Assembly (NCBI GenBank): GCA_020725385.1
Contig: DYFC01000013.1
Location: 1 to 58,683 of the forward strand
Source of the DNA: Nitrospira japonica
Lineage (GTDB): Bacteria > Nitrospirota > Thermodesulfovibrionia > Thermodesulfovibrionales > SM23-35
Reading direction: 5' to 3'
Length of the DNA stretch: 58,683 bases
Shown here: positions 1 to 58,683 of the stretch, piece by piece
How positions within the stretch are numbered: position 1 is the stretch's first letter
Layout: the number at the start of each line of letters is the position of its first letter
Made by a program: the position numbers and the translations under genes
Notes under the pieces: model-generated
Seen by the model: the letters and a program-made list of their open reading frames with translations, nothing else
What the model was told of the DNA's origin: nothing
The model's database searches: none

Positions 1-183
1 CATCTCTTATGGGATTCTTAACAGCTTTTTCCATGTATGTCTATTTATATTTGTTCTGTTACTTCACCCCTCTTAAAAAACAATTATGGGTGTTCACTTT
101 TAATTCGTAAACAGTTCACTTTTAAAAAATTCCTAACATAATTTTTTTAATTTTGTGGTTACAAGATTCCTCAAAAATTTTTC
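1..183. other. Noncoding left edge with paired 12-bp direct repeats; possible mobile-element end
   Basis: No convincing complete gene is visible here. GTTCACTTTTAA occurs at 92-103 and again at 114-125, a 22-bp period. On the minus strand an ATG at 34-32 opens a frame (MEKAVKNPIRD) that runs off the window. Tandem terminal repeats next to an outward-truncated gene resemble the ends of IS21-like elements, but no transposase is visible, so this is a weak inference. Confidence 0.2.
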
Positions 184-222
184 TTGACAAATTCAAAAAA
201 TATATATACATTTGTATATATA
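184..222 (+). promoter_or_regulatory. lexA promoter with overlapping perfect palindrome (candidate LexA operator)
   Basis: A consensus -35 TTGACA lies at 184-189. A 17-bp spacer places a -10-like TACATT at 207-212. That hexamer sits inside a perfect inverted repeat at 201-222, with arms TATATATACA and TGTATATATA separated by TT. LexA genes are usually autoregulated, and a dyad overlapping the -10 is where such an operator is expected. The sequence is neither the E. coli CTG-N10-CAG box nor the Bacillus CGAAC-N4-GTTCG box, so the assignment to LexA is inference. Confidence 0.5.
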
Positions 223-244
223 AATATTCCTCCACTTTTTATGA

Positions 245-301
245 GAATGCCAGGCAGTTAGGGGAATGTTTCTATTCCCGAAAAATAACTGCCTGGCATT
301 C
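245..301 (+). repeat. Long nested inverted repeat (hairpin) in the lexA 5' leader
   Basis: Outer arms at 245-260 (GAATGCCAGGCAGTTA) and 286-301 are a perfect 16-bp inverted repeat. Nested inside are GGGAAT at 262-267 and ATTCCC at 274-279, with a 6-nt loop. The structure ends 7 nt before the lexA ribosome-binding site. No T-tract follows, so it does not look like a terminator. It could be an RNA structure acting on lexA translation or a small palindromic repeat element. Confidence 0.6.
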
Positions 302-317
302 GAATGCAGAGGATAAT

Positions 318-920
318 ATGAAAGATATTACTGAAAAACAAAAACGCATTCTTGACTTTCTTGTGGAATACACCAAAACAAATGGTTATCCACCTACAGT
401 CAGGGAAATAGGAGAACATTTCAAGTTTCTCTGGTCTGCAGCCAGAGCACACCTTAAGGCTCTTGAAAAAAAAGGATTTATAAAGTTAAATCCTATGAAA
501 TCAAGGGGCATAGAAATTTCAGGATTGATGCCGGTCAATGGAGTAATACTTCCTGTTGCAGGAAATATACGAGCGGGCAAACCCATACTGGCAAAAGAAA
601 ACATAGATTTGCATATAATGGTTGATAGAACCCTTTTCCCTTATAAAGATGCCTTCTCATTGAAAGTTGTCGGAGATAGTATGAAAGATGCCGGAATATT
701 CGAAGGTGATTATGTAATAGTTAAGCCCCAAAATACAATATATAACAAAGAAATTGCTGTAGTGCTCTTAGATGATGAGGCAACAATAAAAAGAGTTTTA
801 TTCAAAAACAAAAAGAAAATTATTCTTAAACCCGAAAATAAAGATATGCAAGAAACAGAACATAATGCAAATGAAGTTGTCATAATTGGCAAGGTTGTAG
901 GAGTCATACGGAAACTTTAA
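318..920 (+). CDS. lexA: LexA repressor, SOS regulator (S24 autoprotease)
   Basis: This 200-residue protein represses DNA-damage genes and is inactivated by RecA-stimulated self-cleavage. An N-terminal winged-helix region (residues 1-65, with TVREIGEHF and HLKALEKKGFI) precedes the peptidase domain. The A81-G82 scissile bond (LPVAGNI), catalytic Ser121 in GDSM and Lys158 in ATIKR are all present. The frame stays open upstream to about 153, but ATG 318 matches the family N terminus and has an AGAGGA ribosome-binding site at 308-313. It heads a cassette with a small unknown protein and dinB, a common SOS arrangement. A palindrome over its promoter suggests autoregulation. Confidence 0.96.
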   Translation: MKDITEKQKRILDFLVEYTKTNGYPPTVREIGEHFKFLWSAARAHLKALEKKGFIKLNPMKSRGIEISGLMPVNGVILPVAGNIRAGKPILAKENIDLHIMVDRTLFPYKDAFSLKVVGDSMKDAGIFEGDYVIVKPQNTIYNKEIAVVLLDDEATIKRVLFKNKKKIILKPENKDMQETEHNANEVVIIGKVVGVIRKL

Positions 921-928
921 CCTAAAAA

Positions 929-1174
929 ATGAAAATGTATATTGGAGAAACTATAAATGTAATTGCTTCATTTGGAATGCCGTACAAGATACGGCCGGTT
1001 AGATTTAGATGGAATGGCAAACTTTTTGATGTCAAAGAGATAACATATTCATGGCAAACCAGAGAAGGTCAGACAAAAATTTATCATTTCTCTATAACAG
1101 ACGGAAAAACATTATATGAACTAAGCTTTAATACTACTTCTCTTTTGTGGAGTATAGAAAAAATTGAGGTATAG
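929..1174 (+). CDS. Small beta-rich protein between lexA and dinB (DUF6504-like), function unknown
   Basis: The 81-residue product begins 8 nt after lexA and has alternating hydrophobic strands. It contains a basic stretch (PYKIRPVRFRWNGKLFDVKEI) and a Trp-rich middle, suggesting a small SH3-like barrel. It resembles small domains associated with Y-family polymerases such as DUF6504; that family name is from memory. No signal peptide or cysteine motif is seen. Its position within the lexA-dinB unit suggests a DNA-repair accessory role, but no activity can be read from the sequence. An alternative start is ATG 935. Confidence 0.65.
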   Translation: MKMYIGETINVIASFGMPYKIRPVRFRWNGKLFDVKEITYSWQTREGQTKIYHFSITDGKTLYELSFNTTSLLWSIEKIEV

Positions 1175-1249
1175 ATAGCGGGATATGGAGAAGTTACCCT
1201 TACTGCCCACGAAAAACGGCTATTATTATGGCACTGATATAAATATAAA

Positions 1250-2470
1250 ATGTCCAGAATCATACTTTGCATAGATATGGATGCATTCTTTGCATCGGTA
1301 GAGCAACAGAGCAATCCAAAATTACGCGGGAAGCCTGTTGCTGTGATTGGTTCAGGCAACAGAACTGTTATTACAACGCGTTCATATGAAGCAAGAAAAT
1401 TTGGTGTCAAAACAGGGATGAATATTTATGAAGCCAAAAAGCTTTGCCCTCATATCATTTTTGTCGTTGGAAACAATGAAAAATATACCTATACCTGTAC
1501 AGAAATGCAGAAGATATATTTAGAATATACTCCGGATGTAGAAATATATTCAATTGATGAGGCATTTCTTGACGTTACCACCACCTACCACTTATTCGGA
1601 GGACCTGAAGCTATTGGATGTGCTATTAAAAAAAAGATAAAAGAAAAATTTGGCATTAACTGCACAGCGGGTATAGGTCCAAATATTCTTATCGCAAAAC
1701 TTGCAAGCGACATCTCAAAACCTGATGGCTTAAGATGGATTAAGCCTGAAGATCTTAATAATGTTTTGGAAGATTTACCCTTAAAAGAACTCTGGGGAAT
1801 AGGCTCAAGACTTTCAGAGAAACTCAATGCTTTCGGCATAAAAACCTGCGGTCAATTAGGAAGAGCTTCTTTAAGCTTATTGAGAAATAAATTTGGCATA
1901 ATCGGAGAACACCTCAAAGCAATGGGCATGGGTTTATGCAACAGACCTTTATATGTTCAGGAACAGGATCCAAAATCAATAGGACATAGCATGACATTCT
2001 CAAAGGATCTTTCACAAAGAAAGGAAATAGAAGCAGAGATTTTAAAATTAAGTGAAATGGTAGGAAGACGGGCAAGACACTACAAATTCAAAGGCAGAAA
2101 AGTAACTCTTATTGTGAGATATAGTGATTTTAAAACTTTTTCGAGACAAACAACTCTTCCTGACTATACAAACCACACACATAAGATTTATAAAAATGCG
2201 CTTTCAATACTGGATAGCATTTTTTTAACTGATAAGGTCAGACTTCTTGGAGTATCTCTATCATCACTTATCAGAGAAAAAGAGCAGATGTTTTTGTTTG
2301 AAGAAATCAGCAAACAAAAGGAACTTCTCAAAGCAATGGATATGATAAATGATAGATATGGAGATTTTAAAATCATCTGGGGCTCATATCTCAAGCAATG
2401 CGAACCGGCAAGGGTTATATCACCAGCATGGAAACCTTCAGGTGTAAGGCATATAAACGTAAAAAGATAA
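1250..2470 (+). CDS. dinB: DNA polymerase IV (Y-family translesion polymerase)
   Basis: This 406-residue error-prone polymerase synthesises DNA across lesions. Palm-domain metal ligands Asp9 (CIDMDAFFASVEQ) and the SIDE motif with Asp103/Glu104 (IYSIDEAFLDV) are intact, which argues against the inactive ImuB type. Helix-hairpin-helix thumb residues (ELWGIGSRLSEKL) and the little-finger domain follow. Near residue 345, QMFLF resembles a beta-clamp-binding motif. It lies 75 nt downstream of the small SH3-like gene and is probably in the lexA-controlled cassette. The ATG at 1250 directly follows an AT-rich TATAAATATAAA stretch with no clear ribosome-binding site. It converges on rnr. Confidence 0.96.
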   Translation: MSRIILCIDMDAFFASVEQQSNPKLRGKPVAVIGSGNRTVITTRSYEARKFGVKTGMNIYEAKKLCPHIIFVVGNNEKYTYTCTEMQKIYLEYTPDVEIYSIDEAFLDVTTTYHLFGGPEAIGCAIKKKIKEKFGINCTAGIGPNILIAKLASDISKPDGLRWIKPEDLNNVLEDLPLKELWGIGSRLSEKLNAFGIKTCGQLGRASLSLLRNKFGIIGEHLKAMGMGLCNRPLYVQEQDPKSIGHSMTFSKDLSQRKEIEAEILKLSEMVGRRARHYKFKGRKVTLIVRYSDFKTFSRQTTLPDYTNHTHKIYKNALSILDSIFLTDKVRLLGVSLSSLIREKEQMFLFEEISKQKELLKAMDMINDRYGDFKIIWGSYLKQCEPARVISPAWKPSGVRHINVKR

Positions 2471-2530
2471 ACAATATAAATGTGCTATTAAGCCGAAAAA
2501 TGCATTTTGCTTTACTTTAGAACATCTATA

Positions 2531-4663
2531 TTATCCGGATTGAACAATATCAAGTATTATCTCTTTTTCTTCCATATCAACCCTGTCTATTCTTACTTTA
2601 ATTTCTTTCCCTATTGTAAAAGTGCGTTTAGTATGCCTGCCGAACAAAGTCATGTTATGCTCATTGTACTGATAAAAATCATCTGTCATATAAGATACAT
2701 GAAGGAATCCTTCTACAAAAAAATCTTTAAGTCTTGCTCTTAAACCATAAGGTGTTACACCTACAATTTTTGCATCAAATTCATCGCCAACTTTGTCTTT
2801 CATAAACCAGACTCTCATTGCGTCCAATACTTTGCGTTCTGCTTTATCGGCAAGCCTTTCAGTGCAAGATGAACTAAAAGCAATGTCAGGAAGTATGTTG
2901 TTCAACTCCTTAATTCTTTTGTCGGAAAGGTGTTTTTTATATAAAACTTCTCTTAGAATTCTGTGTACCACAAGATCAGGATACCTTCTTATAGGAGATG
3001 TAAAATGGGTATAGCATTTTGATGCAAGTCCAAAATGTCCGACATTTTGATTTGAATAGCGTGCCTGTTTTAAACTCTTTAAAATTATTGAATGGATAAT
3101 CTCTTCTTCAGGTCTTCCTTTTATTGTATTAAGAATTCCGGAAATATCCGAAGGTTTGATTTTTTTAATCTTATTTCTGTTTTGCCCGGGTTTTTTAGAA
3201 GGAATTATTGCTTGAATTAGTTTACCAAGATTTTCTATTTTTACAGGATCGGGTTCTTCGTGAACTCTATAGAGAGAAGGAATGCCAAGTTTTTCAAGGT
3301 ATATGGCGACTGCTTCATTGGCAGAAATCATGAACTCTTCAATCAGCATGTGCGCTAAGTTTCTTTCGGCAGTTAAAATACTTTCGGGTCTTCCTGTCAC
3401 ATCAAGAACAATTTCAGGTTCAGGTAGATCAAAATCAAGACTGCCCCTATTTAATCTTTTATTTCTCAAAATTCCGCATAATTCACCCATAAGTTCAATA
3501 TCTTGAAGTAAATAATCGTATTTTTTATGCTCTGAAGGATCATTATCAACCAGTATTTTTCTTACAGATGTATAAGTCATTCTTTCATTACTTCTTATCA
3601 AACTCGGGTAAAACCTGGAAGATATGAGATTGCCATTTCTGTCGAAATCCATTTCTACTGTGAATGAAAACCTCTCAACATTTGGTTTCAAACTGCAAAG
3701 GTCTTCTGAGAGTTCTTTCGGAAGCATTGGAATTACTCTATCAGGGAAATAAACACTTGTGCCTCTCTTACGGGCTTCTAAATCTAAGGATGAGTTTTCT
3801 TTTATGAAATACCCGACATCTGCAATGTGAACAAACAAAGTATAACCGTGAGGACTTAATTTAATAGAAACAGCATCATCAAAGTCCTTTGCTCTTTCTC
3901 CATCAATAGTGATTGTATTAAGGTTGCGAAGATCTTTTCTTTTTAATTGTTGTGGTAGATTGTCAGAAATTTTTTGATAAAGAAGCTTTGCTTCTTCCTT
4001 AACAACAGGTGGAAATCGTGAAGGCAAATTAAATTCTTCTATGATTGCTTCAATCTCGGATAATGGATCTTCAGGCTTCCCGAGAATTTTGACTATTTTC
4101 CCTGAAGCAGGTTTTCTGTTTTCGGGATGGCTTACAATTTCAGCGATTACAAGATCACCACTGCGCGCTCCTGCCCGATCTTTAGGAGGAATGATAAGGT
4201 CAAATGTAATAGCTCTATCTTTTGGTTTAACAAAAAAGCCGGTTTTTGAAACTATGAATTTCCCTGAAATTCTTTGATGAACTCTCTTTAGAATTCTTAT
4301 GATTCTCCCTTCTCTTTTTTGCCAGTTTTCGACCCTTACAAGAACCCTATCATTATTCATCGCGCCGGCATTTGCCCATGAAGGAATGAAAATATCCCTT
4401 TCACCCGGTTTGTCCATGATAACAAAACCATAACCATCCTTATGGGCTTCATAAAAACCGCTGACAAGATTCATATCATCTACAGGACCATACAGTCCTT
4501 TTCTTGTCAGAACAATTTCACCTTGTTTTACAAGATTCCTTAGAATTTTCTTAAGAGCGCGTGCTTCTTTATGGTTTAATCCTAAGAGAAGCACAATTTC
4601 CTTAAAATTGGCGGGTTTCTTTATTTTTTCTCTAAAAAAAGTAAGAATAGTTTCTTTGTCCAT
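2531..4663 (-). CDS. rnr: Ribonuclease R (3'-5' exoribonuclease, RNB family)
   Basis: The 710-residue hydrolytic exoribonuclease degrades structured RNA. Domains in order are an N-terminal winged helix (TILTFFREKIKKPANFKEI), cold-shock domains, the RNB catalytic domain and a C-terminal S1 domain (DEFDAKIVGVTPYGLRARL). The RNB Asp cluster is visible in DGERAKDFDDAVSI, and the downstream HFTSPIRRYPDLVVHR motif is intact. The frame is open 27 codons further upstream, but that extension is unlike the family; ATG 4663 (MDKETILTFF) fits. The ribosome-binding site is weak. The C terminus ends at the S1 domain, without the long basic tail of proteobacterial RNase R. Confidence 0.95.
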   Translation of the reverse strand: MDKETILTFFREKIKKPANFKEIVLLLGLNHKEARALKKILRNLVKQGEIVLTRKGLYGPVDDMNLVSGFYEAHKDGYGFVIMDKPGERDIFIPSWANAGAMNNDRVLVRVENWQKREGRIIRILKRVHQRISGKFIVSKTGFFVKPKDRAITFDLIIPPKDRAGARSGDLVIAEIVSHPENRKPASGKIVKILGKPEDPLSEIEAIIEEFNLPSRFPPVVKEEAKLLYQKISDNLPQQLKRKDLRNLNTITIDGERAKDFDDAVSIKLSPHGYTLFVHIADVGYFIKENSSLDLEARKRGTSVYFPDRVIPMLPKELSEDLCSLKPNVERFSFTVEMDFDRNGNLISSRFYPSLIRSNERMTYTSVRKILVDNDPSEHKKYDYLLQDIELMGELCGILRNKRLNRGSLDFDLPEPEIVLDVTGRPESILTAERNLAHMLIEEFMISANEAVAIYLEKLGIPSLYRVHEEPDPVKIENLGKLIQAIIPSKKPGQNRNKIKKIKPSDISGILNTIKGRPEEEIIHSIILKSLKQARYSNQNVGHFGLASKCYTHFTSPIRRYPDLVVHRILREVLYKKHLSDKRIKELNNILPDIAFSSSCTERLADKAERKVLDAMRVWFMKDKVGDEFDAKIVGVTPYGLRARLKDFFVEGFLHVSYMTDDFYQYNEHNMTLFGRHTKRTFTIGKEIKVRIDRVDMEEKEIILDIVQSG

Positions 4664-4855
4664 CTTAATAAATAGTATATCAGGATAATAAAATAAAAAA
4701 AGTAAAGGCTGTTTTGTATTTAAATTGATTATGCAAATTGACAAAGAATTACCGTGTATTTTACAGTAAATATAGAACTTACCTTGATAAATTATAAATA
4801 AAAGTATTTATAGTGGTACCTATTTGTAATAAAAATACTTAAGGAGGAAAAGAAT

Positions 4856-6211
4856 TTGCTTAAATCAATAGAGGATATAAGCCCGACAAAAAAGCGTATT
4901 AGTATAGAGATACCTGTGGAAATAATCGAAAGAGAATTTAGTTCATCTCTTGAAGTTTTGAGAAATAAGGTAAAAATTCCCGGTTTCAGACCTGGGAAGG
5001 CACCTGCTAATCTTATCGAGAAAAGATTTGGTAAAGAAATAGAGGCTGAAGTTTTAGATAAATTAATTCCAGAACATTATAATATGGCATTAAGAGAAGC
5101 TGATTTGCAGCCTGTTTCAATGCCTGAAATTCAGGAAAAATTTGAATTCAAAAGGCACAATCCTATCAATATGACTTTTGTAATCGAGGTTCTTCCAAAA
5201 ATAGAGAATTTGAATTATGAAAATATCAAAGTTGAAGATATTCCTGTAACAGTAGAAGATACTGATATAGATTCTATGCTCAAGCATTTACAGGAACAAA
5301 AAGCTCTGTTTGAAGTTTCTGAAGAACCTGTCTCTATGGATGACCTTGTAAGTTTTGAACTCGCAGGTGGTGAACTCGAAGGCAATGAAAAAATTCCTGA
5401 ATTGGAGGAAGCTCTTAAGGCAATGGGGAATGAAATTTTTCCTCCTGATATGATGGAAAGAGCTTTAGGTAAAAAGAAAGAAGATATTATTGAGTTTACA
5501 AAAACATTTGAAGATAATTTCCAAAATGAAAAATTAAAAGGTAAGACAGCAAAGATAAAACTTGTAATTAAAGAAATAAAAAAGAAATCATTGCCAACTA
5601 TTGATGATGAATTTGCAAAAGATCTCGGTTTTAATGACATAAGTGAATTAAAAGAAAAATTAAAGGAAAGAATTTATAATTTCAAAAAACAACAGGTTCA
5701 AAGAATTCAGAAGGCTTCTATTATAAATAGCCTGATCGAATCAATAAATCCTCCTGCTCCTGAATCTTTAGTTAACAGAGAAATAGAGGCGCTAATAATG
5801 CAAAAAAGTGTATCAGATGAAGATCCTGCTGTGGAGACCGATTCAGTAAAAGAAGTTCTTGATATTGCTGCTGAAAAGGATCCCGGGGAGAATATACTTA
5901 AACAGCAAAAAGCTATTAAGGAAGCTGAAGATGAAGAATTAAGACGCAGAGAAAAGGCAATTAAGAATGTCCAGGCTTCGATGATTATTGATGCTATAGG
6001 CAAAAAAGAAGCTGTTTTTGTAACCGATGATGAAGTCGACAGGCGCATAGAATTGGTTGCTAAAAGTTTATCTGCTACCCCGGAAGCTGTAAGAAGTTTT
6101 TACATGTATAAAGAAGGTTCTCTTGATAGTCTGAGACACTCGATATTTCAAGAAAAAGTACTCGATTTTCTTTTATCAAAAGCATCTATTGAAGCAAAGG
6201 AGAATAAATGA
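4856..6211 (+). CDS. tig: Trigger factor (ribosome-associated chaperone)
   Basis: The 451-residue chaperone docks at the ribosomal exit tunnel. The ribosome-binding signature GFRPGKAP is present near residues 43-50. A PPIase-like middle domain appears degenerate, and a helical C-terminal substrate-binding domain follows. Compared with typical family members there is an acidic, charged insertion around residues 310-365 ([10 protein letters not shown] onward). The start is TTG 4856, 8 nt after a strong AAGGAGG at 4841-4847. It opens the tig-clpP-clpX unit, a classical order that links folding of nascent chains with proteolysis. Its stop overlaps clpP as ATGA. Confidence 0.95.
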
Positions 6212-6810
6212 GCATCATACCTATTGTTATAGAACAAACAGGACGCTCTGAAAGAGCCTATGATATTTATTCAAGACTGCTGAAAGACAGGATTATTTTT
6301 ATCGGAAGCGGGATTGATGATAATGTTGCTAATATTGTTATAGCACAGTTGTTATTTCTACAGACTGAAGACCCTGAAAAAGATATTCATCTTTATATTA
6401 ATTCGCCCGGGGGAATTGTATCCTCTGGCCTTGCAATTTATGACACAATGCAATATGTCAAACCTGACATAGCAACATACTGCATTGGTCAGGCAATGAG
6501 CATGGGTGCGTTATTGCTATCTGCTGGAACAAAAGGCAAAAGATATGCATTGCCACATTCACGAATTATGATACATCAGCTTATGGGAGGATTTCAGGGA
6601 CAGGCAACCGATATTGAAATACATGCCCGTGAAATTCTTAAGATGAAGGATGCTTTGAATAAAATACTTTCTATTCATACAGGACAATCTATCGAAAAGA
6701 TACAAGTAGATACCGATAGGGATTTTTTCATGTCAGGACAGGAAGCAAAAGAATACGGGATAGTCGATGAAGTGATTTCGAGTATAAAAGACAGGAGGTC
6801 AAATGGCTAA
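6208..6810 (+). CDS. clpP: ATP-dependent Clp protease proteolytic subunit
   Basis: The 200-residue serine peptidase forms the tetradecameric chamber of ClpXP and probably of ClpCP, since clpC is also in this window. The catalytic triad is visible: Ser98 in [11 protein letters not shown], His123 in RIMIHQ and Asp172 in DTDRDFF. The N-terminal axial-loop region ([13 protein letters not shown]) is normal. ATG 6208 overlaps the tig stop by 4 nt, and the gene end overlaps clpX by 8 nt, so translation is probably coupled. Confidence 0.97.
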
Positions 6811-8044
6811 GAGGGATGAGACTAACCTGAAATGTTCCTTCTGCGGCAAGGGACATGCTGAAGTAAAGAAACTTATAGCCGGTCCTTCTGTTTATATTTG
6901 TAATGAATGTGTTGAACTATGCAATGAGATAATAGCAGATTCGCTTCAGGACGAGATTAAAAGATCAACACATTCAAATCTCCCTTCTCCAAAGGAAATA
7001 CATAAATTTCTCAATGATTATGTTGTTGGACAGGAAAGAGCTAAAAAAATATTATCAGTAGCTGTTCACAATCATTATAAAAGGATTAATAATCCACCGG
7101 GCTCTGATATTGAATTACAAAAAAGCAATATTTTACTTTTGGGACCTACAGGCACAGGCAAGACACTCTTTGCTCAAACTCTTGCGAGAATTCTTGATGT
7201 GCCTTTTGCAATAGCAGATGCAACAACCTTGACAGAAGCTGGTTATGTAGGAGAAGATGTTGAAAATATTATTCTTAAATTACTACAGGCATCTGAATAT
7301 GATGTTGAACGTGCTCAGAGAGGAATAATATATATTGACGAAATTGACAAAATAAGCAGAAAATCAGACAACCCTTCAATTACAAGAGATGTATCAGGTG
7401 AAGGTGTCCAGCAGGCTTTACTTAAGTTAATTGAAGGAACAATAGCAAATATACCACCGCAAGGTGGCAGAAAACATCCACAACAAGAATATATTCAAGT
7501 TAATACAACAAATATTCTTTTCATATGTGGTGGTGCATTTGTAGGACTTGATGAAATTATCGATAAACGCATAGGTCAGAGAACCGTGGGATTTGTTTCC
7601 GAAACAGTTGTTAGAAAAGATAGAAAGATTGGTGAAGTACTAAGTCTTGTTGAACCTGAAGACCTTATTAAATATGGCCTGATACCTGAATTTGTTGGTA
7701 GAATGCCTGTGGTTGCAGCACTTGATGAGCTTGATGAAGCAGCTTTAATAAAAATATTGACCGAACCCAAGAACGCTCTTGTTAAACAATACCAGAAACT
7801 CTTGTCATTTGAGAATGTCAGACTGAAATTTACTGAAGGAGCTTTAACAGCTATTGCCAGGAAGGCAATCCAGCGTAAAACAGGAGCACGCGGACTAAGG
7901 TCTATTCTTGAAGAGGTTATGCTTGATGTTATGTATGATATTCCATCTCAAAAAGGTGTCAGAGAATGTCTTGTAACAGAGGAAACAATAAACAGAAAAG
8001 AGATGCCTTTACTTATATATGAGAAAAAAGTAGAGTCAGCTTGA
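6803..8044 (+). CDS. clpX: ClpX unfoldase, AAA+ partner of ClpP
   Basis: This 413-residue hexameric AAA+ protein unfolds substrates and feeds them into ClpP. A treble-clef zinc-binding domain carries Cys11/Cys14/Cys33/Cys36 (CSFC and CNEC). Walker A (GPTGTGKT), Walker B ([10 protein letters not shown]), the GYVGEDVE pore region and sensor motifs follow. An IGF-like loop for ClpP docking is represented near IGQRTVGF. The gene overlaps clpP by 8 nt, with an AGGAGG ribosome-binding site inside the clpP end. It converges on dciA with only 16 nt between stops. Confidence 0.97.
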
Positions 8045-8060
8045 GCTTTATACAGGATGA

Positions 8061-8516
8061 CTATATGCGTGTTTTGCCCGATGAAACAGCCTTTTCAATT
8101 GCTGTTCTGATTTTTTTCCTTAATTCTTCTTCCGGTATCTTGGAAGTGATATTTTCAATATAGTTTATTTCTTCGTTCGATAGTTTTTTGAATTCTTTTT
8201 CTTTTCCGGGTTTTTTTAAATCCTTACTATATGGTAAGGATTGTGCTCTTCCTATTCTGAATCGTACAGATTTAACCCCATAAGAATCGAGTTTAGCGAT
8301 AATTTCATTTCTGAAAAAATGAAGTTCCTGCATCCATGCAGGCGAATCAACATTGATAAGAAGTTCACCTTCTGAAAAATTTGATGGATACATATGTGAT
8401 ACTAATGGAGGATGGAAAATCTGATGCCAGCTTTTTTTTAATCTGGAAAGCCTTGCACCATCTTCTAAATCAAGGTTTTTTATTAGAGGTGCAAGGAGAG
8501 AATCCAGACGTTTCAC
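8061..8516 (-). CDS. DciA-like DUF721 protein (candidate replicative helicase loader)
   Basis: The roughly 151-residue protein has the DUF721 pattern: a Trp after the first helix (LKKSWHQIF), a strand-rich core (GELLINVDSPAWMQELHFFRNEI) and VRFRIG. DciA proteins of this family help load DnaB in bacteria lacking DnaC/DnaI; applying that role here is inference. The frame is open to a TTG at 8561, but I prefer GTG 8516, which shares one base with the rpmB stop (TAGTG) and gives coupled translation. The C-terminal tail is lysine-rich and helical. Confidence 0.7.
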   Translation of the reverse strand: MKRLDSLLAPLIKNLDLEDGARLSRLKKSWHQIFHPPLVSHMYPSNFSEGELLINVDSPAWMQELHFFRNEIIAKLDSYGVKSVRFRIGRAQSLPYSKDLKKPGKEKEFKKLSNEEINYIENITSKIPEEELRKKIRTAIEKAVSSGKTRI

Positions 8517-8704
8517 TATAGTGCTTTTTTTACTAATCCTGAACGGAGACAGCGGGAACAAACATAAACTTTCTTTGTACCGGATTCTGTTGCAATACGC
8601 AATCTCTGCAAATTCGGCATTAATATTCTTTTAGTTTTATTATTTGCATGACTTACATTATTCCCTATGATTCTTCTCTTTCCGCACACAGTACAACTCG
8701 CCAT
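8516..8704 (-). CDS. rpmB: 50S ribosomal protein L28
   Basis: This 62-residue large-subunit ribosomal protein starts [10 protein letters not shown] and retains two Cys pairs (CTVC and CSRC), so it is a zinc-binding C+ form. ATG 8704 has an excellent AAGGAGGA ribosome-binding site just upstream; the upstream in-frame extension is discarded. The conserved SHANNKTKR and LPNLQR-like (MPNLQRLRI) segments are visible. It is translationally joined to the DUF721 gene and diverges from infB. Confidence 0.96.
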
Positions 8705-8847
8705 ATTTTTGAATTCCTCCTTTAACAATTGCATTAAGATAGTCTATTATGATAACATGTTAAAACCGATGTTACAAGAGTAGTTTTGCGGGATGTTGAA
8801 CCTCTTTTTTGTCCCGCCAAAGAAAACAAATTAATGGATTGATTAAA

Positions 8848-11280
8848 ATGCAGAAAATAAGAATATACGAGCTTGCAAGAAAATTAGGTGTTCCTAATAA
8901 AATTATAATTGTGGAACTTGCCAATCTTGGCATAGAAGGCAAGACCCATTCATCCAATATCGAACCCGAACTTGCTTTGAAAGTTGAACAAACAATACGT
9001 AGAAAACGCGGAGAAACAATTGTTGAAATTACTCCCGAGACTAAAAAAGAAGAGATTAAAGAAAAAGAAACTGTACTTCCTGCTGAACAGCCTGTTTCAG
9101 AAAAAATAAAGGAAGAAAAACCATATATTCCTGAAAAAGAAAAAATAAAACCGGTTATAGAGCCCAAGAAAGAGGAGGCGATAAAACCAAAGATTGTAAA
9201 ACCGGAACCCGAAAAACCCAAACTTGAGAAACCAAAACCCCAGAAATCCGAACAGATAGTTAAGGAAATAAAAACTCATGAAATCAGACAACCTATAATA
9301 TCTGAAGAAGAAGAAGAAACAAAAATCCCTGATAGATTTAAAAAAGAAATCGAAGTAGAAAAAATAGAAAAATTCAAGACAAAACCCGGAATGCAAAGAG
9401 CCTTTCAAACTATCAGAAAAATAGAGCCGAAAAAATGGCATGATCAAAGAATTGCCAAACGTCCTGGCAAATTCAGACAGATGCCTGTTGAGGAGAAAAA
9501 AGTTCAGGTTGCACCGGTTATTCAAAGGAAAAAAACACTTAAATTGCAGGAAGGCACGACTGTAAAGGAGTTCGCAGAACTTATTAGTGTTAAGCTTTCT
9601 GATGTTATAAAGAAGTTTATGGAACTTGGCTACATGCCTACAATTAATCAGCCGGTGGATACAGACGCAGCTTTGCTTATAGCCGATAGTTTTGGTGTCA
9701 AATTGGAACTCGCTGCTGTTGAAGAAGATATTCTTGAACAGGAAGTTCAGGAAGAAGCAAGTACCATGATTCAACGTCCACCTGTTGTAACTATTATGGG
9801 ACATGTTGATCATGGAAAGACATCCTTGCTCGATGCAATAAGAGAAACAAAAGTTACAGAATCAGAAGCAGGTGGAATTACCCAGCATATTGGTGCTTAT
9901 AAAGTTAACCTGGAAGGGAAAGATATTGTATTTCTCGATACTCCGGGACATGAAGCATTTACCTCGATGAGAGCAAGAGGAGCGAAGGTTACGGATATTG
10001 TAGTTCTTGTTGTAGCTGCGGATGACGGAGTAATGCCACAAACAGTTGAAGCTATTAATCATGCTAAAGCTGCAAATGTTCCTATTGTTGTTGCCATTAA
10101 TAAAATAGACAAACCTGAAGCTAACATATCAAAAGTTAAAAATGAACTTGCCGAGCATGGAATAATTTCAGAAGAATGGGGCGGCCAGAATATTTTTGTT
10201 GAAGTTTCTGCGAAAAAAAGAATCGGTATAGAAAAGCTTCTCGAAATGATACTCCTTCAGGCTGAAATAATGGAATTAAAAGCCAATCCTGACAAACAGG
10301 CGAGAGGTACAATTATAGAAGCAAAACTTGATAAGGGCAGAGGACCTGTTGCTACTGTTCTTGTGCAATCAGGAACTTTAAAGGTTGGGGATGCTTTTCT
10401 TGCAGGTATTCATTCAGGTAAAGTGAGAGCATTAATAGATGATACCGGAAGAAGGATTAATGAAGCAGGACCCTCAACACCCGTTGAAGTAATTGGTTTT
10501 TCCGAAGTTCCTTCATCAGGAGATATTTTTACTGTAGTGGATGATGAAAAACGGGCAAGACAGATAGCCCTTGCAAGGCAACAAAAACAAAAACTTGCCG
10601 AAATCGCAAAAGCAAAAAAACTGACACTTGATGAAGTATATGCAAAAATTAAAGAAGGTGAAATAAAGGAATTAAATATAATAATTAAAGGTGATGTTCA
10701 GGGTTCGGTTGAAGCGATTAAAGATGCTTTTGAGAATATCACACACCCTCAGGTAAAAGTTAAGGTTATACACACATCTGTTGGTGGCATAAATGAATCA
10801 GATGTGATGCTCGCAACAGCATCAAGTGCTATAATTATAGGATTTAATGTTAGACCTGAAATCAAAGCTTCTCAAATTGCCGAAAAAGAAGGTGTTGATA
10901 TAAGACTTTATAATGTTATATATGAAGCTATTGAAGATGTTAAAAAAGCTCTCGAAGGTCTTCTTGAACCCACACTTAAGGAAAAGACACTGGGTAGAGC
11001 AGAAGTCAGACAGACATTCCCTATATCAAGAATCGGTACAGTTGCAGGATGTTATGTCCTTGATGGTACTATAAGCAGGGCAAGTGACGGTGTAAGAATA
11101 ATAAGAGATAATATTGTTGTTTATGAAGGGAAAATAGGTTCTTTGAAAAGGATAAAAGAAGATGTCAGGGAAGTACAAAGTGGCTATGAATGTGGCATTC
11201 TAATAGAGAATTTCAATGATATTAAAGTCGGGGATATAATAGAAAACTACGTAATAGAAAAGATTGCTGCTAAACTTTAA
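8848..11280 (+). CDS. infB: Translation initiation factor IF-2
   Basis: The 810-residue GTPase places fMet-tRNA on the initiating ribosome. An N-terminal IF2_N module ([18 protein letters not shown]) is followed by a Lys/Glu/Pro-rich linker (about residues 60-170) and a second IF2_N copy ([14 protein letters not shown]). The G domain carries [16 protein letters not shown] and NKID, and the beta-barrel and C-terminal domains follow. ATG 8848 fits the family N terminus better than an upstream TTG at 8809. The ribosome-binding site is weak. It heads infB-rbfA-nrnA; nusA, the usual upstream partner, is absent here. Confidence 0.97.
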
Positions 11281-11387
11281 ATTAGATTCTTCTAACATAT
11301 AAAAGAATTCAAATATGAAAATTCATTCCTTAATTTTGACACTTCAAAAGTATTTAGTTATCAGTAAAAAATAGAAAGAGGTGGAAG

Positions 11388-11747
11388 ATGCTTCCGTATA
11401 AACGTTCAAAAAGAGTGGGCGACCTTCTTAGAGAACAGATTGCCGAGATAATCCAGTATAAATTAAAAGATCCGAGAAAGGGATTCATCACTGTCACAGG
11501 AGTTGATGTCACCGATGATCTCAAACTTGCATTTGTATATGTTAGTGTTTTGAAAGAAGAAGATAAAGAGCTTTCCCTTGAGATACTGAATTCGGCTAAA
11601 AGCTTTATCAGAACAGAGCTCGGTAGAAGAATTAGAATCAAGACTATACCGGGTCTGGAATTCAGGATAGATACATCTATAGCTTATGGAAGTAGAATAG
11701 AAGAGCTTCTTGAGGAAATAAGGAGGAAGGGTGAAGGTTCCATCTGA
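11388..11747 (+). CDS. rbfA: Ribosome-binding factor A
   Basis: The 119-residue KH-fold protein matures the 30S subunit by binding 16S rRNA. The family start (RSKRVGDLLREQIAEII) and LKLAFVYVSVL strand are clear, as is RIRIKTIPGLEFRID. ATG 11388 follows an AGAGGTGG ribosome-binding site. It lies 107 nt after infB, and its 3' end overlaps nrnA by 17 nt, the usual infB-rbfA-DHH order. Confidence 0.96.
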   Translation: MLPYKRSKRVGDLLREQIAEIIQYKLKDPRKGFITVTGVDVTDDLKLAFVYVSVLKEEDKELSLEILNSAKSFIRTELGRRIRIKTIPGLEFRIDTSIAYGSRIEELLEEIRRKGEGSI

Positions 11748-12684
11748 CCTTTTATCATTTTTAGAACAAGAAGATAATTTTATAATCGCAACCCATATAA
11801 ATCCAGATGGAGATGCTCTTGGTTCAGCACTCGCTCTTATGTTTGCCCTCGAATCAAAAGGTAAAAAGGTTACAGTTTTTGATCGTGATAGGGTTCCTGA
11901 TTTTTATCGTTTCCTTCCCGGTCAGGAAAGAATTGTAAATATTCTGAATGAATCAGAAGTCAAGTCTAAAAATATTATTCTTGTTGACTGTAATAGTCTT
12001 GAAAGAACAGGACTTGATAATTTTACATTTAGAAAAACATCAGTAATCGACCATCATGAAATAGAAAAAAATTTTGGTGAAATAAAATGGATAGTACCTG
12101 AAATTGCTGCCACAGGCATATTGATTTTCCAAATTCTGAATCAGTTAAAAGTTACACTTACACCTGAAATTGCTACAAATCTTTATACAGCAATAGTAAT
12201 AGATACAGGTGCTTTCAGATATGCAAATACAAATGCGGATGTTTTACGCATAAGCGCTCAATTGATTGATGCCGGAGCAGACCCTGCTTATATTTCAAAT
12301 AACCTTTATGAGATGTGGTCTAATGGAAGGTTTAAACTTCTAATAAAAGTTCTAAATACTCTCGAAATACGTAATGAAATGGCATTTACCTTTGTCACGA
12401 AGCAAATGTTTGAAGAAACCGGAACATTTCCTGATGATACTGAAAATTTTGCCAATTTCCCAAGAATGATGGGGAATATAAAGGTATCTGTTTTATTAAG
12501 ACAGCTTGACGATGAAACATGGAAAATAAGCCTTCGTTCAAAAGGTAATGTCAATGTAGCAAAGGTTGCAGCTTTATTTGATGGCGGCGGACATAAAAAC
12601 GCTGCCGGCTGTAAAATAAAAGGCTCAATAGAAGAAGTCAAAAATAAATTGGCAGAGACTCTTCAGATAGTTTTAAACATTTAA
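11731..12684 (+). CDS. nrnA: DHH/DHHA1 phosphoesterase, NrnA-like nanoRNase / pAp phosphatase
   Basis: The 317-residue protein probably degrades short oligoribonucleotides and 3'-phosphoadenosine 5'-phosphate. DHH-domain metal ligands are visible: HINPDGDALGS, VDCN and the DHH signature in VIDHHEIE. VIDTGAFRYANT follows, and the C-terminal DHHA1 domain has the FDGGGHKNAAG motif. The start is GTG 11731 with an AGGAGG ribosome-binding site inside the rbfA end. Nearest alternatives are RecJ-like or c-di-AMP phosphodiesterases, but the length and rbfA context favour NrnA. Confidence 0.9.
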   Translation: MKVPSDLLSFLEQEDNFIIATHINPDGDALGSALALMFALESKGKKVTVFDRDRVPDFYRFLPGQERIVNILNESEVKSKNIILVDCNSLERTGLDNFTFRKTSVIDHHEIEKNFGEIKWIVPEIAATGILIFQILNQLKVTLTPEIATNLYTAIVIDTGAFRYANTNADVLRISAQLIDAGADPAYISNNLYEMWSNGRFKLLIKVLNTLEIRNEMAFTFVTKQMFEETGTFPDDTENFANFPRMMGNIKVSVLLRQLDDETWKISLRSKGNVNVAKVAALFDGGGHKNAAGCKIKGSIEEVKNKLAETLQIVLNI

Positions 12685-12807
12685 CTCATTTGTTCGTGAA
12701 TCGTTGTCTGTTAACCGTGTCCGTAAAATGTTAAACGTAAACACGTAAGGCGTTGAAACGTAGAGTGTAAATCTGAATGCCGGATAACGGATTTCGCAAT
12801 ATATGTA
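12685..12807. repeat. Degenerate CGTnAA-rich intergenic repeat
   Basis: About 120 bp without a gene. The stretch at roughly 12694-12760 is built of imperfect copies of CGTGAA/CGTAAA/TTAAACGT-like words. Such decayed CGTGAA-type repeats are common between genes in some bacteria. It lies between the convergent nrnA and TGS-GTPase genes and contains no good terminator hairpin. Confidence 0.4.
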
Positions 12808-13788
12808 TTATTTGAGATGGTATTCTACGATGTCTTTGTCATGTAAGATATAGTCTTTTTGCACTCTTTGTCCGCCGAACTTTGCAGAACCCCAGATACA
12901 AACATACTTAAAATTGCTAAGAAAATCTTTATGTATCATTTCTGCAAGTTCAAGAACAGTCGAGCCTGACGGAAGTATAAAAGGAGTAGTTTTATCAGGT
13001 TCTTTGCCGGGTTCTTTTGAGTAAACCCTGATTATTCTGGAATTTTCAAATATTGTTCTTCGTAGTTCTTCGAGGCCGTCTTTTTTAATCGTAGAAATCT
13101 TAACGACAGGAAAAAGATAATCAAAAGATTTCAAAAGCTTCTCAGAATCTTCAATAGTTTCAAGAAGATCAATTTTGTTTGCAACCAATATTATAGGTTT
13201 GTCTTGAGAACTATCGCTTGATGGTTCATTCTTTTTAATTAGTTTAATCTTCCAATTTTCTAATTGTTCAATTAAAAGTTCTACCTGTATATCAGGATCT
13301 TCTGATATATCAATAATCAACAATAACATATCAGCTACTCTCAGAATGCCCGAAACCCAACCATCTGTTGATTCATTCCCGATGGGAGGTAGATCTACAA
13401 GCTGGAATTGAATATCTTCAAAAGGCATCATGCCTGCTAAAGGCATAATAGTTGAAACAGGATAATCAGCGATAACAGGATTTGCGTTTGTCAATGATTT
13501 TAAGAGAGATGATTTTCCTGAATTTGCAAAACCAACAAGTGCAATCTGAGCAGCGCCCTGTTTCTCTACGGTATAGATATCTCCCTTGCCTGATTTTTTC
13601 TTTTTTATCGCTTCTTCTCTTAGTTGAGAAAGCTTTCTTCTCATATCAGCTCTGAGCTTATCGGTGCCTTTATGTTTTGGAATCGTCGCGATAAGCTCCT
13701 CAAGAGCGTATATCTTTTCCTGGGGACTTATAGCTTCCCTGAATTGTTTTTCTGCTGCATAATATTCAGGCGGAAGATTTGCAGGCAT
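12808..13788 (-). CDS. Drg/Obg-like GTPase with C-terminal TGS domain
   Basis: The 326-residue GTPase has a helical N-terminal region, then a G domain with Walker A GFANSGKSSLL, switch II (DLPPIG) and NKID. A C-terminal TGS domain (about 255-326, LPSGSTVLELAEMIHKDF onward) follows. This matches the Drg-type ribosome-associated GTPases more than Obg/CgtA, because the Obg N-terminal glycine-rich fold is missing. Its precise ribosome role is not known from sequence. ATG 13788 (MPANLPPEYY) is preferred over an upstream in-frame start at 13845. It follows the cytochrome gene on the same strand, 177 nt away. Confidence 0.85.
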   Translation of the reverse strand: MPANLPPEYYAAEKQFREAISPQEKIYALEELIATIPKHKGTDKLRADMRRKLSQLREEAIKKKKSGKGDIYTVEKQGAAQIALVGFANSGKSSLLKSLTNANPVIADYPVSTIMPLAGMMPFEDIQFQLVDLPPIGNESTDGWVSGILRVADMLLLIIDISEDPDIQVELLIEQLENWKIKLIKKNEPSSDSSQDKPIILVANKIDLLETIEDSEKLLKSFDYLFPVVKISTIKKDGLEELRRTIFENSRIIRVYSKEPGKEPDKTTPFILPSGSTVLELAEMIHKDFLSNFKYVCIWGSAKFGGQRVQKDYILHDKDIVEYHLK

Positions 13789-13852
13789 AATAAAATATAA
13801 CATAAAATAATTTTTGAAAATATCTATTTGCGACTTTAGCCACATTTAGTTA

Positions 13853-13881
13853 CCCCCTGATTTTGTTTATAAATCGGGGGG
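13853..13881. repeat. GC-rich hairpin between the cytochrome and GTPase genes
   Basis: CCCCCTGATTT at 13853-13863 pairs with AAATCGGGGG at 13871-13880 and the next G, with one G-U wobble and a short AT loop. No T-run follows on the minus strand, so termination of the upstream cytochrome transcript is possible but not well supported. Confidence 0.4.
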
Positions 13882-13965
13882 GGAGTGTGTATTGTTCTTA
13901 ATGATAGGAGAAGGATTCGAAGAATTAAAAATAGAGAACTGACACGGACTTTTGTTCGGAACCGA

Positions 13966-15063
13966 TTATTTTTTCTGCGTATGGCAGGTGAAACAGCCTC
14001 CGGAGCCCCCTCCGCCTGCAACCATAGAAGAATAATCCCATCTTAATAAGTCAGGATAAGGACTGCCATGTGCAACATGACAGGAAAGGCACATAACCAT
14101 ATCAGAGCCAGGAGTTACAGTAGAGCTCGGACCTCCAGTCCAGTTAAAAGTAGTTACATCTCTTGCAACTGGTACCATTGGATTATATGTTGTTGAAATC
14201 GAAGCATATTCCCCTGAATTTGGAATTATTGCATCTGAAGGATGTCGCGACCACGGATTTCCTGCTACTTCATCACCAATCCTCTGGTCAATATGAAAAA
14301 GTCCATGACATCCTGTGCAATAAGCTGTTGTTGTATATCTTTGCGGATAATCCTGTGCATCAAATCCAAAACCTCCATAGTAAACATACCCCGAATATTC
14401 ATTATGTGAGCTTGCTGTTGCACCATAATTCCATTTCTCATGCTCTATACCTATAACACCTTTACCTCCACCTGCAATGTGTCCTGCAAGAAAACGATAC
14501 CAACCCTGTGATGCTGAATTTACAAATTTTGTACCTGTTCCATCATTAGCGTGATGGTAACCTTTTGGGTAACCATTGGTTGTTACCATATGACATTTTG
14601 TACATCCCTGCCTCCCGTCAAGATTAGGGAACCCTGAATTCGAGACTATTTTATTTAAATTTGCATGACAGCTATTTGTTGCACAAAAAGCAAGACCCTG
14701 GTCTCCGGGGGCAGCAGATAAGTTATTATCATCATTGTTTAAAAAAACATTATGCCCTTTAGTGTCATCTATAGTTACCCAATAAAAATTTCCACCAGCA
14801 AGAGTATTTGTGCCAAAAGTAGGTTTAGAAGTTGAGTAAACATAAGGTGTTGTATTAGATCCTGTGTTTATACCAGTATGGCATCCGACACAATTGTTTA
14901 CGAGAAGAATTCCAAATGGACCTCCTGATACAACTTCAACCCCATTTTGACTGTTATGCATAGTATGACAATTAACACATGGTCCAGTTACTTTTGCATA
15001 TACAAAATTATTACTAAGCAATAAAAAAATAATAAAAATTAATAATGCTATTTTAGCTTTCAT
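13966..15063 (-). CDS. Exported seven-heme cytochrome c (six CXXCH plus one CX4CH)
   Basis: The 365-residue protein starts with a clear signal peptide (hydrophobic residues 4-20, cleavage likely after VYA-KV). Heme motifs in order are CVNCH (about 29), CVGCH (58), CATNSCH (127, CX4CH), CTKCH (154), CTGCH (248), CLSCH (324) and CFTCH (357). Extra histidines near them can serve as distal ligands. The first motif sits in GPCVNCHTMHNSQNG, typical of cytochrome c3-like or doubled-CXXCH proteins. It should act in the periplasm or beyond in electron transfer. No maturation or reductase genes flank it, and no close family name can be given. A GGGGGT ribosome-binding site precedes ATG 15063. Confidence 0.9.
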   Translation of the reverse strand: MKAKIALLIFIIFLLLSNNFVYAKVTGPCVNCHTMHNSQNGVEVVSGGPFGILLVNNCVGCHTGINTGSNTTPYVYSTSKPTFGTNTLAGGNFYWVTIDDTKGHNVFLNNDDNNLSAAPGDQGLAFCATNSCHANLNKIVSNSGFPNLDGRQGCTKCHMVTTNGYPKGYHHANDGTGTKFVNSASQGWYRFLAGHIAGGGKGVIGIEHEKWNYGATASSHNEYSGYVYYGGFGFDAQDYPQRYTTTAYCTGCHGLFHIDQRIGDEVAGNPWSRHPSDAIIPNSGEYASISTTYNPMVPVARDVTTFNWTGGPSSTVTPGSDMVMCLSCHVAHGSPYPDLLRWDYSSMVAGGGGSGGCFTCHTQKK

Positions 15064-15362
15064 AAAGTTACCCCCAATTGCAATAAAAGCATTTGCTATA
15101 TATTAAACAAAAAATTTCAAATTTATCAACATTTATTTTAGCTTTTGATAATTTTTTGTTATTTTTTTATTTTGGCTTTGAAACTATAAACTTTACGAAG
15201 TGTGATTAAGAAATGGTTCAAACTGTTAAAGATGTTTAATGGCTCTAACAGTCAATGAATTTTTTCAACATCTACAACTTTCTTTAGGTTTAAATTGTCT
15301 TTTCCCGTAGTTAAATTCATCTCAAATGTTGATAGCAATTCACGCCGAATTTTGAAAACCTC

Positions 15363-15464
15363 AAGATTTCTCGCTTCGCTCGAAATGACAATTTGCTCGA
15401 GACAACAATAAAGAAGGTTCGCATTATCATTTCGAAGGAGAGTATAAGCGATCGAGGAATCCTT
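15363..15464. repeat. Interspersed repeat pair in inverted orientation (ATTTCGA...GCGAG type)
   Basis: Two related segments face each other: 15363-15389 on the minus strand and 15427-15464 on the plus strand. Both read about TCATTTCGA, a short variable part, then GAG and AATC. Translated, one arm gives VISSEARNLE, a peptide I recognise as a recurring artefact of intergenic repeats. The surrounding stretch 15064-15505 has no convincing gene and is AT-rich; a 74-codon frame at 15252-15476 is best read as repeat-derived. Confidence 0.55.
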
Positions 15465-15505
15465 CCTCTTTTTCACCGAGAATTGCTGAAATCTGGAAAG
15501 AATGG

Positions 15506-15535
15506 TTGATTTTATTGTCTTCTGTATGGTATAAA
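15506..15535 (+). promoter_or_regulatory. Promoter of the rpsF operon
   Basis: TTGATT at 15506-15511 and an extended -10 (TATGG then TATAAA at 15530-15535) are separated by 18 bp, about 50 nt upstream of rpsF. The same TATGGTATAA context precedes the tRNA genes and vorB in this window, supporting it as a housekeeping extended -10. Confidence 0.5.
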
Positions 15536-15585
15536 AATTAGATTTCCTAAATAGCTAATGAAAATAATTTATAAGGAGAAGCTTA

Positions 15586-15939
15586 ATGAATGTATATGAA
15601 AATATGGTTATACTGAACGCAGGAATATCTGATGAGGAAGCTGAATCTGCAATAGCAAAAATTAAAGAAATTATCATAGGTCAAGGTGGGGAGGTTTTAA
15701 AAGTTGATGTATGGGGACGCAGAAAACTTGCTTATGAAATAAAAAAACAGAAGAAGGGATTGTTTGTACTTCTCCTTTATAAAACACCTGCTAAGACTAT
15801 AAAGAAATTAGAAGAATTCTATAAAGTATTCGATGTGATAATTAAATATATGATAATAAAGCTCGAGAAAAAACAGGTTCAGGCCATTGAAAAACGCGAG
15901 GCTACCGAACAATCAATCGAACAAAAGAGTGAAGCATAA
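15586..15939 (+). CDS. rpsF: 30S ribosomal protein S6
   Basis: The 117-residue protein binds 16S rRNA together with S18. The family core is clear (MNVYENMVILNAGISDEE, KVDVWGRRKLAYEIKKQ and the FDVIIKYMI region). A short charged tail follows. AAGGAG precedes ATG 15586. It leads rpsF-ssb-rpsR and abuts ssb with no gap. Confidence 0.96.
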   Translation: MNVYENMVILNAGISDEEAESAIAKIKEIIIGQGGEVLKVDVWGRRKLAYEIKKQKKGLFVLLLYKTPAKTIKKLEEFYKVFDVIIKYMIIKLEKKQVQAIEKREATEQSIEQKSEA

Positions 15940-16344
15940 GTGTTTAATAAAATAATTTTGATCGGTAATCTTACAAAAGATCCTGAACTAAGATATACTC
16001 CGCAGGGCACACCTGTAACATCATTCAGACTTGCTGTTAATACAAGATATAAACAATCGGATGAAATGAAGCAGGATACTCTTTTTATTGATAATATAGT
16101 TTTCGGGAAGCAGGCTGAGAATGTAAGTAAATATCTTAATAAAGGAAGCGCTGTTCTCATTGAAGGAAGACTTCAGGAAAGAAGATGGGAAAGCAACGGA
16201 CAGCAGAAAAGCAAATTTGAGGTTATAGTACAGAATGTGAGATTTCTCTCTAAGAGAGGAACTTCTCCAGATCAAACATTGGGAAGCGATTTAGAAGGTG
16301 ATTTTACGATGCCCGATGAAACAACCGATTTAGAACCGTTTTAA
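15940..16344 (+). CDS. ssb: Single-stranded DNA-binding protein
   Basis: The 134-residue protein has an OB fold (FNKIILIGNLTKDPELRYTP, VIVQNVRFL) that binds single-stranded DNA in replication and repair. A short acidic tail ends in DLEPF, the tip used to recruit partner proteins. The start is GTG 15940, directly after the rpsF stop. The tail linker is short (about 30 residues) compared with the E. coli protein. Placement between rpsF and rpsR is the classical order. Confidence 0.96.
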   Translation: MFNKIILIGNLTKDPELRYTPQGTPVTSFRLAVNTRYKQSDEMKQDTLFIDNIVFGKQAENVSKYLNKGSAVLIEGRLQERRWESNGQQKSKFEVIVQNVRFLSKRGTSPDQTLGSDLEGDFTMPDETTDLEPF

Positions 16345-16373
16345 ATAAAATCAGAAAATAGAAAGGAGTTACT

Positions 16374-16598
16374 TTGCAACAAAAAAGATTTCAGAGAAGG
16401 AAATTTTGTAGATTTTGTTCGGAAAAGGTGGAGTATATTGATTACAAAAATATCAAACTCCTTAGAAATTATCTCACCGAGAGAGGAAAAATTCTTCCGC
16501 GCAGAATGACAGGCACCTGTGCAAAGCATCAAAGGGAACTTACAGAATCTATTAACAGGGCAAGAAGCATTGCTTTGCTTGCCTACGCTGAAAAGTAG
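16374..16598 (+). CDS. rpsR: 30S ribosomal protein S18
   Basis: The 74-residue protein contains FCRFC and a third Cys in GTCAKHQ, a zinc-type S18, and the family core [22 protein letters not shown]. It pairs with S6 on the platform of the small subunit. The start is TTG 16374, 6 nt after GAAAGGAG. The usual next gene, rplI (L9), is not present; DUF507 genes follow instead. Confidence 0.96.
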
Positions 16599-16599
16599 G

Positions 16600-16881
16600 A
16601 TGAGGATTCCAAAAACCTGGGTTCCTTTGATCGCAAACAGGATCATAGATAATTTAACAAAGAAAAATCTTATAAAGCCTTTAGTTTCCCATGAGAAGCT
16701 GTTAGCCGAAACAGAAGCTCTTTTGCTTGAAGAGCTTACTATTGAAGACAGACTGAACGAGGAAGTAAGGGAATTACTAAGGTCGCATTCTTTAGAGATA
16801 GAAAAAGGTAAGCTTGATTATAGAAAACTTTTCGAACTTACCAAACAGAAGCTTGTTAAGGAGAGAAATCTTGTTTTATGA
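16600..16881 (+). CDS. DUF507 family protein, first tandem copy
   Basis: The 93-residue all-helical, charged protein starts MRIPKTWVPLIANRI, one base after the rpsR stop. LLLEELTIEDRLNEEVRELL and the KLFELTKQKLVKER tail match the DUF507 pattern. Function is unknown. An upstream in-frame extension into rpsR is rejected. The stop overlaps the next gene (ATGA), so the two paralogues are probably co-translated and may form a heterodimer. Confidence 0.8.
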   Translation: MRIPKTWVPLIANRIIDNLTKKNLIKPLVSHEKLLAETEALLLEELTIEDRLNEEVRELLRSHSLEIEKGKLDYRKLFELTKQKLVKERNLVL

Positions 16882-17162
16882 TGCTCTCGGATGAAAAAAT
16901 ATCCCATATGACTCACATGCTATATAAAGGACTCATAAAAGGGAAACTCATTGAGTTGCTTGATGAGGAAACAAAAGTACGCAATGAGATAAAACGCACA
17001 ATTATTTCTGAACTAAAGATAGGTGAAGAGATTGACTCAATAGTTAGAAAAAAACTTCAGTCCTTTTCAAGAAAAATAGTCGAGGGAAGCCCTGAGTGGG
17101 AAATACTCTACAAAAAATTTTACAGGGAAGAAGAAATAAAGAGAGGCAGAGCCTCCAGCTAA
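16878..17162 (+). CDS. DUF507 family protein, second tandem copy
   Basis: The 94-residue helical protein is related to its neighbour: KISHMTHMLYKGLIKGKLIEL matches the first helix, and LKIGEEIDSIVRKKLQSFSR the second. Function is unknown. It starts at ATG 16878 inside the end of the first copy, and its last 67 bases overlap the possible GTG start of the diguanylate cyclase gene. Confidence 0.8.
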   Translation: MMLSDEKISHMTHMLYKGLIKGKLIELLDEETKVRNEIKRTIISELKIGEEIDSIVRKKLQSFSRKIVEGSPEWEILYKKFYREEEIKRGRASS

Positions 17163-19114
17163 AGGCATTTTTTCCTTTCTTTTTTTTGTTCTTATCGTAT
17201 CTTGGGCTTATTTCTGAATATCCTATAAAACATAAAGAAATATGGTTTGCATCCGGGATTTCTACAGTTATTATATGTGGATTTTTTCATTTTAAAAGTG
17301 AAGAAAAAAAATATTCCGTCGAGTTTCTATTCTCATTGTCAATAATGCTCGCTGCTACCCTTCAAGTCATAAATATTCAATGGCTCAAGATATTGTACTT
17401 TCCATTTATAATTATTCTCAGTTTTTTTTATGGGAAGAGAACGATAATACCTCTTTCAATACTTATGCCATCTCTTGAGGCAAAAAAATTCTTTGAAAGC
17501 CAAAGTATTATAGAGAACATTATATTTTTTTTAGTTCTCTTCATTACAGCATTAATATCTGTATTTTTACTGAAAAGTCCCGAGCGTAAAGAGGAAAAAA
17601 ACAGTAAGGGAAACAAACAAACTGAAAGAATCGATGATTTCTTGGATGAAACAAAGGTATTAGGTAGCAGTAAATTTGTTTCTGATTATTTTGAATCAAC
17701 ATTCAATCCGGATAATGAAATGAAGGAAATTCTTGAGATTTCAAAAAAGACAATCTTCGCCGATTCTGTGAATTTGTTTACAGGGTATGGTGAAGAATTA
17801 AAGTTAAGGTGTTCAACCGATGGTGCAAGGGGAATCATTACCATTGATGGAGGATTAATAACCCAGTGCTATAAAGAAAGAAAAAATATTATTGCTACAG
17901 ATATGCACGGTAAGAAAATTGAGGCCGGTTATGTCAGGAAAGAACATATTTCATCATTAATAGCTGTTCCTATTACAGACGGAGATTTTGTTCTCGGGGT
18001 TGTTACAGCCGATAGTTCACGTGTCAGAGCATTTTCCTCCGCTGATCTTGATACATTAAGAATATTTTCAAATCAGATTATGAAAATATTGCAGAGAGAG
18101 CGTGTCTATCCACAAATTCATCGTTCTTTTAATACTCTGAAAATTCTGAATGAAGAGAGTTCAAAGCTTCTATCCTCACTTAACCTTGAAGTAATAGTTC
18201 AAAACCTGATTGATAGTGCATTCAGGATTGCTCCAGGTTCAATAGTTTTTTTTCTTTCAAGAGATAGAAATTTTGAGCTGTTTAATTTCAAAGGGATACA
18301 GGAACCGGAAAGAAGAAATTTTAGTTTAAAAGGTACATTAATTGAAATGTCGGTAAAAAACAAAGCCCCCTTATTTATATCAGATGTAAAAAAATATAGG
18401 ATGCCTGTTCTTCCTTTTGATTCAGGAGAAATAGGGTCAGTTTTTTCACTGCCTCTTATTTATGAAAAAGAAATTATCGGGCTTCTTGTTGTTACCTCGG
18501 AAGAGACCGGAGCTTTTAATTCGTATCAGGCAGAAATTCTTTCGGTTCTTGGAAATCAAGCTTCAATCTCAATTACAAATGCAAAATTCCATTCCGAGAT
18601 CGAAAAAATTGCGATAACCGATGGTCTTACAGGCCTTTTCAATCACAGGCATTTTCAGGAACGACTTTTACAGGAATTCAAAAGACTTGAGAGATTCACC
18701 GAACCAATGTCTTTGCTCCTTATTGATATAGATTATTTTAAGAAAGTAAATGATACTTACGGTCATCCTGTGGGTGATTCAGTGCTCAAAGGTGTTGCTG
18801 GAGTTATAGGAAAAACGATTAGAAATATTGATATTGCCGCAAGATATGGCGGGGAGGAGTTTGCTGTAATATTAATCGGGACCGATATTAATGGTGCAAA
18901 TAATATGGCTGAAAGACTAAGAAAAACTATATCAGATGTTAAATTCAAAGCTGACGGCAATATATTTCATGTAACCATAAGTACAGGAATTGCGGCATGG
19001 AGCAAAGAAATTAAATCAACAATGGATTTTATAGATAGAGCTGATAAGGCACTATATCATGCTAAAAATAGTGGAAGAAACAGGTGTGTTGTTTGGGATG
19101 AAATAAAAAGTTAA
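17096..19114 (+). CDS. Membrane-anchored GAF-GAF-GGDEF diguanylate cyclase
   Basis: The up to 672-residue protein has several membrane segments (about residues 24-160), two GAF-like sensor domains (about 195-335 and 350-500) and a C-terminal GGDEF domain. The active-site loop reads GGEEF and LTGLFNHRHF precedes it, so cyclic-di-GMP synthesis is likely. An RxxD inhibitory site is not obvious. GTG 17096 is used here with a GAGGGA nearby, but it lies within the DUF507 gene; a later TTG at 17186 is possible. It is transcribed behind ribosomal-protein genes, an unusual place for a c-di-GMP enzyme. Confidence 0.88.
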   Translation: MGNTLQKILQGRRNKERQSLQLKAFFPFFFLFLSYLGLISEYPIKHKEIWFASGISTVIICGFFHFKSEEKKYSVEFLFSLSIMLAATLQVINIQWLKILYFPFIIILSFFYGKRTIIPLSILMPSLEAKKFFESQSIIENIIFFLVLFITALISVFLLKSPERKEEKNSKGNKQTERIDDFLDETKVLGSSKFVSDYFESTFNPDNEMKEILEISKKTIFADSVNLFTGYGEELKLRCSTDGARGIITIDGGLITQCYKERKNIIATDMHGKKIEAGYVRKEHISSLIAVPITDGDFVLGVVTADSSRVRAFSSADLDTLRIFSNQIMKILQRERVYPQIHRSFNTLKILNEESSKLLSSLNLEVIVQNLIDSAFRIAPGSIVFFLSRDRNFELFNFKGIQEPERRNFSLKGTLIEMSVKNKAPLFISDVKKYRMPVLPFDSGEIGSVFSLPLIYEKEIIGLLVVTSEETGAFNSYQAEILSVLGNQASISITNAKFHSEIEKIAITDGLTGLFNHRHFQERLLQEFKRLERFTEPMSLLLIDIDYFKKVNDTYGHPVGDSVLKGVAGVIGKTIRNIDIAARYGGEEFAVILIGTDINGANNMAERLRKTISDVKFKADGNIFHVTISTGIAAWSKEIKSTMDFIDRADKALYHAKNSGRNRCVVWDEIKS

Positions 19115-19140
19115 ATTAAAATAATAGGTTATAAAAAGAC

Positions 19141-19198
19141 TTGACAGAATAACTTAATACTTGTTAAATTATTAGCACTTAAAGGTTGAGAGTGCTAA
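19141..19198 (+). promoter_or_regulatory. Heat-shock promoter with CIRCE operator for hrcA-grpE-dnaK
   Basis: TTGACA at 19141-19146 and a -10-like TTAAAT at 19164-19169 are 17 bp apart. CIRCE follows at 19172-19198: TTAGCACTT, nine bases, GAGTGCTAA, one mismatch from the consensus dyad. HrcA binds this element and represses the chaperone operon. The operator ends 2 nt before the hrcA ATG, so it also forms a stem at the mRNA start. Confidence 0.95.
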
Positions 19199-19200
19199 CG

Positions 19201-20241
19201 ATGCATAAATTAAGCGAAAGAAGTAAAAGAGTACTTTATGCAGTAGTTCAAAGCTACATTAACTACCCTGATCCTGTTGGTTCACGGGTGGTGACGAAAA
19301 GGTATTCTTTTGGCCTTTCACCGGCAACTATCCGTAATATCATGGCAGATCTTGAGGATATGGGATTTCTGACACAACCCCATACTTCTGCTGGAAGAAT
19401 ACCAACGGATCTCGGTTACAGGTTTTATGTTGATTCCATATCAACAAAAGGAGATGTTTCGTCTAATGTAGAAGTTGAAATATTGCAAGGTTTATATAAT
19501 AGGCTCCAGGTTTTGAAAAATAATATTGAATTATTGTTGAGTGAGACAACAAAAAGTCTCTCAGCTCTTTCTCATTATCTTGGTGTAGCAATGTCTCCTG
19601 CGCCTGATTTAACGGTATTCAGTAAAATCAATCTTCTGAAATATCAGTCTGACAAAGTAGCGGTTGTGCTTTTTACTGATGATGGAAGAATTAAAAATAA
19701 GACATTGCAGGTTGGTCCGGAAATATCTCAAAAAGATCTTAACAGGATAGCACAATATCTCAACAGTGAATTTTCGGGTTTAACTTTTGATGAGATAAGG
19801 GTAAGATTATTTAATGAGATATCGAAAGATAAAACAAGATGTGATACACTTATATCAAGAGCACTGAATATATGCAGGGAAGCTCTTTATTTTACATTCA
19901 ATGAACTTTTTGTTTCAGGTTTATCTGAGGTTTTAGAATTACCCGATTTTGCGGATTTAAACAAGATTCGTGAATTGTCAAGAGCTATTGAAGACAAGCA
20001 TATGATAATAAAGCTTCTTGATAAATTATCCGAAACAGAAGGACTTAAGGTAATAATTGGCTCGGAAAATACTATAACTAATCTAAAAGATATCAGCCTT
20101 ATTGTTTCTCCTTGCAAAGAAGGAGACCGTCAGGTTGGTATCGTTGGTTTAATTGGACCTACAAGAATGAATTATGCCAAGGCGATGTATATTGTAGAAA
20201 ATACAGCACGATTCATTACAAAAATGCTTACCGAAAAATAG
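19201..20241 (+). CDS. hrcA: Heat-inducible repressor HrcA
   Basis: The 346-residue repressor of heat-shock genes has an N-terminal winged helix (MHKLSERSKRVLYAVVQSYI, SPATIRNIMADLEDMGFL, HTSAGRIPTDLGYRFYV) and the long HrcA effector domain. ATG 19201 is chosen; an upstream in-frame TTG at 19186 lies inside the CIRCE element. It is the first gene of hrcA-grpE-dnaK and so represses itself. Confidence 0.96.
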   Translation: MHKLSERSKRVLYAVVQSYINYPDPVGSRVVTKRYSFGLSPATIRNIMADLEDMGFLTQPHTSAGRIPTDLGYRFYVDSISTKGDVSSNVEVEILQGLYNRLQVLKNNIELLLSETTKSLSALSHYLGVAMSPAPDLTVFSKINLLKYQSDKVAVVLFTDDGRIKNKTLQVGPEISQKDLNRIAQYLNSEFSGLTFDEIRVRLFNEISKDKTRCDTLISRALNICREALYFTFNELFVSGLSEVLELPDFADLNKIRELSRAIEDKHMIIKLLDKLSETEGLKVIIGSENTITNLKDISLIVSPCKEGDRQVGIVGLIGPTRMNYAKAMYIVENTARFITKMLTEK

Positions 20242-20251
20242 GGAGAGAACA

Positions 20252-20845
20252 ATGGAAGATAATCAGATCGGAGATGAGCAGATTATTGTGCCTGAACAAG
20301 AAACAACTGAAATGAAGTCCCAATCTGAAAGTGCTTCTGTAGAAATAGATAAACTTCAACAGGAGCTCAACGAAGCAAATAATAAGTACCTGCGGCTCTA
20401 TGCAGAATTTGAAAATTATAAAAAACGAACAAATAAAGATAAAGAAGAACTTATAAAATACGGAAATGAGAGTCTGATATATGAGCTTCTTACGGTTATT
20501 GATAACCTTGAGATGGCACTAAAACATTCAACAGGAAACTCATCATCAGGTCTTGTTCAGGGAGTTGAAATAACTTATAAAGAGTTAATGAAGACTCTTG
20601 AAAAATTCGGGCTTTCGGTAATTGAAGCCGAGGGAAAGATTTTTGATCCTGCGGTGCATCACGCGATGTCACAGGTAGAACGTGATGATATTGATGAAAA
20701 TATTATAGTTGAAGAATATAGAAAAGGATATAAACTTAAAGATAAAGTTATAAGACCTTCATTAGTAGCTGTTTCAAAGAAAATTTCTAAAAATCAACAA
20801 GAAGAAACAGCAGAAACCGAAAAAAATAATATAGAGGAGGAATAA
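20252..20845 (+). CDS. grpE: GrpE nucleotide exchange factor
   Basis: The 197-residue cochaperone releases ADP from DnaK. A long coiled coil (about 30-90) precedes the beta domain ([24 protein letters not shown]). [13 protein letters not shown] is the typical signature. It sits 10 nt after hrcA and 4 nt before dnaK, with GGAGAG before ATG 20252. Confidence 0.96.
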
Positions 20846-20849
20846 TAAT

Positions 20850-22769
20850 ATGGGCAAAGCAGTTGGAATAGATCTTGGTACAACAAACTCGGTAGTGGCT
20901 GTAGTACAGGGGGGAGACCCGGTTGTAATACCTAATCAGGAAGGTTCAAGAACTACACCTTCTGTTGTCGCAATTACAGAAAAAGGTGAAAGACTCGTAG
21001 GACAGATTGCAAAAAGACAGGCTATTACTAATCCTGAAAACACTATCTTTTCAATAAAGAGGTTAATGGGTAGAAAATATAATTCTCCAGAGGTTGAGCA
21101 CGCAAAGAAAAGACTTCCTTATAAAATCGTTCAAGCACCCAATGGAGATGCTCATGTTGAAATTAGAGGAAAGGTTTATTCTCCACCGGAAATATCAGCA
21201 ATGATTCTTCAAAAGCTGAAACAGGCAGCAGAAGATTATCTTGGAGAGCCTGTTACCGAAGCTGTTATTACTGTTCCTGCTTATTTTGATGATAGTCAAA
21301 GACAGGCTACCAAAGATGCCGGAAGAATAGCAGGCCTGAATGTTCTAAGAATAATAAACGAGCCTACAGCAGCGGCATTAGCTTATGGAATGGATAAAAA
21401 GAAAGAGGAAAAAATAGGTGTCTATGATCTCGGAGGCGGCACATTCGATATCTCAATACTTGAGATTGGTGAAGGGGTTATTGAGGTAAAATCTACCAAT
21501 GGAAATACATATCTTGGCGGTGATGACTTTGACCTGAGAATTATGGACTGGCTTGTTGAAGAATTTAAGAAAGATCAAGGTATTGATTTAAAGAATGATA
21601 GAATGGCTTTGCAAAGGCTCAAGGAAGCTGCTGAAAAAGCGAAGATAGAACTATCAACAGCGACTGAAACAGAAATTAATCTGCCTTTTATAACTGCTGA
21701 TGCAACAGGTCCAAAGCATCTTTTGATGAAATTATCAAGAGCGAAATTCGAGCAGCTTGTCGGAGATTTAATCGAAGATTCGATTGGTCCGTGTAAAAAT
21801 GCTCTTTCTGATGCAAACCTTACACCTTCACAGATTGATGAGGTTCTACTTGTTGGTGGACAGACAAGAACACCCAAGGTCCAGCAGACTGTTCAGGCAT
21901 TCTTTGGAAAAGAACCTAATAAGACAGTTAACCCTGATGAAGTTGTGGCTGTTGGAGCAGCAATTCAGGCAGCAGTTCTTAAAGGTGATGTGAAGGAAGT
22001 TCTTCTACTTGATGTAACACCGCTATCACTTGGTATTGAAACACTCGGCGGAATCTTTACAAAGATTATCGAGAGAAACACAACAATACCTACCAAGAAA
22101 AGCCAGATATTTTCTACTGCAACAGATAATCAACCCGCGGTTTCTATTAAAGTTTATCAGGGCGAACGTGAGATGGCAGCGGATAATAAACTGCTTGGTA
22201 ATTTTGAACTTATTGGAATACCGCCTGCTCCAAGAGGAGTCCCTCAAATAGAAGTTACTTTCGATATAGATGCAAATGGAATTCTTCATGTTTCAGCAAA
22301 AGATCTGGGCACAGGAAAAGAGCAATCTATCAGAATAACTGCATCAAGTGGTTTATCAGAAGAGGAAATAAAGAAAATGATGAGAGAGGCTGAAGCTCAC
22401 TCTGAAGAAGATAAGAAAAAGAAGCAACTTGCGGAGGCTAAAAACGAAGCTGATACAATGATATATACTGTAGAGAAATCTCTTAAAGATTATGGTGATA
22501 AGTTAACAGAATCAGAAAAATCTGATATTCAGGCAGCTCTTGAAAAAGTAAAGAAATTAAAGGATTCAAGCACTGACCCATCTGAAATAAAATCAGCCAC
22601 TGAAACATTGATGACAAAATCACACAAACTTGCAGAACATATGTATAAAGGTGCCGGCGCTCAGGCAGGAGCAGGACAAGGTGCTGCCGGAGCACAGGCA
22701 GGAACAAAAGGGCCGGAAGAAGAGGTAGTTGAAGCCGAATTTGAAGATGTTGATAAGGATAAAAAATAG
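20850..22769 (+). CDS. dnaK: Chaperone protein DnaK (Hsp70)
   Basis: The 639-residue Hsp70 has the N-terminal ATPase signature [19 protein letters not shown] and [11 protein letters not shown]. The substrate-binding domain starts near [10 protein letters not shown], and a helical lid ends in a Gly/Ala-rich tail with the acidic [12 protein letters not shown] end that binds cochaperones. AGGAGG precedes ATG 20850. An intrinsic terminator follows, so dnaJ-rsmE is at least partly separate. Confidence 0.98.
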
Positions 22770-22798
22770 ATTAACATTAATAAAAAATTAGGCATAAA

Positions 22799-22829
22799 AA
22801 ATTCCCCCTGCAAAAAGGGGGAATTTTTT
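22799..22829 (+). terminator. Intrinsic terminator after dnaK
   Basis: AAATTCCCCC at 22799-22808 and GGGGGAATTT at 22817-22826 form a 10-bp stem with an 8-nt loop, and the T-run extends to 22829. It should end the hrcA-grpE-dnaK transcript. Confidence 0.9.
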
Positions 22830-22872
22830 GAGAAATGCTAATATATAATATCTTTTTTATTATCACAAAATT

Positions 22873-22878
22873 TATAAT
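22873..22878 (+). promoter_or_regulatory. -10 element of dnaJ, near-leaderless
   Basis: TATAAT lies only 10 bp before the dnaJ ATG at 22889. Transcription from it would start about 4 nt before the ATG, and no ribosome-binding site is present. The -35 region is weak. Confidence 0.45.
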
Positions 22879-22888
22879 TTAAGACATA

Positions 22889-23989
22889 ATGAAAGACTAT
22901 TACGAAATACTCGGTGTTTCAAGGGATGCAAGCGAAGCTGATATTAAAAAGGCTTACAGGCAACTTGCGATGAAATACCATCCTGACAGAAATCCAGGTA
23001 ATAAGGAATACGAAGAAAAATTCAAGGAAATTAATGAAGCTTACTCCTGTCTTTCCGATAAAGAAAAAAGGGAATATTACGATAGATTCGGAACAACCGA
23101 AGGAATAGGACAGGGCTTTGGCAGTCCATTCGGAACAGGTTTTGGTGATGTATTTGAAGACATATTTGGAGATTTTTTTGGAACATTTACAGGCAGGCGG
23201 AGGCCAAGACCAACTAAAGGAAATGATCTCCGGTATGATCTTGATATAACTCTTATGGAGGCAGCATTCGGTGTAGAAAAGAATATTGAAATACCGAGAT
23301 GGGAAGATTGTATATCATGTAGAGGTTCTGGTTCTGCTCCCGGGAAATCTCCATCTGTATGCCCCTCCTGTAAGGGTACCGGTCAGATAAGAATGCAACA
23401 GGGATTCTTTAGTATAGCTAAAACGTGCGGTAAATGTAATGGAGAAGGTAAAATAATTACCCATCCGTGTAAAGAATGCGAAGGTCTTGGCAAAGTAAAG
23501 ATATATAAAACAGTGAATTTGAAAATACCGGCAGGTGTTGATACAGGCTCAAGGCTAAGACTTTCAGGCGAAGGAGAGATGGGATTCAACGGAGGTCCCC
23601 GTGGAGATCTTTACGTTTACATCAATGTTCAAGAACATCCTATCTTTAAAAGAGACGGTAATGATATTTATTGTGATATTCCTCTTTCATTTCCTCAGGC
23701 TGCTCTTGGAGCTGAAATCGAAGTACCAACCATATATGGTAATGAAAAGTTAAAAATACCGGCAGGTACATCATCAGGTAAAGCATTCCATTTAAAAGGA
23801 AAAGGAATACAGAAACTTGGCAGTAATTATAAAGGAGATCAGATAGTCAGAGTTTTTGTTGATGTGCCAAAGACATTAACTCCGAGACAAAGGGAACTCC
23901 TTGAAGAATTCGCAAAAATAAGCGGAGATGAGGTCTCTAAATCTTTTAAGAATAAACTCAAAGACCTGTTTACAGGAGCAGAAAAATAG
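22889..23989 (+). CDS. dnaJ: Chaperone protein DnaJ (Hsp40)
   Basis: The 366-residue cochaperone stimulates DnaK. The J domain (1-70) has the HPD motif in MKYHPDRN, followed by a Gly/Phe-rich region. The zinc domain holds four CXXCXGXG repeats ([32 protein letters not shown]), and the C-terminal substrate domains follow. It is separated from dnaK by a terminator and seems to have its own promoter, so no CIRCE is seen directly before it. Confidence 0.97.
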
Positions 23990-24018
23990 TTTGTGGAAAT
24001 ATTGCCTTCAAATGTAAT

Positions 24019-24825
24019 ATGTTTAGATTATTCCTTCCATCCATATCTATAGATCAAAATCAAATTATTATTCAAGGAGAAAAAGCCCGCTATATCTCTA
24101 TTATACTTCGCTGTAAAACAGGGGATCCACTTGTAGTTTTTGACGGTCAGGGAAATTGTTTTAAGACAAAGATAATCAGTATCGATAGAAAACAGGTGCT
24201 TGCAGACATTGTTGAAAGCATCTCTGTTAATACAGAATCTAATACAGATATAATTCTTCTTCAGGGAATCTTAAAAGGCGAAAAAATGGATTTCGTTATC
24301 CAGAAAGCTACGGAACTTGGTGTCAAGAAAATAATTCCTTTGATTACTGAAAGGACCCAAATTAGGACAACAAGAAAGACAGAGAGATGGACAAAAATAG
24401 CTGAAGAGGCTTCAAGACAATCAGGAAGAATTATTGTGCCGGTAATTTATGAGCCGGTTAACTTCTCTATTTTTTTAAAAGAAATAAGAAATAAATTAGT
24501 TTTCAAACAGATAATAGATAAAGAACAAGAATGCAGAAATGTCCGGATACCAAAGACCGGAAATATCGATAAAGATATTGAAATGACAGGATTAATATTT
24601 TGGGAAGAAGATGGCATACCATTGAAAGAAGCGGTTTCATATTTAAAGACTTCACCATTTTATTTAGTTATTGGTCCGGAGGGTGGTTTCACAAAAGAAG
24701 AAATTTTACTGGCAAAAGAAAACGGGTTAATTATAACTTCTCTCGGTAAAAGAATCCTTAGAGCAGAAACCGCGACTATCTCGGCGATTTCAATAATTCA
24801 ATATGCAATCGGAGATATTGGATAG
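24019..24825 (+). CDS. rsmE: 16S rRNA m3U1498 methyltransferase
   Basis: The 268-residue SPOUT-class methyltransferase has an N-terminal PUA-like domain (residues 1-70) and the knot fold with IGPEGGFTKEEI and LGKRILRAETA, the SAM-binding signature. GEKMDFVIQKATELGV is typical of the family. It lies 29 nt after dnaJ, a frequent neighbour, and converges on the hybrid kinase gene with 22 nt between. Confidence 0.94.
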   Translation: MFRLFLPSISIDQNQIIIQGEKARYISIILRCKTGDPLVVFDGQGNCFKTKIISIDRKQVLADIVESISVNTESNTDIILLQGILKGEKMDFVIQKATELGVKKIIPLITERTQIRTTRKTERWTKIAEEASRQSGRIIVPVIYEPVNFSIFLKEIRNKLVFKQIIDKEQECRNVRIPKTGNIDKDIEMTGLIFWEEDGIPLKEAVSYLKTSPFYLVIGPEGGFTKEEILLAKENGLIITSLGKRILRAETATISAISIIQYAIGDIG

Positions 24826-24847
24826 CCCGGATAAATTATTGTTCGGC

Positions 24848-27403
24848 TCATCCGTTATTTTTTTGAATAACTTCTTTTATCTTATGTGAAAGCAATGATG
24901 GGGTTACAGGTTTGCTAAGAAATTCAAGTCCCTCGTCAAGAAGTCCTTTCCGGTGTATAATATCCGCTGTATAGCCACTTAAAAATATAGCTTTCGCATC
25001 GCCTTTTATTTTCTTTATTTCAATGAAAGTTTCCTTTCCATTCAAGCCCGGCATAATTAAATCAATTATGCATAGAAGAATTTTGTCTTTGTTTTCTGAA
25101 AATAGTTCAATAGCTTCCTTACCGTTTTTAGCTGTTAAAATATCATAACCAAAGTCTTCGAGCATTTCTGTAAGTGAATTCCTGACATCATCTTCATCCT
25201 CGACAAGCAAAAGTGTTCCTGTTCCTTTCTCATGTTCGGTAAATATTCTCTCTACAAGTTTAACATCCTTAATGGATATTAAAGGCAGATATATTCTAAA
25301 AGTACTGCCTTTGCCTTTTTCACTATAAACATTAATAAAGCCTTTGTGCTGTTTTATAATACCATAAACTATTGCCAGACCGAGTCCTGTGCCTTTGCCT
25401 ACTTCTTTTGTAGTGAAAAATGGTTCAAAAATTCTTTGACGTGTATTTTCATCCATCCCGATTCCTGTATCTGTTATAGTTATAACAACATAATCACCCT
25501 GTTTACCATATCCATGAGATTTTATGAATTCATTATCCATCTGTAATATATCGGTCTCGATAATTAATTGACCACCGTCTGGCATTGCATCTTTTGCGTT
25601 TGTAGCAAGATTCATTAGAACCTGCTCAATCTGTCCGGGGTCCGCCATTATAAATAATTCGGTTTCTTTAAGTATTGTCTTGAATATAATATCCTCTCCA
25701 ATTATTCTCATGAGGATGTTTTTCATATGAATTATTATTTCATTTACATTTACAGGTACGGGATTCATAATCTGCTTTTTGCTGAATGCGAGAAGATTTT
25801 TGGTTAAATTTGCTGCCTTATCGGACAAATCCAGGATGTTTTTTGCATAATTAATTAAAGGATTGTCTTCCCCGAGTTTCATTTTTAAGAAGTAAGCATA
25901 TGTAGTAACCGCTGTTAATATATTGTTAAAATCATGGGCAATTCCGCCTGCGAACTGACCGATTGCTTCCATCTTCTGAGCCTGAAGAAGTTGTTTATAA
26001 AGATTTTCCTTTTCGATTTCCGATTTTTTCCAGTCAGTAATATCAAGAAGCGAGACAATACTCTGACCGCTATCTGTAATCATTGCTGCGGTCACCACAA
26101 CATCTTTGATGTCACCTGATTTAATTTTAATCCGGGTTTCATAATTTCTTGGAACAGCATCAGGCTGAATTCTTCTCAAATCATGAAATTTTCTTAATTT
26201 ATCTAATTCTTCAACTGGTATAAATTCTGTCCAGCTTTTACCTATTATTTCCGAAGTTGAATAACCTGTGAGTTTTTCAACCTCGCTGTTTATAAGTGCG
26301 ATTTTGGTATCAGCTTCAATTATAAAAGTAGCATTCCCGGTATTCTCAAATATTGCCCTGTATTTTTCTTCTGATTTTTTTAATGCCTCTTCTGCTCTCT
26401 TATGTTCCTCCATATCCCGAAGAATATTATTTTGCCGCCATATCAGACAAAAGAATATTCCTGTGCCCGTTATCAAAATTGTTACTATGACTGTTACTAT
26501 CCAAAAAAGCTTTTTTACAGGTTCGTATATTTCTTCTTTGTCTGTTTTAGCAACAATAAACCATGGTGAGTCAGGAATTTGTTTGATTACTGCAATAACA
26601 GGGTTACCCCTGTAATCAATACCTTCAGCGATTCCCTTTACCCCGCGTAAAGCCATTGCTTCGGGTAATTGCGTCTCTTTTATTGAAAATCTTAATTTCA
26701 ACGCAGTATCTTTTCTGTGCCTGAGTTCATTTAAAAAAACTACGTTTTCATTTTCTCTCCGAAATAATACGGTTTCTGATGTTCTGCTTTTTGTTGGCCA
26801 TTTCTGGATTAATGGATATAAAAATGTATGAGGATTGATTCTTAAAATAAAGATTCCGGCAGGAACATTAATTTTTAAGGAAAATACAGGTATAACAAGG
26901 GTTAGACGGATTGTATTTAAAGCTTTGTTGTAATACAAATCGGATAAGATTATTTTTCGGGATTTAATTGATTCTTTTATTAAATCCTTTGCTCCCTGTC
27001 CTAATGTCTCTTTTATATTAGAAACCGAAAAAATTATATTATTGTTTTTGTCAACAAGAAATATACTCTGGTATTGATGAAGATTCAAGATGCTTTCTAA
27101 GAAGTAATAAAAGTTTTTTTTTGAGGGAATTCCCGGAGCCTTTGAAGTTAAATATTCAATTTCGGAAGCTATAGTAGGATTGTTATAAATAATCAGCGCA
27201 TCCGATAGTATTTCTTTGCGCCAATTTGTAATCTGTTCTGCTTTCAGTTCAGCAATTGCATTTAGATTTTCAAGGCTATTATATTTAATAATATTTTTTT
27301 GTTTTTGATAAAAAACATATCCTGTAGCCCATATGCAGATAGTAAGAATCAGAAAAATAAAGATTAATTTATATGGAACTTTATTTGTTAGAATATATTT
27401 CAT
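24848..27403 (-). CDS. Membrane hybrid sensor histidine kinase (sensor-PAS-HisKA-HATPase-REC)
   Basis: The 851-residue kinase has a first membrane helix at about 12-32, an extracytoplasmic sensor of about 260 residues and a second helix near 300-322. A PAS domain (about 343-455) follows, then HisKA with His at about 490 in GGIAHDFNN. The ATPase domain carries NLATNAKDAM, DTGIGMDEN and GTGLGLAIVYG. A C-terminal receiver has its Asp in IIDLIMPGLNG. Phosphate could pass from His to the attached receiver or to a separate regulator. It lies downstream of a NarL-type regulator gene, and a 19-bp palindrome sits about 45 nt before its start. The ligand cannot be inferred. Confidence 0.92.
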   Translation of the reverse strand: MKYILTNKVPYKLIFIFLILTICIWATGYVFYQKQKNIIKYNSLENLNAIAELKAEQITNWRKEILSDALIIYNNPTIASEIEYLTSKAPGIPSKKNFYYFLESILNLHQYQSIFLVDKNNNIIFSVSNIKETLGQGAKDLIKESIKSRKIILSDLYYNKALNTIRLTLVIPVFSLKINVPAGIFILRINPHTFLYPLIQKWPTKSRTSETVLFRRENENVVFLNELRHRKDTALKLRFSIKETQLPEAMALRGVKGIAEGIDYRGNPVIAVIKQIPDSPWFIVAKTDKEEIYEPVKKLFWIVTVIVTILITGTGIFFCLIWRQNNILRDMEEHKRAEEALKKSEEKYRAIFENTGNATFIIEADTKIALINSEVEKLTGYSTSEIIGKSWTEFIPVEELDKLRKFHDLRRIQPDAVPRNYETRIKIKSGDIKDVVVTAAMITDSGQSIVSLLDITDWKKSEIEKENLYKQLLQAQKMEAIGQFAGGIAHDFNNILTAVTTYAYFLKMKLGEDNPLINYAKNILDLSDKAANLTKNLLAFSKKQIMNPVPVNVNEIIIHMKNILMRIIGEDIIFKTILKETELFIMADPGQIEQVLMNLATNAKDAMPDGGQLIIETDILQMDNEFIKSHGYGKQGDYVVITITDTGIGMDENTRQRIFEPFFTTKEVGKGTGLGLAIVYGIIKQHKGFINVYSEKGKGSTFRIYLPLISIKDVKLVERIFTEHEKGTGTLLLVEDEDDVRNSLTEMLEDFGYDILTAKNGKEAIELFSENKDKILLCIIDLIMPGLNGKETFIEIKKIKGDAKAIFLSGYTADIIHRKGLLDEGLEFLSKPVTPSLLSHKIKEVIQKNNG

Positions 27404-27448
27404 TTAAGCCTATATTTTTTATTTTGCAGAAATTAATTCAATGAAAAC

Positions 27449-27467
27449 AATCAGGAAAATCCTGATT
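27449..27467. promoter_or_regulatory. Palindrome AATCAGGA-N3-TCCTGATT upstream of the hybrid kinase
   Basis: A perfect 8-bp dyad with 3-bp spacer (AAA) lies in the 122-bp gap between the NarL-type regulator and the hybrid kinase, 45 nt upstream of the kinase start. The identical dyad occurs at 29772-29790. This is the symmetric form expected for a dimeric LuxR/NarL-type DNA-binding domain. Confidence 0.6.
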
Positions 27468-27525
27468 AAAACGTATGAAAGTTCTAAAAATACGAGGACA
27501 TTCCGGAAGGGATGTATTTTAATAA

Positions 27526-28179
27526 TCAGGAATATAAATCGGTGATTCCTTCTTTGATTGCGTATTTTGTAAGCCTGGCTATGCTATTAATATTCAGTTT
27601 CTCCATGATCTGTTTTCTGAAAGTCTCAACAGTTTTCACACTGATGCCGAGTTTGTTGGCAATCTCTTTTGTATTATTGCCTTCCGCAATAAGTTTGAGA
27701 ACCTGAAATTGTCTTCTTGTCAGGATGGAATAGATTGATAATTCATTGGAATGTAAAATATTTTTATAGTCTTCGGCTGGATTATTAGAAATTCCCGGGC
27801 TCAGATATACTTTATTTTCAATAACAGAATTTATAGCACAGATTAATTCATCAAAAGCACAGTCTTTTAAGATATATGCTGAAGCTCCTGCTTTTAACAT
27901 GTCTGCCACATATTGTTTCTCGGAGTACATTGAAAGACAAATGATTTTTATCTTAGAATTTGCCTTTAATATTTGCTTTGTAGCGGTTATTCCATTAAGT
28001 TTTGGCATTGATATGTCCATAATGATAATATCCGGAGTAGTTTTTTTTGCCATTTTGATTACTTCTTCACCATTATCAGCCTCGCCAATAATTTCCGCTC
28101 CTTTAAATTTCTCAATCAATGAGCGGAGTCCCTGGCGTACAATTTTATGATCATCGGCAATAAGTATTTTAAGGTTCAT
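27526..28179 (-). CDS. NarL/FixJ-family response regulator 1
   Basis: The 217-residue protein has a receiver domain with phosphoacceptor Asp55 (IIIMDISMPKLNG) and a Lys switch near residue 105 (YILKDCAF). A C-terminal LuxR helix-turn-helix (LTRRQFQVLKLIAEGNNTKEIANKLGISVKTVETFRKQI) follows. ATG 28179 overlaps the stop of the HisKA_3 kinase by 4 nt, so this pair is a two-component system. It is closely related to the regulator at 29855, suggesting duplication. Confidence 0.93.
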   Translation of the reverse strand: MNLKILIADDHKIVRQGLRSLIEKFKGAEIIGEADNGEEVIKMAKKTTPDIIIMDISMPKLNGITATKQILKANSKIKIICLSMYSEKQYVADMLKAGASAYILKDCAFDELICAINSVIENKVYLSPGISNNPAEDYKNILHSNELSIYSILTRRQFQVLKLIAEGNNTKEIANKLGISVKTVETFRKQIMEKLNINSIARLTKYAIKEGITDLYS

Positions 28180-28823
28180 GTGCGCTCTTTTTTAAAGTTT
28201 ATCTCCTGCAAAGGAATTATAATGGTAACGCATGTTCCCATATCTTTGCCTGATTGTATTTTTAATGAGCCGCCGAGATATTCTATTCTTTCCCGGATGT
28301 TAAACAATCCAAAACTGATATTTTTATTTATCTTATCAGAGAGATCTGAAATATCAAAACCTTTGCCACGATCCTTAACTCTAACGAGAATTCTTTTTTT
28401 ATTTATATGTATTTTAACCGATGCTTTTTTAATGTGTGCATGTTTAACTACATTCCTGAGAAGCTCGCGTAATGATTGAAAAAGGACTATTTTAATGTCT
28501 TCGCTAAGGGGAATTGACTTAATATTACTGCTTATCTTAAGAGTGAGTCCATATTTTGTCCGGAATTTCTCAGCGAGCCAGTTAACCGCTGCATCGAATC
28601 CAAGTTCATAAAGTATGGGGGGACTAAGCTCGAATGTTAAGGTGCGTGAGCATAATATTGCTTCATCGATAAGCTTGGTTAATAAAGAAAGTTCTTTCTT
28701 ATGAGGACATCGATACGCAGAAGACTGAATCTCGCCTATTTTCATCTTGATTACAGCAAGGGTATGACTTATGTTGTCGTGTATTTCACCTGCAATTCGC
28801 CTGCGTTCCTTTTCTTCTGCCAT
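28176..28823 (-). CDS. NarX-type histidine kinase core (HisKA_3 and HATPase), frame-shifted from its PAS part
   Basis: The 215-residue frame carries the HisKA_3 helix with His15 (RRIAGEIHDNISHT) and an ATPase domain (LRELLRNVVKHAH, VKDRGKGFD, GLFNIRERIEYLGG). Dimerisation and catalytic regions appear complete, but the frame has no upstream start with a ribosome-binding site. Translation in the same frame runs open back to the A9 tract at 28926-28934, giving TGAIDITEPKKREEE and a coiled linker. That joins exactly to the PAS protein if one A is skipped. It is therefore most likely the C-terminal half of one kinase. Confidence 0.85.
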   Translation of the reverse strand: MAEEKERRRIAGEIHDNISHTLAVIKMKIGEIQSSAYRCPHKKELSLLTKLIDEAILCSRTLTFELSPPILYELGFDAAVNWLAEKFRTKYGLTLKISSNIKSIPLSEDIKIVLFQSLRELLRNVVKHAHIKKASVKIHINKKRILVRVKDRGKGFDISDLSDKINKNISFGLFNIRERIEYLGGSLKIQSGKDMGTCVTIIIPLQEINFKKERT

Positions 28824-28902
28824 TGCAAGTGAAGATGTAAGGGCTTTTAATTGTGACTGGTACCTAAAAATCTCTTCTTCACGCTTTTTAGGCTCTGTTA
28901 TA

Positions 28903-29712
28903 TCAATCGCTCCTGTAATGATATATTTTTTTTTCTCCTATTGTTAGTATGTCGGAGTATATTAGATGTTTAAGAGGCTTTCCCGATTTAGTCTGGGCGG
29001 ATACTTCCATGTTATAAATGTGTTTTTTCTTTCTTAATTTATCGATAAAATATTTTCTTCTTTTGCAGCTTTTCCATATAATGTCCTTGGATGAACGGCC
29101 AATAAGTTCTTTTCTGCTGTATTCAAATAATTTTAGGAAAGCCTTGTTAACGTCAATAAAAATACCATTTTCAAAGTCCGTGATCGCAATCGGGAGTGGC
29201 ATCATTTGAAATATCTTTACAAACTTTTTTTCGGAGTAACGCATAGCTTCTTCTGCCATTTTTTGATTTGTGATATCACGTGCAATTGACTGGAATTCAA
29301 CCAGACGTCCCTTTCTATCTTTGATAGGAACATTATTCCATTGTAACCATCTTGTTGAACCATCCGCTCTTTTAACTTTATTTTCACGGGTTATTATTTT
29401 AGGATGTATGGAAAGATGTTTGTAGAATTCAATTACTTTTTTACTGTCTGTGTTTCCGGATAACAGTGATGTCCACTTTTTCCCGACAAGCTCCTGCTTT
29501 TTTTTGCCAAAAAATTTTGAGTACGCATTATTTACATAGGTAATCGTTGTATCGGGTAGCCATTTGCAAATTGGCTCGGGTTGTGTTTCTATCATGGTTC
29601 GATATTTTTGTTCACTTTCTTTCAATATTGAGAGCCTGGTTCGCAAAATATCCAGATCTTTAATTAGTTTTTCAATATGTTTCTGTCCGTGCTTCATAAT
29701 ATACTTTATCAT
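28903..29712 (-). CDS. PAS-PAS sensor half of the NarX-type kinase, ended early by a frameshift
   Basis: The 269-residue soluble protein contains a short coil, then two PAS domains (about 33-150 and 160-260). The second stops within its last strand at GEKKIYHYRSD. Skipping one base in the A9 run (28926-28934) replaces this with GEKKYIITGAIDIT and continues into the kinase core, so the full protein would be about 511 residues. Whether the shift is real, programmed or a sequencing error cannot be told here. It starts at ATG 29712, divergent from the second NarL-type regulator, with a palindrome between them. Confidence 0.8.
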   Translation of the reverse strand: MIKYIMKHGQKHIEKLIKDLDILRTRLSILKESEQKYRTMIETQPEPICKWLPDTTITYVNNAYSKFFGKKKQELVGKKWTSLLSGNTDSKKVIEFYKHLSIHPKIITRENKVKRADGSTRWLQWNNVPIKDRKGRLVEFQSIARDITNQKMAEEAMRYSEKKFVKIFQMMPLPIAITDFENGIFIDVNKAFLKLFEYSRKELIGRSSKDIIWKSCKRRKYFIDKLRKKKHIYNMEVSAQTKSGKPLKHLIYSDILTIGEKKIYHYRSD

Positions 29713-29771
29713 TTTTATCCGTTTGATTCATATCAAAGCTTAAAAAAGACTCAGGAAATTAGCAAATGTAA

Positions 29772-29790
29772 AATCAGGAATATCCTGATT
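29772..29790. promoter_or_regulatory. Palindrome AATCAGGA-N3-TCCTGATT in the divergent kinase/regulator promoter
   Basis: A perfect dyad with spacer ATA sits nearly midway between the two divergent start codons, 59 nt from the kinase ATG and 64 nt from the regulator ATG. It matches the 27449-27467 site in both arms. A shared operator for an autoregulated NarL-type system is the simplest reading. Confidence 0.6.
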
Positions 29791-29854
29791 GTTATTATGC
29801 AGGCATATTAATTAAGATAAAAACAATTTAAAATTAATTCTTTTATCAAAAAAT

Positions 29855-30496
29855 ATGACGAAGATCCTCATTGCCGATGACCACAAACTTTTCCGTGAAG
29901 GCCTAAAAGCCTTAATTGAGAAAAATCCTGAAATGCAGGTAATTGCCGAGGCAGGGGATGGAAGAACAGCGGTGAAACTGGCGCGCGAATTAAAGCCGGA
30001 TGTAGTTTTCATGGATATTTCAATGCCCGGGCTTAACGGGATTGAAGCAACAAGGCAAATAATAAGCGAAGTGCCGTCTGTGAAAATTATAGCTCTATCA
30101 ATGTATTCAAACAAAAATTTTGTTGTTGAGGTAATAAAGGCAGGAGCTTCAGGTTATATACTCAAAGATTGCCCTTTTACCGAATTAATAGATGCCATAA
30201 ATTCTGTTGCCAGGAATAAGACATATCTTAGCGATCTGGTTACGGATGTAGTTGTAAAAAATTTTATACGGGGTTCCGGAAAGGAAGAATCAATATTTGG
30301 AGTTCTTACTTCCCGGGAAAAAGAAGTGCTTCAGCTTATTGCCGAAGGGAAAAATACGAAAGAGATAGCCAGTATCCTTTATTTAAGCACAAAGACTGTT
30401 GAGACATACAGAAAGCGTATCATGATAAAACTTAATATCTTCAATATCGCTGGATTAACTAAATATGCTATTAAAGAAGGTATTACTCCTGTATGA
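29855..30496 (+). CDS. NarL/FixJ-family response regulator 2
   Basis: The 213-residue regulator has phosphoacceptor Asp54 (VVFMDISMPGLNG) and YILKDCPF in the receiver. Its LuxR-type DNA-binding domain reads LTSREKEVLQLIAEGKNTKEIA. It is strongly similar along its length to the regulator at 27526-28179. It is divergent from the PAS kinase and has no adjacent kinase on its own strand, so both regulators may be partners of the same kinases. Ribosome-binding signal is weak. Confidence 0.93.
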   Translation: MTKILIADDHKLFREGLKALIEKNPEMQVIAEAGDGRTAVKLARELKPDVVFMDISMPGLNGIEATRQIISEVPSVKIIALSMYSNKNFVVEVIKAGASGYILKDCPFTELIDAINSVARNKTYLSDLVTDVVVKNFIRGSGKEESIFGVLTSREKEVLQLIAEGKNTKEIASILYLSTKTVETYRKRIMIKLNIFNIAGLTKYAIKEGITPV

Positions 30497-30520
30497 TCGG
30501 GGCGCTTTAAAAACTTTCTG

Positions 30521-30545
30521 GTTCCTCTGGTCAAGCCAGAGAATG
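30521..30545. repeat. Small palindromic intergenic repeat
   Basis: CTCTGG at 30525-30530 and CCAGAG at 30536-30541 form a hairpin with loop TCAAG, followed by AATGACAGTTTG. The flank resembles AATGACAATTTG next to the repeat at 15363-15389, so both may belong to one family. The 250-bp gap 30497-30747 also has GATTTTC/GAAAATC arms at 30656-30675 and no gene. Confidence 0.45.
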
Positions 30546-30747
30546 ACAGTTTGAGAGGTTGCTTTCTACTCTTTTCATTTCAGTTTAATAAAGGTCTGAT
30601 TTAATCGAGATAATTTTATAACGAAACTCACCTTTAGTTTTTCTTAACCCCTCAGGATTTTCGTAAGTGAAAATCAGTTTCCTCCCTATATATCTTTTTT
30701 TGTTTTTTTACGATGAATAAATCAACAGGAAAAGAAAGGAGGTGCAC

Positions 30748-31197
30748 ATGAATACAGCATCCGTCAATAAAGAGGTTTTGCAGCTTGTATCTTTTAATCT
30801 CGGACAGGAAGAATATGCTGTGGATATACTCAAAGTTCAGGAAATCAATCGCCTTGTGGATATAACATCCATGCCAAATTCACCTTTTTATATGGAAGGT
30901 GTAATCAATCTCAGAGGAAAAGTAATACCTGTAATTAACCTCAGAAAAAAATTTGGACTCGAAAATAGGGAAATGGATTCACATTCAAGAATAATCGTTG
31001 TAGATGTAGGAGAGACTATAGGCTTAATAGTGGATTCCGTATCCGAGGTTTTAAGACTGTCTTCCGATACAGTTGAGCCGGCCCCCGAGATGATAACATC
31101 CGAATGCTCTTCGGAATATATAAAAGGAGTTGGTAAGCTCGAAGACAGACTTTTAATTTTACTTGATATTGAAAAGCTCCTGAATAGCAAGAATTAA
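30748..31197 (+). CDS. cheW: CheW chemotaxis coupling protein
   Basis: The 149-residue SH3-like scaffold couples chemoreceptors to CheA. The family pattern is visible in LVSFNLGQEEYAVDILKVQEI, MPNSPFYMEGVINLRGKVIPVINLRKKFG and GLIVDSVSEVLRL. ATG 30748 has a strong AAAGGAGG ribosome-binding site 5 nt before it; GTG 30742 lies inside that site. It sits 40 nt before a chemoreceptor gene. No cheA, cheY or cheR is in the window, so the pair depends on a distant core. Confidence 0.95.
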   Translation: MNTASVNKEVLQLVSFNLGQEEYAVDILKVQEINRLVDITSMPNSPFYMEGVINLRGKVIPVINLRKKFGLENREMDSHSRIIVVDVGETIGLIVDSVSEVLRLSSDTVEPAPEMITSECSSEYIKGVGKLEDRLLILLDIEKLLNSKN

Positions 31198-31237
31198 CTT
31201 CAGGGGGAGTGAAAATAATTAAACGGAGGTATTTTAA

Positions 31238-32869
31238 ATGCTTAAAAATATGACAGTTAAAATGCAATTGAGCGCTGGTTTTGGAATAGTAATTGTTATG
31301 CTTCTTATAATATCGGCTATATCAGTTTTGGGATTAAGATCGCTGGATAACGATATAAACATAGTGGTTGACGATAGATGGCCAAAAACAGTTTGGGCTA
31401 ACGACATTATTGCCAATATCAATATTGTAGCAAGGGCTTTGCGAAATGCTATTTTACAGGATGACAGGACTGAAATTCAGAAGGAAATCGGAAGAATAGG
31501 GGAATCAAGAGAAAAAATTACAGGTGATATTGAAAGTCTTCAAAAAACTGTGAAATCTGAACAGGGCAAAGAACTGATGAAAAAAATAACAGAAACAAGA
31601 AACGCATATCTACAGGAACAGAATGCAGTAATTAACGCAATTAATAATAATAAGAAAGAAGATGCAAAGAAGTTGCTTTTTTCCAGATTGAGACCTGTGC
31701 AGGCAACATATATACAGGCTGTTGAGGATTTAATTAAGTATCAGGGTTCATTGATGGAAGAAGCCGGAAAATCGACGACTAAAGATGCGCACAAACTTAC
31801 TGTTATTATTCTTGTTCTCGCAGTTGTAGCAATTATTATTGCTACAGGTGTTTCGTTAATGATAACGAGAAAATTAATGAGACAACTTGGAGGCGAGCCC
31901 CATGTTATTTCAGAGATTGCAAAAAAGGTAGCAGATGGTGATTTAACGATTAATTTTGGTTCGGAAAGTAAAGAACTGACGGGCATATATGCTGCGATGA
32001 AGAATATGACGGATAAACTTAAAGAGATTGTAGCGAAGGTAAAATCTTCATCGGATAATATGGCGTCGGCAAGTCATGAACTTTCTGCAAGCGCCGAACA
32101 AATGTCGAGAGGAGTTACAGAGCAGGCTGGAAGAGCATCACAGATTGCGACTGCTGCTAATGAAATGTCACAGACAGTTGTGGACATAGCAAAAAATTCT
32201 TCCAATATCTCATCTTCTGCCGGCCATACAGCAAAGATTGCGGATGAAGGAAGGCAGATTGTTACAAAATCAGTAGAAGAAGTTAAGGCAATAGCAGAAA
32301 CTGTAAATGAATCTGCAAAATTAATGTTTTCTCTTGGTGAGCGTTCAAAACAGATTGGAGAGATTGTAAATGTGATTAAAGATATAGCAGACCAGACTAA
32401 TCTGCTTGCCCTAAATGCAGCTATAGAGGCTGCTAGAGCAGGAGAACAGGGCAGAGGATTTGCTGTTGTAGCTGACGAGGTTAGAAAATTGGCTGAGAGG
32501 ACCGCAAAAGCAACATCAGAGATAAGCAATATGATCGGTTCGATTCAGGAGGAAATGGACAAGGCGGTTGTCTCGATGGAAGATGGAACGAAAAGAGTTG
32601 AAATAGGTGTCGAATTCTCGGCGCAAGCTGGAGAATCTCTCGGTAAAATTGTCGAAAGTGTTGGCGAATTGCAGACCATGATCCAGCAGATAGCAACTGC
32701 TACAGAAGAAATGTCAACTGCATCAGAGCAGATTAGCGGTGATATTGAAACAATTGCAAATGTATCAAAAGAAACATCTGTAAGTTCGGAACAGGTCTCA
32801 CAGGCATCATCGGATCTTTCAAGACTCGCGGGTGATTTACAGAAAGTAGTCGGGATGTTCAGAATGTAA
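31238..32869 (+). CDS. Methyl-accepting chemotaxis protein
   Basis: The 543-residue receptor has membrane helix 1 (about 10-32), a periplasmic four-helix-bundle domain (about 35-185), helix 2 (about 188-208), HAMP, and a cytoplasmic coiled coil. The tip contains [20 protein letters not shown] and [17 protein letters not shown], the conserved kinase-contact hairpin. Gln/Glu-rich methylation regions flank it. GGAGG precedes ATG 31238. It pairs with cheW; the ligand is unknown. Confidence 0.95.
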
Positions 32870-32937
32870 ATAGTGCAAGAGTTACTGAAGATTTAATATA
32901 TGGATGATTATTAAGGCTACTCATGGTCAGGTTTTTG

Positions 32938-32963
32938 TAAGGGCACGTTTCAACGTGCCCTTA
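32938..32963. terminator. Bidirectional intrinsic terminator
   Basis: TAAGGGCACGTT at 32938-32949 and its exact complement at 32952-32963 form a 12-bp stem between the convergent chemoreceptor and glycosyltransferase genes. A T-rich stretch follows on the plus side and TTTTTG precedes on the other. The last bases of the minus-strand gene's stop lie at its edge. Confidence 0.8.
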
Positions 32964-34511
32964 TTATTTAATAAAAACTGCATATACATCAAGTTCCTCC
33001 TGCCCCTCCCTATTTTTAATTTTAAAGTAGCTGCTTTTATCCCCGGATATTTTGAGAATTTTATCAAAAAAATCGGGTGATGTAATTATTACTTTTGTAT
33101 TGGTCAAATGTACGGGAATATCATCTTTCTGTGTAATCAATTTATTGTAATAAAAACTTAGTTTTTTTCTAACTTCAGGATCGGTTTTATAAAGAAGGAT
33201 TTCATCTGCTTCTATGTTCTTATCTTTTAATAAATTATAGAGCTTAAGATTATGAGACAATTGTGAATTAAATGATGTTCTTATGATATCTATTGAAAGA
33301 AATCCGATTATACATAAAATACATATAAAAATAATAATATCTCTCCATTTTAAATATGCATAAAGAACTAAAATAAGACCAATAATTGCAAGAATAAGGG
33401 TATTTGGCAAAAGTTCTTTTTTATAAATAGTCCAAATTAATGGAGTAATACTAATTAGAATACCGGAGATGAAAGCAAATAAAGAACCATACTTTTTAGT
33501 TTTATCATTAATATTTCTGAATGAAATTTTCTGTATTGTCCATGCTGTAATAAAAGAACATGGGATAAAAATCGGTAAAAGGTAACGGGCATTTTTTGCA
33601 GAAGTTAAGTGTATGACAAAAAAGTAAACTGTGAACCATATAATAGAAAAAACCAAACCACTATTTCTATCTAATTCTTTTCTCGATTTCCAGAGAAACG
33701 GAATTGTGATGGTTGTAAAAATAATAACAGGGAAAAAATTCAAAGGAAAAGCATAAAAATAATAAAGGAAGTTTTCCCTCCTTGTCATAATCTTTGATGT
33801 CTTTAACAAATAAATATATTCATCAAATTTGTTATGGTTTAGAAGAAGTAAAATACATGGCATTACTGTCAAAATGAAAACCATAAAAGTAAAAATCAGG
33901 ATTTTAACTCCAGCATTTCGCCAGTTTTTATTTATTACAAGAAATACGAATGCTATTAAGAGTGTAAGAAATGCTACAGGACCTTTATTAAGAAAGGCCA
34001 TGCCAGTAAAAAACCAGAACAATGAATATAGCAATACCTTTTTTCGCTTTGTGGAGATAAAGCCTCCATAAAATGCTATTAGTGACAAGGAAAATAAGAC
34101 TGAAAATTCTATATCCATACGGGCTGTTCTTGCATAGTTTATATACGCATAATTTGAAAGAAGGAAAAAGGCAGAATAAATTGCTGTTTTCTGATTAGCC
34201 TTATCAGCGATATAACTGAAAAATAAGATACCTGCAACTCCAATAATAGCAAAAAGGGCTGAAGGAAATCTTGCTCCAAAGGCATTAACACCGAATATTT
34301 TATACGAGAGAGCCATATTCCAAAAATGAAGTGGTGGCTTATCAACATATACTTCACCCGATAAATGCATTATTATCCAGTCACCTGTTTCAAGAATCTC
34401 TCTTCCAACTTCAGCTAAACGGATATTATCCTGATTTTCGAGGGTTCTTCCACCAAGATTGAATAAGAAAACAAAGACAGTGAAAAATAGGACAAGGAAA
34501 ATTTTATTCAA
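32964..34511 (-). CDS. ArnT/PMT-like membrane glycosyltransferase 1
   Basis: The 515-residue protein has about a dozen membrane helices. An N-terminal loop after helix 1 holds the acidic catalytic region (GRTLENQDNIRLAEVGREILETGDWIIMHL) and the conserved YVDKPPLHFW motif. This fits GT39/GT83 transferases that move sugars from polyprenyl phosphate to lipid or protein acceptors. The acceptor is unknown. The start is TTG 34511 with a GAGGAG ribosome-binding site 8 nt away. It diverges from a second family member at 34579. Confidence 0.85.
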   Translation of the reverse strand: MNKIFLVLFFTVFVFLFNLGGRTLENQDNIRLAEVGREILETGDWIIMHLSGEVYVDKPPLHFWNMALSYKIFGVNAFGARFPSALFAIIGVAGILFFSYIADKANQKTAIYSAFFLLSNYAYINYARTARMDIEFSVLFSLSLIAFYGGFISTKRKKVLLYSLFWFFTGMAFLNKGPVAFLTLLIAFVFLVINKNWRNAGVKILIFTFMVFILTVMPCILLLLNHNKFDEYIYLLKTSKIMTRRENFLYYFYAFPLNFFPVIIFTTITIPFLWKSRKELDRNSGLVFSIIWFTVYFFVIHLTSAKNARYLLPIFIPCSFITAWTIQKISFRNINDKTKKYGSLFAFISGILISITPLIWTIYKKELLPNTLILAIIGLILVLYAYLKWRDIIIFICILCIIGFLSIDIIRTSFNSQLSHNLKLYNLLKDKNIEADEILLYKTDPEVRKKLSFYYNKLITQKDDIPVHLTNTKVIITSPDFFDKILKISGDKSSYFKIKNREGQEELDVYAVFIK

Positions 34512-34578
34512 ATATGTAACTCCTCTAAATAGTATCTTTCTATAGTTTTTTTATCTTATAATAATTTATTATTTTATA

Positions 34579-36243
34579 ATGTCAACCTATATATTTACAG
34601 ATAAAAATAATACACTCAAAGATGTTAGTCTCTTAATTTTCATTACACTGGTTGCTTATCTGCCTTTTCTTGGCTTGCCTGCATGGGAAGGCAATGAAAC
34701 AATAAGGGTGATAATTGCAAAAGAGATGACGCAGACAGGCAACTGGATAATGCCAATTTTGCACGGTAAAGCATATTTTGCAAAGCCACCATTGATGAAC
34801 TGGCTTATTGCTGCAAGCGGCAGTTTGTTCGGTACAATTAATGAATGGACAAGCCGTTTACCTTCAGTAATTATGATATTTTTCACAGGTATTTCTGTAT
34901 ATTTCGGTACTCAAAGATGGTTAAGCAGAGAAGCACGTCTTTTTGCTGCCATAATGACCCTTACAATGATAGGACTTCTAAAAAAAGGTAGGGAAGCAGA
35001 AATAGAAAGCCTTCACATATTTGTTATTACATCGATATTACTTGTCTGGATTAATGGATATTTAAGACAATGGAAACCTATTTTATTATGGGGAGTTTCT
35101 TTATTCCTTGTAGGAATCGGTTTTCTTTCGAAAGGACCACAGGTTCTTATGTTTTTTTATATGACGATTATCCCGTATCTTATATACAGAAAAAAAACGT
35201 CATTACTATTCTCTAAAGGTCATATCTTTGGTTTGTTAGTTCTTTTAATGGTTTTATCTGCTTATATTTTATCTATACTCCAATGGACTACTCTGGATTA
35301 TTATATAAACAGGTGGTTAAATGAAGGAATGTCGAGGGCTGAAAGCAAAGAGACCTTTTCGTTCTTTACCCATCTAATTGAGTATCCTTTCGAAGGTATG
35401 GCTTCCTTTATGCCATGCATCCTCTTTTTATTTCCTTTAATCAATAAAGAGTTACGGCATGAAATAAAAAATAATATTTCAAATGAATTATTAGTTTTTT
35501 GTATTGTTCTATTGCTCGCAAATTTCCCTTTGTACTGGTTGCTCCCCAATATGCGTTTTAGATATTTTCTGCCAGCGGGTCCTTTTTTTGCAATTTCAGC
35601 AGGTGTAATTTTTGAATGGTACTTAAAAAATTATAAAACTTTTCCCATAATTGAATCTTTCAAAAACAAACTCTTGAAAATTGTTTCAACCTTTGCAATT
35701 ATTATGTCAATTGCAACTGTACCACTAATAACTACTCTAAAATTAAGTTTTACTATACCATTGATAATCCTTTTATTGTTAGTAATATGTTTTAGCTTGT
35801 TTGTTTTCATTAAGGCTCATTTTATATCTTTAAAACAAACTCCAGTTTATATAGTATCAATAACAGTTCTTTTATTTCTTATTTATACAGATGCTGAAAT
35901 ACAATATAAAAATATGGATGAAACGAATCAAAGAACTGTTGCACGTGAAATAAATCTTATATTACCAAAAGATATTGATACAGTATATGAAATCGGATAT
36001 AGAAGGTTTCTCGGTATCACCAGTTATATTGACAGAAAAGTATTGCAGCTTGATTATTTTTCGGACCTTAAAGATATTCAAAAGAATAGCGGGAAAGTCT
36101 GTTTCATTTTCGATACCGAATATATGAAACGTATGGAAAAGAAAGAAAAGGAATTTTTCTTAAATAAAGTAAGCTGGCAAAAAATTTATTCTAAAAACAT
36201 TAAAAAAAGTAGAGGAGAAATAGTTGTAGGATTGCTTGAATAA
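34579..36243 (+). CDS. ArnT/PMT-like membrane glycosyltransferase 2
   Basis: The 554-residue polytopic protein shares the family loop: [28 protein letters not shown], then [11 protein letters not shown]. The acidic residue is Glu-Asn-type (EGNE) instead of the Glu-Asn-Gln-Asp of the neighbour, so the substrate may differ. A C-terminal domain of about 110 residues faces the periplasm. ATG 34579 follows TATAAT at 34557-34562 by 16 nt, with no ribosome-binding site. It is followed immediately by the ZIP transporter gene. Confidence 0.85.
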
Positions 36244-36244
36244 T

Positions 36245-37057
36245 ATGATTGAATTGTTTCAGAACTTTCATCCTGTTTTGCAGGCTTTTACCGCAACATG
36301 TTTTACATGGGGTCTAACTGCATTAGGAGCAGCAGGTGTCTTTTTAACAAAAGAATTAAATAAAAAGATGCTTGATGGAATGCTCGGTTTTGCTGCCGGT
36401 GTTATGATTGCAGCAAGTTTCTGGTCGTTACTGTCGCCAGCCATTGAAATGGCTGAAGGAAAAACAATTCCTTCATGGGTTCCTGCATTAGTTGGTTTTA
36501 TTTTAGGTGGTATATGTTTACGTTTCATTGATATTTTGCTTCCGCATTTACATCTCGGGCTTCCAATCGAAGAAGCAGAAGGAATCAAAACAGGATGGAA
36601 GCGCAGTACCCTTCTTATTCTCGCAATAACTTTACATAACATTCCAGAAGGACTCGCAGTCGGGGTAGCTTTTGGTGCAGTTGCTGCTAATATTCCTTCT
36701 GCTTCATTGACCGGAGCTATTGCACTTGCTATTGGAATTGGCATTCAAAATTTTCCTGAGGGTCTTGCTGTCTCATTACCTTTGCGTCGTGAAGGATTAT
36801 CAAGTCTAAAAAGTTTCTGGTACGGGCAACTGTCCGGAATTGTTGAACCTATCGCGGGGATTATCGGAGCAGTAGCTGTAATTATTGCCCAACCAATACT
36901 TCCATATGCGCTTTCTTTTGCGGCAGGTGCAATGATTTTCGTTGTTGTTGAAGAGTTAATTCCCGAATCCCAACGAGGAGGCAATACAGATTTAGCAACA
37001 GCCGGTGCAATGATAGGGTTTGCTGTAATGATGGTTCTTGATGTTGCATTTAGCTAA
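36245..37057 (+). CDS. ZIP-family divalent metal transporter (ZupT/GufA-like)
   Basis: The 270-residue membrane protein has about eight helices. ZIP metal-site motifs are visible in [16 protein letters not shown] (helix 4) and [20 protein letters not shown] (helix 5), with VVEELIPES later. It probably imports Zn2+ or similar cations. A His-containing cytosolic loop (LPHLHLGLP) is short. ATG 36245 is used, one base after the previous stop; an alternative TTG is at 36236. It converges with the ABC gene, whose stop overlaps it by 4 bp. Confidence 0.9.
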
Positions 37058-37839
37058 TCAACAAAAGTTAAGATGAATCTGTTTCTATTTAGGTTTATCC
37101 TGACAGGAGTTTCAAAGAAGCCCGATAAATTTTCATTTGTAAGAATATCTTTTTTCTCTCCCTGCAAATAGATTTCACCTTTTTTCAATAATAAAACGTG
37201 AGTAAAAACAGGAAGTATCTCTTCTATCCTGTGTGTAACATAAATAATAGTTGGTGACTTATCTTTTCTCGCTAAATGTTCAATATAAGAAAGCAGATAT
37301 TCCCGCCCGAAAATATCAAGTCCGCTTAATGGTTCATCAAATATAAGTATTTCGGGAGCATTAATAAGAGCACGTGCTATAAGAACTTTTTGCTTTTCTC
37401 CTTGTGAGAGTATGCAGTATGGTTTTTTCAATACTGAAAGGCTATCTAAAGATTCTAAAATTTTTTTAATATTTTTATGATCTTTAAAAGAAATTCGGTT
37501 ATATAAACCGATAGTTGCAAATTTGCCGCTTAAAATAATTTCTTCAGCCGTTTCGGTTGTGTAGAATTTTTCCTGTAAATAAGAACTTACCATTCCAATA
37601 GATTTTCTTAATTCTCTTATATCGTACTCACCGAAGTTCTTACCGAGCACACTGACCGTACCTTTTGATGGCCATATATAACCATTTATAAGATTTAACA
37701 AAGAAGTCTTTCCCGAACCATTAAGACCCAGAATTGCCCAGTGCTCACCCTGCTTAACAGTCCAGTTTATTTTTTTAAGAATATAACGGTTTCCATTTTT
37801 CCAGTAAACATTTTTCATATTGATAATTAAATCATCCAT
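37054..37839 (-). CDS. ABC transporter-type ATPase, ModF/YlmA-like, without membrane partner
   Basis: The 261-residue ATPase has Walker [13 protein letters not shown], signature LSQGEKQK, Walker [13 protein letters not shown] and H-loop VTHRIEE. The wording [23 protein letters not shown] is typical of the stand-alone YlmA/ModF group. No permease or binding protein gene flanks it, so its substrate and even a transport role are uncertain. It starts at ATG 37839. Confidence 0.85.
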
Positions 37840-38042
37840 TAAAATCCGGTTCCCTTTCGATTCATTTATATTGTATAGATTTTATAATGTTTCATTATTT
37901 AAAAATTATATTTCAAATTGCTTTCAGTCGGAGAGTATTATTTTGAATTTTCATATAATATTTTTTATTTGAGTATTTCTTTTTAAAAATATTATAATTA
38001 ATTACTTTATAAATTATCTATTAGAATTCTGGAGGTTTAAAA

Positions 38043-38231
38043 ATGAAAAAATATGTATGTACTGCGTGTGGATATATTTATGACCCTGCGGCAGGGGATC
38101 CGGATTCAGGAATAGCGCCGGGTACCCCTTTTGAAAGTCTACCCGATGACTGGGTATGTCCTGCCTGCGGTGCAGCAAAATCAATGTTTGTTGAAGAAGG
38201 TTCTGCTTATAAAGAACACGGGGTTCGATAA
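38043..38231 (+). CDS. Rubredoxin
   Basis: The 62-residue redox protein holds one Fe in four cysteines: Cys6, Cys9, Cys39 and Cys42 ([10 protein letters not shown] and [11 protein letters not shown]). It is typical of anaerobes, serving oxidative-stress or electron-transfer enzymes. The C-terminal tail is about 8 residues longer than the minimal form. A GGAGG precedes ATG 38043. No rubrerythrin or oxidoreductase gene is adjacent. Confidence 0.96.
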
Positions 38232-38318
38232 AAATTAACTAAATTTTCTTAATAAGAGAAAAGGTATTTCCCCAAAGTGTATTTTATATGGAATTACAAT
38301 TAGATTTTTGATTTAGTC

Positions 38319-38921
38319 TTATCGTGCTTTTTTCATCATATTCATGCCACCTGGCATACCCGGGAAGTGTGGCATTTGCATCTTCTGATAACCTGCGGGT
38401 ATTTCGAAAAGATTATCGGGCTGGTTACCAATTTTTATGTTTCTAAGTTCATGTGACCATGACCCATCAATCGCTGAAGTTTTAACAGGCATATTTATAT
38501 CGGTTGCAACCCACTGATAAACCTGATGGGTTTCATTATCTGTTTTATAAGTAATAAGATATTTCTTGGTAGGATGTCCGTCTATTGTTTCACTGCCTAC
38601 CTGTTTTCTTTCTATCTCGCCTTCATATTTTTCTTCAACCTTTGGCCTGTGTTGCATGTTCAACGGCATTTCCATATATGTTTTCGTCTCAGGCATAAGA
38701 TTCCATGCAACCTTTTTATCGATTCTTGTAATAACAATCATGTTCATATCACCATGAGCCTGTGTCTCCATCCTGAATTTATCAGCTTTATAGAATAATT
38801 TACCTTTAGTTTGAAACTCTCCTTTTTGTGTTGTTATTGAATCCGCCGAGAATTCAAGAGCAAATGCGATTGATGATGCAAAAAGAATCAACAAAAGAAT
38901 TATTGATATTTTCTTAAACAC
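38319..38921 (-). CDS. Exported DUF4412-like protein
   Basis: The 200-residue protein has a signal peptide (residues 5-21, AFA-LEF likely cleavage). The rest is beta-rich: FSADSITTQKGEFQTKGKLFYKADKFRMET, IDGHPTKKYLITY and a Met/Pro-rich end. This resembles the DUF4412 / LolA-like outer-membrane lipoprotein-handling fold. Function is unknown. AGGAGG precedes ATG 38921. The stretch 38232-38318 before it holds nothing recognisable. Confidence 0.7.
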   Translation of the reverse strand: MFKKISIILLLILFASSIAFALEFSADSITTQKGEFQTKGKLFYKADKFRMETQAHGDMNMIVITRIDKKVAWNLMPETKTYMEMPLNMQHRPKVEEKYEGEIERKQVGSETIDGHPTKKYLITYKTDNETHQVYQWVATDINMPVKTSAIDGSWSHELRNIKIGNQPDNLFEIPAGYQKMQMPHFPGMPGGMNMMKKAR

Positions 38922-38939
38922 TTAGGCCTCCTAAAATTA

Positions 38940-39140
38940 AAGATTTACTTGTTTGGTTTTGAGTATTTCATTTCAAACTCAAAACTCTTCATCGCCTTTA
39001 TATCAGAGTATTTTTCTTTTAGATGTTTTTCAACATCAGGTGAATAATAATAACATAGCAAGAAGTTCGGCTATTTTTTTTGCAGCTGCCGGTTCAAGTG
39101 CTTCCTTTAGTTCTTCATAAAATTCAAGTGTATCTATCAT
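38940..39140 (-). pseudogene. Broken small gene, two out-of-frame pieces
   Basis: On the minus strand ATG 39140 opens a 34-residue frame (MIDTLEFYEELKEALEPAAA then KKIAELLAMLLLFT) that stops at 39036. In another frame the same strand continues with SPDVEKHLKEKYSDIKAMKS and FEFEMKYSKPNK to a stop near 38940. The two charged helical halves look like one short coiled-coil protein interrupted by a frameshift, possibly in a TAT repeat (39041-39053). No family recognised. No good ribosome-binding site. Confidence 0.35.
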
Positions 39141-39219
39141 AGTTAAAAGTCTATCAATGAATAAAATATAAAGTCAATATAATAAATTTTTATAAAATTT
39201 AAAAGATTAACAATAAAAT

Positions 39220-39702
39220 TCAGGAACTAACAATTTCTATCAAAAGCTCCAATGCTTTAATAACAGCATTTTCTTTGTTTTGTCGTCTGTTACCCTTAAA
39301 TGTATATTCTTTTACAAATGTATGATTTCTTCTGCTCACAGCAATATATACAAGTCCTTTTTCTTTACCTTCAAGCACATCCGGACCAAGATTGCCAGTA
39401 GTTGAAACAGAAAAATCAGTTAAAGTGATTTTCCTAACTCTTTCTGCCATTTCTCTTGCAGTTTGATTGCTTACAACTCCAAATTTGTCAATTACTTTAG
39501 ATGGAATGTGCAGGAGTTTTTTTTTCATTTCCGCAGAATATACTACTAATCCTGCAATGAAAAATTCGCTTGCACCGGGAAATGAAGTAATATAGTGACT
39601 AATAAGGCCACCAGTGCATGATTCAGCAACAGATAATGTAAATCTTTTCTCCTTGAAAATATTATGAACTCTTATAATATGTTCAGAAATTATTTTATTC
39701 AT
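39220..39702 (-). CDS. pncC: Nicotinamide-nucleotide amidase (CinA C-terminal type)
   Basis: The 160-residue enzyme hydrolyses NMN to nicotinate mononucleotide in pyridine-nucleotide salvage. The family motif LSVAESCTGGLISHYITSFPGAS with catalytic Ser is present, as are VVYSAEMKKKLL and TGNLGPD. Only the PncC domain is present; the CinA N-terminal domain is missing, which is a common stand-alone form. Expressed from ATG 39702. Confidence 0.93.
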   Translation of the reverse strand: MNKIISEHIIRVHNIFKEKRFTLSVAESCTGGLISHYITSFPGASEFFIAGLVVYSAEMKKKLLHIPSKVIDKFGVVSNQTAREMAERVRKITLTDFSVSTTGNLGPDVLEGKEKGLVYIAVSRRNHTFVKEYTFKGNRRQNKENAVIKALELLIEIVSS

Positions 39703-39943
39703 TGTTTATAAAATAACATATTTCATTTTATAAATCTTCTTATAATGATTTTATAATGACTGAGAAATCCTCCTTATTCCCTTCATTTCCAAATGGCAAA
39801 GAAAGGATGGGTACCCGAAATAAAATATCTAAACAGTACAGGTTCTGATAAATGCAGAACTAAAATATAGTTGATATAATGTTATTGAGAAGCTATAAGA
39901 TTAATCCAGGTGCTGAATTTTTGGGTTAATAATATTTTAAGAA
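39703..39943. other. Gene-free AT-rich intergenic stretch
   Basis: The 241 bp between the divergent pncC and the swivel-domain gene hold a small hairpin (GTTCTG/CAGAAC, about 39839-39859) and no gene or clear promoter apart from TAATAT just before 39944. Confidence 0.4.
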
Positions 39944-41575
39944 ATGAAAATCCTGAAACGCATATCAGAAATTCTTGATAAAAAACCATCTTCTGAAAAA
40001 TCAGATGCTGCAAAGAATATTTATGTTTATAAATATAATACCTTCAGAGAAGTACTTTGTCATAATAATAAATTCCTTGAATTAATGGTGGATGTAGAAG
40101 AAAAACTACCCGATATTGATACGGATAAAATTGATAATTTCTATAAGGAAATACTTCGAATGTCAGAAGAAGTCAAAGGAATGGTGGTCAAACTAAATCA
40201 GATATCTGATGGGAAGTACTCTAATTTATCATTAAAACTTACTCAGATAAACGAAAATATTAGAGAATGTTTAGAGAGAATATCTTTAAAAAAATCAAGC
40301 TTTAAAAAACAGGTACCGGAAAGTGTCTATACTATAAAAATACCAATTTACAGAGAGCATAAAATAATTATTGATAAAGGCAAAGTTGCATCAAAAGGAA
40401 TTGGTCTCGGTAAAGCTTTTATATTGAACTCTGAAGATGACTTAAAAATTTTTCCAGCAGGTGCAGTTTTAGTAACAAAATATTCTTCATCAAATTTTTC
40501 ACCTATTATTAAGAATGCAAGTGCTGTTGTAACTGACGTCGGAGCAATAACTGTACATCTTGCAGCTGTTGCGAGAGAATCAGGGGTGCCAATGATTGTT
40601 AATACAGAAAATGCAACTGAAATTATAAAAGATGGAATGGAAATAACAGTAGATGCAATAAATGGGATTATATATGATGGGGAAATCCACGAACTTGAGA
40701 AAATTAAAGTCGAACAAAAATCTGACAAATTGGCAACAGATTTTGAAAAAGAACTCAAACTTCTATGGAAGAATATAATGCCTCTTAATTTGCCCAACCC
40801 TAAAGATAAAGATTTTTGTGTCGAGAATTGCAGGACTTTACATGATATAGCAAGATATGCTCATCAAAGAGTAATGGAAGAAATTTTTGGAATTACGGAT
40901 GGATTTCCATCAGGTATAGAAGCCGTAAAATTAACCGGAATTGTGCCTCTTGTAATATACCTTATAGATTTAGGGGATGGTCTTCCAGAGCAGGCTTCAT
41001 TAAAAAAAATAACAAGGCAGGATATATTATCTATCCCTTTATCTGCTTTTATTAATGGACTTGCCTCGATAAAATGGCCGGAACCGAGAATTCCGGACAT
41101 CTCCGGAATAATGGGTATGATTGCCCATACAGCTTCTATGTCCGAGGCTGAAATGTCCAGTATGTCAGAAAAGAGTTTTGCCTTTATTTCAAAAGATTAT
41201 ATGAATTTCTCAATTAATCTCGGGTATCATCTTTCAGTGATTGAGGCACTTACAGGTGATAATATAATTGACAATTATATAAGATTTTATTTTAAAGGTG
41301 GAGGTGCTGATTTTCAAAGAAGACTAAGAAGGGTGAAATTGATTTCAAGGGTTCTAAAAAAACTTGATTTTAATGTTTACGCAAGGGAAGACATTATTAA
41401 TGCTATACTAACAAAAGATAATAAAGAGTCATTGCTTAATAAACTCCTTGTAATCGGTAAATTAACAGCTTATACAAAGCAACTTGACGCTGCCATGTAT
41501 GATGAGACTTCGACTGAAAGACATTTTGAAGAATTTATTAAGGATTATTTTCCTTCTTCTGGAGCTGTTCTTTGA
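39944..41575 (+). CDS. PEP-utilising swivel-domain protein without ATP-grasp domain
   Basis: The 543-residue protein begins with a helical region (1-135). A phosphohistidine swivel domain (about 145-245) contains GAITVHLAAVARESGVP, with the His expected to carry phosphate. The C-terminal 270 residues (CRTLHDIARYAHQRV, RFYFKGGGADFQRRLRRVKL) match the tail of large PEP-synthase-like proteins, in my recollection. The ATP-grasp part that would phosphorylate the His is absent, so a partner must be elsewhere or the domain is regulatory. Its last 38 bases overlap the opposite-strand regulator gene. Function unknown. Confidence 0.75.
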   Translation: MKILKRISEILDKKPSSEKSDAAKNIYVYKYNTFREVLCHNNKFLELMVDVEEKLPDIDTDKIDNFYKEILRMSEEVKGMVVKLNQISDGKYSNLSLKLTQINENIRECLERISLKKSSFKKQVPESVYTIKIPIYREHKIIIDKGKVASKGIGLGKAFILNSEDDLKIFPAGAVLVTKYSSSNFSPIIKNASAVVTDVGAITVHLAAVARESGVPMIVNTENATEIIKDGMEITVDAINGIIYDGEIHELEKIKVEQKSDKLATDFEKELKLLWKNIMPLNLPNPKDKDFCVENCRTLHDIARYAHQRVMEEIFGITDGFPSGIEAVKLTGIVPLVIYLIDLGDGLPEQASLKKITRQDILSIPLSAFINGLASIKWPEPRIPDISGIMGMIAHTASMSEAEMSSMSEKSFAFISKDYMNFSINLGYHLSVIEALTGDNIIDNYIRFYFKGGGADFQRRLRRVKLISRVLKKLDFNVYAREDIINAILTKDNKESLLNKLLVIGKLTAYTKQLDAAMYDETSTERHFEEFIKDYFPSSGAVL

Positions 41576-41966
41576 GAAGTCGGTTCTCTTTTTGAAGGTT
41601 TAGCCATTTAATAGCTTTTTCGATTGTAAATAGTATTTGTTCAATTCTGAACGGTTTTGTTATAAAGTCAAATCCACCTTTAGACATTGCTTCAGATGCA
41701 GACTCAATGGTTCCATAAGCAGTAATCATTATAACAGGAGTATCGGGGTTAATTTTTTTTACAGCATCAAGAAGTTCCATCCCGTCGAGACCCGGCATTT
41801 TAAGGTCAGTAATAACAATATCGAACTCTCCGCTTTTTGCAAGAGTTAAAGCTTCAACAGGATTATTAGTAATCGTAACATGATAAGGCGTTTTCTTTTG
41901 TAAAGTCATACTTAAAAGTTTCAACATGTCAGGCTCATCGTCAACTATTAAAATCTTTTCTGCCAT
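41538..41966 (-). CDS. Single-domain response regulator
   Basis: The 142-residue receiver has Asp54 (IVITDLKMPGLDG), acidic pocket DDE and Lys in ITKPF. A short coiled tail (KAIKWLNLQKENRLLKEQL) resembles the linker before AAA+ domains in NtrC-type regulators, but no output domain follows. It is 36 nt upstream-to-downstream paired with the Cache/PAS kinase at 42003, likely its partner. Its 3' end overlaps the swivel-domain gene antisense by 38 bp. Confidence 0.92.
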   Translation of the reverse strand: MAEKILIVDDEPDMLKLLSMTLQKKTPYHVTITNNPVEALTLAKSGEFDIVITDLKMPGLDGMELLDAVKKINPDTPVIMITAYGTIESASEAMSKGGFDFITKPFRIEQILFTIEKAIKWLNLQKENRLLKEQLQKKENNP

Positions 41967-42002
41967 TTTTACCTCCGGGATTCATAATACTTTATTATAA
42001 TT

Positions 42003-44261
42003 TTAATTTTCTCTGGTAGCAACTTTTGCCGCCGGTAAATTAATTATAAAAGTTGTTCCTGTATCCGGTGATTCGTCTCGTGTTTTTGTTTTGAAAGTTA
42101 TTGAGCCACCGTGTTTTGTTACTATACCATATGAAATGGACAGACCGAGACCTGTTCCTTTACCCACTTCTTTTGTCGTGAATAATGGGTCAAAAATTCT
42201 TTTTCTATGCTCTTTTTTTATTCCATCACCGGTGTCGGAGATACGAATATCTACTGTATCTGAATTTAGGTTTGATGTGTTAATTGTTAGAGTGCCACCG
42301 CCTTTTTGGGACATAGCATAAATGGCATTATTTATGATATTAAAGAAAACCTGTTGAAGTTCTCCTTCATCGGCTAAGACCGGTGGCAGGTCCTCCTGCA
42401 AATTTTCTTTTACTTCTATTTTATTTAAACGAATTGTATTGCCCATAACCGAAAGAACTGTCCTGATGCTCTTATTAATATCAACAAGTTCTTCTTTATG
42501 CTCTTTATGACGTGCGAAATTGAGTAGATTTTCAACAACTCTTTTTGCATTTAGACCTTGTTTTTCTATTGTTTTTAGCATTTCATATTCTTCGGAACCT
42601 TCGGGATATTTCTCTAAAAGAAGTTCTGTAAACCCGAGTATTATGCCAAGAGGATTATTGATCTCATGTGCTACACCTGCTGCGAGAGTTCCCATAGAAG
42701 CAAGCTTTTCAGTATAGTAGCTATGTTCTTCTATCTTCTTCCTGTCGGTTATATCTCTTGAAATGCCAAGCACCGCATATATATTACCTGCTTCATCCCA
42801 TAGCCTTCTCAAGTTTGTGCTGAACCAGTATTCATTCTCTCCCACAATAACCATATGTATAAGCTGCTTGCTTTCTTTAGTGTTAAAGACAGTTTGTATC
42901 ATAACGATAAGAACTTCGGAACTCGGCCATGTAAATATTTCGGTTATATTTTTACCTATAATTTCAGACCTTTTCTTGTTTAAAAAATTTGCACCATATT
43001 TATTAATTGAAAGAAAGTTACCATTGTAATCGACTGTATAAATTAAATCTTCCGCGTTCTCAATAAGAGACCTATATCTTTGCTCTGATTTCTTTAATTC
43101 ATTTGTTTTTCTCGCAACTTCCTGTTCAAGAATATTAGACCATGAAAGTATCATAAAGTTTACGAAGAGCCCGCCAAAAAGTATTACGGATATAATGATT
43201 GCCTGTAATATGAACTGCTGAATATGTATGGAATGAATTGCGCCTTCAACCTCGCTTACTGGTGCAACTACTGCAACAGACCAGATTCTATCAGGATTCT
43301 TTTCATTTATTTTTATTGGTGTATATGCAATTAACTTTTTTATCTCACCTTCGATTCCTCTGTGCCATCCGGAAATATACCAGCTTTTTCCTTCCTGACC
43401 TTTTAACATTTTTTCCTTCTGAATTTCATTAATTCTCGCAAAAGATATTGTTGGTTTTTTGCCTTTACGGGCTTCGAAAGCATTTTTACCAATAAATGAC
43501 TTTTCTTCGTGATAAAGGAAGGTTCCGTCTTCATCTATTACCCATGCATAGCCTGTTTTTCCTGAACGAAGTTCTTTTACAACAGACTCAATAAGGCTAC
43601 TAATATCAATAACAAAGACCATAACACCCGAAAATTTATTCAGCGCAACAGGATGTGATTCATCAACAGATACCTGCCATACGGGTATTGCCATTTTCAT
43701 AATGGGCTTATCACCATTATGGTTGTAAGGAATAGTTGTAACCTTGGTCATGAATAAATTTCCTTTTAAACTCTCATCTTTTGCCCGATTAAGGCATTCT
43801 ATATCATTACTGTCTGCCTTGCTTGTAGTGAATTTTATATTGTCTGAAACAATATAAGTTTTATTATCGATGCCGGTAAAACGCATTTCTATAGCGCCTT
43901 CGTGTCTAATACTCGAAAATGCTATTTTCATCCTGTCACCCATAAAAGCCGATTCTTTATATTGTATAGAAGGAGAAAGACTTAAAAGGAGCAATTCTCT
44001 TTTAATCGACTCAAGGCTATTTTCTATCTGACGGGCAGCATGTCTTGCAAGAACAAGCTGTTGCTGATTGAAATCATCGGTGACAGTTTCCCTGACTTTT
44101 TTTGAGGACATCCATCCGAGAACTAAAACCGTGCCCAGAAGTATTGTCATACTTATACCTACAATTGCTTTGAAATACCTTAGATTGAATGGATGGTATT
44201 TTTCAATAAGGCTGATAAGCGTCAGTTTTAGCTTAGCAAATTTTCTTAAATTTCCTAACAA
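42003..44261 (-). CDS. Membrane sensor histidine kinase with Cache-like domain and PAS
   Basis: The 752-residue kinase has membrane helices near 32-52 and 352-375. Between them is a large double-Cache-like domain (TGYAWVIDEDGTFLYHEEKSFIG). A PAS domain (about 393-510) follows, then HisKA with His near 532 (AAGVAHEINNPLG) and an ATPase with NNAIYAMS, DTGDGI and GTGLGLSISYG. Small extracellular molecules are the usual Cache ligands. It shares an operon with the receiver protein, to which it probably transfers phosphate. Confidence 0.92.
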   Translation of the reverse strand: MLGNLRKFAKLKLTLISLIEKYHPFNLRYFKAIVGISMTILLGTVLVLGWMSSKKVRETVTDDFNQQQLVLARHAARQIENSLESIKRELLLLSLSPSIQYKESAFMGDRMKIAFSSIRHEGAIEMRFTGIDNKTYIVSDNIKFTTSKADSNDIECLNRAKDESLKGNLFMTKVTTIPYNHNGDKPIMKMAIPVWQVSVDESHPVALNKFSGVMVFVIDISSLIESVVKELRSGKTGYAWVIDEDGTFLYHEEKSFIGKNAFEARKGKKPTISFARINEIQKEKMLKGQEGKSWYISGWHRGIEGEIKKLIAYTPIKINEKNPDRIWSVAVVAPVSEVEGAIHSIHIQQFILQAIIISVILFGGLFVNFMILSWSNILEQEVARKTNELKKSEQRYRSLIENAEDLIYTVDYNGNFLSINKYGANFLNKKRSEIIGKNITEIFTWPSSEVLIVMIQTVFNTKESKQLIHMVIVGENEYWFSTNLRRLWDEAGNIYAVLGISRDITDRKKIEEHSYYTEKLASMGTLAAGVAHEINNPLGIILGFTELLLEKYPEGSEEYEMLKTIEKQGLNAKRVVENLLNFARHKEHKEELVDINKSIRTVLSVMGNTIRLNKIEVKENLQEDLPPVLADEGELQQVFFNIINNAIYAMSQKGGGTLTINTSNLNSDTVDIRISDTGDGIKKEHRKRIFDPLFTTKEVGKGTGLGLSISYGIVTKHGGSITFKTKTRDESPDTGTTFIINLPAAKVATREN

Positions 44262-44337
44262 AATGTCTCCATATTTATTCAGGCATTTAATTTAAAATAA
44301 CAAATAACTCATAAAAAGTTAATAACTATTATGCAAT

Positions 44338-44877
44338 TTAAATTCTGGCAGATTGGTCTTTCAGAATAGTCTTTAATTCATTGCGTGCTTTTATAAAAAT
44401 ATCTATGTATTCTTTCCCTCTGTAATCTTTATATGTGTAGAAGAAAGGAGTGTAAGTATTATTTTTATAAATAAGAGTTGCCTCTGCATAAATACCTTTG
44501 CCAAGATATATTCTATGAGAATAGTTTTTGGTTGTAGCAAGTATGATTTTAGATAAAGTCAAATAACCCGGATCTATGTTAATTCTTCTTCTGTTATTAG
44601 TTGTAAACATTTCCTCAAATTTGTTTGTCTGGATTTTAATGTCAACAATATTGACGGGGTCTATAAGATTCTTAAAAAAAACGAACTGTCTTAGAATATT
44701 CCCGCCAAGTTCATCTTTGTAGTATTCCGAATAATTCCAGTTAATTTGTTGACTTTTAAAAAGAATTTCACCATGAAGTTTAGTGAGAAGTTCAAGAGAT
44801 TTCTCGAAAATTAATATATCATTAAAAAGAAAACCGGCAAAAAGCATTGCACGTTCTGGTGGCGTGATTTTGCCCAT
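44338..44877 (-). CDS. DUF4416 family protein
   Basis: The 179-residue cytoplasmic protein starts MGKITPPERAMLFAGFLFND and contains FVFFKNLIDP, NIDPGYLTLSKIILATTKNY and IYLGKGIYAEATLIY, the DUF4416 pattern. No activity is known. It has no signal or membrane helix. It lies 12 nt downstream of the TlpA-like gene in the clpC operon. Confidence 0.8.
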   Translation of the reverse strand: MGKITPPERAMLFAGFLFNDILIFEKSLELLTKLHGEILFKSQQINWNYSEYYKDELGGNILRQFVFFKNLIDPVNIVDIKIQTNKFEEMFTTNNRRRINIDPGYLTLSKIILATTKNYSHRIYLGKGIYAEATLIYKNNTYTPFFYTYKDYRGKEYIDIFIKARNELKTILKDQSARI

Positions 44878-44889
44878 TTTGATTGATTC

Positions 44890-45417
44890 TCAGAGTTCGT
44901 TTATCAATTCTTGAATATTTGCAAATATTTGAGGGGAATCCCAGTTTTCCGGTCCTATGGATTTTGCTCTTAATATGCCTTTTTTGTCAAGAATAAAGGT
45001 TTCGGGAACACCTGTAATTCTGAAAATGCGGGAAGCACTTTCATCGGGATTTTGATATACAGGAAATGTATATCCATTTTTTTTCAAAAAAGAGAAAGCA
45101 TTATTAAGATCATCTTTAACAATTATAGTTGCCATTTTAAAATTAGGGTTACCGGATAAACGTCTGTAAAGACGTTCCATTGATGGCATTTCTTCAATAC
45201 ATGAGTCACACCATGTTGCCCAGAAATTAATGAAAACGACGGAACCACGCAAATCCGAAAGGCTTGTTTTATTGTTATCAACGTCCACAAGAATAAAATC
45301 AGGTATTGGTTCGCCTTCGACTGCCTTTTTTGCGGTTTTTGGAGGTTTGATAAATAAGAATATTGTCAATACAGCAATGGATATAAGTATTAAGAGAAGT
45401 ATCCCTTTATTTTTCAC
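44890..45417 (-). CDS. TlpA/ResA-like membrane-anchored thiol-disulfide oxidoreductase
   Basis: The 175-residue thioredoxin-fold protein has an N-terminal membrane anchor (5-23) and redox motif Cys70-Asp-Ser-Cys73 in NFWATWCDSCIEEMPSM. A cis-Pro segment ITGVPETFILD follows. Such proteins keep apocytochrome cysteines reduced or repair periplasmic disulfides; a link with the heptaheme cytochrome is possible but only by inference. The start is GTG 45417, overlapping the clpC stop as GTGA. Confidence 0.9.
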   Translation of the reverse strand: MKNKGILLLILISIAVLTIFLFIKPPKTAKKAVEGEPIPDFILVDVDNNKTSLSDLRGSVVFINFWATWCDSCIEEMPSMERLYRRLSGNPNFKMATIIVKDDLNNAFSFLKKNGYTFPVYQNPDESASRIFRITGVPETFILDKKGILRAKSIGPENWDSPQIFANIQELINEL

Positions 45418-47846
45418 GATACGGTAACTGCTTCCATTGCTTCGACAAAGGCAGGCCGGTCGTCTTCTATGACAACGGAAATATGGTTAATTCCTTTAAA
45501 TTTTCCCCTAAGGATTTCTTCAGACAATGGATCTTCGATCTCTTTCTGAATGGCCCGTCTCATCGGTCTTGCTCCATAAGCAGGTTGATAATAGCGTGCA
45601 ATAAGCCATTCTTTAACCTCATGAGATACATCAACGACTATTTCCTGTTCAAGAAGCATTTTATTAGTTTCTGATATAAGAAGATCTATGATTGCAAGAA
45701 GGTGTTCTTTTTCTAATGGATGGAATACAACTGTTTCATCAACACGGTTAAGAAATTCCGGATTAAAAGTCTTTTTAAGTTCATTGAGAACGTTTTCTTT
45801 GATTTTCTCATAAACTATTCCGCTAACATTTTTCTGGAAACCAAGTGGTGTTGCTTTTTCGATGAGCCTTGCTCCAAGATTTGATGTCATAATTATCACA
45901 GTATTTTTAAAATCAACTTTTCTTCCGAAGCTATCTGTCAATACACCTTCGTCAAGAACCTGAAGAAGTATGTTAAAGACATCTGGATGGGCTTTTTCTA
46001 TTTCATCGAATAATACAACCGAATAAGGTTTTTTCCGGATACGTTCTGTTAATTGTCCTCCCTCTTCGTAGCCTACATAACCGGGAGGCGCGCCTGTAAG
46101 TCTTGAAACATTGAATCTTTCCATATATTCGGACATATCTATTTTTATCAGAGAAGATTCATCATTAAATAGAAAAGCTGCAAGGGCTTTTGCGAGTTCT
46201 GTTTTACCAACTCCTGTCGGACCTAAAAAGAAGAAAGAACCAATAGGTTTTTTATTTGATTTTAAACCTGCACGAGATCTTCTTATTGCTCTTGAAACCG
46301 CTTTAATAGCTTCTTCCTGCCCTATTATTCTCTGGTGCAGATTTTCTTCCATTCTGATAAGTTTTTCGGATTCTTTTTCTTCAAGTTTTGAAAGCGGGAT
46401 TCCGGTCATTTTTGATAAAGTATATTCTATATCTTCTTCCCTGACAACAGCGATTTCTTTATTAAGATTATCTATCCATTGTCTATGTAATTGTTCATGA
46501 AGTCGTTTCAGGCGTTCCTCTTCAAGCCTTATAGAAGAAGCTTTTTCAAGATCATGAAGTTTGATATATAAGTTTTTCTCTTTTGAACATCTTTTTATAT
46601 CTTCTTCTATTTCTTTTAATTCATGCGGTGGAGTATATCTTTTAAGTTTTATTCTTGACCCGGTCTCATCAATAACATCTATTGCCTTATCAGGAAGATA
46701 CCTGTCGGATACATATCTATCCGAGAGTCTGACAGCACTTTCAACAGCAGCATCGCTTATTTTTACTTTGTGGAATGCTTCATATCGTGATTTCAGGCCT
46801 TTTAAAATAGTAATTGCATCTTCGACATCAGGTGGATTTATATAAATAGGTTGAAATCTTCTTTCGAGAGCTCCATCTCTTTCAATATATTTTCTATATT
46901 CGTCAGGAGTTGTGGCACCAATACACTGTATCTCACCCCTCGATAAAGCAGGTTTGAGCATGCTTGAAGCATCTACGGAACCTTCCGCAGCACCAGCACC
47001 AATTAGAGTATGAAGCTCGTCAACGAAAAGAATAACGTTATCGGATTGTGTAATCTCTTTCATAACAATTTTTAAACGCTCTTCGAACTGTCCACGATAT
47101 TTGGTGCCTGCAATTAAAGCTCCGAGATCAAGTGAAATAATACGTTTATTGAGAAGAATATCAGGAATATTTCCTGATATTATCTTTTGGGCAAGTCCTT
47201 CAACAATGGCTGTTTTACCTACACCCGGTTCTCCGATTATAACCGGATTATTTTTAATCCTTCTGCCGAGTATTTGAACGAGTCTTTCGATTTCATCTTC
47301 TCTGCAAATAACAGGATCAAGCTTGCCCTCTCTTGCGAGCATTGTTAAATCTCTTCCAAATTCATCAAGCGCAGGTGTAGTACTTCTTCTTTCCCTGACG
47401 TGTGAATGAGCCCTGATTGAGAAATTTATTGTAAGCTGGCGGGCTCCGAGAAGGTTAGCACCAAAACTTCTTAGAATCTTTCCTCCTATCCCTTCTTCTT
47501 CTCTTATAAGTCCCAGAAAGATATGTTCACTGCCTATATAATTGTGTCCAAGAAGTCTTGCTTCTTCGACTGCGAGCTCGAGTACTTTTTTGGCGCGTGG
47601 AGTGAAAGGAATATCTCCAAAAGTCATCAGATTTGTACCCTGTGGAAGGTTTCTTTCTACTTCCATGCGAATTTCATCGGGCATTATACCCATTCTTTTT
47701 AGAATAGCAACAGGAAGTCCGTCGTCTTCTTTTAAAACTGCAAGCAATAAATGCTCGGTGCCAAGATAATCATTCTGCCTTTTTTCGGCTTCTTCTTTTG
47801 CGTATATAATAACCTTACGGCCACGTTCCGTGAATTTCTCAAACAT
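45414..47846 (-). CDS. clpC: ClpC-type AAA+ unfoldase
   Basis: The 810-residue protein has two N-terminal Clp repeats (1-145), AAA1 (Walker A GEPGVGKT), a middle domain with UVR-like helices ([20 protein letters not shown]), and AAA2 ([28 protein letters not shown]). It should unfold substrates for ClpP encoded at 6208. ATG 47846 ([13 protein letters not shown]) with GAGGT is chosen over an upstream frame. mcsA, mcsB and ctsR, the Firmicute regulators, are not adjacent. It heads clpC-tlpA-DUF4416. Confidence 0.96.
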
Positions 47847-48056
47847 TATAACCTCTTTTTTTAAATAATAATGTTTTTGAGTATTCAAAGTCAATAAAAC
47901 GAATTACTTGTATGGTTAAATTTTTAAGCATAGGTTGTTGTATGAAACAGGGGCAAACTCATGCCAGTTAATTTAAGCAAACCGAAAAATTAAATAACAG
48001 ATAAAAATGCTTTATCTTAAAGCACTGCTGATGATAAAATTATTGCAGATTCATAT
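47847..48056. other. Gene-free stretch between clpC and the small Cys-rich ORF
   Basis: About 210 bp on the divergent side of clpC. It holds a 7-bp hairpin (TGCTTTA/TAAAGCA, 48008-48024) and a short GGCA/TGCC stem near 47953-47966. No promoter is convincing and no riboswitch family could be assigned. Confidence 0.35.
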
Positions 48057-48224
48057 ATGAAAAAGATACCCGGGAAAGTTATACTTTACAATTCCAAGTC
48101 AAGTAAGAAAGAATCCTTGGAATCCTCGAATAAGTTTGAGAACATTTGCATGAATGCATCGTGTAAATTAAGAAAAGCAGGTTGCAGGGGTTTTGAAGGT
48201 TGTCCGGGGTATAAAAGCAAATAA
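48057..48224 (+). CDS. Small Cys-rich protein, 55 residues
   Basis: ATG 48057 opens MKKIPGKVILYNSKSSKKES, a basic Ser-rich start, and ends with NICMNASCKLRKAGCRGFEG, CPGYKSK. Four cysteines in a C-X4-C-X6-C-X5-C order could bind zinc or a metal cluster. The biased composition and a compact Cys motif argue for a real gene, but there is no strong ribosome-binding site. It is 35 nt upstream of lemA on the same strand. I do not know the function. Confidence 0.5.
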   Translation: MKKIPGKVILYNSKSSKKESLESSNKFENICMNASCKLRKAGCRGFEGCPGYKSK

Positions 48225-48259
48225 ATTTACTTTAAAAAATAAATGAAATTGGAGGAGAA

Positions 48260-48841
48260 ATGAGAAAAACATATTTTGTGATCTTAAGTTTTTTACTTCT
48301 AATTGTTTCAGGCTGTGGTTATAACACAATTCAGGCAAATGAAGAGGCAGTAAAAGCTGCATGGGCTGACGTTGAAGCAGCATATCAGAGAAGAAATGAT
48401 TTAATACCCAATCTTGTTGAAGTGGTCAAAGCATATGCAAAGCATGAAAAAGAAACTTTGCTCGCAGTTACAGAAGCAAGAGCAAAGGTTGGTTCAATTC
48501 AAATGTCAAAGAATATTATTGAGGATCCTAAGAGCTTTGCTCAATTTCAGGAAGCACAGGGAGCAATGAGCAGTGCGCTTTCGAGATTAATGCTGGTTGT
48601 TGAAAGGTACCCTGACCTTAAAGCAAATCAGAATTTTCTCGATCTTCAACACCAATTAGAAGGTACAGAAAATAGAATAAATGTAGCGCGTGTAAGGTAC
48701 AATAAGGCTGTTGAGACTTTTAATACTTCAATCAGAATCTTTCCAAATAATATTACCAACGCATTATTGCTCAAATTGAAAATGAAAGAACCATTCAAGG
48801 CAGAGGCAGGCGCAGAAAAGGCTCCACAGGTGAAATTCTGA
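48260..48841 (+). CDS. lemA: LemA family protein, probable lipoprotein
   Basis: The 193-residue protein has a signal peptide ending in lipobox VSGC (Cys about 19), then the LemA coiled region ([63 protein letters not shown]). LemA proteins commonly occur with TPM-domain proteins, as here. Their precise role is unknown, though an envelope quality-control role is proposed. GGAGGAG precedes ATG 48260. Confidence 0.93.
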
Positions 48842-48959
48842 GAAAATGCAGGATAAAATACAACAAAAGACTTAAGACTAAAATGGATAACGGTCTTTAA
48901 ATAATAGTTTTGCAAAATCTGGATTATTACAAATACATAATTAAGGTTTAAGGGAAATA

Positions 48960-49853
48960 ATGTTTTCAAAAAATCAAGAAAAAATAATAAGTTGTATTTT
49001 TTTTGTTTTCTGCCTGATTTTTTTTATTGTTCCTGCTTATGCTCTGGATGTGCCTGTGCTAAAGGGTTATGTGAACGATTATGCTGACATGCTCTCCCCG
49101 CAGGCTGAGTCACTAATTGAAACCGAGCTTAAGGCATTTGAGCAGTCTGATTCTACCCAGATTGTTATCCTTACAATTCCTTCACTTGAGGGAGAAAACC
49201 TTGAAGATTTTAGTATTAAAGTTGCCGAAGCATGGAAAATAGGACAGAAAGGAAAAGATAACGGAGTAATTTTTCTCGTTGCAAAACAGGAAAGAAAAAT
49301 AAGAATAGAGGTTGGAAGGGGACTCGAGGGTAAGTTAACAGACCTTTTAACAGGCAGAATAATTGATCTCGTAATAAAACCAAAATTCAAAAGAGGTGAT
49401 TTCGACGGTGGTTTTATTGCAGGAGTACATGCATTAATAGATGCAGCAAGAGGTGAATTTACAGCAGATAAGATTCAACACGGGAAAAAAGATGAAGAGT
49501 CATCAAAACTCTTAACAATGATTATTTTCGGTGCAATCATATTGATAGTTACAGGAAGCATTTCAAGAATTTTAAGCATTTTTGCAGGTGCTGTTGGTTT
49601 GCCTTTATTTGCATTTTTAACTTTTACCTCTATTGGAATAATTACAATTATTATTTTTGCAGTATTCGGAGCAATAGCTGGTTTTATTTTACCCTCTATT
49701 TTCTCATCAACGAGGCGTCATGGAAGCAGTGGAATTTTTCCGGGTGGTGGTTTTTACTGGGGTGGTGGCGGATCATCAGGAATTGACTTCGGCGGAGGAT
49801 TCTCTGGCGGAGGTGGAAGTTTTGGCGGTGGGGGAGCATCAGGGGATTGGTAA
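48960..49853 (+). CDS. TPM-domain membrane protein (YgcG-like) with Gly-rich tail
   Basis: The 297-residue protein has a signal peptide (10-30), a TPM domain (35-160, with YVNDYADMLSPQAESLIETEL, GKDNGVIFLVAKQERKIRIEVG and GRIIDLVIKPKFKRGDFDGG), two membrane helices (about 180-245) and a Gly/Ser-rich tail with tandem GGGG stretches. It is the standard partner of LemA. The domain lies outside the cytoplasm. AAGGGA precedes ATG 48960. Confidence 0.92.
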   Translation: MFSKNQEKIISCIFFVFCLIFFIVPAYALDVPVLKGYVNDYADMLSPQAESLIETELKAFEQSDSTQIVILTIPSLEGENLEDFSIKVAEAWKIGQKGKDNGVIFLVAKQERKIRIEVGRGLEGKLTDLLTGRIIDLVIKPKFKRGDFDGGFIAGVHALIDAARGEFTADKIQHGKKDEESSKLLTMIIFGAIILIVTGSISRILSIFAGAVGLPLFAFLTFTSIGIITIIIFAVFGAIAGFILPSIFSSTRRHGSSGIFPGGGFYWGGGGSSGIDFGGGFSGGGGSFGGGGASGDW

Positions 49854-50485
49854 TGATTGCAGAAAATTTTTTTTCAGAATACGAGAAGAATCAAATAAGT
49901 GAGACTATAAAATTGGTAGAGAAAAAAACCATCGGTGAGGTTGCGGTAATGGTAGTTGACAGCAGTGATGAATATCGTGATGCAGAAGTTTTGGGAGGAA
50001 TGTCATTGGGTAGTTTCCTTGCTTTTTTAATAACCTTTTACTTTTTGCACTCGTCACTTTGGTGGTACATACCATTAAGTTTTGTAATGTTTTTTCCTTC
50101 ATTGTTGGTTGTCCATAAAATTCCTTTTTTGAAAAGAGCATTTATTAGTAAGAAAAGGCAAGAAAAAGCAGTATTTCAGAGGACTATTAGGGCTTTCTAC
50201 GAAAAGGGACTTTATAAAACCAGACAAAACACAGGAGTATTATTTTTTATATCTTTATTTGAACATAAGGTATGGGTGCTTGCTGACAAAGGCATATATG
50301 AGAAAATTCAACAGGAAAAACTGAATAATTTTGCAAAAAAAGTTACAGAAGGCATAAAACAAAAACGTGCGTGTAATGCGCTTTGCGAAGCTATCCTGGA
50401 AGCAGGAGAACTTCTTGCTCTACATTTTCCTATTACACCTGGTGATGTAAATGAGCTTACCGACAAAGTCATAACCGAACAATAA
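49853..50485 (+). CDS. Second TPM-domain membrane protein
   Basis: The 210-residue protein has the TPM core (SETIKLVEKKTIGEVAVMVVDSSDEY, and TGVLFFISLFEHKVWVLADKGI) but no signal peptide, and two membrane helices near 50-95 interrupt the domain. It resembles the small TPM proteins that follow YgcG genes. ATG 49853 shares the A of the preceding TAA stop (TAATG). The lemA-TPM-TPM trio forms an operon of unknown envelope function. Confidence 0.9.
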   Translation: MIAENFFSEYEKNQISETIKLVEKKTIGEVAVMVVDSSDEYRDAEVLGGMSLGSFLAFLITFYFLHSSLWWYIPLSFVMFFPSLLVVHKIPFLKRAFISKKRQEKAVFQRTIRAFYEKGLYKTRQNTGVLFFISLFEHKVWVLADKGIYEKIQQEKLNNFAKKVTEGIKQKRACNALCEAILEAGELLALHFPITPGDVNELTDKVITEQ

Positions 50486-50509
50486 AAGCTACTTTCTTTT
50501 TTGATATGG

Positions 50510-50515
50510 TATAAT
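50510..50515 (+). promoter_or_regulatory. -10 box of the tRNA-Gln/tRNA-Glu transcript
   Basis: An extended TATGGTATAAT (TATAAT at 50510-50515) lies 17 nt before the first tRNA base, with no clear -35. It matches the extended -10 seen before rpsF and vorB. Confidence 0.5.
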
Positions 50516-50531
50516 ATTACTTCTAAAATAC

Positions 50532-50605
50532 TGGGGAGTCGTCCAGTGGCAGGACGGCAGACTCTGGATCTGCTTACAGGGGTTCGAATCCTCTCTCCCC
50601 AGCCA
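50532..50605 (+). tRNA. tRNA-Gln(CUG)
   Basis: The acceptor stem TGGGGAG pairs with CTCCCCA, followed by discriminator G and encoded CCA. The anticodon loop CTCTGGA gives anticodon CUG. The D-arm and TTCGAAT T-loop are normal. The 74-nt gene is 6 nt before tRNA-Glu. Confidence 0.95.
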
Positions 50606-50611
50606 TCCCAT

Positions 50612-50687
50612 GGTCCCATCGTCTAGAGGCCTAGGACGTGGCCCTCTCAAGGCTAAAACACGGGTTCGAATCCCGTTGGGACCGCCA
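50612..50687 (+). tRNA. tRNA-Glu(CUC)
   Basis: The acceptor GGTCCCA pairs with TGGGACC, then G and CCA. The anticodon loop CTCTCAA gives CUC, decoding GAG. The T-loop is TTCGAAT. The 76-nt gene ends at the encoded CCA, and accessory DNA follows. Confidence 0.95.
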
Positions 50688-50746
50688 AAAAGATTCAATA
50701 AAATTAATATATTATGATTGAGCGTCAGCATATGTTCTTATTGTAG

Positions 50747-50775
50747 TGTGATAGAATTGTGATAAATTTGTGATA
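50747..50775 (+). repeat. Three helically phased TGTGATA repeats downstream of tRNA-Glu
   Basis: TGTGATA occurs at 50747, 50758 and 50769, exactly 11 bp apart, with similar AT-rich spacers (GAAT, AATT, GAAT). Same-face spacing suggests a protein-binding iteron or integration-associated site next to the tRNA gene. The rest of the gap 50688-50898 has no gene. Confidence 0.5.
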
Positions 50776-50898
50776 GAATCAAGTTTCTTTATCGATTCTC
50801 GCAATGTTTCTAAGTTTAAATGAGCATATCGCTTGGAATTTACCTTGACTTTGAGACTATAGGTATGTGCAACAAAGGCAAACAATGAAGCGTGAGTA

Positions 50899-51171
50899 TT
50901 ATGAGCGCCGTTCGATCAGTCTGCCTGATAAAAATTTATGTAGGATGCTTGATACAAGTGTCTGATAGGGTATCCCTTCCTCTATAGCCTTAACCTTTAA
51001 GGCGTCAAGGTCTTTTTTTGCTATACGGATATTCATACGCTGGTCTTTTGTTACGGTCGCTTTTGCATATGCCTTTGACCTTTTTATTTCTTTCTTCAGG
51101 TCGGGAATAGTTTTCCATTCATCTTTCTCAACCGATTCCATTAATTCTTTTTCTTCTTTTGTTATTTTCAT
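50899..51171 (-). CDS. CopG/BrnA-like antitoxin
   Basis: The 90-residue protein has a charged N-terminal part and a C-terminal ribbon-helix-helix (RMNIRIAKKDLDALKVKAIEEGIPYQTLVSSILHKFLSG). It should neutralise the toxin encoded just upstream and bind the operon promoter. Its ATG 51171 lies inside the 3' end of the toxin gene, overlapping by 44 nt, so it is made in a coupled way from a toxin-first operon. Confidence 0.88.
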   Translation of the reverse strand: MKITKEEKELMESVEKDEWKTIPDLKKEIKRSKAYAKATVTKDQRMNIRIAKKDLDALKVKAIEEGIPYQTLVSSILHKFLSGRLIERRS

Positions 51172-51451
51172 TTTTGCTCTCCTTCTCCCTCAGATATTTC
51201 TGGGTAAATTTGCGGCTTGGAAAAATTGTTTTTAAAAATCGTACACCCTTTCTGTCTTCGAAAGGGACTACATACGCATAATCGTTAACGTTAATGACGT
51301 AAAGCCTTTGGTCACTATATTTCATCTTGTTTGGATGTTCCAGAATATCAAGTATATGGTCATTTAAAATAAGAAACACAATTTGCTCAAATGAAATACC
51401 TCGCTCTCTTTTGAGCTGCTCGTTCTTATCGTTGTCCCAATCAAAAACCAC
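51128..51451 (-). CDS. BrnT-like toxin (putative RNase)
   Basis: The 107-residue protein reads VFDWDNDKNEQLKRERGISFEQ, then EHPNKMKYSDQRLYVINVND and FLKTIFPSRKFTQKYL, the pattern of BrnT-family toxins that cleave RNA. It is followed by its CopG-type antitoxin. The lysine-rich C-terminal end overlaps the antitoxin gene and may be extra. The start is GTG 51451, right behind a promoter-overlapping palindrome. Confidence 0.85.
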   Translation of the reverse strand: MVFDWDNDKNEQLKRERGISFEQIVFLILNDHILDILEHPNKMKYSDQRLYVINVNDYAYVVPFEDRKGVRFLKTIFPSRKFTQKYLREKESKNENNKRRKRINGIG

Positions 51452-51454
51452 GTT

Positions 51455-51488
51455 ACTATTTTAATAGTTAATGTGTGCCTCTTGTCAA
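51455..51488 (-). promoter_or_regulatory. Toxin-antitoxin promoter and operator
   Basis: On the minus strand TTGACA (51488-51483) and TATTAA (51466-51461) are separated by 16 bp. The palindrome ACTATT-TT-AATAGT (51455-51468) covers the -10. Antitoxins of this type bind such dyads to repress the operon. The predicted start of transcription is only about 3 nt from the toxin GTG. Confidence 0.6.
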
Positions 51489-51605
51489 TACACCAATTAA
51501 GCGCAATAGTTCCGAGGTTTTTTTCTGTTTGTGAATTAGCTAATCTGTTGTAGCCAGCCGATAAATTGCGTAAAATATGATTATCAGATTATAAGGAGGT
51601 CAGAA

Positions 51606-51740
51606 ATGGCAAAAACAATCAATGCAACCGAGGCAGCGAGAACTTTTTCTGAGATAATTAATTCTGTCAAGTATAAAGGCGAGAGTTATACGATTATTAG
51701 AGGAGGCAAGCCTGCTGCTGCCATTGTGCCGAATATTTGA
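51606..51740 (+). pseudogene. Truncated Phd/YefM-family antitoxin
   Basis: AAGGAGG precedes ATG 51606. The 44-residue product (MAKTINATEAARTFSEIINS then VKYKGESYTIIRGGKPAAAI, VPNI) matches only the N-terminal DNA-binding half of Phd-type antitoxins, and no toxin gene follows. The DNA right after the break is the antisense end of nfi. This looks like the junction of a deletion that removed the antitoxin C terminus and the toxin. It may still bind DNA. Confidence 0.75.
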
Positions 51741-52432
51741 AATGATTGCCAAGAAAATGAATCTGATTCTTTACAAAAGCATTTCTTTATTTTTTTGGAA
51801 GTAATATCTGCTCTTCGTAGAGGTTCCGGTATCCTGAATTTTGTTGTACATGCAATTACAATTTCCCTTGCAGATATTATATCAATTAAGTGCCCGGGTG
51901 ACACAAAAAGAGGGCGGGTATTATCTTTTGTCCTTACAACAGAACCAACAATTTGGTCCCTGAATATTAGTTCGGACCATTGTCCTTTTTTCATGCCGGG
52001 TTCTTTATATATTCCAATAAGCCTTGATTTTGCACATCCAATTGAAGGAATATTCAGCAAAACTCCGATGTGAGATGCTATACCAAAATTTTTAGGATGA
52101 GCTATACCCTGTCCATCAAAGAGAATAAGGTCGGGGTTATGAGTTAATTTATCGATAGCCTCAATAATTGCAGGCCCCTCACGAAATGATAAAAATCCGG
52201 ATATATACGGAAAAGTTGTTGAAAGTACGGAATAGGTTTCTTCAACTAATCTCAATTCGGGAAAAGTATATAGACAAGCAGTACCTATAGCTTTATTATC
52301 AATAAACGCTCCATCAACACCGGCAATTAATGAAGGTTTGCTTTCTAATGAACAAATTATGACTTTATGTTTGAGCCTGTTTTGAATTTCTTTTGCATCA
52401 TCTATGTTGTTTGGCCAGGGTGAAAAAGTCAT
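51686..52432 (-). CDS. nfi: Endonuclease V
   Basis: The 248-residue enzyme nicks DNA near deaminated bases such as hypoxanthine. Catalytic acidic motifs are visible: AGVDGAF, FREGPAIIEAI, LILFDGQGIAHPKNFGIASHIG and the Lys-Ser in GCAKSRLIG. The family normally ends near IPEPLRRAD; here about 20 more residues (ending TMAAAGLPPLIIV) are read antisense through the truncated phd gene, so the C-terminal tail is foreign. ATG 52432 is the start. Confidence 0.92.
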   Translation of the reverse strand: MTFSPWPNNIDDAKEIQNRLKHKVIICSLESKPSLIAGVDGAFIDNKAIGTACLYTFPELRLVEETYSVLSTTFPYISGFLSFREGPAIIEAIDKLTHNPDLILFDGQGIAHPKNFGIASHIGVLLNIPSIGCAKSRLIGIYKEPGMKKGQWSELIFRDQIVGSVVRTKDNTRPLFVSPGHLIDIISAREIVIACTTKFRIPEPLRRADITSKKIKKCFCKESDSFSWQSFQIFGTMAAAGLPPLIIV

Positions 52433-52458
52433 AATATTAATGTAGTGAAGTACTTAAT

Positions 52459-52611
52459 TTAATTTGGTTTTGAATTTTTTATCATCGAAAGAAGTCTTTT
52501 TGCATCTTGATGTTCGGGATGGTACTGTAAAATTTTTCTAAATATTATCTCGGCTTCCCTCAATTTGCCAATGTTTTGGTAATAAGCCCCTAATTCAAGA
52601 GATTCTACTAT
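52459..52611 (-). pseudogene. TPR fragment downstream of the GT9-methyltransferase gene
   Basis: A 50-codon open frame without a start codon reads ESLELGAYYQNIGKLREAEI, then IFRKILQYHPEHQDAKRLLS, a tetratricopeptide repeat pair, and stops at 52459. It begins 3 bases before the stop of the upstream gene, in a different frame. It may be the shifted C-terminal TPR region of that gene or a remnant of another protein. Confidence 0.55.
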
Positions 52612-54164
52612 TTAGTAAATGCAGGGTTAATATCTTTTCTTAATTGCATTACTCTAAGTCCTCTTGAAAAACAAAATTCTATCCCCCCTCTGCAATATTT
52701 TTGTTCAATTTTATCCAATTCTTTTACATATTCATCTTGAGGTTCGTTGGGAATAATTAAAGTCTTTTCTCGAAGTCTTGATGTGTCGTGAAATGCAACA
52801 AGATCAGTTAAAGCTCCTTTTTCATATAATCTATAAAATTCTAAAGGTCTGACATTCGTTGCACTATCGAAAAAAGCAAAGTCAAATTTAATCTTGTTTG
52901 AATCTAATGTTTCAATGAAATCTAATGATGGTTGATTAACAATCTCTATAAATTCATTTAATCTCAGTTTTTTTATTTTTTCGTTCGCTTTTTTTGCTAA
53001 TTCTGAATTTATCTCAATTGAAATTAACTTTCCGGACTTATTTTCTTTTAATGCAGTGCCTATTGCAATTGTTCCATCTCCTTGCCATGTTCCTGTTTCA
53101 ATTATTAAACGTGGTTTGAAAAGTTTTATTAAAGAACGCAGTAAATCGAGTGTTTCTATCTCAGTTCCTCCAGAATCGAAAGCATGATATAAGTATGCTT
53201 TTTCTTCTTCACAGTGCGGATGTATTTGACTTTCTAAACATATTGTTTTCCCAATCAGCGAAGTCCAACTAATATTTTCTCTTTGGTTGATTTTCATGTT
53301 GTTGAACTTTAGTTTTCTCTCAACCACTTCTAAAACCTGTTCCAGTGTCGGGATGCAGCGGAATTCACCGAATACAGGACACTCAAAACTCGAACAGCAA
53401 TAAAGCTGGCAGTTGCCTTTTACATATGTCGCTTTATAATGCGGATCTTCATTTCTGTAAATAGCTCTTTTGCTCCATTCAATTGACATATCAAGAACAA
53501 TTACTTCTGTATCGGTGGCTCCGCTAAGCACCGAAAGTCCGTTCTGACAAGTTATAAAAAGTCCGCAATTTTTTATAGTGTAATATGTCTGGTCAAGGCT
53601 TAGTTTATTTGTCAAATTAGTACATCCTTTTAACGGGAGACTTCTCTTCCACATTTCGTCGTGTTTACTATAAGTGTCTTTTCCGACAACTGCAACGGAA
53701 TATCCTTGTGATAGAATGTAATCGGCAAGCTTCTGCCAGTTTTCAATCGACCAGCTTCTACTCGGCCATGTTTCAGATGTATTTATAACGACATCAAAAT
53801 GTTCCGATTTATCTTCTTCAACAGGGAAATATTCGAGTTGCTTTTCCCTAAAGCTGAGTTCTCCAATGCCTGCGGGAATGCTTATAAAATCATATGTATC
53901 TACCAGATAATGCGGTAATTTTGTAGTATCGAATAATATTATGTGTTTTGCATACTTAGAATATTCAGATTTTTCAGTAATGTGATGAATTTTGTTTATA
54001 TAAGGACATTTTTTGAATAATTCAGGGTGATGGGTGAAAATGGATAATTGCACGTTTGCTCCAACAATTGAGTGAAGTTTCTTTATGACCGGTATAGCAT
54101 AAAGACAATCCCCCATCCCCTCGCATTGAAGGATTATAGAATATTTTTCCATTTGACCGGACAT
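52608..54164 (-). CDS. GT9 glycosyltransferase fused to a SAM methyltransferase (Methyltransf_24 type)
   Basis: The 518-residue protein has an N-terminal heptosyltransferase-like GT9 domain (about 7-290: CEGMGDCLYAIPVIKKL, FDVVINTSETWPSRSWSIENW, FITCQNGLSVLSGATDTEVI). The C-terminal class I methyltransferase (about 340-518) shows LIIETGTWQGDGTIAIGTAL, KLISIEI and FDFAFFDSA. It probably adds and methylates a sugar on a surface glycan, but acceptor and donor are unknown. A TATAAT at 54185-54180 precedes ATG 54164, with no ribosome-binding site. A TPR fragment follows in another frame. Confidence 0.8.
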   Translation of the reverse strand: MSGQMEKYSIILQCEGMGDCLYAIPVIKKLHSIVGANVQLSIFTHHPELFKKCPYINKIHHITEKSEYSKYAKHIILFDTTKLPHYLVDTYDFISIPAGIGELSFREKQLEYFPVEEDKSEHFDVVINTSETWPSRSWSIENWQKLADYILSQGYSVAVVGKDTYSKHDEMWKRSLPLKGCTNLTNKLSLDQTYYTIKNCGLFITCQNGLSVLSGATDTEVIVLDMSIEWSKRAIYRNEDPHYKATYVKGNCQLYCCSSFECPVFGEFRCIPTLEQVLEVVERKLKFNNMKINQRENISWTSLIGKTICLESQIHPHCEEEKAYLYHAFDSGGTEIETLDLLRSLIKLFKPRLIIETGTWQGDGTIAIGTALKENKSGKLISIEINSELAKKANEKIKKLRLNEFIEIVNQPSLDFIETLDSNKIKFDFAFFDSATNVRPLEFYRLYEKGALTDLVAFHDTSRLREKTLIIPNEPQDEYVKELDKIEQKYCRGGIEFCFSRGLRVMQLRKDINPAFTK

Positions 54165-54254
54165 AAGTGTTTTTTATTTATTATAATCTAAATTTTGAGA
54201 TTTTGTTGTGGACGGAAATAGAGCGGTAATTTATTCTGGTCAGTTTAAATATGG

Positions 54255-54260
54255 TATAAT
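54255..54260 (+). promoter_or_regulatory. -10 box of vorB, leaderless arrangement
   Basis: TATGG then TATAAT (54255-54260) lies 8 bp before the vorB ATG at 54269. Transcription would start about at the ATG, and no ribosome-binding site can fit. Confidence 0.5.
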
Positions 54261-54268
54261 TTTTAGTA

Positions 54269-55348
54269 ATGAAAAATAGAATATTAATGAAGGGTAACGA
54301 AGCTATTGCTGAAGCTGCTGTCTGTGCTGGGTGCAGGTTTTATGCCGGTTATCCCATTACTCCACAAAATGAGATACCCGAATATCTTTCATGGAGGATG
54401 CTCGAAGCTGGCGGGGTTTTTATTCAGGCTGAAAGCGAACTTGCTGCCATTAACATGGTTTATGGCGCATCTGCAGCAGGCATTAGAGCTATGACTTCAT
54501 CAAGCAGCCCGGGTATCAGTCTTAAACAAGAAGCAATTTCTTTTCTTGCAGGAGCTGAACTTCCAGCCGTAATTGTAAACATGCAAAGAGGGGGACCCGG
54601 ACTGGGAAATATTTCAGCAAGTCAGGCTGATTATTTCCAGGCTGTCAAAGGTGGCGGTCATGGTGATTATAAAATGATTGTATATGCTCCATACAGTGTT
54701 CAGGAATTGTGGGATCTTACTATGCTTGCTTTTGATAAGGCCGATGAATATAGAACTCCGGTAATGATTCTCGGGGATGCAATAATTGGTCAGATGATGG
54801 AACCTTTTTATCCGAATGATTACCAAAAGCCCGAACTCCCTGGCAAAGACTGGATACTTGATGGGTGCGAGGGACGTCTTCCACGCGTTATTAAAACCTT
54901 ATATATGGGAGACGGTGAACTTGAGATGATGAATAATAAATTGCAAAAAAAATACAAGAATATTAGAAGTAGAGAGGTCATTTCAGAAGGTCATTTTATA
55001 GATGATGCGGAATTAATTGTGGTTGCGTTTGGCATAGCAGCGAGAATAGCTCTTTCTTCTGTTATTAGAATGAGACGGAAGGGCATTAAAGTCGGGCTAT
55101 TCAGGCCTGTTACTTTATTCCCATTTCCTGAAAATGAACTTTTTTTAATTTCCGATGAAAATAAAAGATTCCTTGTTGTTGAAATGAATGCAGGTCAAAT
55201 GCTCGAAGATGTTAAATTAGCAATAAATGGTAGATCCGAGGTATTATTTTATGGCAGAACAGGTGGCGTAATAGTTAGTCCTGAAGAGATTGATAGAAAA
55301 ATTTTGTCTTTAATTGATGTAAAATATAAAGTAAGCGAAAGAAGATAA
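54269..55348 (+). CDS. vorB: 2-oxoacid:ferredoxin oxidoreductase subunit VorB-like
   Basis: The 359-residue alpha-type subunit carries the pyrimidine-binding fold (KGNEAIAEAAVCAGCRFYAG, YPITPQNEIPEYL, ESELAAINMVYGASAAG, TSSSSPGISLKQEAISF, GGPGLGNISASQADYFQAVK). Together with a TPP-binding beta subunit and gamma subunit it oxidises branched-chain or other 2-oxoacids with ferredoxin and CoA. Those partner genes are absent from the neighbourhood, so the enzyme is incomplete here and rpsL follows. The C-terminal regulatory domain is present. Start: ATG 54269, leaderless. Confidence 0.93.
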   Translation: MKNRILMKGNEAIAEAAVCAGCRFYAGYPITPQNEIPEYLSWRMLEAGGVFIQAESELAAINMVYGASAAGIRAMTSSSSPGISLKQEAISFLAGAELPAVIVNMQRGGPGLGNISASQADYFQAVKGGGHGDYKMIVYAPYSVQELWDLTMLAFDKADEYRTPVMILGDAIIGQMMEPFYPNDYQKPELPGKDWILDGCEGRLPRVIKTLYMGDGELEMMNNKLQKKYKNIRSREVISEGHFIDDAELIVVAFGIAARIALSSVIRMRRKGIKVGLFRPVTLFPFPENELFLISDENKRFLVVEMNAGQMLEDVKLAINGRSEVLFYGRTGGVIVSPEEIDRKILSLIDVKYKVSERR

Positions 55349-55398
55349 AATCATATAAAATTACTTATATTATCCAAAACTGGAAAATCGTTATAAAA

Positions 55399-55444
55399 AA
55401 TATTACCATTCTCCTTGACAAAAATATATATCTCTGGTAATATT
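55399..55444 (+). promoter_or_regulatory. rpsL operon promoter flanked by an inverted repeat
   Basis: TTGACA at 55415-55420 and TAATAT at 55438-55443 (17-bp spacer) form the promoter about 50 nt before rpsL. AATATTACC at 55399-55407 and GGTAATATT at 55436-55444 are exact complements that bracket the -35 and cover the -10, and could be an operator half-site pair. The functional role is not known. Confidence 0.5.
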
Positions 55445-55495
55445 ATCTCTTGCGGTATTATCCTATTTCAATAAATTAATTTTTTTGGAGGTAAA

Positions 55496-55867
55496 GTGCC
55501 TACTATAGCACAATTAGTTAAAAACGGGCGTGAAAAGGTAAAGGTTAAAACAAAAAGCCCTGCGCTCAAAGAGTGTCCACAGAAAAGAGGTGTTTGTGTA
55601 AGAGTTTATACTACAACACCAAAGAAACCCAACTCGGCACTGAGGAAAGTAGCAAGGGTAAGACTGATGAATGCTATGGAGGTCACTGCATATATACCAG
55701 GTGTTGGACATAATCTTCAGGAACATTCAATTGTTATGATTCGCGGCGGAAGAGTAAAAGATCTCCCGGGTGTCAGATACCACATAATCAGAGGAACGCT
55801 TGACTCAATGGGTGTGGCTGACAGGAGAAGGGGAAGATCCAAATACGGCGCCAAGAGACCTAAATAA
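55496..55867 (+). CDS. rpsL: 30S ribosomal protein S12
   Basis: The 123-residue decoding-centre protein shows [35 protein letters not shown] and [16 protein letters not shown]. The start is GTG 55496 with a GGAGG ribosome-binding site. It opens the rpsL-rpsG-fusA-tuf operon. Confidence 0.97.
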
Positions 55868-55879
55868 GAGAGTTAGAAA

Positions 55880-56350
55880 ATGCCAAGAAGAAGAGTAGCA
55901 GAAAAAAGAGATATTTTACCGGATCCAAAATATAACAGCAAAATTGTAAGCAAATTTGTTAATGCGATTATGGAAAGCGGGAAAAAATCCACGGCAGAAC
56001 GCATTTGTTATGGTGCTTTTGAAATACTTAAACAAAAAACGGGCAGCGACCCTTTGAAGGTTTTCAAAACAGCGCTTGAAAATGTTAAGCCGGTACTTGA
56101 GGTAAAACCAAGAAGAGTCGGTGGAGCAACATATCAGGTCCCGGTAGAAATTAGACCCCATAGGCGTACAGCGCTTGCTTTTAGATGGATAATCAATTAT
56201 GCGAGAGCAAGGGCTGAGAAGACCATGCAGGAAAGGCTTGCAGGGGAACTTATGGATGCATATAACAATACGGGTTCTTCAATTAAGAAAAAAGAAGATA
56301 CCCATAAAATGGCCGAGGCGAACAAGGCTTTTGCCCATTATAGATGGTAG
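55880..56350 (+). CDS. rpsG: 30S ribosomal protein S7
   Basis: The 156-residue protein nucleates the 30S head. The start [40 protein letters not shown] and the [21 protein letters not shown] end are standard. It is 12 nt after rpsL and 21 nt before fusA. Confidence 0.97.
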
Positions 56351-56371
56351 GAATAATAGAGGAGAAAAAAG

Positions 56372-58450
56372 TTGTCAAGATTTCCGCTTCAAAAAACACG
56401 CAATATTGGTATCATGGCTCATATAGATGCCGGGAAGACCACGACCACGGAACGTATCCTCTATTACACAGGAGTTACCTACAAAATTGGCGAGGTTCAC
56501 GATGGTACCGCTGTTATGGACTGGATGGTTCAGGAGCAGGAACGCGGAATTACCATAACCTCCGCTGCAACAACATGTTTCTGGAAAGATTATAAAATAA
56601 ATATTATTGATACTCCGGGACATGTTGATTTTACCATCGAAGTAGAAAGGTCATTGAGAGTGCTTGATGGTGCAGTAGCTGTTTTTGATTCTGTTTCCGG
56701 TGTAGAACCACAGTCAGAAACTGTCTGGAGACAGGCCAATAAATATGGTGTGCCAAGAATAGCATTCATGAATAAAATGGATAGGGTTGGAGCAGATTTT
56801 TTTATGAGTGTAAATAGCATGATAGAGAGGCTTGACGCAAATCCGGTACCGGTACAGATACCGATAGGTGCTGAGGACAATTTCAGAGGACCTGTTGATC
56901 TGGTAAATATGAAAGCTATTTACTTTGATGATGAAACTCTGGGCGCAAGTTATACAGAAGGAGAAATTCCCGAACATTTAATGCCAATGGCTTTAGAGTA
57001 CAGGGAAAAAATGGTCGAAGCATTGGCTGATATTGACGATACAATAATGGAAAAATATTTAAATAAAGAAACAATAAGTCCTGAAGAAATTAAATCGGTT
57101 ATAAGAAAAGGTACTCTTGAGAAAAAAATAACCCCTGTTTTGTGCGGATCAGCATTCAGGAATAAAGGTGTTCAACTTTTGCTGGATGCTATAGTTGATT
57201 ATCTCCCTTCTCCTCTTGATATTCCACCAGTTGCCGGAACAATTCCGGGAACCGATTCTGTAATAGTAAGACAGGCAAGCGATAAAGATCCTTTTTCTGC
57301 CCTTGCCTTTAAGGTAATGACCGATCCATTTGTTGGTCAACTTACATTTATAAGAGTATATTCAGGTGTTTTAAATGCAGGTTCTTATGTATATAACTCA
57401 ACAAAGGATATTAAAGAACGGGTAGGGAGATTATTAAAAATGCACGCTAATAAGCGTGAAGAAGTCAAGGAAGTATCAGCAGGAGATATTGTTGCTGTAG
57501 TAGGATTAAGAAATACCCTTACAGGCGATACCCTATGCGATGAAAAGCAACCAATTTTACTTGAAACTATTGAGTTTCCGGAACCTGTTATGGCTGTAGC
57601 TATTGAGCCAAAAACTAAGGCTGATCAGGAAAAATTATCTCAATCTCTTGCAAAACTTGCTCAGGAAGATCCTTCATTCAAAGTATCATTCAATGAAGAA
57701 ACGGGACAGACAATTATTTCCGGAATGGGTGAACTTCATCTTGAGATTATTGTTGATAGATTGCTAAGAGAATTTAAAGTTGGTGCAAATGTTGGTAAAC
57801 CTCAGGTTGCTTATAAAGAAACAATAAGAAGCGCTGCAAAAGGTGAAGGAAAATTTATTCGTCAGACCGGCGGCCGCGGACAATACGGTCATGTGTGCAT
57901 TGAAATTGAACCTCTTGAACCTGGGAAAGGTTTTGAGTTTGAGAATAAAATTGTAGGTGGTACAATTCCAAAAGAATATATTCCTGCTGTTGAAAAAGGA
58001 ATTAAAGAATCTTTAGATAGAGGAATACTTGCAGGTTATCCGGTAGTGGATGTAAAAGCGAGATTATATGATGGTTCTTATCATGAAGTAGATTCTTCTG
58101 AGATGGCTTTTAAGATTGCAGGCTCAATGGCATTTAAGGAAGCTGCAAAAAATGCAAAACCTGTTATTCTCGAGCCTATTATGAATATAGAGATAGTAAC
58201 ACCCGAAGAATATATGGGTGATGTTATCGGTGATCTGAATTCAAGACGCGGACGGGTACAACAGATTGAAAAAAGAGGCAATGCTCAGGTAATTAAAGGG
58301 CAGGCTCCATTAGCTGAGATGTTTGGTTATGCAACTGACTTGCGTTCAAAAACTCAGGGAAGAGCTACATATACAATGCAGTTTTCCCATTATAGCGAAG
58401 TACCAAAAGGTGTATCTGAAGGAATTATTGCCGTTGTTAGAGGGTCTTGA
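56372..58450 (+). CDS. fusA: Elongation factor G
   Basis: The 692-residue GTPase drives translocation. The G domain has [32 protein letters not shown] and NKMDR. Domains II to V follow with the GRGQYGHV segment and the C-terminal [15 protein letters not shown]. The start is TTG 56372 after GAGGAG. It is followed by tuf after 108 nt. Confidence 0.97.
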
Positions 58451-58558
58451 GCAATATGCAAAATTTAAATACATGTGAATATAGATTTTCATATAAGCAT
58501 ATCCGTATTAATTTTGCGATAATTTTAAAGTCGGGAAGGATTTAACAAAGGAGGGAAT

Positions 58559-58683
58559 ATGGCAAAGGCGAAATTTGAGAGGATAAAGCCTCATGCTAAC
58601 ATAGGTACGATAGGGCATGTAGATCATGGCAAGACCACATTGACATCGGCGATAACGAAGGTACTGGCATTTAAAGGGATGGC
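58559..58683 (+). CDS. tuf: Elongation factor Tu, 5' part only
   Basis: ATG 58559 follows AAAGGAGGG. The first 41 residues ([36 protein letters not shown]) hold the P-loop [10 protein letters not shown]. The gene is cut by the window end. Confidence 0.96.

Follow-up and report, generated by a model that had tools for sequence, protein, structure and literature searches.

In the stretch of DNA analyzed here (58,683 nucleotides at its full length, referred to as the window), a gene for a multiheme cytochrome c lies among housekeeping genes, including clpX, infB, rbfA, a GTPase gene, rpsF, and ssb as named by inspection, and this setting raises the question of how the gene product, designated P0001, takes part in electron transfer. 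In our reading, to which we assign a probability of roughly 0.55, P0001 is an extracellular electron-transfer cytochrome of the OmcS type, probably situated in an OmcS-like heme chain and served by machinery encoded on another contig (C45) of the same genome.

The cytochrome gene and its product

The open reading frame of P0001 occupies positions 13966-15063 on the minus strand (the initial annotation named no strand), starts with ATG, and encodes 365 residues; the plus strand across the same interval contains many stops. Seven heme sites are recognized, six of the CXXCH type and one of the CX4CH type, with motifs starting at residues 29 (CVNCH), 58 (CVGCH), 127 (CATNSCH), 154 (CTKCH), 249 (CTGCH), 325 (CLSCH), and 357 (CFTCH). 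The initial annotation had arrived at the same count. More than two CXXCH motifs occurred in none of 100,000 shuffles of the residues, and the long heme-poor spacers that it had placed at about 160-247 and 253-323 correspond to heme-free stretches measured at residues 159-248 and 254-324. The N-terminus is hydrophobic, with its best 19-residue window beginning at residue 5, and carries VYA at its end, after which signal peptide cleavage is predicted. The gene is not a chance open reading frame, because a scan of genome contigs confirmed 427 related stretches, of which 75 loci were kept. Judged from record titles, these loci belong mostly to Nitrospirota and Thermodesulfobacteriota, and 14 rows labelled Myxococcota include titles reading only Deltaproteobacteria. 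When the source genome is counted, a family match is present in 15 of the 41 nearest genomes.

13966..15063, minus strand: heptaheme OmcS-like cytochrome c, 365 aa (ORF call with OmcS sequence and structure matches)
14995..15063, minus strand: putative signal peptide, residues 1-23 (hydrophobic window; helix 2-20 in the model)
14956..14979, minus strand: heme 1 CVNCH with His36 (CHTMH), the latter aligned with OmcS H16
14878..14892, minus strand: heme 2 CVGCH, residues 58-62 (motif and OmcS alignment)
14752..14754, minus strand: His104, conserved, probable distal ligand (OmcS H110; alignment)
14665..14685, minus strand: heme 3 CATNSCH (CX4CH), residues 127-133, aligned with OmcS heme 3
14590..14604, minus strand: putative extra heme CTKCH, residues 154-158 (OmcS without a motif at that position)
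14551..14556, minus strand: His170-His171 pair, conserved in 141 of 141 family rows
14404..14406, minus strand: His220 (HNEY motif), conserved in 138 of 141 rows (Tyr in OmcS)
14305..14319, minus strand: heme CTGCH, residues 249-253 (OmcS heme 4; motif and alignment)
14293..14295, minus strand: His257, probable distal ligand (OmcS H247; alignment)
14242..14244, minus strand: His274, probable distal ligand (OmcS H257, RHP motif; alignment)
14068..14091, minus strand: heme CLSCH with His332, residues 325-332 (OmcS heme 5; motif and alignment)
13981..13995, minus strand: last heme CFTCH, residues 357-361 (OmcS heme 6; motif and alignment)

Relationship to OmcS

Among Pfam models, Paired_CXXCH_1 matches residues 324-365 with 37.1 bits, above its gathering cut-off of 20.6, and a weak match to Cytochrome_C7 falls below the cut-off. 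A phmmer search of the PDB with P0001 alone gave nothing significant, and OmcS was not among its matches at E values up to 10; recognition of the kinship by sequence needed a family profile rather than a single-sequence search. With a profile of the six paralogues, OmcS was the sole significant match in the PDB (E 8.5e-20; next chain 0.14), as it was with a 77-sequence profile (E 3.6e-29; next 0.022). The AlphaFold model of P0001, for which the input alignment comprised 76 of 109 family rows and P0001, has a mean pLDDT of 77.5 and a pTM of 0.77, and its only Foldseek match is again OmcS (E 2.9e-4, probability 0.99). Since the Foldseek TM-scores are just 0.42 and 0.38, with an rmsd of 10.5 Å, the fold match is to be understood as one of heme core and path and not of every loop. 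The VIA comparison of the model with OmcS gave a Z of 16.2 and 4.5 Å over 263 residues within model residues 27-364, and for a six-heme relative from Thermodesulfatator autotrophicus, OmcS was likewise the sole structure match (Z 13.6). The earlier speculation about a nanowire-type function thus gains ground in that a known filament subunit is the sole significant sequence and Foldseek match in the PDB; the kinship may extend to polymerization. OmcZ is absent from both PDB profile result tables (E up to 1 for the 77-sequence profile) and from the Foldseek matches, an absence compatible with some relation to OmcZ.

When P0001 is aligned with OmcS of Geobacter sulfurreducens (PDB 6ef8, 6nef), each of the six OmcS heme motifs has an equivalent, in the same order, and OmcS H16, H110, H247, H257, and H335 fall on the conserved histidines 36, 104, 257, 274, and 332. 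The two proteins also share the CHTMH sequence at the first heme, the GHN, RHP, and CLSCHxAH motifs, and the long intervals without heme motifs on either side of the fourth OmcS heme; the spacing, which the initial annotation had regarded as unusual, is therefore not so. They differ in that OmcS H147 has no histidine partner in P0001, the P0001 chain is shorter, its heme 3 linker has four residues, and the His-His pair, His220, and the CXXCH at 154-158 are without counterparts in OmcS. P0001 is accordingly termed OmcS-like and not OmcS, because it has seven heme sites instead of exactly six CXXCH. The position of the extra heme was examined in three MAFFT alignments with OmcS. Both that contained P0001 matched site 3 to the third heme of OmcS and left 154-158 without an OmcS motif. 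In the other, which combined OmcS with six-heme rows alone, the first Cys of site 3 was matched, but the last OmcS heme fell elsewhere. As the alignments with OmcS and among the family rows disagree in part, residues 154-158 are the best reading of the extra heme and not a certainty.

OmcS H16, with which His36 aligns, is presumably the ligand given to the heme of the neighboring subunit. In the monomer prediction, the P0001 segment 31-39 that contains His36 is poorly modelled, which is expected of, but does not prove, an arm packed against a neighboring subunit. For OmcS itself, one axial histidine of heme 5 is described as supplied by the neighboring subunit (PMC6584659, PMC7096707). Shewanella oneidensis has been reported to produce OmcS filaments (PMC12133095, reference list). 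An inter-subunit histidine ligand is also described for OmcE (7tfs; PMC9473688), which, together with OmcZ, resembles OmcS in being a multiheme filament subunit; its score with the 77-sequence profile, however, is insignificant (E 0.023).

Seven-heme and six-heme members of the family

The family set was assembled from 154 ORFs at E 1e-10, reduced to 130 rows after removal of duplicates and of sequences with lengths outside 320-460 aa or fewer than 180 bits, and later brought to 141 distinct proteins with further loci. The CXXCH corresponding to residues 154-158 of P0001 is present in 74 of the 141 proteins and absent in 67. Site 3 reads CX5CH in all 67 six-heme rows, and its linker in the 74 seven-heme rows comprises four residues in 27, three in 24, two in 15, five in 5, and one in a single row, with two rows left unresolved by the pattern (one CGFGCCH and one longer gap); these counts shift slightly with another search expression. 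Because the linker at this one site varies, mostly from 2 to 5 residues, the CX4CH motif highlighted by the initial annotation is not special, and it was rejected as a distinguishing feature on the strength of the seven-heme rows. As judged from the aligned sequences, the mark of the seven-heme group is the extra CXXCH. It also follows that counting CXXCH alone misses heme sites with longer linkers, such as site 3. As an observation in its own right, one orthologous heme site with CXnCH linkers, n being mostly 2-5, constitutes a natural series for studies of cytochrome c maturation.

In the 130-row alignment, the CX5CH of the six-heme proteins was split between both sites of the seven-heme proteins, and in the 141-row alignment it fell on site 3, with H133 present in 67 of 67 six-heme rows and H158 in none of 67. 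On a tree built without the extra-site region, the two heme types are explained by one change, a number reached by none of 500 shuffles, and the branch that separates them has a support of 92, below the 95 mark. His36 is kept in all 74 seven-heme rows and in 60 of the 67 six-heme rows. The seven rows that lack it are exactly P0006 and its relatives, all from genomes of the source organism's family.

A side observation concerns the sequence at this position: in P0006 (L008:9745-10767, contig C45) and its six relatives, LYPG or LFPG replaces TMHNS in 7 of 7 members. A protein of this kind may be a chain-end subunit.

Paralogues and the C45 gene cluster

The source genome contains five paralogues of P0001 that are 35 to 55% identical to it, of which P0003 lies on contig C37 and the other four (P0002, P0004, P0005, and P0006) on C45 (34 kb). 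The genes on C45 are ordered as an MtrC/MtrF-domain cytochrome (7 CXXCH), P0002, a 16-CXXCH protein, a 26-CXXCH protein, a PPIC isomerase, LpoB-like lipoproteins, an 816-residue protein, a lactonase-type propeller, an NHL propeller, P0004, P0005, and P0006. The 816-residue protein, which has no Pfam match, is possibly an outer-membrane barrel, by inspection only. This order is nearly kept in four relatives (G015, G006, G003, and G025) and partly in a fifth (G014). No electron-transfer partner or reductase gene stands beside P0001 within the window, and the set of 26-heme, 16-heme, isomerase, and propeller genes adjoins P0002 and not P0001. The view that the cytochrome has no partner genes and no neighboring reductase thus holds for the window, and the absence of partners does not hold for the genome as a whole, given the C45 cluster and the five paralogues. 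Orphan OmcS-like genes should consequently be read together with distant clusters.

The association with cluster genes can also be followed across other loci, in which such genes were identified through their BLAST matches to the C45 proteins, so that distant versions may be missed. Among family genes flanked on each side by 5 kb or more of sequence, a core cluster gene occurs in the locus of 17 of the 32 seven-heme genes and of 18 of the 22 six-heme genes, and none of the nine cluster genes lies near 11 of the 32 seven-heme genes. In a genome of the same genus (G001), two complete six-heme copies were found, and BLAST located none of the core cluster genes in the 20 kb that were read. As a separate observation, P0003 (L009:9181-10293) is a second orphan seven-heme OmcS-like gene, adjoined, by inspection, by a P-type ATPase gene and response regulator genes.

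The C45 gene set matches the sets described around omcS-like genes in the portions consulted of PMC5539420 and PMC12977616. In Geobacter, an eight-gene block, GSU2500-2493, which includes the 26-heme protein GSU2495, is described as adjoining omcS-like genes and is linked to nanowire maturation and secretion (PMC12977616). The Geobacter relatives OmcT, OmcJ, and GSU2501 resemble the present family in that several paralogues occur per genome, one set beside the block with the 26-heme cytochrome and others elsewhere, like omcJ; they differ in being described as hexaheme, and the consulted part of that source speaks of no seven-heme member (PMC12977616). In bacterial partners of methane-oxidizing archaea, a six-bladed propeller, 16-heme and 26-heme cytochromes, and an isomerase are described as the core (PMC5539420), and the same cassette with smaller cytochromes accompanies the OmcS-like proteins, OmcX, and Apc2a of syntrophic sulfate reducers (PMC10553843, PMC5539420), organisms that are, by title, the source of some relatives in the present set (L036 C00003106, L025 EthSRB1). 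According to the main-text descriptions alone, Apc2a (6-heme) and the OmcX relatives (11-12-heme) differ from P0001 (PMC10553843, PMC5539420). OmcS gene calls in Thermodesulfovibrionia are already in print (PMC8478452). Within the main-text portions consulted of the literature searched, no seven-heme OmcS-like protein is described as such, in Nitrospirota or otherwise. The OmcS-like cytochrome is of an ordinary kind, and the seven-heme form is a distinct variant.

Origin of the gene

In the tree, P0001 groups with L021 (Desulfobacterales) and L025 (from a contig titled EthSRB1) with an SH-aLRT of 97, apart from P0002, which suggests that the gene was acquired by transfer and not by recent duplication. 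A recent duplication of P0002 within the genome was rejected as its source on the same grouping. No empty insertion site can be demonstrated, because the GTPase gene and rpsF that flank P0001 are not adjacent in any of 20 other genomes examined.

Proposed function and alternative explanations

On the preferred reading, P0001 is an exported seven-heme cytochrome of the OmcS fold with all-histidine ligation, encoded by one of the six family genes in the genome. It would most likely be matured in the periplasm by System II machinery, homologues of CcsA and ResB being present in the source genome, and most likely be delivered outside by the machinery that serves its C45 paralogues. Outside the cell, P0001 would probably join an OmcS-like heme chain in which His36 ligates the heme of the next subunit, and would probably carry electrons between the cytochromes of the periplasm and an external donor or acceptor. 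The extracellular heme chain is proposed because CHTMH is conserved and the monomer model leaves residues 31-39 undefined, and by analogy with OmcS, P0001 is possibly a filament subunit. We infer export across the outer membrane, polymerization, the direction of electron flow, and dependence on the C45 genes. Several findings count against this explanation, namely the location of P0001 outside the cluster together with the seven-heme genes and the G001 copies that likewise have no cluster gene nearby, the miss of OmcS by the single-sequence search, the low TM-scores, the model confidence, and the missing partner of H147. Further points against it are that the wire is known for OmcS alone of four Geobacter relatives and that it is disputed whether OmcS filaments take part in Fe(III) reduction (PMC11077965), as stated in the parts of the literature consulted.

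The most serious competitor, which we consider less probable though by no means negligible, is a surface or extracellular cytochrome that shares the OmcS fold without polymerizing. Such a protein would remain monomeric or form short oligomers and would serve as a terminal oxidoreductase or link the conduit to other cytochromes. This alternative draws on the statement that of the four related Geobacter proteins, OmcS alone is known to form a filament (PMC12977616, consulted in part), on the extra heme at 154-158, without an OmcS counterpart and therefore possibly altering the packing, and on the cluster layout, in which the seven-heme gene stands beside the 16-heme gene and the six-heme copies at the other end, an arrangement that suggests separate roles. 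The retention of His36, the equivalent of the presumed inter-subunit ligand, throughout the seven-heme rows speaks against it. It appears unlikely that P0001 is a soluble electron carrier of the periplasm, or the small partner of a reductase, resembling cytochrome c3/c7 or NrfB in type. The N-terminus does resemble an ordinary signal peptide, and weak matches exist to Cytochrome_C7, to the NrfH and NrfB models, and to NrfB chains in the PDB (E 0.039, single-sequence phmmer); but P0001 scores only 22.2 of 134.2 bits against NCBIfam NrfH, 11.2 of 166.6 against NrfB, and 19.9 of 192.2 against DmsE, all far under the curated cut-offs, and 20 of 184 against the other pentaheme-subunit model, while profile and fold point to OmcS and no reductase gene adjoins. 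A role as periplasmic reductase partner, the finding in close homologues that would have spoken against an extracellular function, was rejected on the NrfH, NrfB, and DmsE scores. The source genome also contains dsrA, a NapC/NrfH-type match, and a short Cytochrome_C7 protein. Very improbable, in our estimate, is a redundant copy that was gained horizontally and is expressed weakly or not at all in the source organism; the position among housekeeping genes, the tree grouping away from the cluster copy, and the flanking pair not adjacent in the other genomes examined would fit it, but the reading frame is unbroken, and none of the heme sites or conserved distal histidines has been lost.

Beyond the preferred reading of P0001 as an OmcS-type extracellular cytochrome, the family as a whole might, rather speculatively, represent a kit for mixed filaments encoded as separate genes. 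Six-heme subunits, with CX5CH at site 3, would form the filament body; seven-heme subunits such as P0001 would carry, between OmcS hemes 3 and 4, a side heme for electron entry or exit or for the branching of wires; and P0006-type subunits, in which the His36 donor is lost in 7 of 7, would end the chain with no extension from that side. If so, filament ends and charging points would be separate genes. The seven-heme group and its donor-less sister group in the same clusters offer specific proteins on which the start, end, and charging of wires can be studied; how the two ends of OmcS wires are capped is called unclear in a review consulted in part (PMC7096707).

Additional sequence features

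Repeat arrays are present on C45 at L008 220-360, 2627-2955, 4476-4628, 5030-5088, and 9675-9740, between or at the starts of the cytochrome cluster genes, and consist of 7-base (GCTCTTT-like) and 9-base units; within the source genome, one exact 22-base version of the 7-base unit is confined to C45, at three overlapping places. No such arrays were found within the window. At 24848-30496, the window contains a run of hybrid histidine kinase, PAS, and LuxR-type response regulator genes, identified by inspection.

Follow-up and report, generated by a model that had tools for sequence, protein, structure and literature searches.

Genes and palindromes of the signaling island

The window, a stretch of 58,683 nucleotides, carries a signaling island in which two NarL-type response regulators, RR1 and RR2, are encoded among kinase and chemotaxis genes and predicted operators (Table 1). 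RR1 and RR2 both match Response_reg and GerE above the curated Pfam cut-offs, giving the NarL/FixJ layout, and are 57% identical, as expected of the two closely related LuxR-HTH regulators that the original prediction had placed here. A recent duplication giving RR1 and RR2 was set aside, as the subfamily tree does not resolve them as sisters, though they may still be duplicates. A HisKA_3-type partner kinase is also present, with HisKA_3 and HATPase domains in an ORF at 28176-28823; the frame of this PAS sensor kinase is split in this assembly, and its coding sequence is divided between two frames, 28903-29712 and 28176-28823, which join at an A9 run near 28930. Homologs of the kinase are open in relatives, and the frameshift at the nine-A run (minus strand, window 28903-28950) might stem from an error in the assembly, from phase variation at this tract or from a genuine break.

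Table 1. Genes and predicted operators of the island, in window coordinates.
Feature	Position	Strand	Basis or remark
Hybrid histidine kinase (dCache-like, PAS, HisKA, HATPase, receiver)	24848..27403	-	Pfam; putative operator 1 target
Composite operator 1 (predicted)	27446..27490	-	Towards hybrid kinase; strong dyad 27449-27467, weak upstream half about 27474-27488
RR1, NarL-type response regulator (Response_reg + GerE)	27526..28179	-	Pfam, subfamily tree
PAS-PAS-HisKA_3-HATPase sensor kinase	28176..29712	-	ORFs, Pfam, three-frame translation
Composite operator 2 (predicted)	29749..29793	+	Towards RR2; strong dyad 29772-29790
RR2, NarL-type response regulator (Response_reg + GerE)	29855..30496	+	Pfam; putative operator 2 target
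Third operator (predicted), before cheW-mcp	30649..30693	+	Matrix score
cheW	30748..31197	+	Pfam CheW; predicted operator 3 target
Methyl-accepting chemotaxis protein gene, 3' of cheW	31238..32869	+	Pfam MCPsignal, 4HB_MCP_1

The dyad AATCAGGA-N3-TCCTGATT occurs exactly at 27449-27467 and at 29772-29790, and the three central bases (AAA versus ATA) are the sole difference between the copies; the 19-bp palindromes originally reported are thus exact at both coordinates. Their placement also agrees: the 27449 copy lies 45 nt 5' of the hybrid-kinase ATG (27403, minus strand), and the 29772 copy is at the center of a 142-nt divergent gap between the starts of the PAS kinase (29712, minus) and RR2 (29855, plus). 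Outside the operator the two copies have no common sequence. Searching the whole genome (G000; 2,463,613 bases in 71 contigs) revealed no other exact copy. One copy with a single mismatch (C10:19858) has no long ORF at its position and a transposase-like gene nearby, and all seven copies with two mismatches fall within coding sequence; none of these one- and two-mismatch copies is at a comparable promoter. Chance is excluded as the source of the pair, because sixteen fixed bases recur in two intergenic copies 2.3 kb apart. The genome-wide count also contradicts a scattered repeat or REP, and the pattern that would have spoken against the original prediction, dyads strewn over unrelated loci, is absent. 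A lone half-site, AATCAGGAATA, at window 27523-27533 overlaps the 3' end of RR1 and is probably due to chance.

The palindrome is the strong half of a composite site

Orienting the flanks of the sites with the downstream gene at right revealed an upstream element, T[C/A]AGGTTTTTCSAA, and with it a composite site of ~40 bp, T[C/A]AGGTTTTTCSAA-N7-AATCAGG-N5-CCYGATTG, of which the dyad is the strong half. The TCAGG of the upstream element, a weaker half-site, lies 22 nt 5' of the TCAGG of the dyad; most of the 26 sites have TCAGG at -20 and +2 relative to the dyad, forming inverted half-sites with a two-turn period of ~22 bp. GG is found at -17/-16 in 23 of the 26 sites, and a G directly follows the dyad in 81%. 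The site is usually intergenic, just 3' of a NarL/FixJ regulator gene of one subfamily and 5' of the next operon. In a sequence scan, -10-like hexamers often followed the dyad by about 20-22 nt, which would center it near -44. Two paralogous loci in another genome (G005; L289 5930, L290 1415) have a dyad spacer longer by one base, TCAGG-N6-CCTGATT, an even-centered form that is closer to BvgA sites.

We scored sites with profile R1, a sequence profile of 24 training sites picked near regulators. Composite operators 1 and 2 scored 27.9 bits (E=5e-6) and 27.2 bits (E=8e-6) in the whole genome, and the profile gave the sites direction: the 27449 copy points at the hybrid kinase, the 29772 copy at RR2. 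Both upstream halves are weak, that of operator 2 (TCAGGAAATTAGCAAAT, about 29751-29767) being one base off register. The predicted third operator, 57 nt 5' of the cheW ATG, reverses this balance relative to the other two, with a near-perfect upstream half, TCAGGATTTTCGTAAG, and a degenerate dyad, AATCAG-TTTCC-TCCCTAT. A matrix from which the window sites had been left out scored it at 21.6 bits, against a maximum of 16.8 bits in a 4-Mb Markov background. The genome-wide profile search found it as a weak, local match only (E=0.12), and it therefore stays a prediction, one supported by the MCP genes that follow the site in relatives (L210, L211 and, by sequence, probably L057). Other profile matches in the same genome (C29, C26, C37, C56), considered as further targets, scored 14-16 bits, near noise. 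Three features go beyond the original prediction: the weak half-operator 22 nt upstream, the additional site 5' of cheW and the frameshift in the PAS histidine kinase.

The site tracks one regulator subfamily

We sought close homologs of RR2 and RR1 in the family, the order and the phylum, and in named further genomes, most of those compared being draft MAGs. Dyads with 0-3 mismatches lie between genes, right beside RR homologs, in several families and many genera of the order, in other classes and families of Nitrospirota, and outside the phylum in a Gemmatimonadota MAG (L051) and an uncultured lake-sediment bacterium (L053); a weaker dyad, with 4 mismatches, lies beside the RR homolog of a Geobacteraceae MAG (L057). 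Of the 177 genomes of the order, 22 have the refined dyad, AATCRGG-N5-CCYGATT: 11 among the 22 genomes with the regulator gene and 11 among the other 155 (Fisher p 2.5e-6), and the latter 11 are of the order of chance expectation (roughly estimated at about 6). Profile R1 matched at E<=1e-4 in 18 of the 22 regulator genomes and 0 of the 155 others (Fisher p 4e-21); the positive side of this count is partly circular because the training sites were picked near regulators.

Leave-one-out scores and matches outside the training set provide checks free of this circularity. At 26 of 38 subfamily loci the leave-one-out score was 18 bits or more, versus 0 of 18 loci of other NarL-type paralogs. Of the matches outside the training set, that in G019 is flanked by two tandem regulators, those in G182 and G390 come directly after a regulator gene, and others precede a cytochrome gene (G102) and a receiver-kinase pair (G005:C229); in G437 a further match lies downstream of a NarL-type regulator that falls outside the subfamily clade in the tree. 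No site was found near several subfamily members, among them those in G292, G331 and G346 and some outside the phylum. Homolog and profile searches of a genome of the same genus (G001) found neither a close regulator nor a site, and the module is therefore patchy. One genome (G390) has three strong operator copies within about 20 kb (L287 4210 and 6512; L288 5026), two of which flank an IS110-like transposase gene.

Putative targets in relatives

The tree resolved a supported subclade of 13 regulators (support 99/92) whose site is usually 5' of an operon for a URO-D/MtaA-like methyltransferase, a CobW-type GTPase and CbbQ/NorQ, several of these near CO dehydrogenase. This operon follows the operator at L202-L206, L208, L209, L214, L220-L223 and L300; it also encodes a long protein that, in the single member searched, matched no Pfam family at 1e-8, and in several cases lies near CO dehydrogenase and DUF1638 genes. 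Two genomes (G063, G085) have the site before the methyltransferase operon at a distance from the regulator gene. Elsewhere the site precedes genes for a molybdopterin oxidoreductase with a chaperone-like protein (L212), a Crp-type regulator near hydrogenase-maturation genes (L218), ATP sulfurylase/APS kinase (L228), an ammonium transporter (L053), an NtrC-type regulator (L201), and sensors or receivers (L199, L200). These downstream operons are candidate regulon members by their position.

Alternative explanations for the palindrome

Because the site often lies 40-300 nt 3' of a regulator gene, the dyads might be hairpins of intrinsic terminators that end the regulator genes. On the minus strand the 27449 copy forms a stem of 9 pairs with TTTTC after it, and both copies pass a simple terminator scan. 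Nevertheless, a run of at least 5 T among the 8 bases that follow the stem is confined to 6 of 26 sites, and the 29772 copy occupies a gap between divergent starts, a place that calls for no terminator. Sites at G063:C21, G085:C24:63361 and G046:C210 precede operons apart from any regulator gene, and the conserved element 22 nt upstream is outside the hairpin. We consider termination quite improbable.

That the repeat is a mobile or REP-like element without regulatory function is barely credible: a transposase-like gene does follow one homologous site (L198), and the one-mismatch copy lies near a transposase-like ORF, but just two exact copies exist in 2.46 Mb, these share no sequence beyond the operator, and the position beside one gene family is conserved across phyla. 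Binding by some other protein, with incidental linkage to the neighboring NarL-type regulators, is unlikely, albeit consistent with the unrelated functions of genes behind several sites, and binding by RR1 or RR2 is itself a prediction. Against an unrelated binder, the presence of strong sites goes with that of the regulator in each genome, paralogous NarL-type loci lack the site, and a symmetric dyad with a 22-bp tandem period is typical of NarL-type dimers.

A predicted autoregulatory circuit

We conclude that one NarL/FixJ subfamily, represented here by RR1 and RR2, very probably has a tandem operator whose high-affinity half is the palindrome, and that these regulators would activate their target promoters. 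Comparative genomics thereby lends strong support to the originally proposed operator shared by the adjacent NarL-type regulators. RR1, RR2 or both are putative binders, as the tree singles out neither. The island very probably controls its own hybrid kinase and second regulator, and the predicted circuit probably also includes cheW-mcp. Regulator dimers would bind in tandem on one DNA face next to the -35 region, with the downstream dimer abutting -35 and helping RNA polymerase to start transcription; this would switch on RR2, the hybrid kinase and probably cheW-mcp, making a positive-feedback signaling island. In relatives, the same site would serve CODH/corrinoid, molybdoenzyme, chemotaxis or kinase operons. 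The likely mode of control is activation with positive autoregulation, because the predicted architecture equals that of BvgA and resembles that of DevR, and because -10-like hexamers often follow the dyad; repression by the regulator at the site is the less likely sign of control.

A broader reading, on which we are evenly divided, is that the site marks a patchy regulator-operator module: a NarL-type subfamily with an odd-centered tandem operator and no characterized member, attached in different lineages to varied genes (CODH/corrinoid-methyltransferase, molybdoenzyme, cytochrome, ammonium-transport, sulfate-activation, chemotaxis and kinase genes) and forming a regulon readable from sequence. 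We found no earlier description of the composite motif in the open-licence literature, where matches to the motif letters were only chance, and nothing relevant there on Nitrospirota or CODH regulation; a paper mapping D. vulgaris response regulators includes NarL-type regulators and has no text match to the motif. Most response regulators, above all in uncultured phyla, lack a known binding site, and here the sequence by itself yields a site, its regulator subfamily and candidate target operons in dozens of genomes. Binding to the site by one homolog from a single-regulator genome, if true, would assign a regulon across Nitrospirota, and the subclade site before corrinoid-methyltransferase operons near CO dehydrogenase is a first hint at the signal.

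Comparison with known systems

By sequence, the closest solved full-length structures are VraR (5hev, E=6e-37), DevR (3c3w, E=4e-34) and NarL (1a04, E=1e-33). VraR and NarL share the receiver-GerE layout and a HisKA_3-type kinase partner, whereas their published sites do not match the dyad; NarL sites are heptamers arranged 7-2-7. DevR/DosR boxes are of the GGGACT type, unlike the dyad described here. The likeness to DevR/DosR of Mycobacterium lies in the arrangement: this autoregulated NarL-type activator uses Dev boxes with a primary and a weak secondary site, the latter of which fills through cooperativity, and its proximal site overlaps -35 (PMC3029386).

The closest parallel in architecture is BvgA, a Bordetella regulator of the NarL family that binds as head-to-head dimers on inverted half-sites with centers 22 bp apart on one DNA face, and whose operators combine one strong with further weak sites, the proximal dimer abutting -35 (PMC7250471). 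The 22-nt period is the same, the -35-abutting position equals that proposed here, and a published strong BvgA site, TAAGAAATTTCCTA, has a AGgAAATTTCCT-like core similar to our site. In contrast to BvgA, the dyad here is odd-centered (TCAGG-N5-CCTGA) and the strong dyad is typically the proximal one; organisms and target genes also differ.
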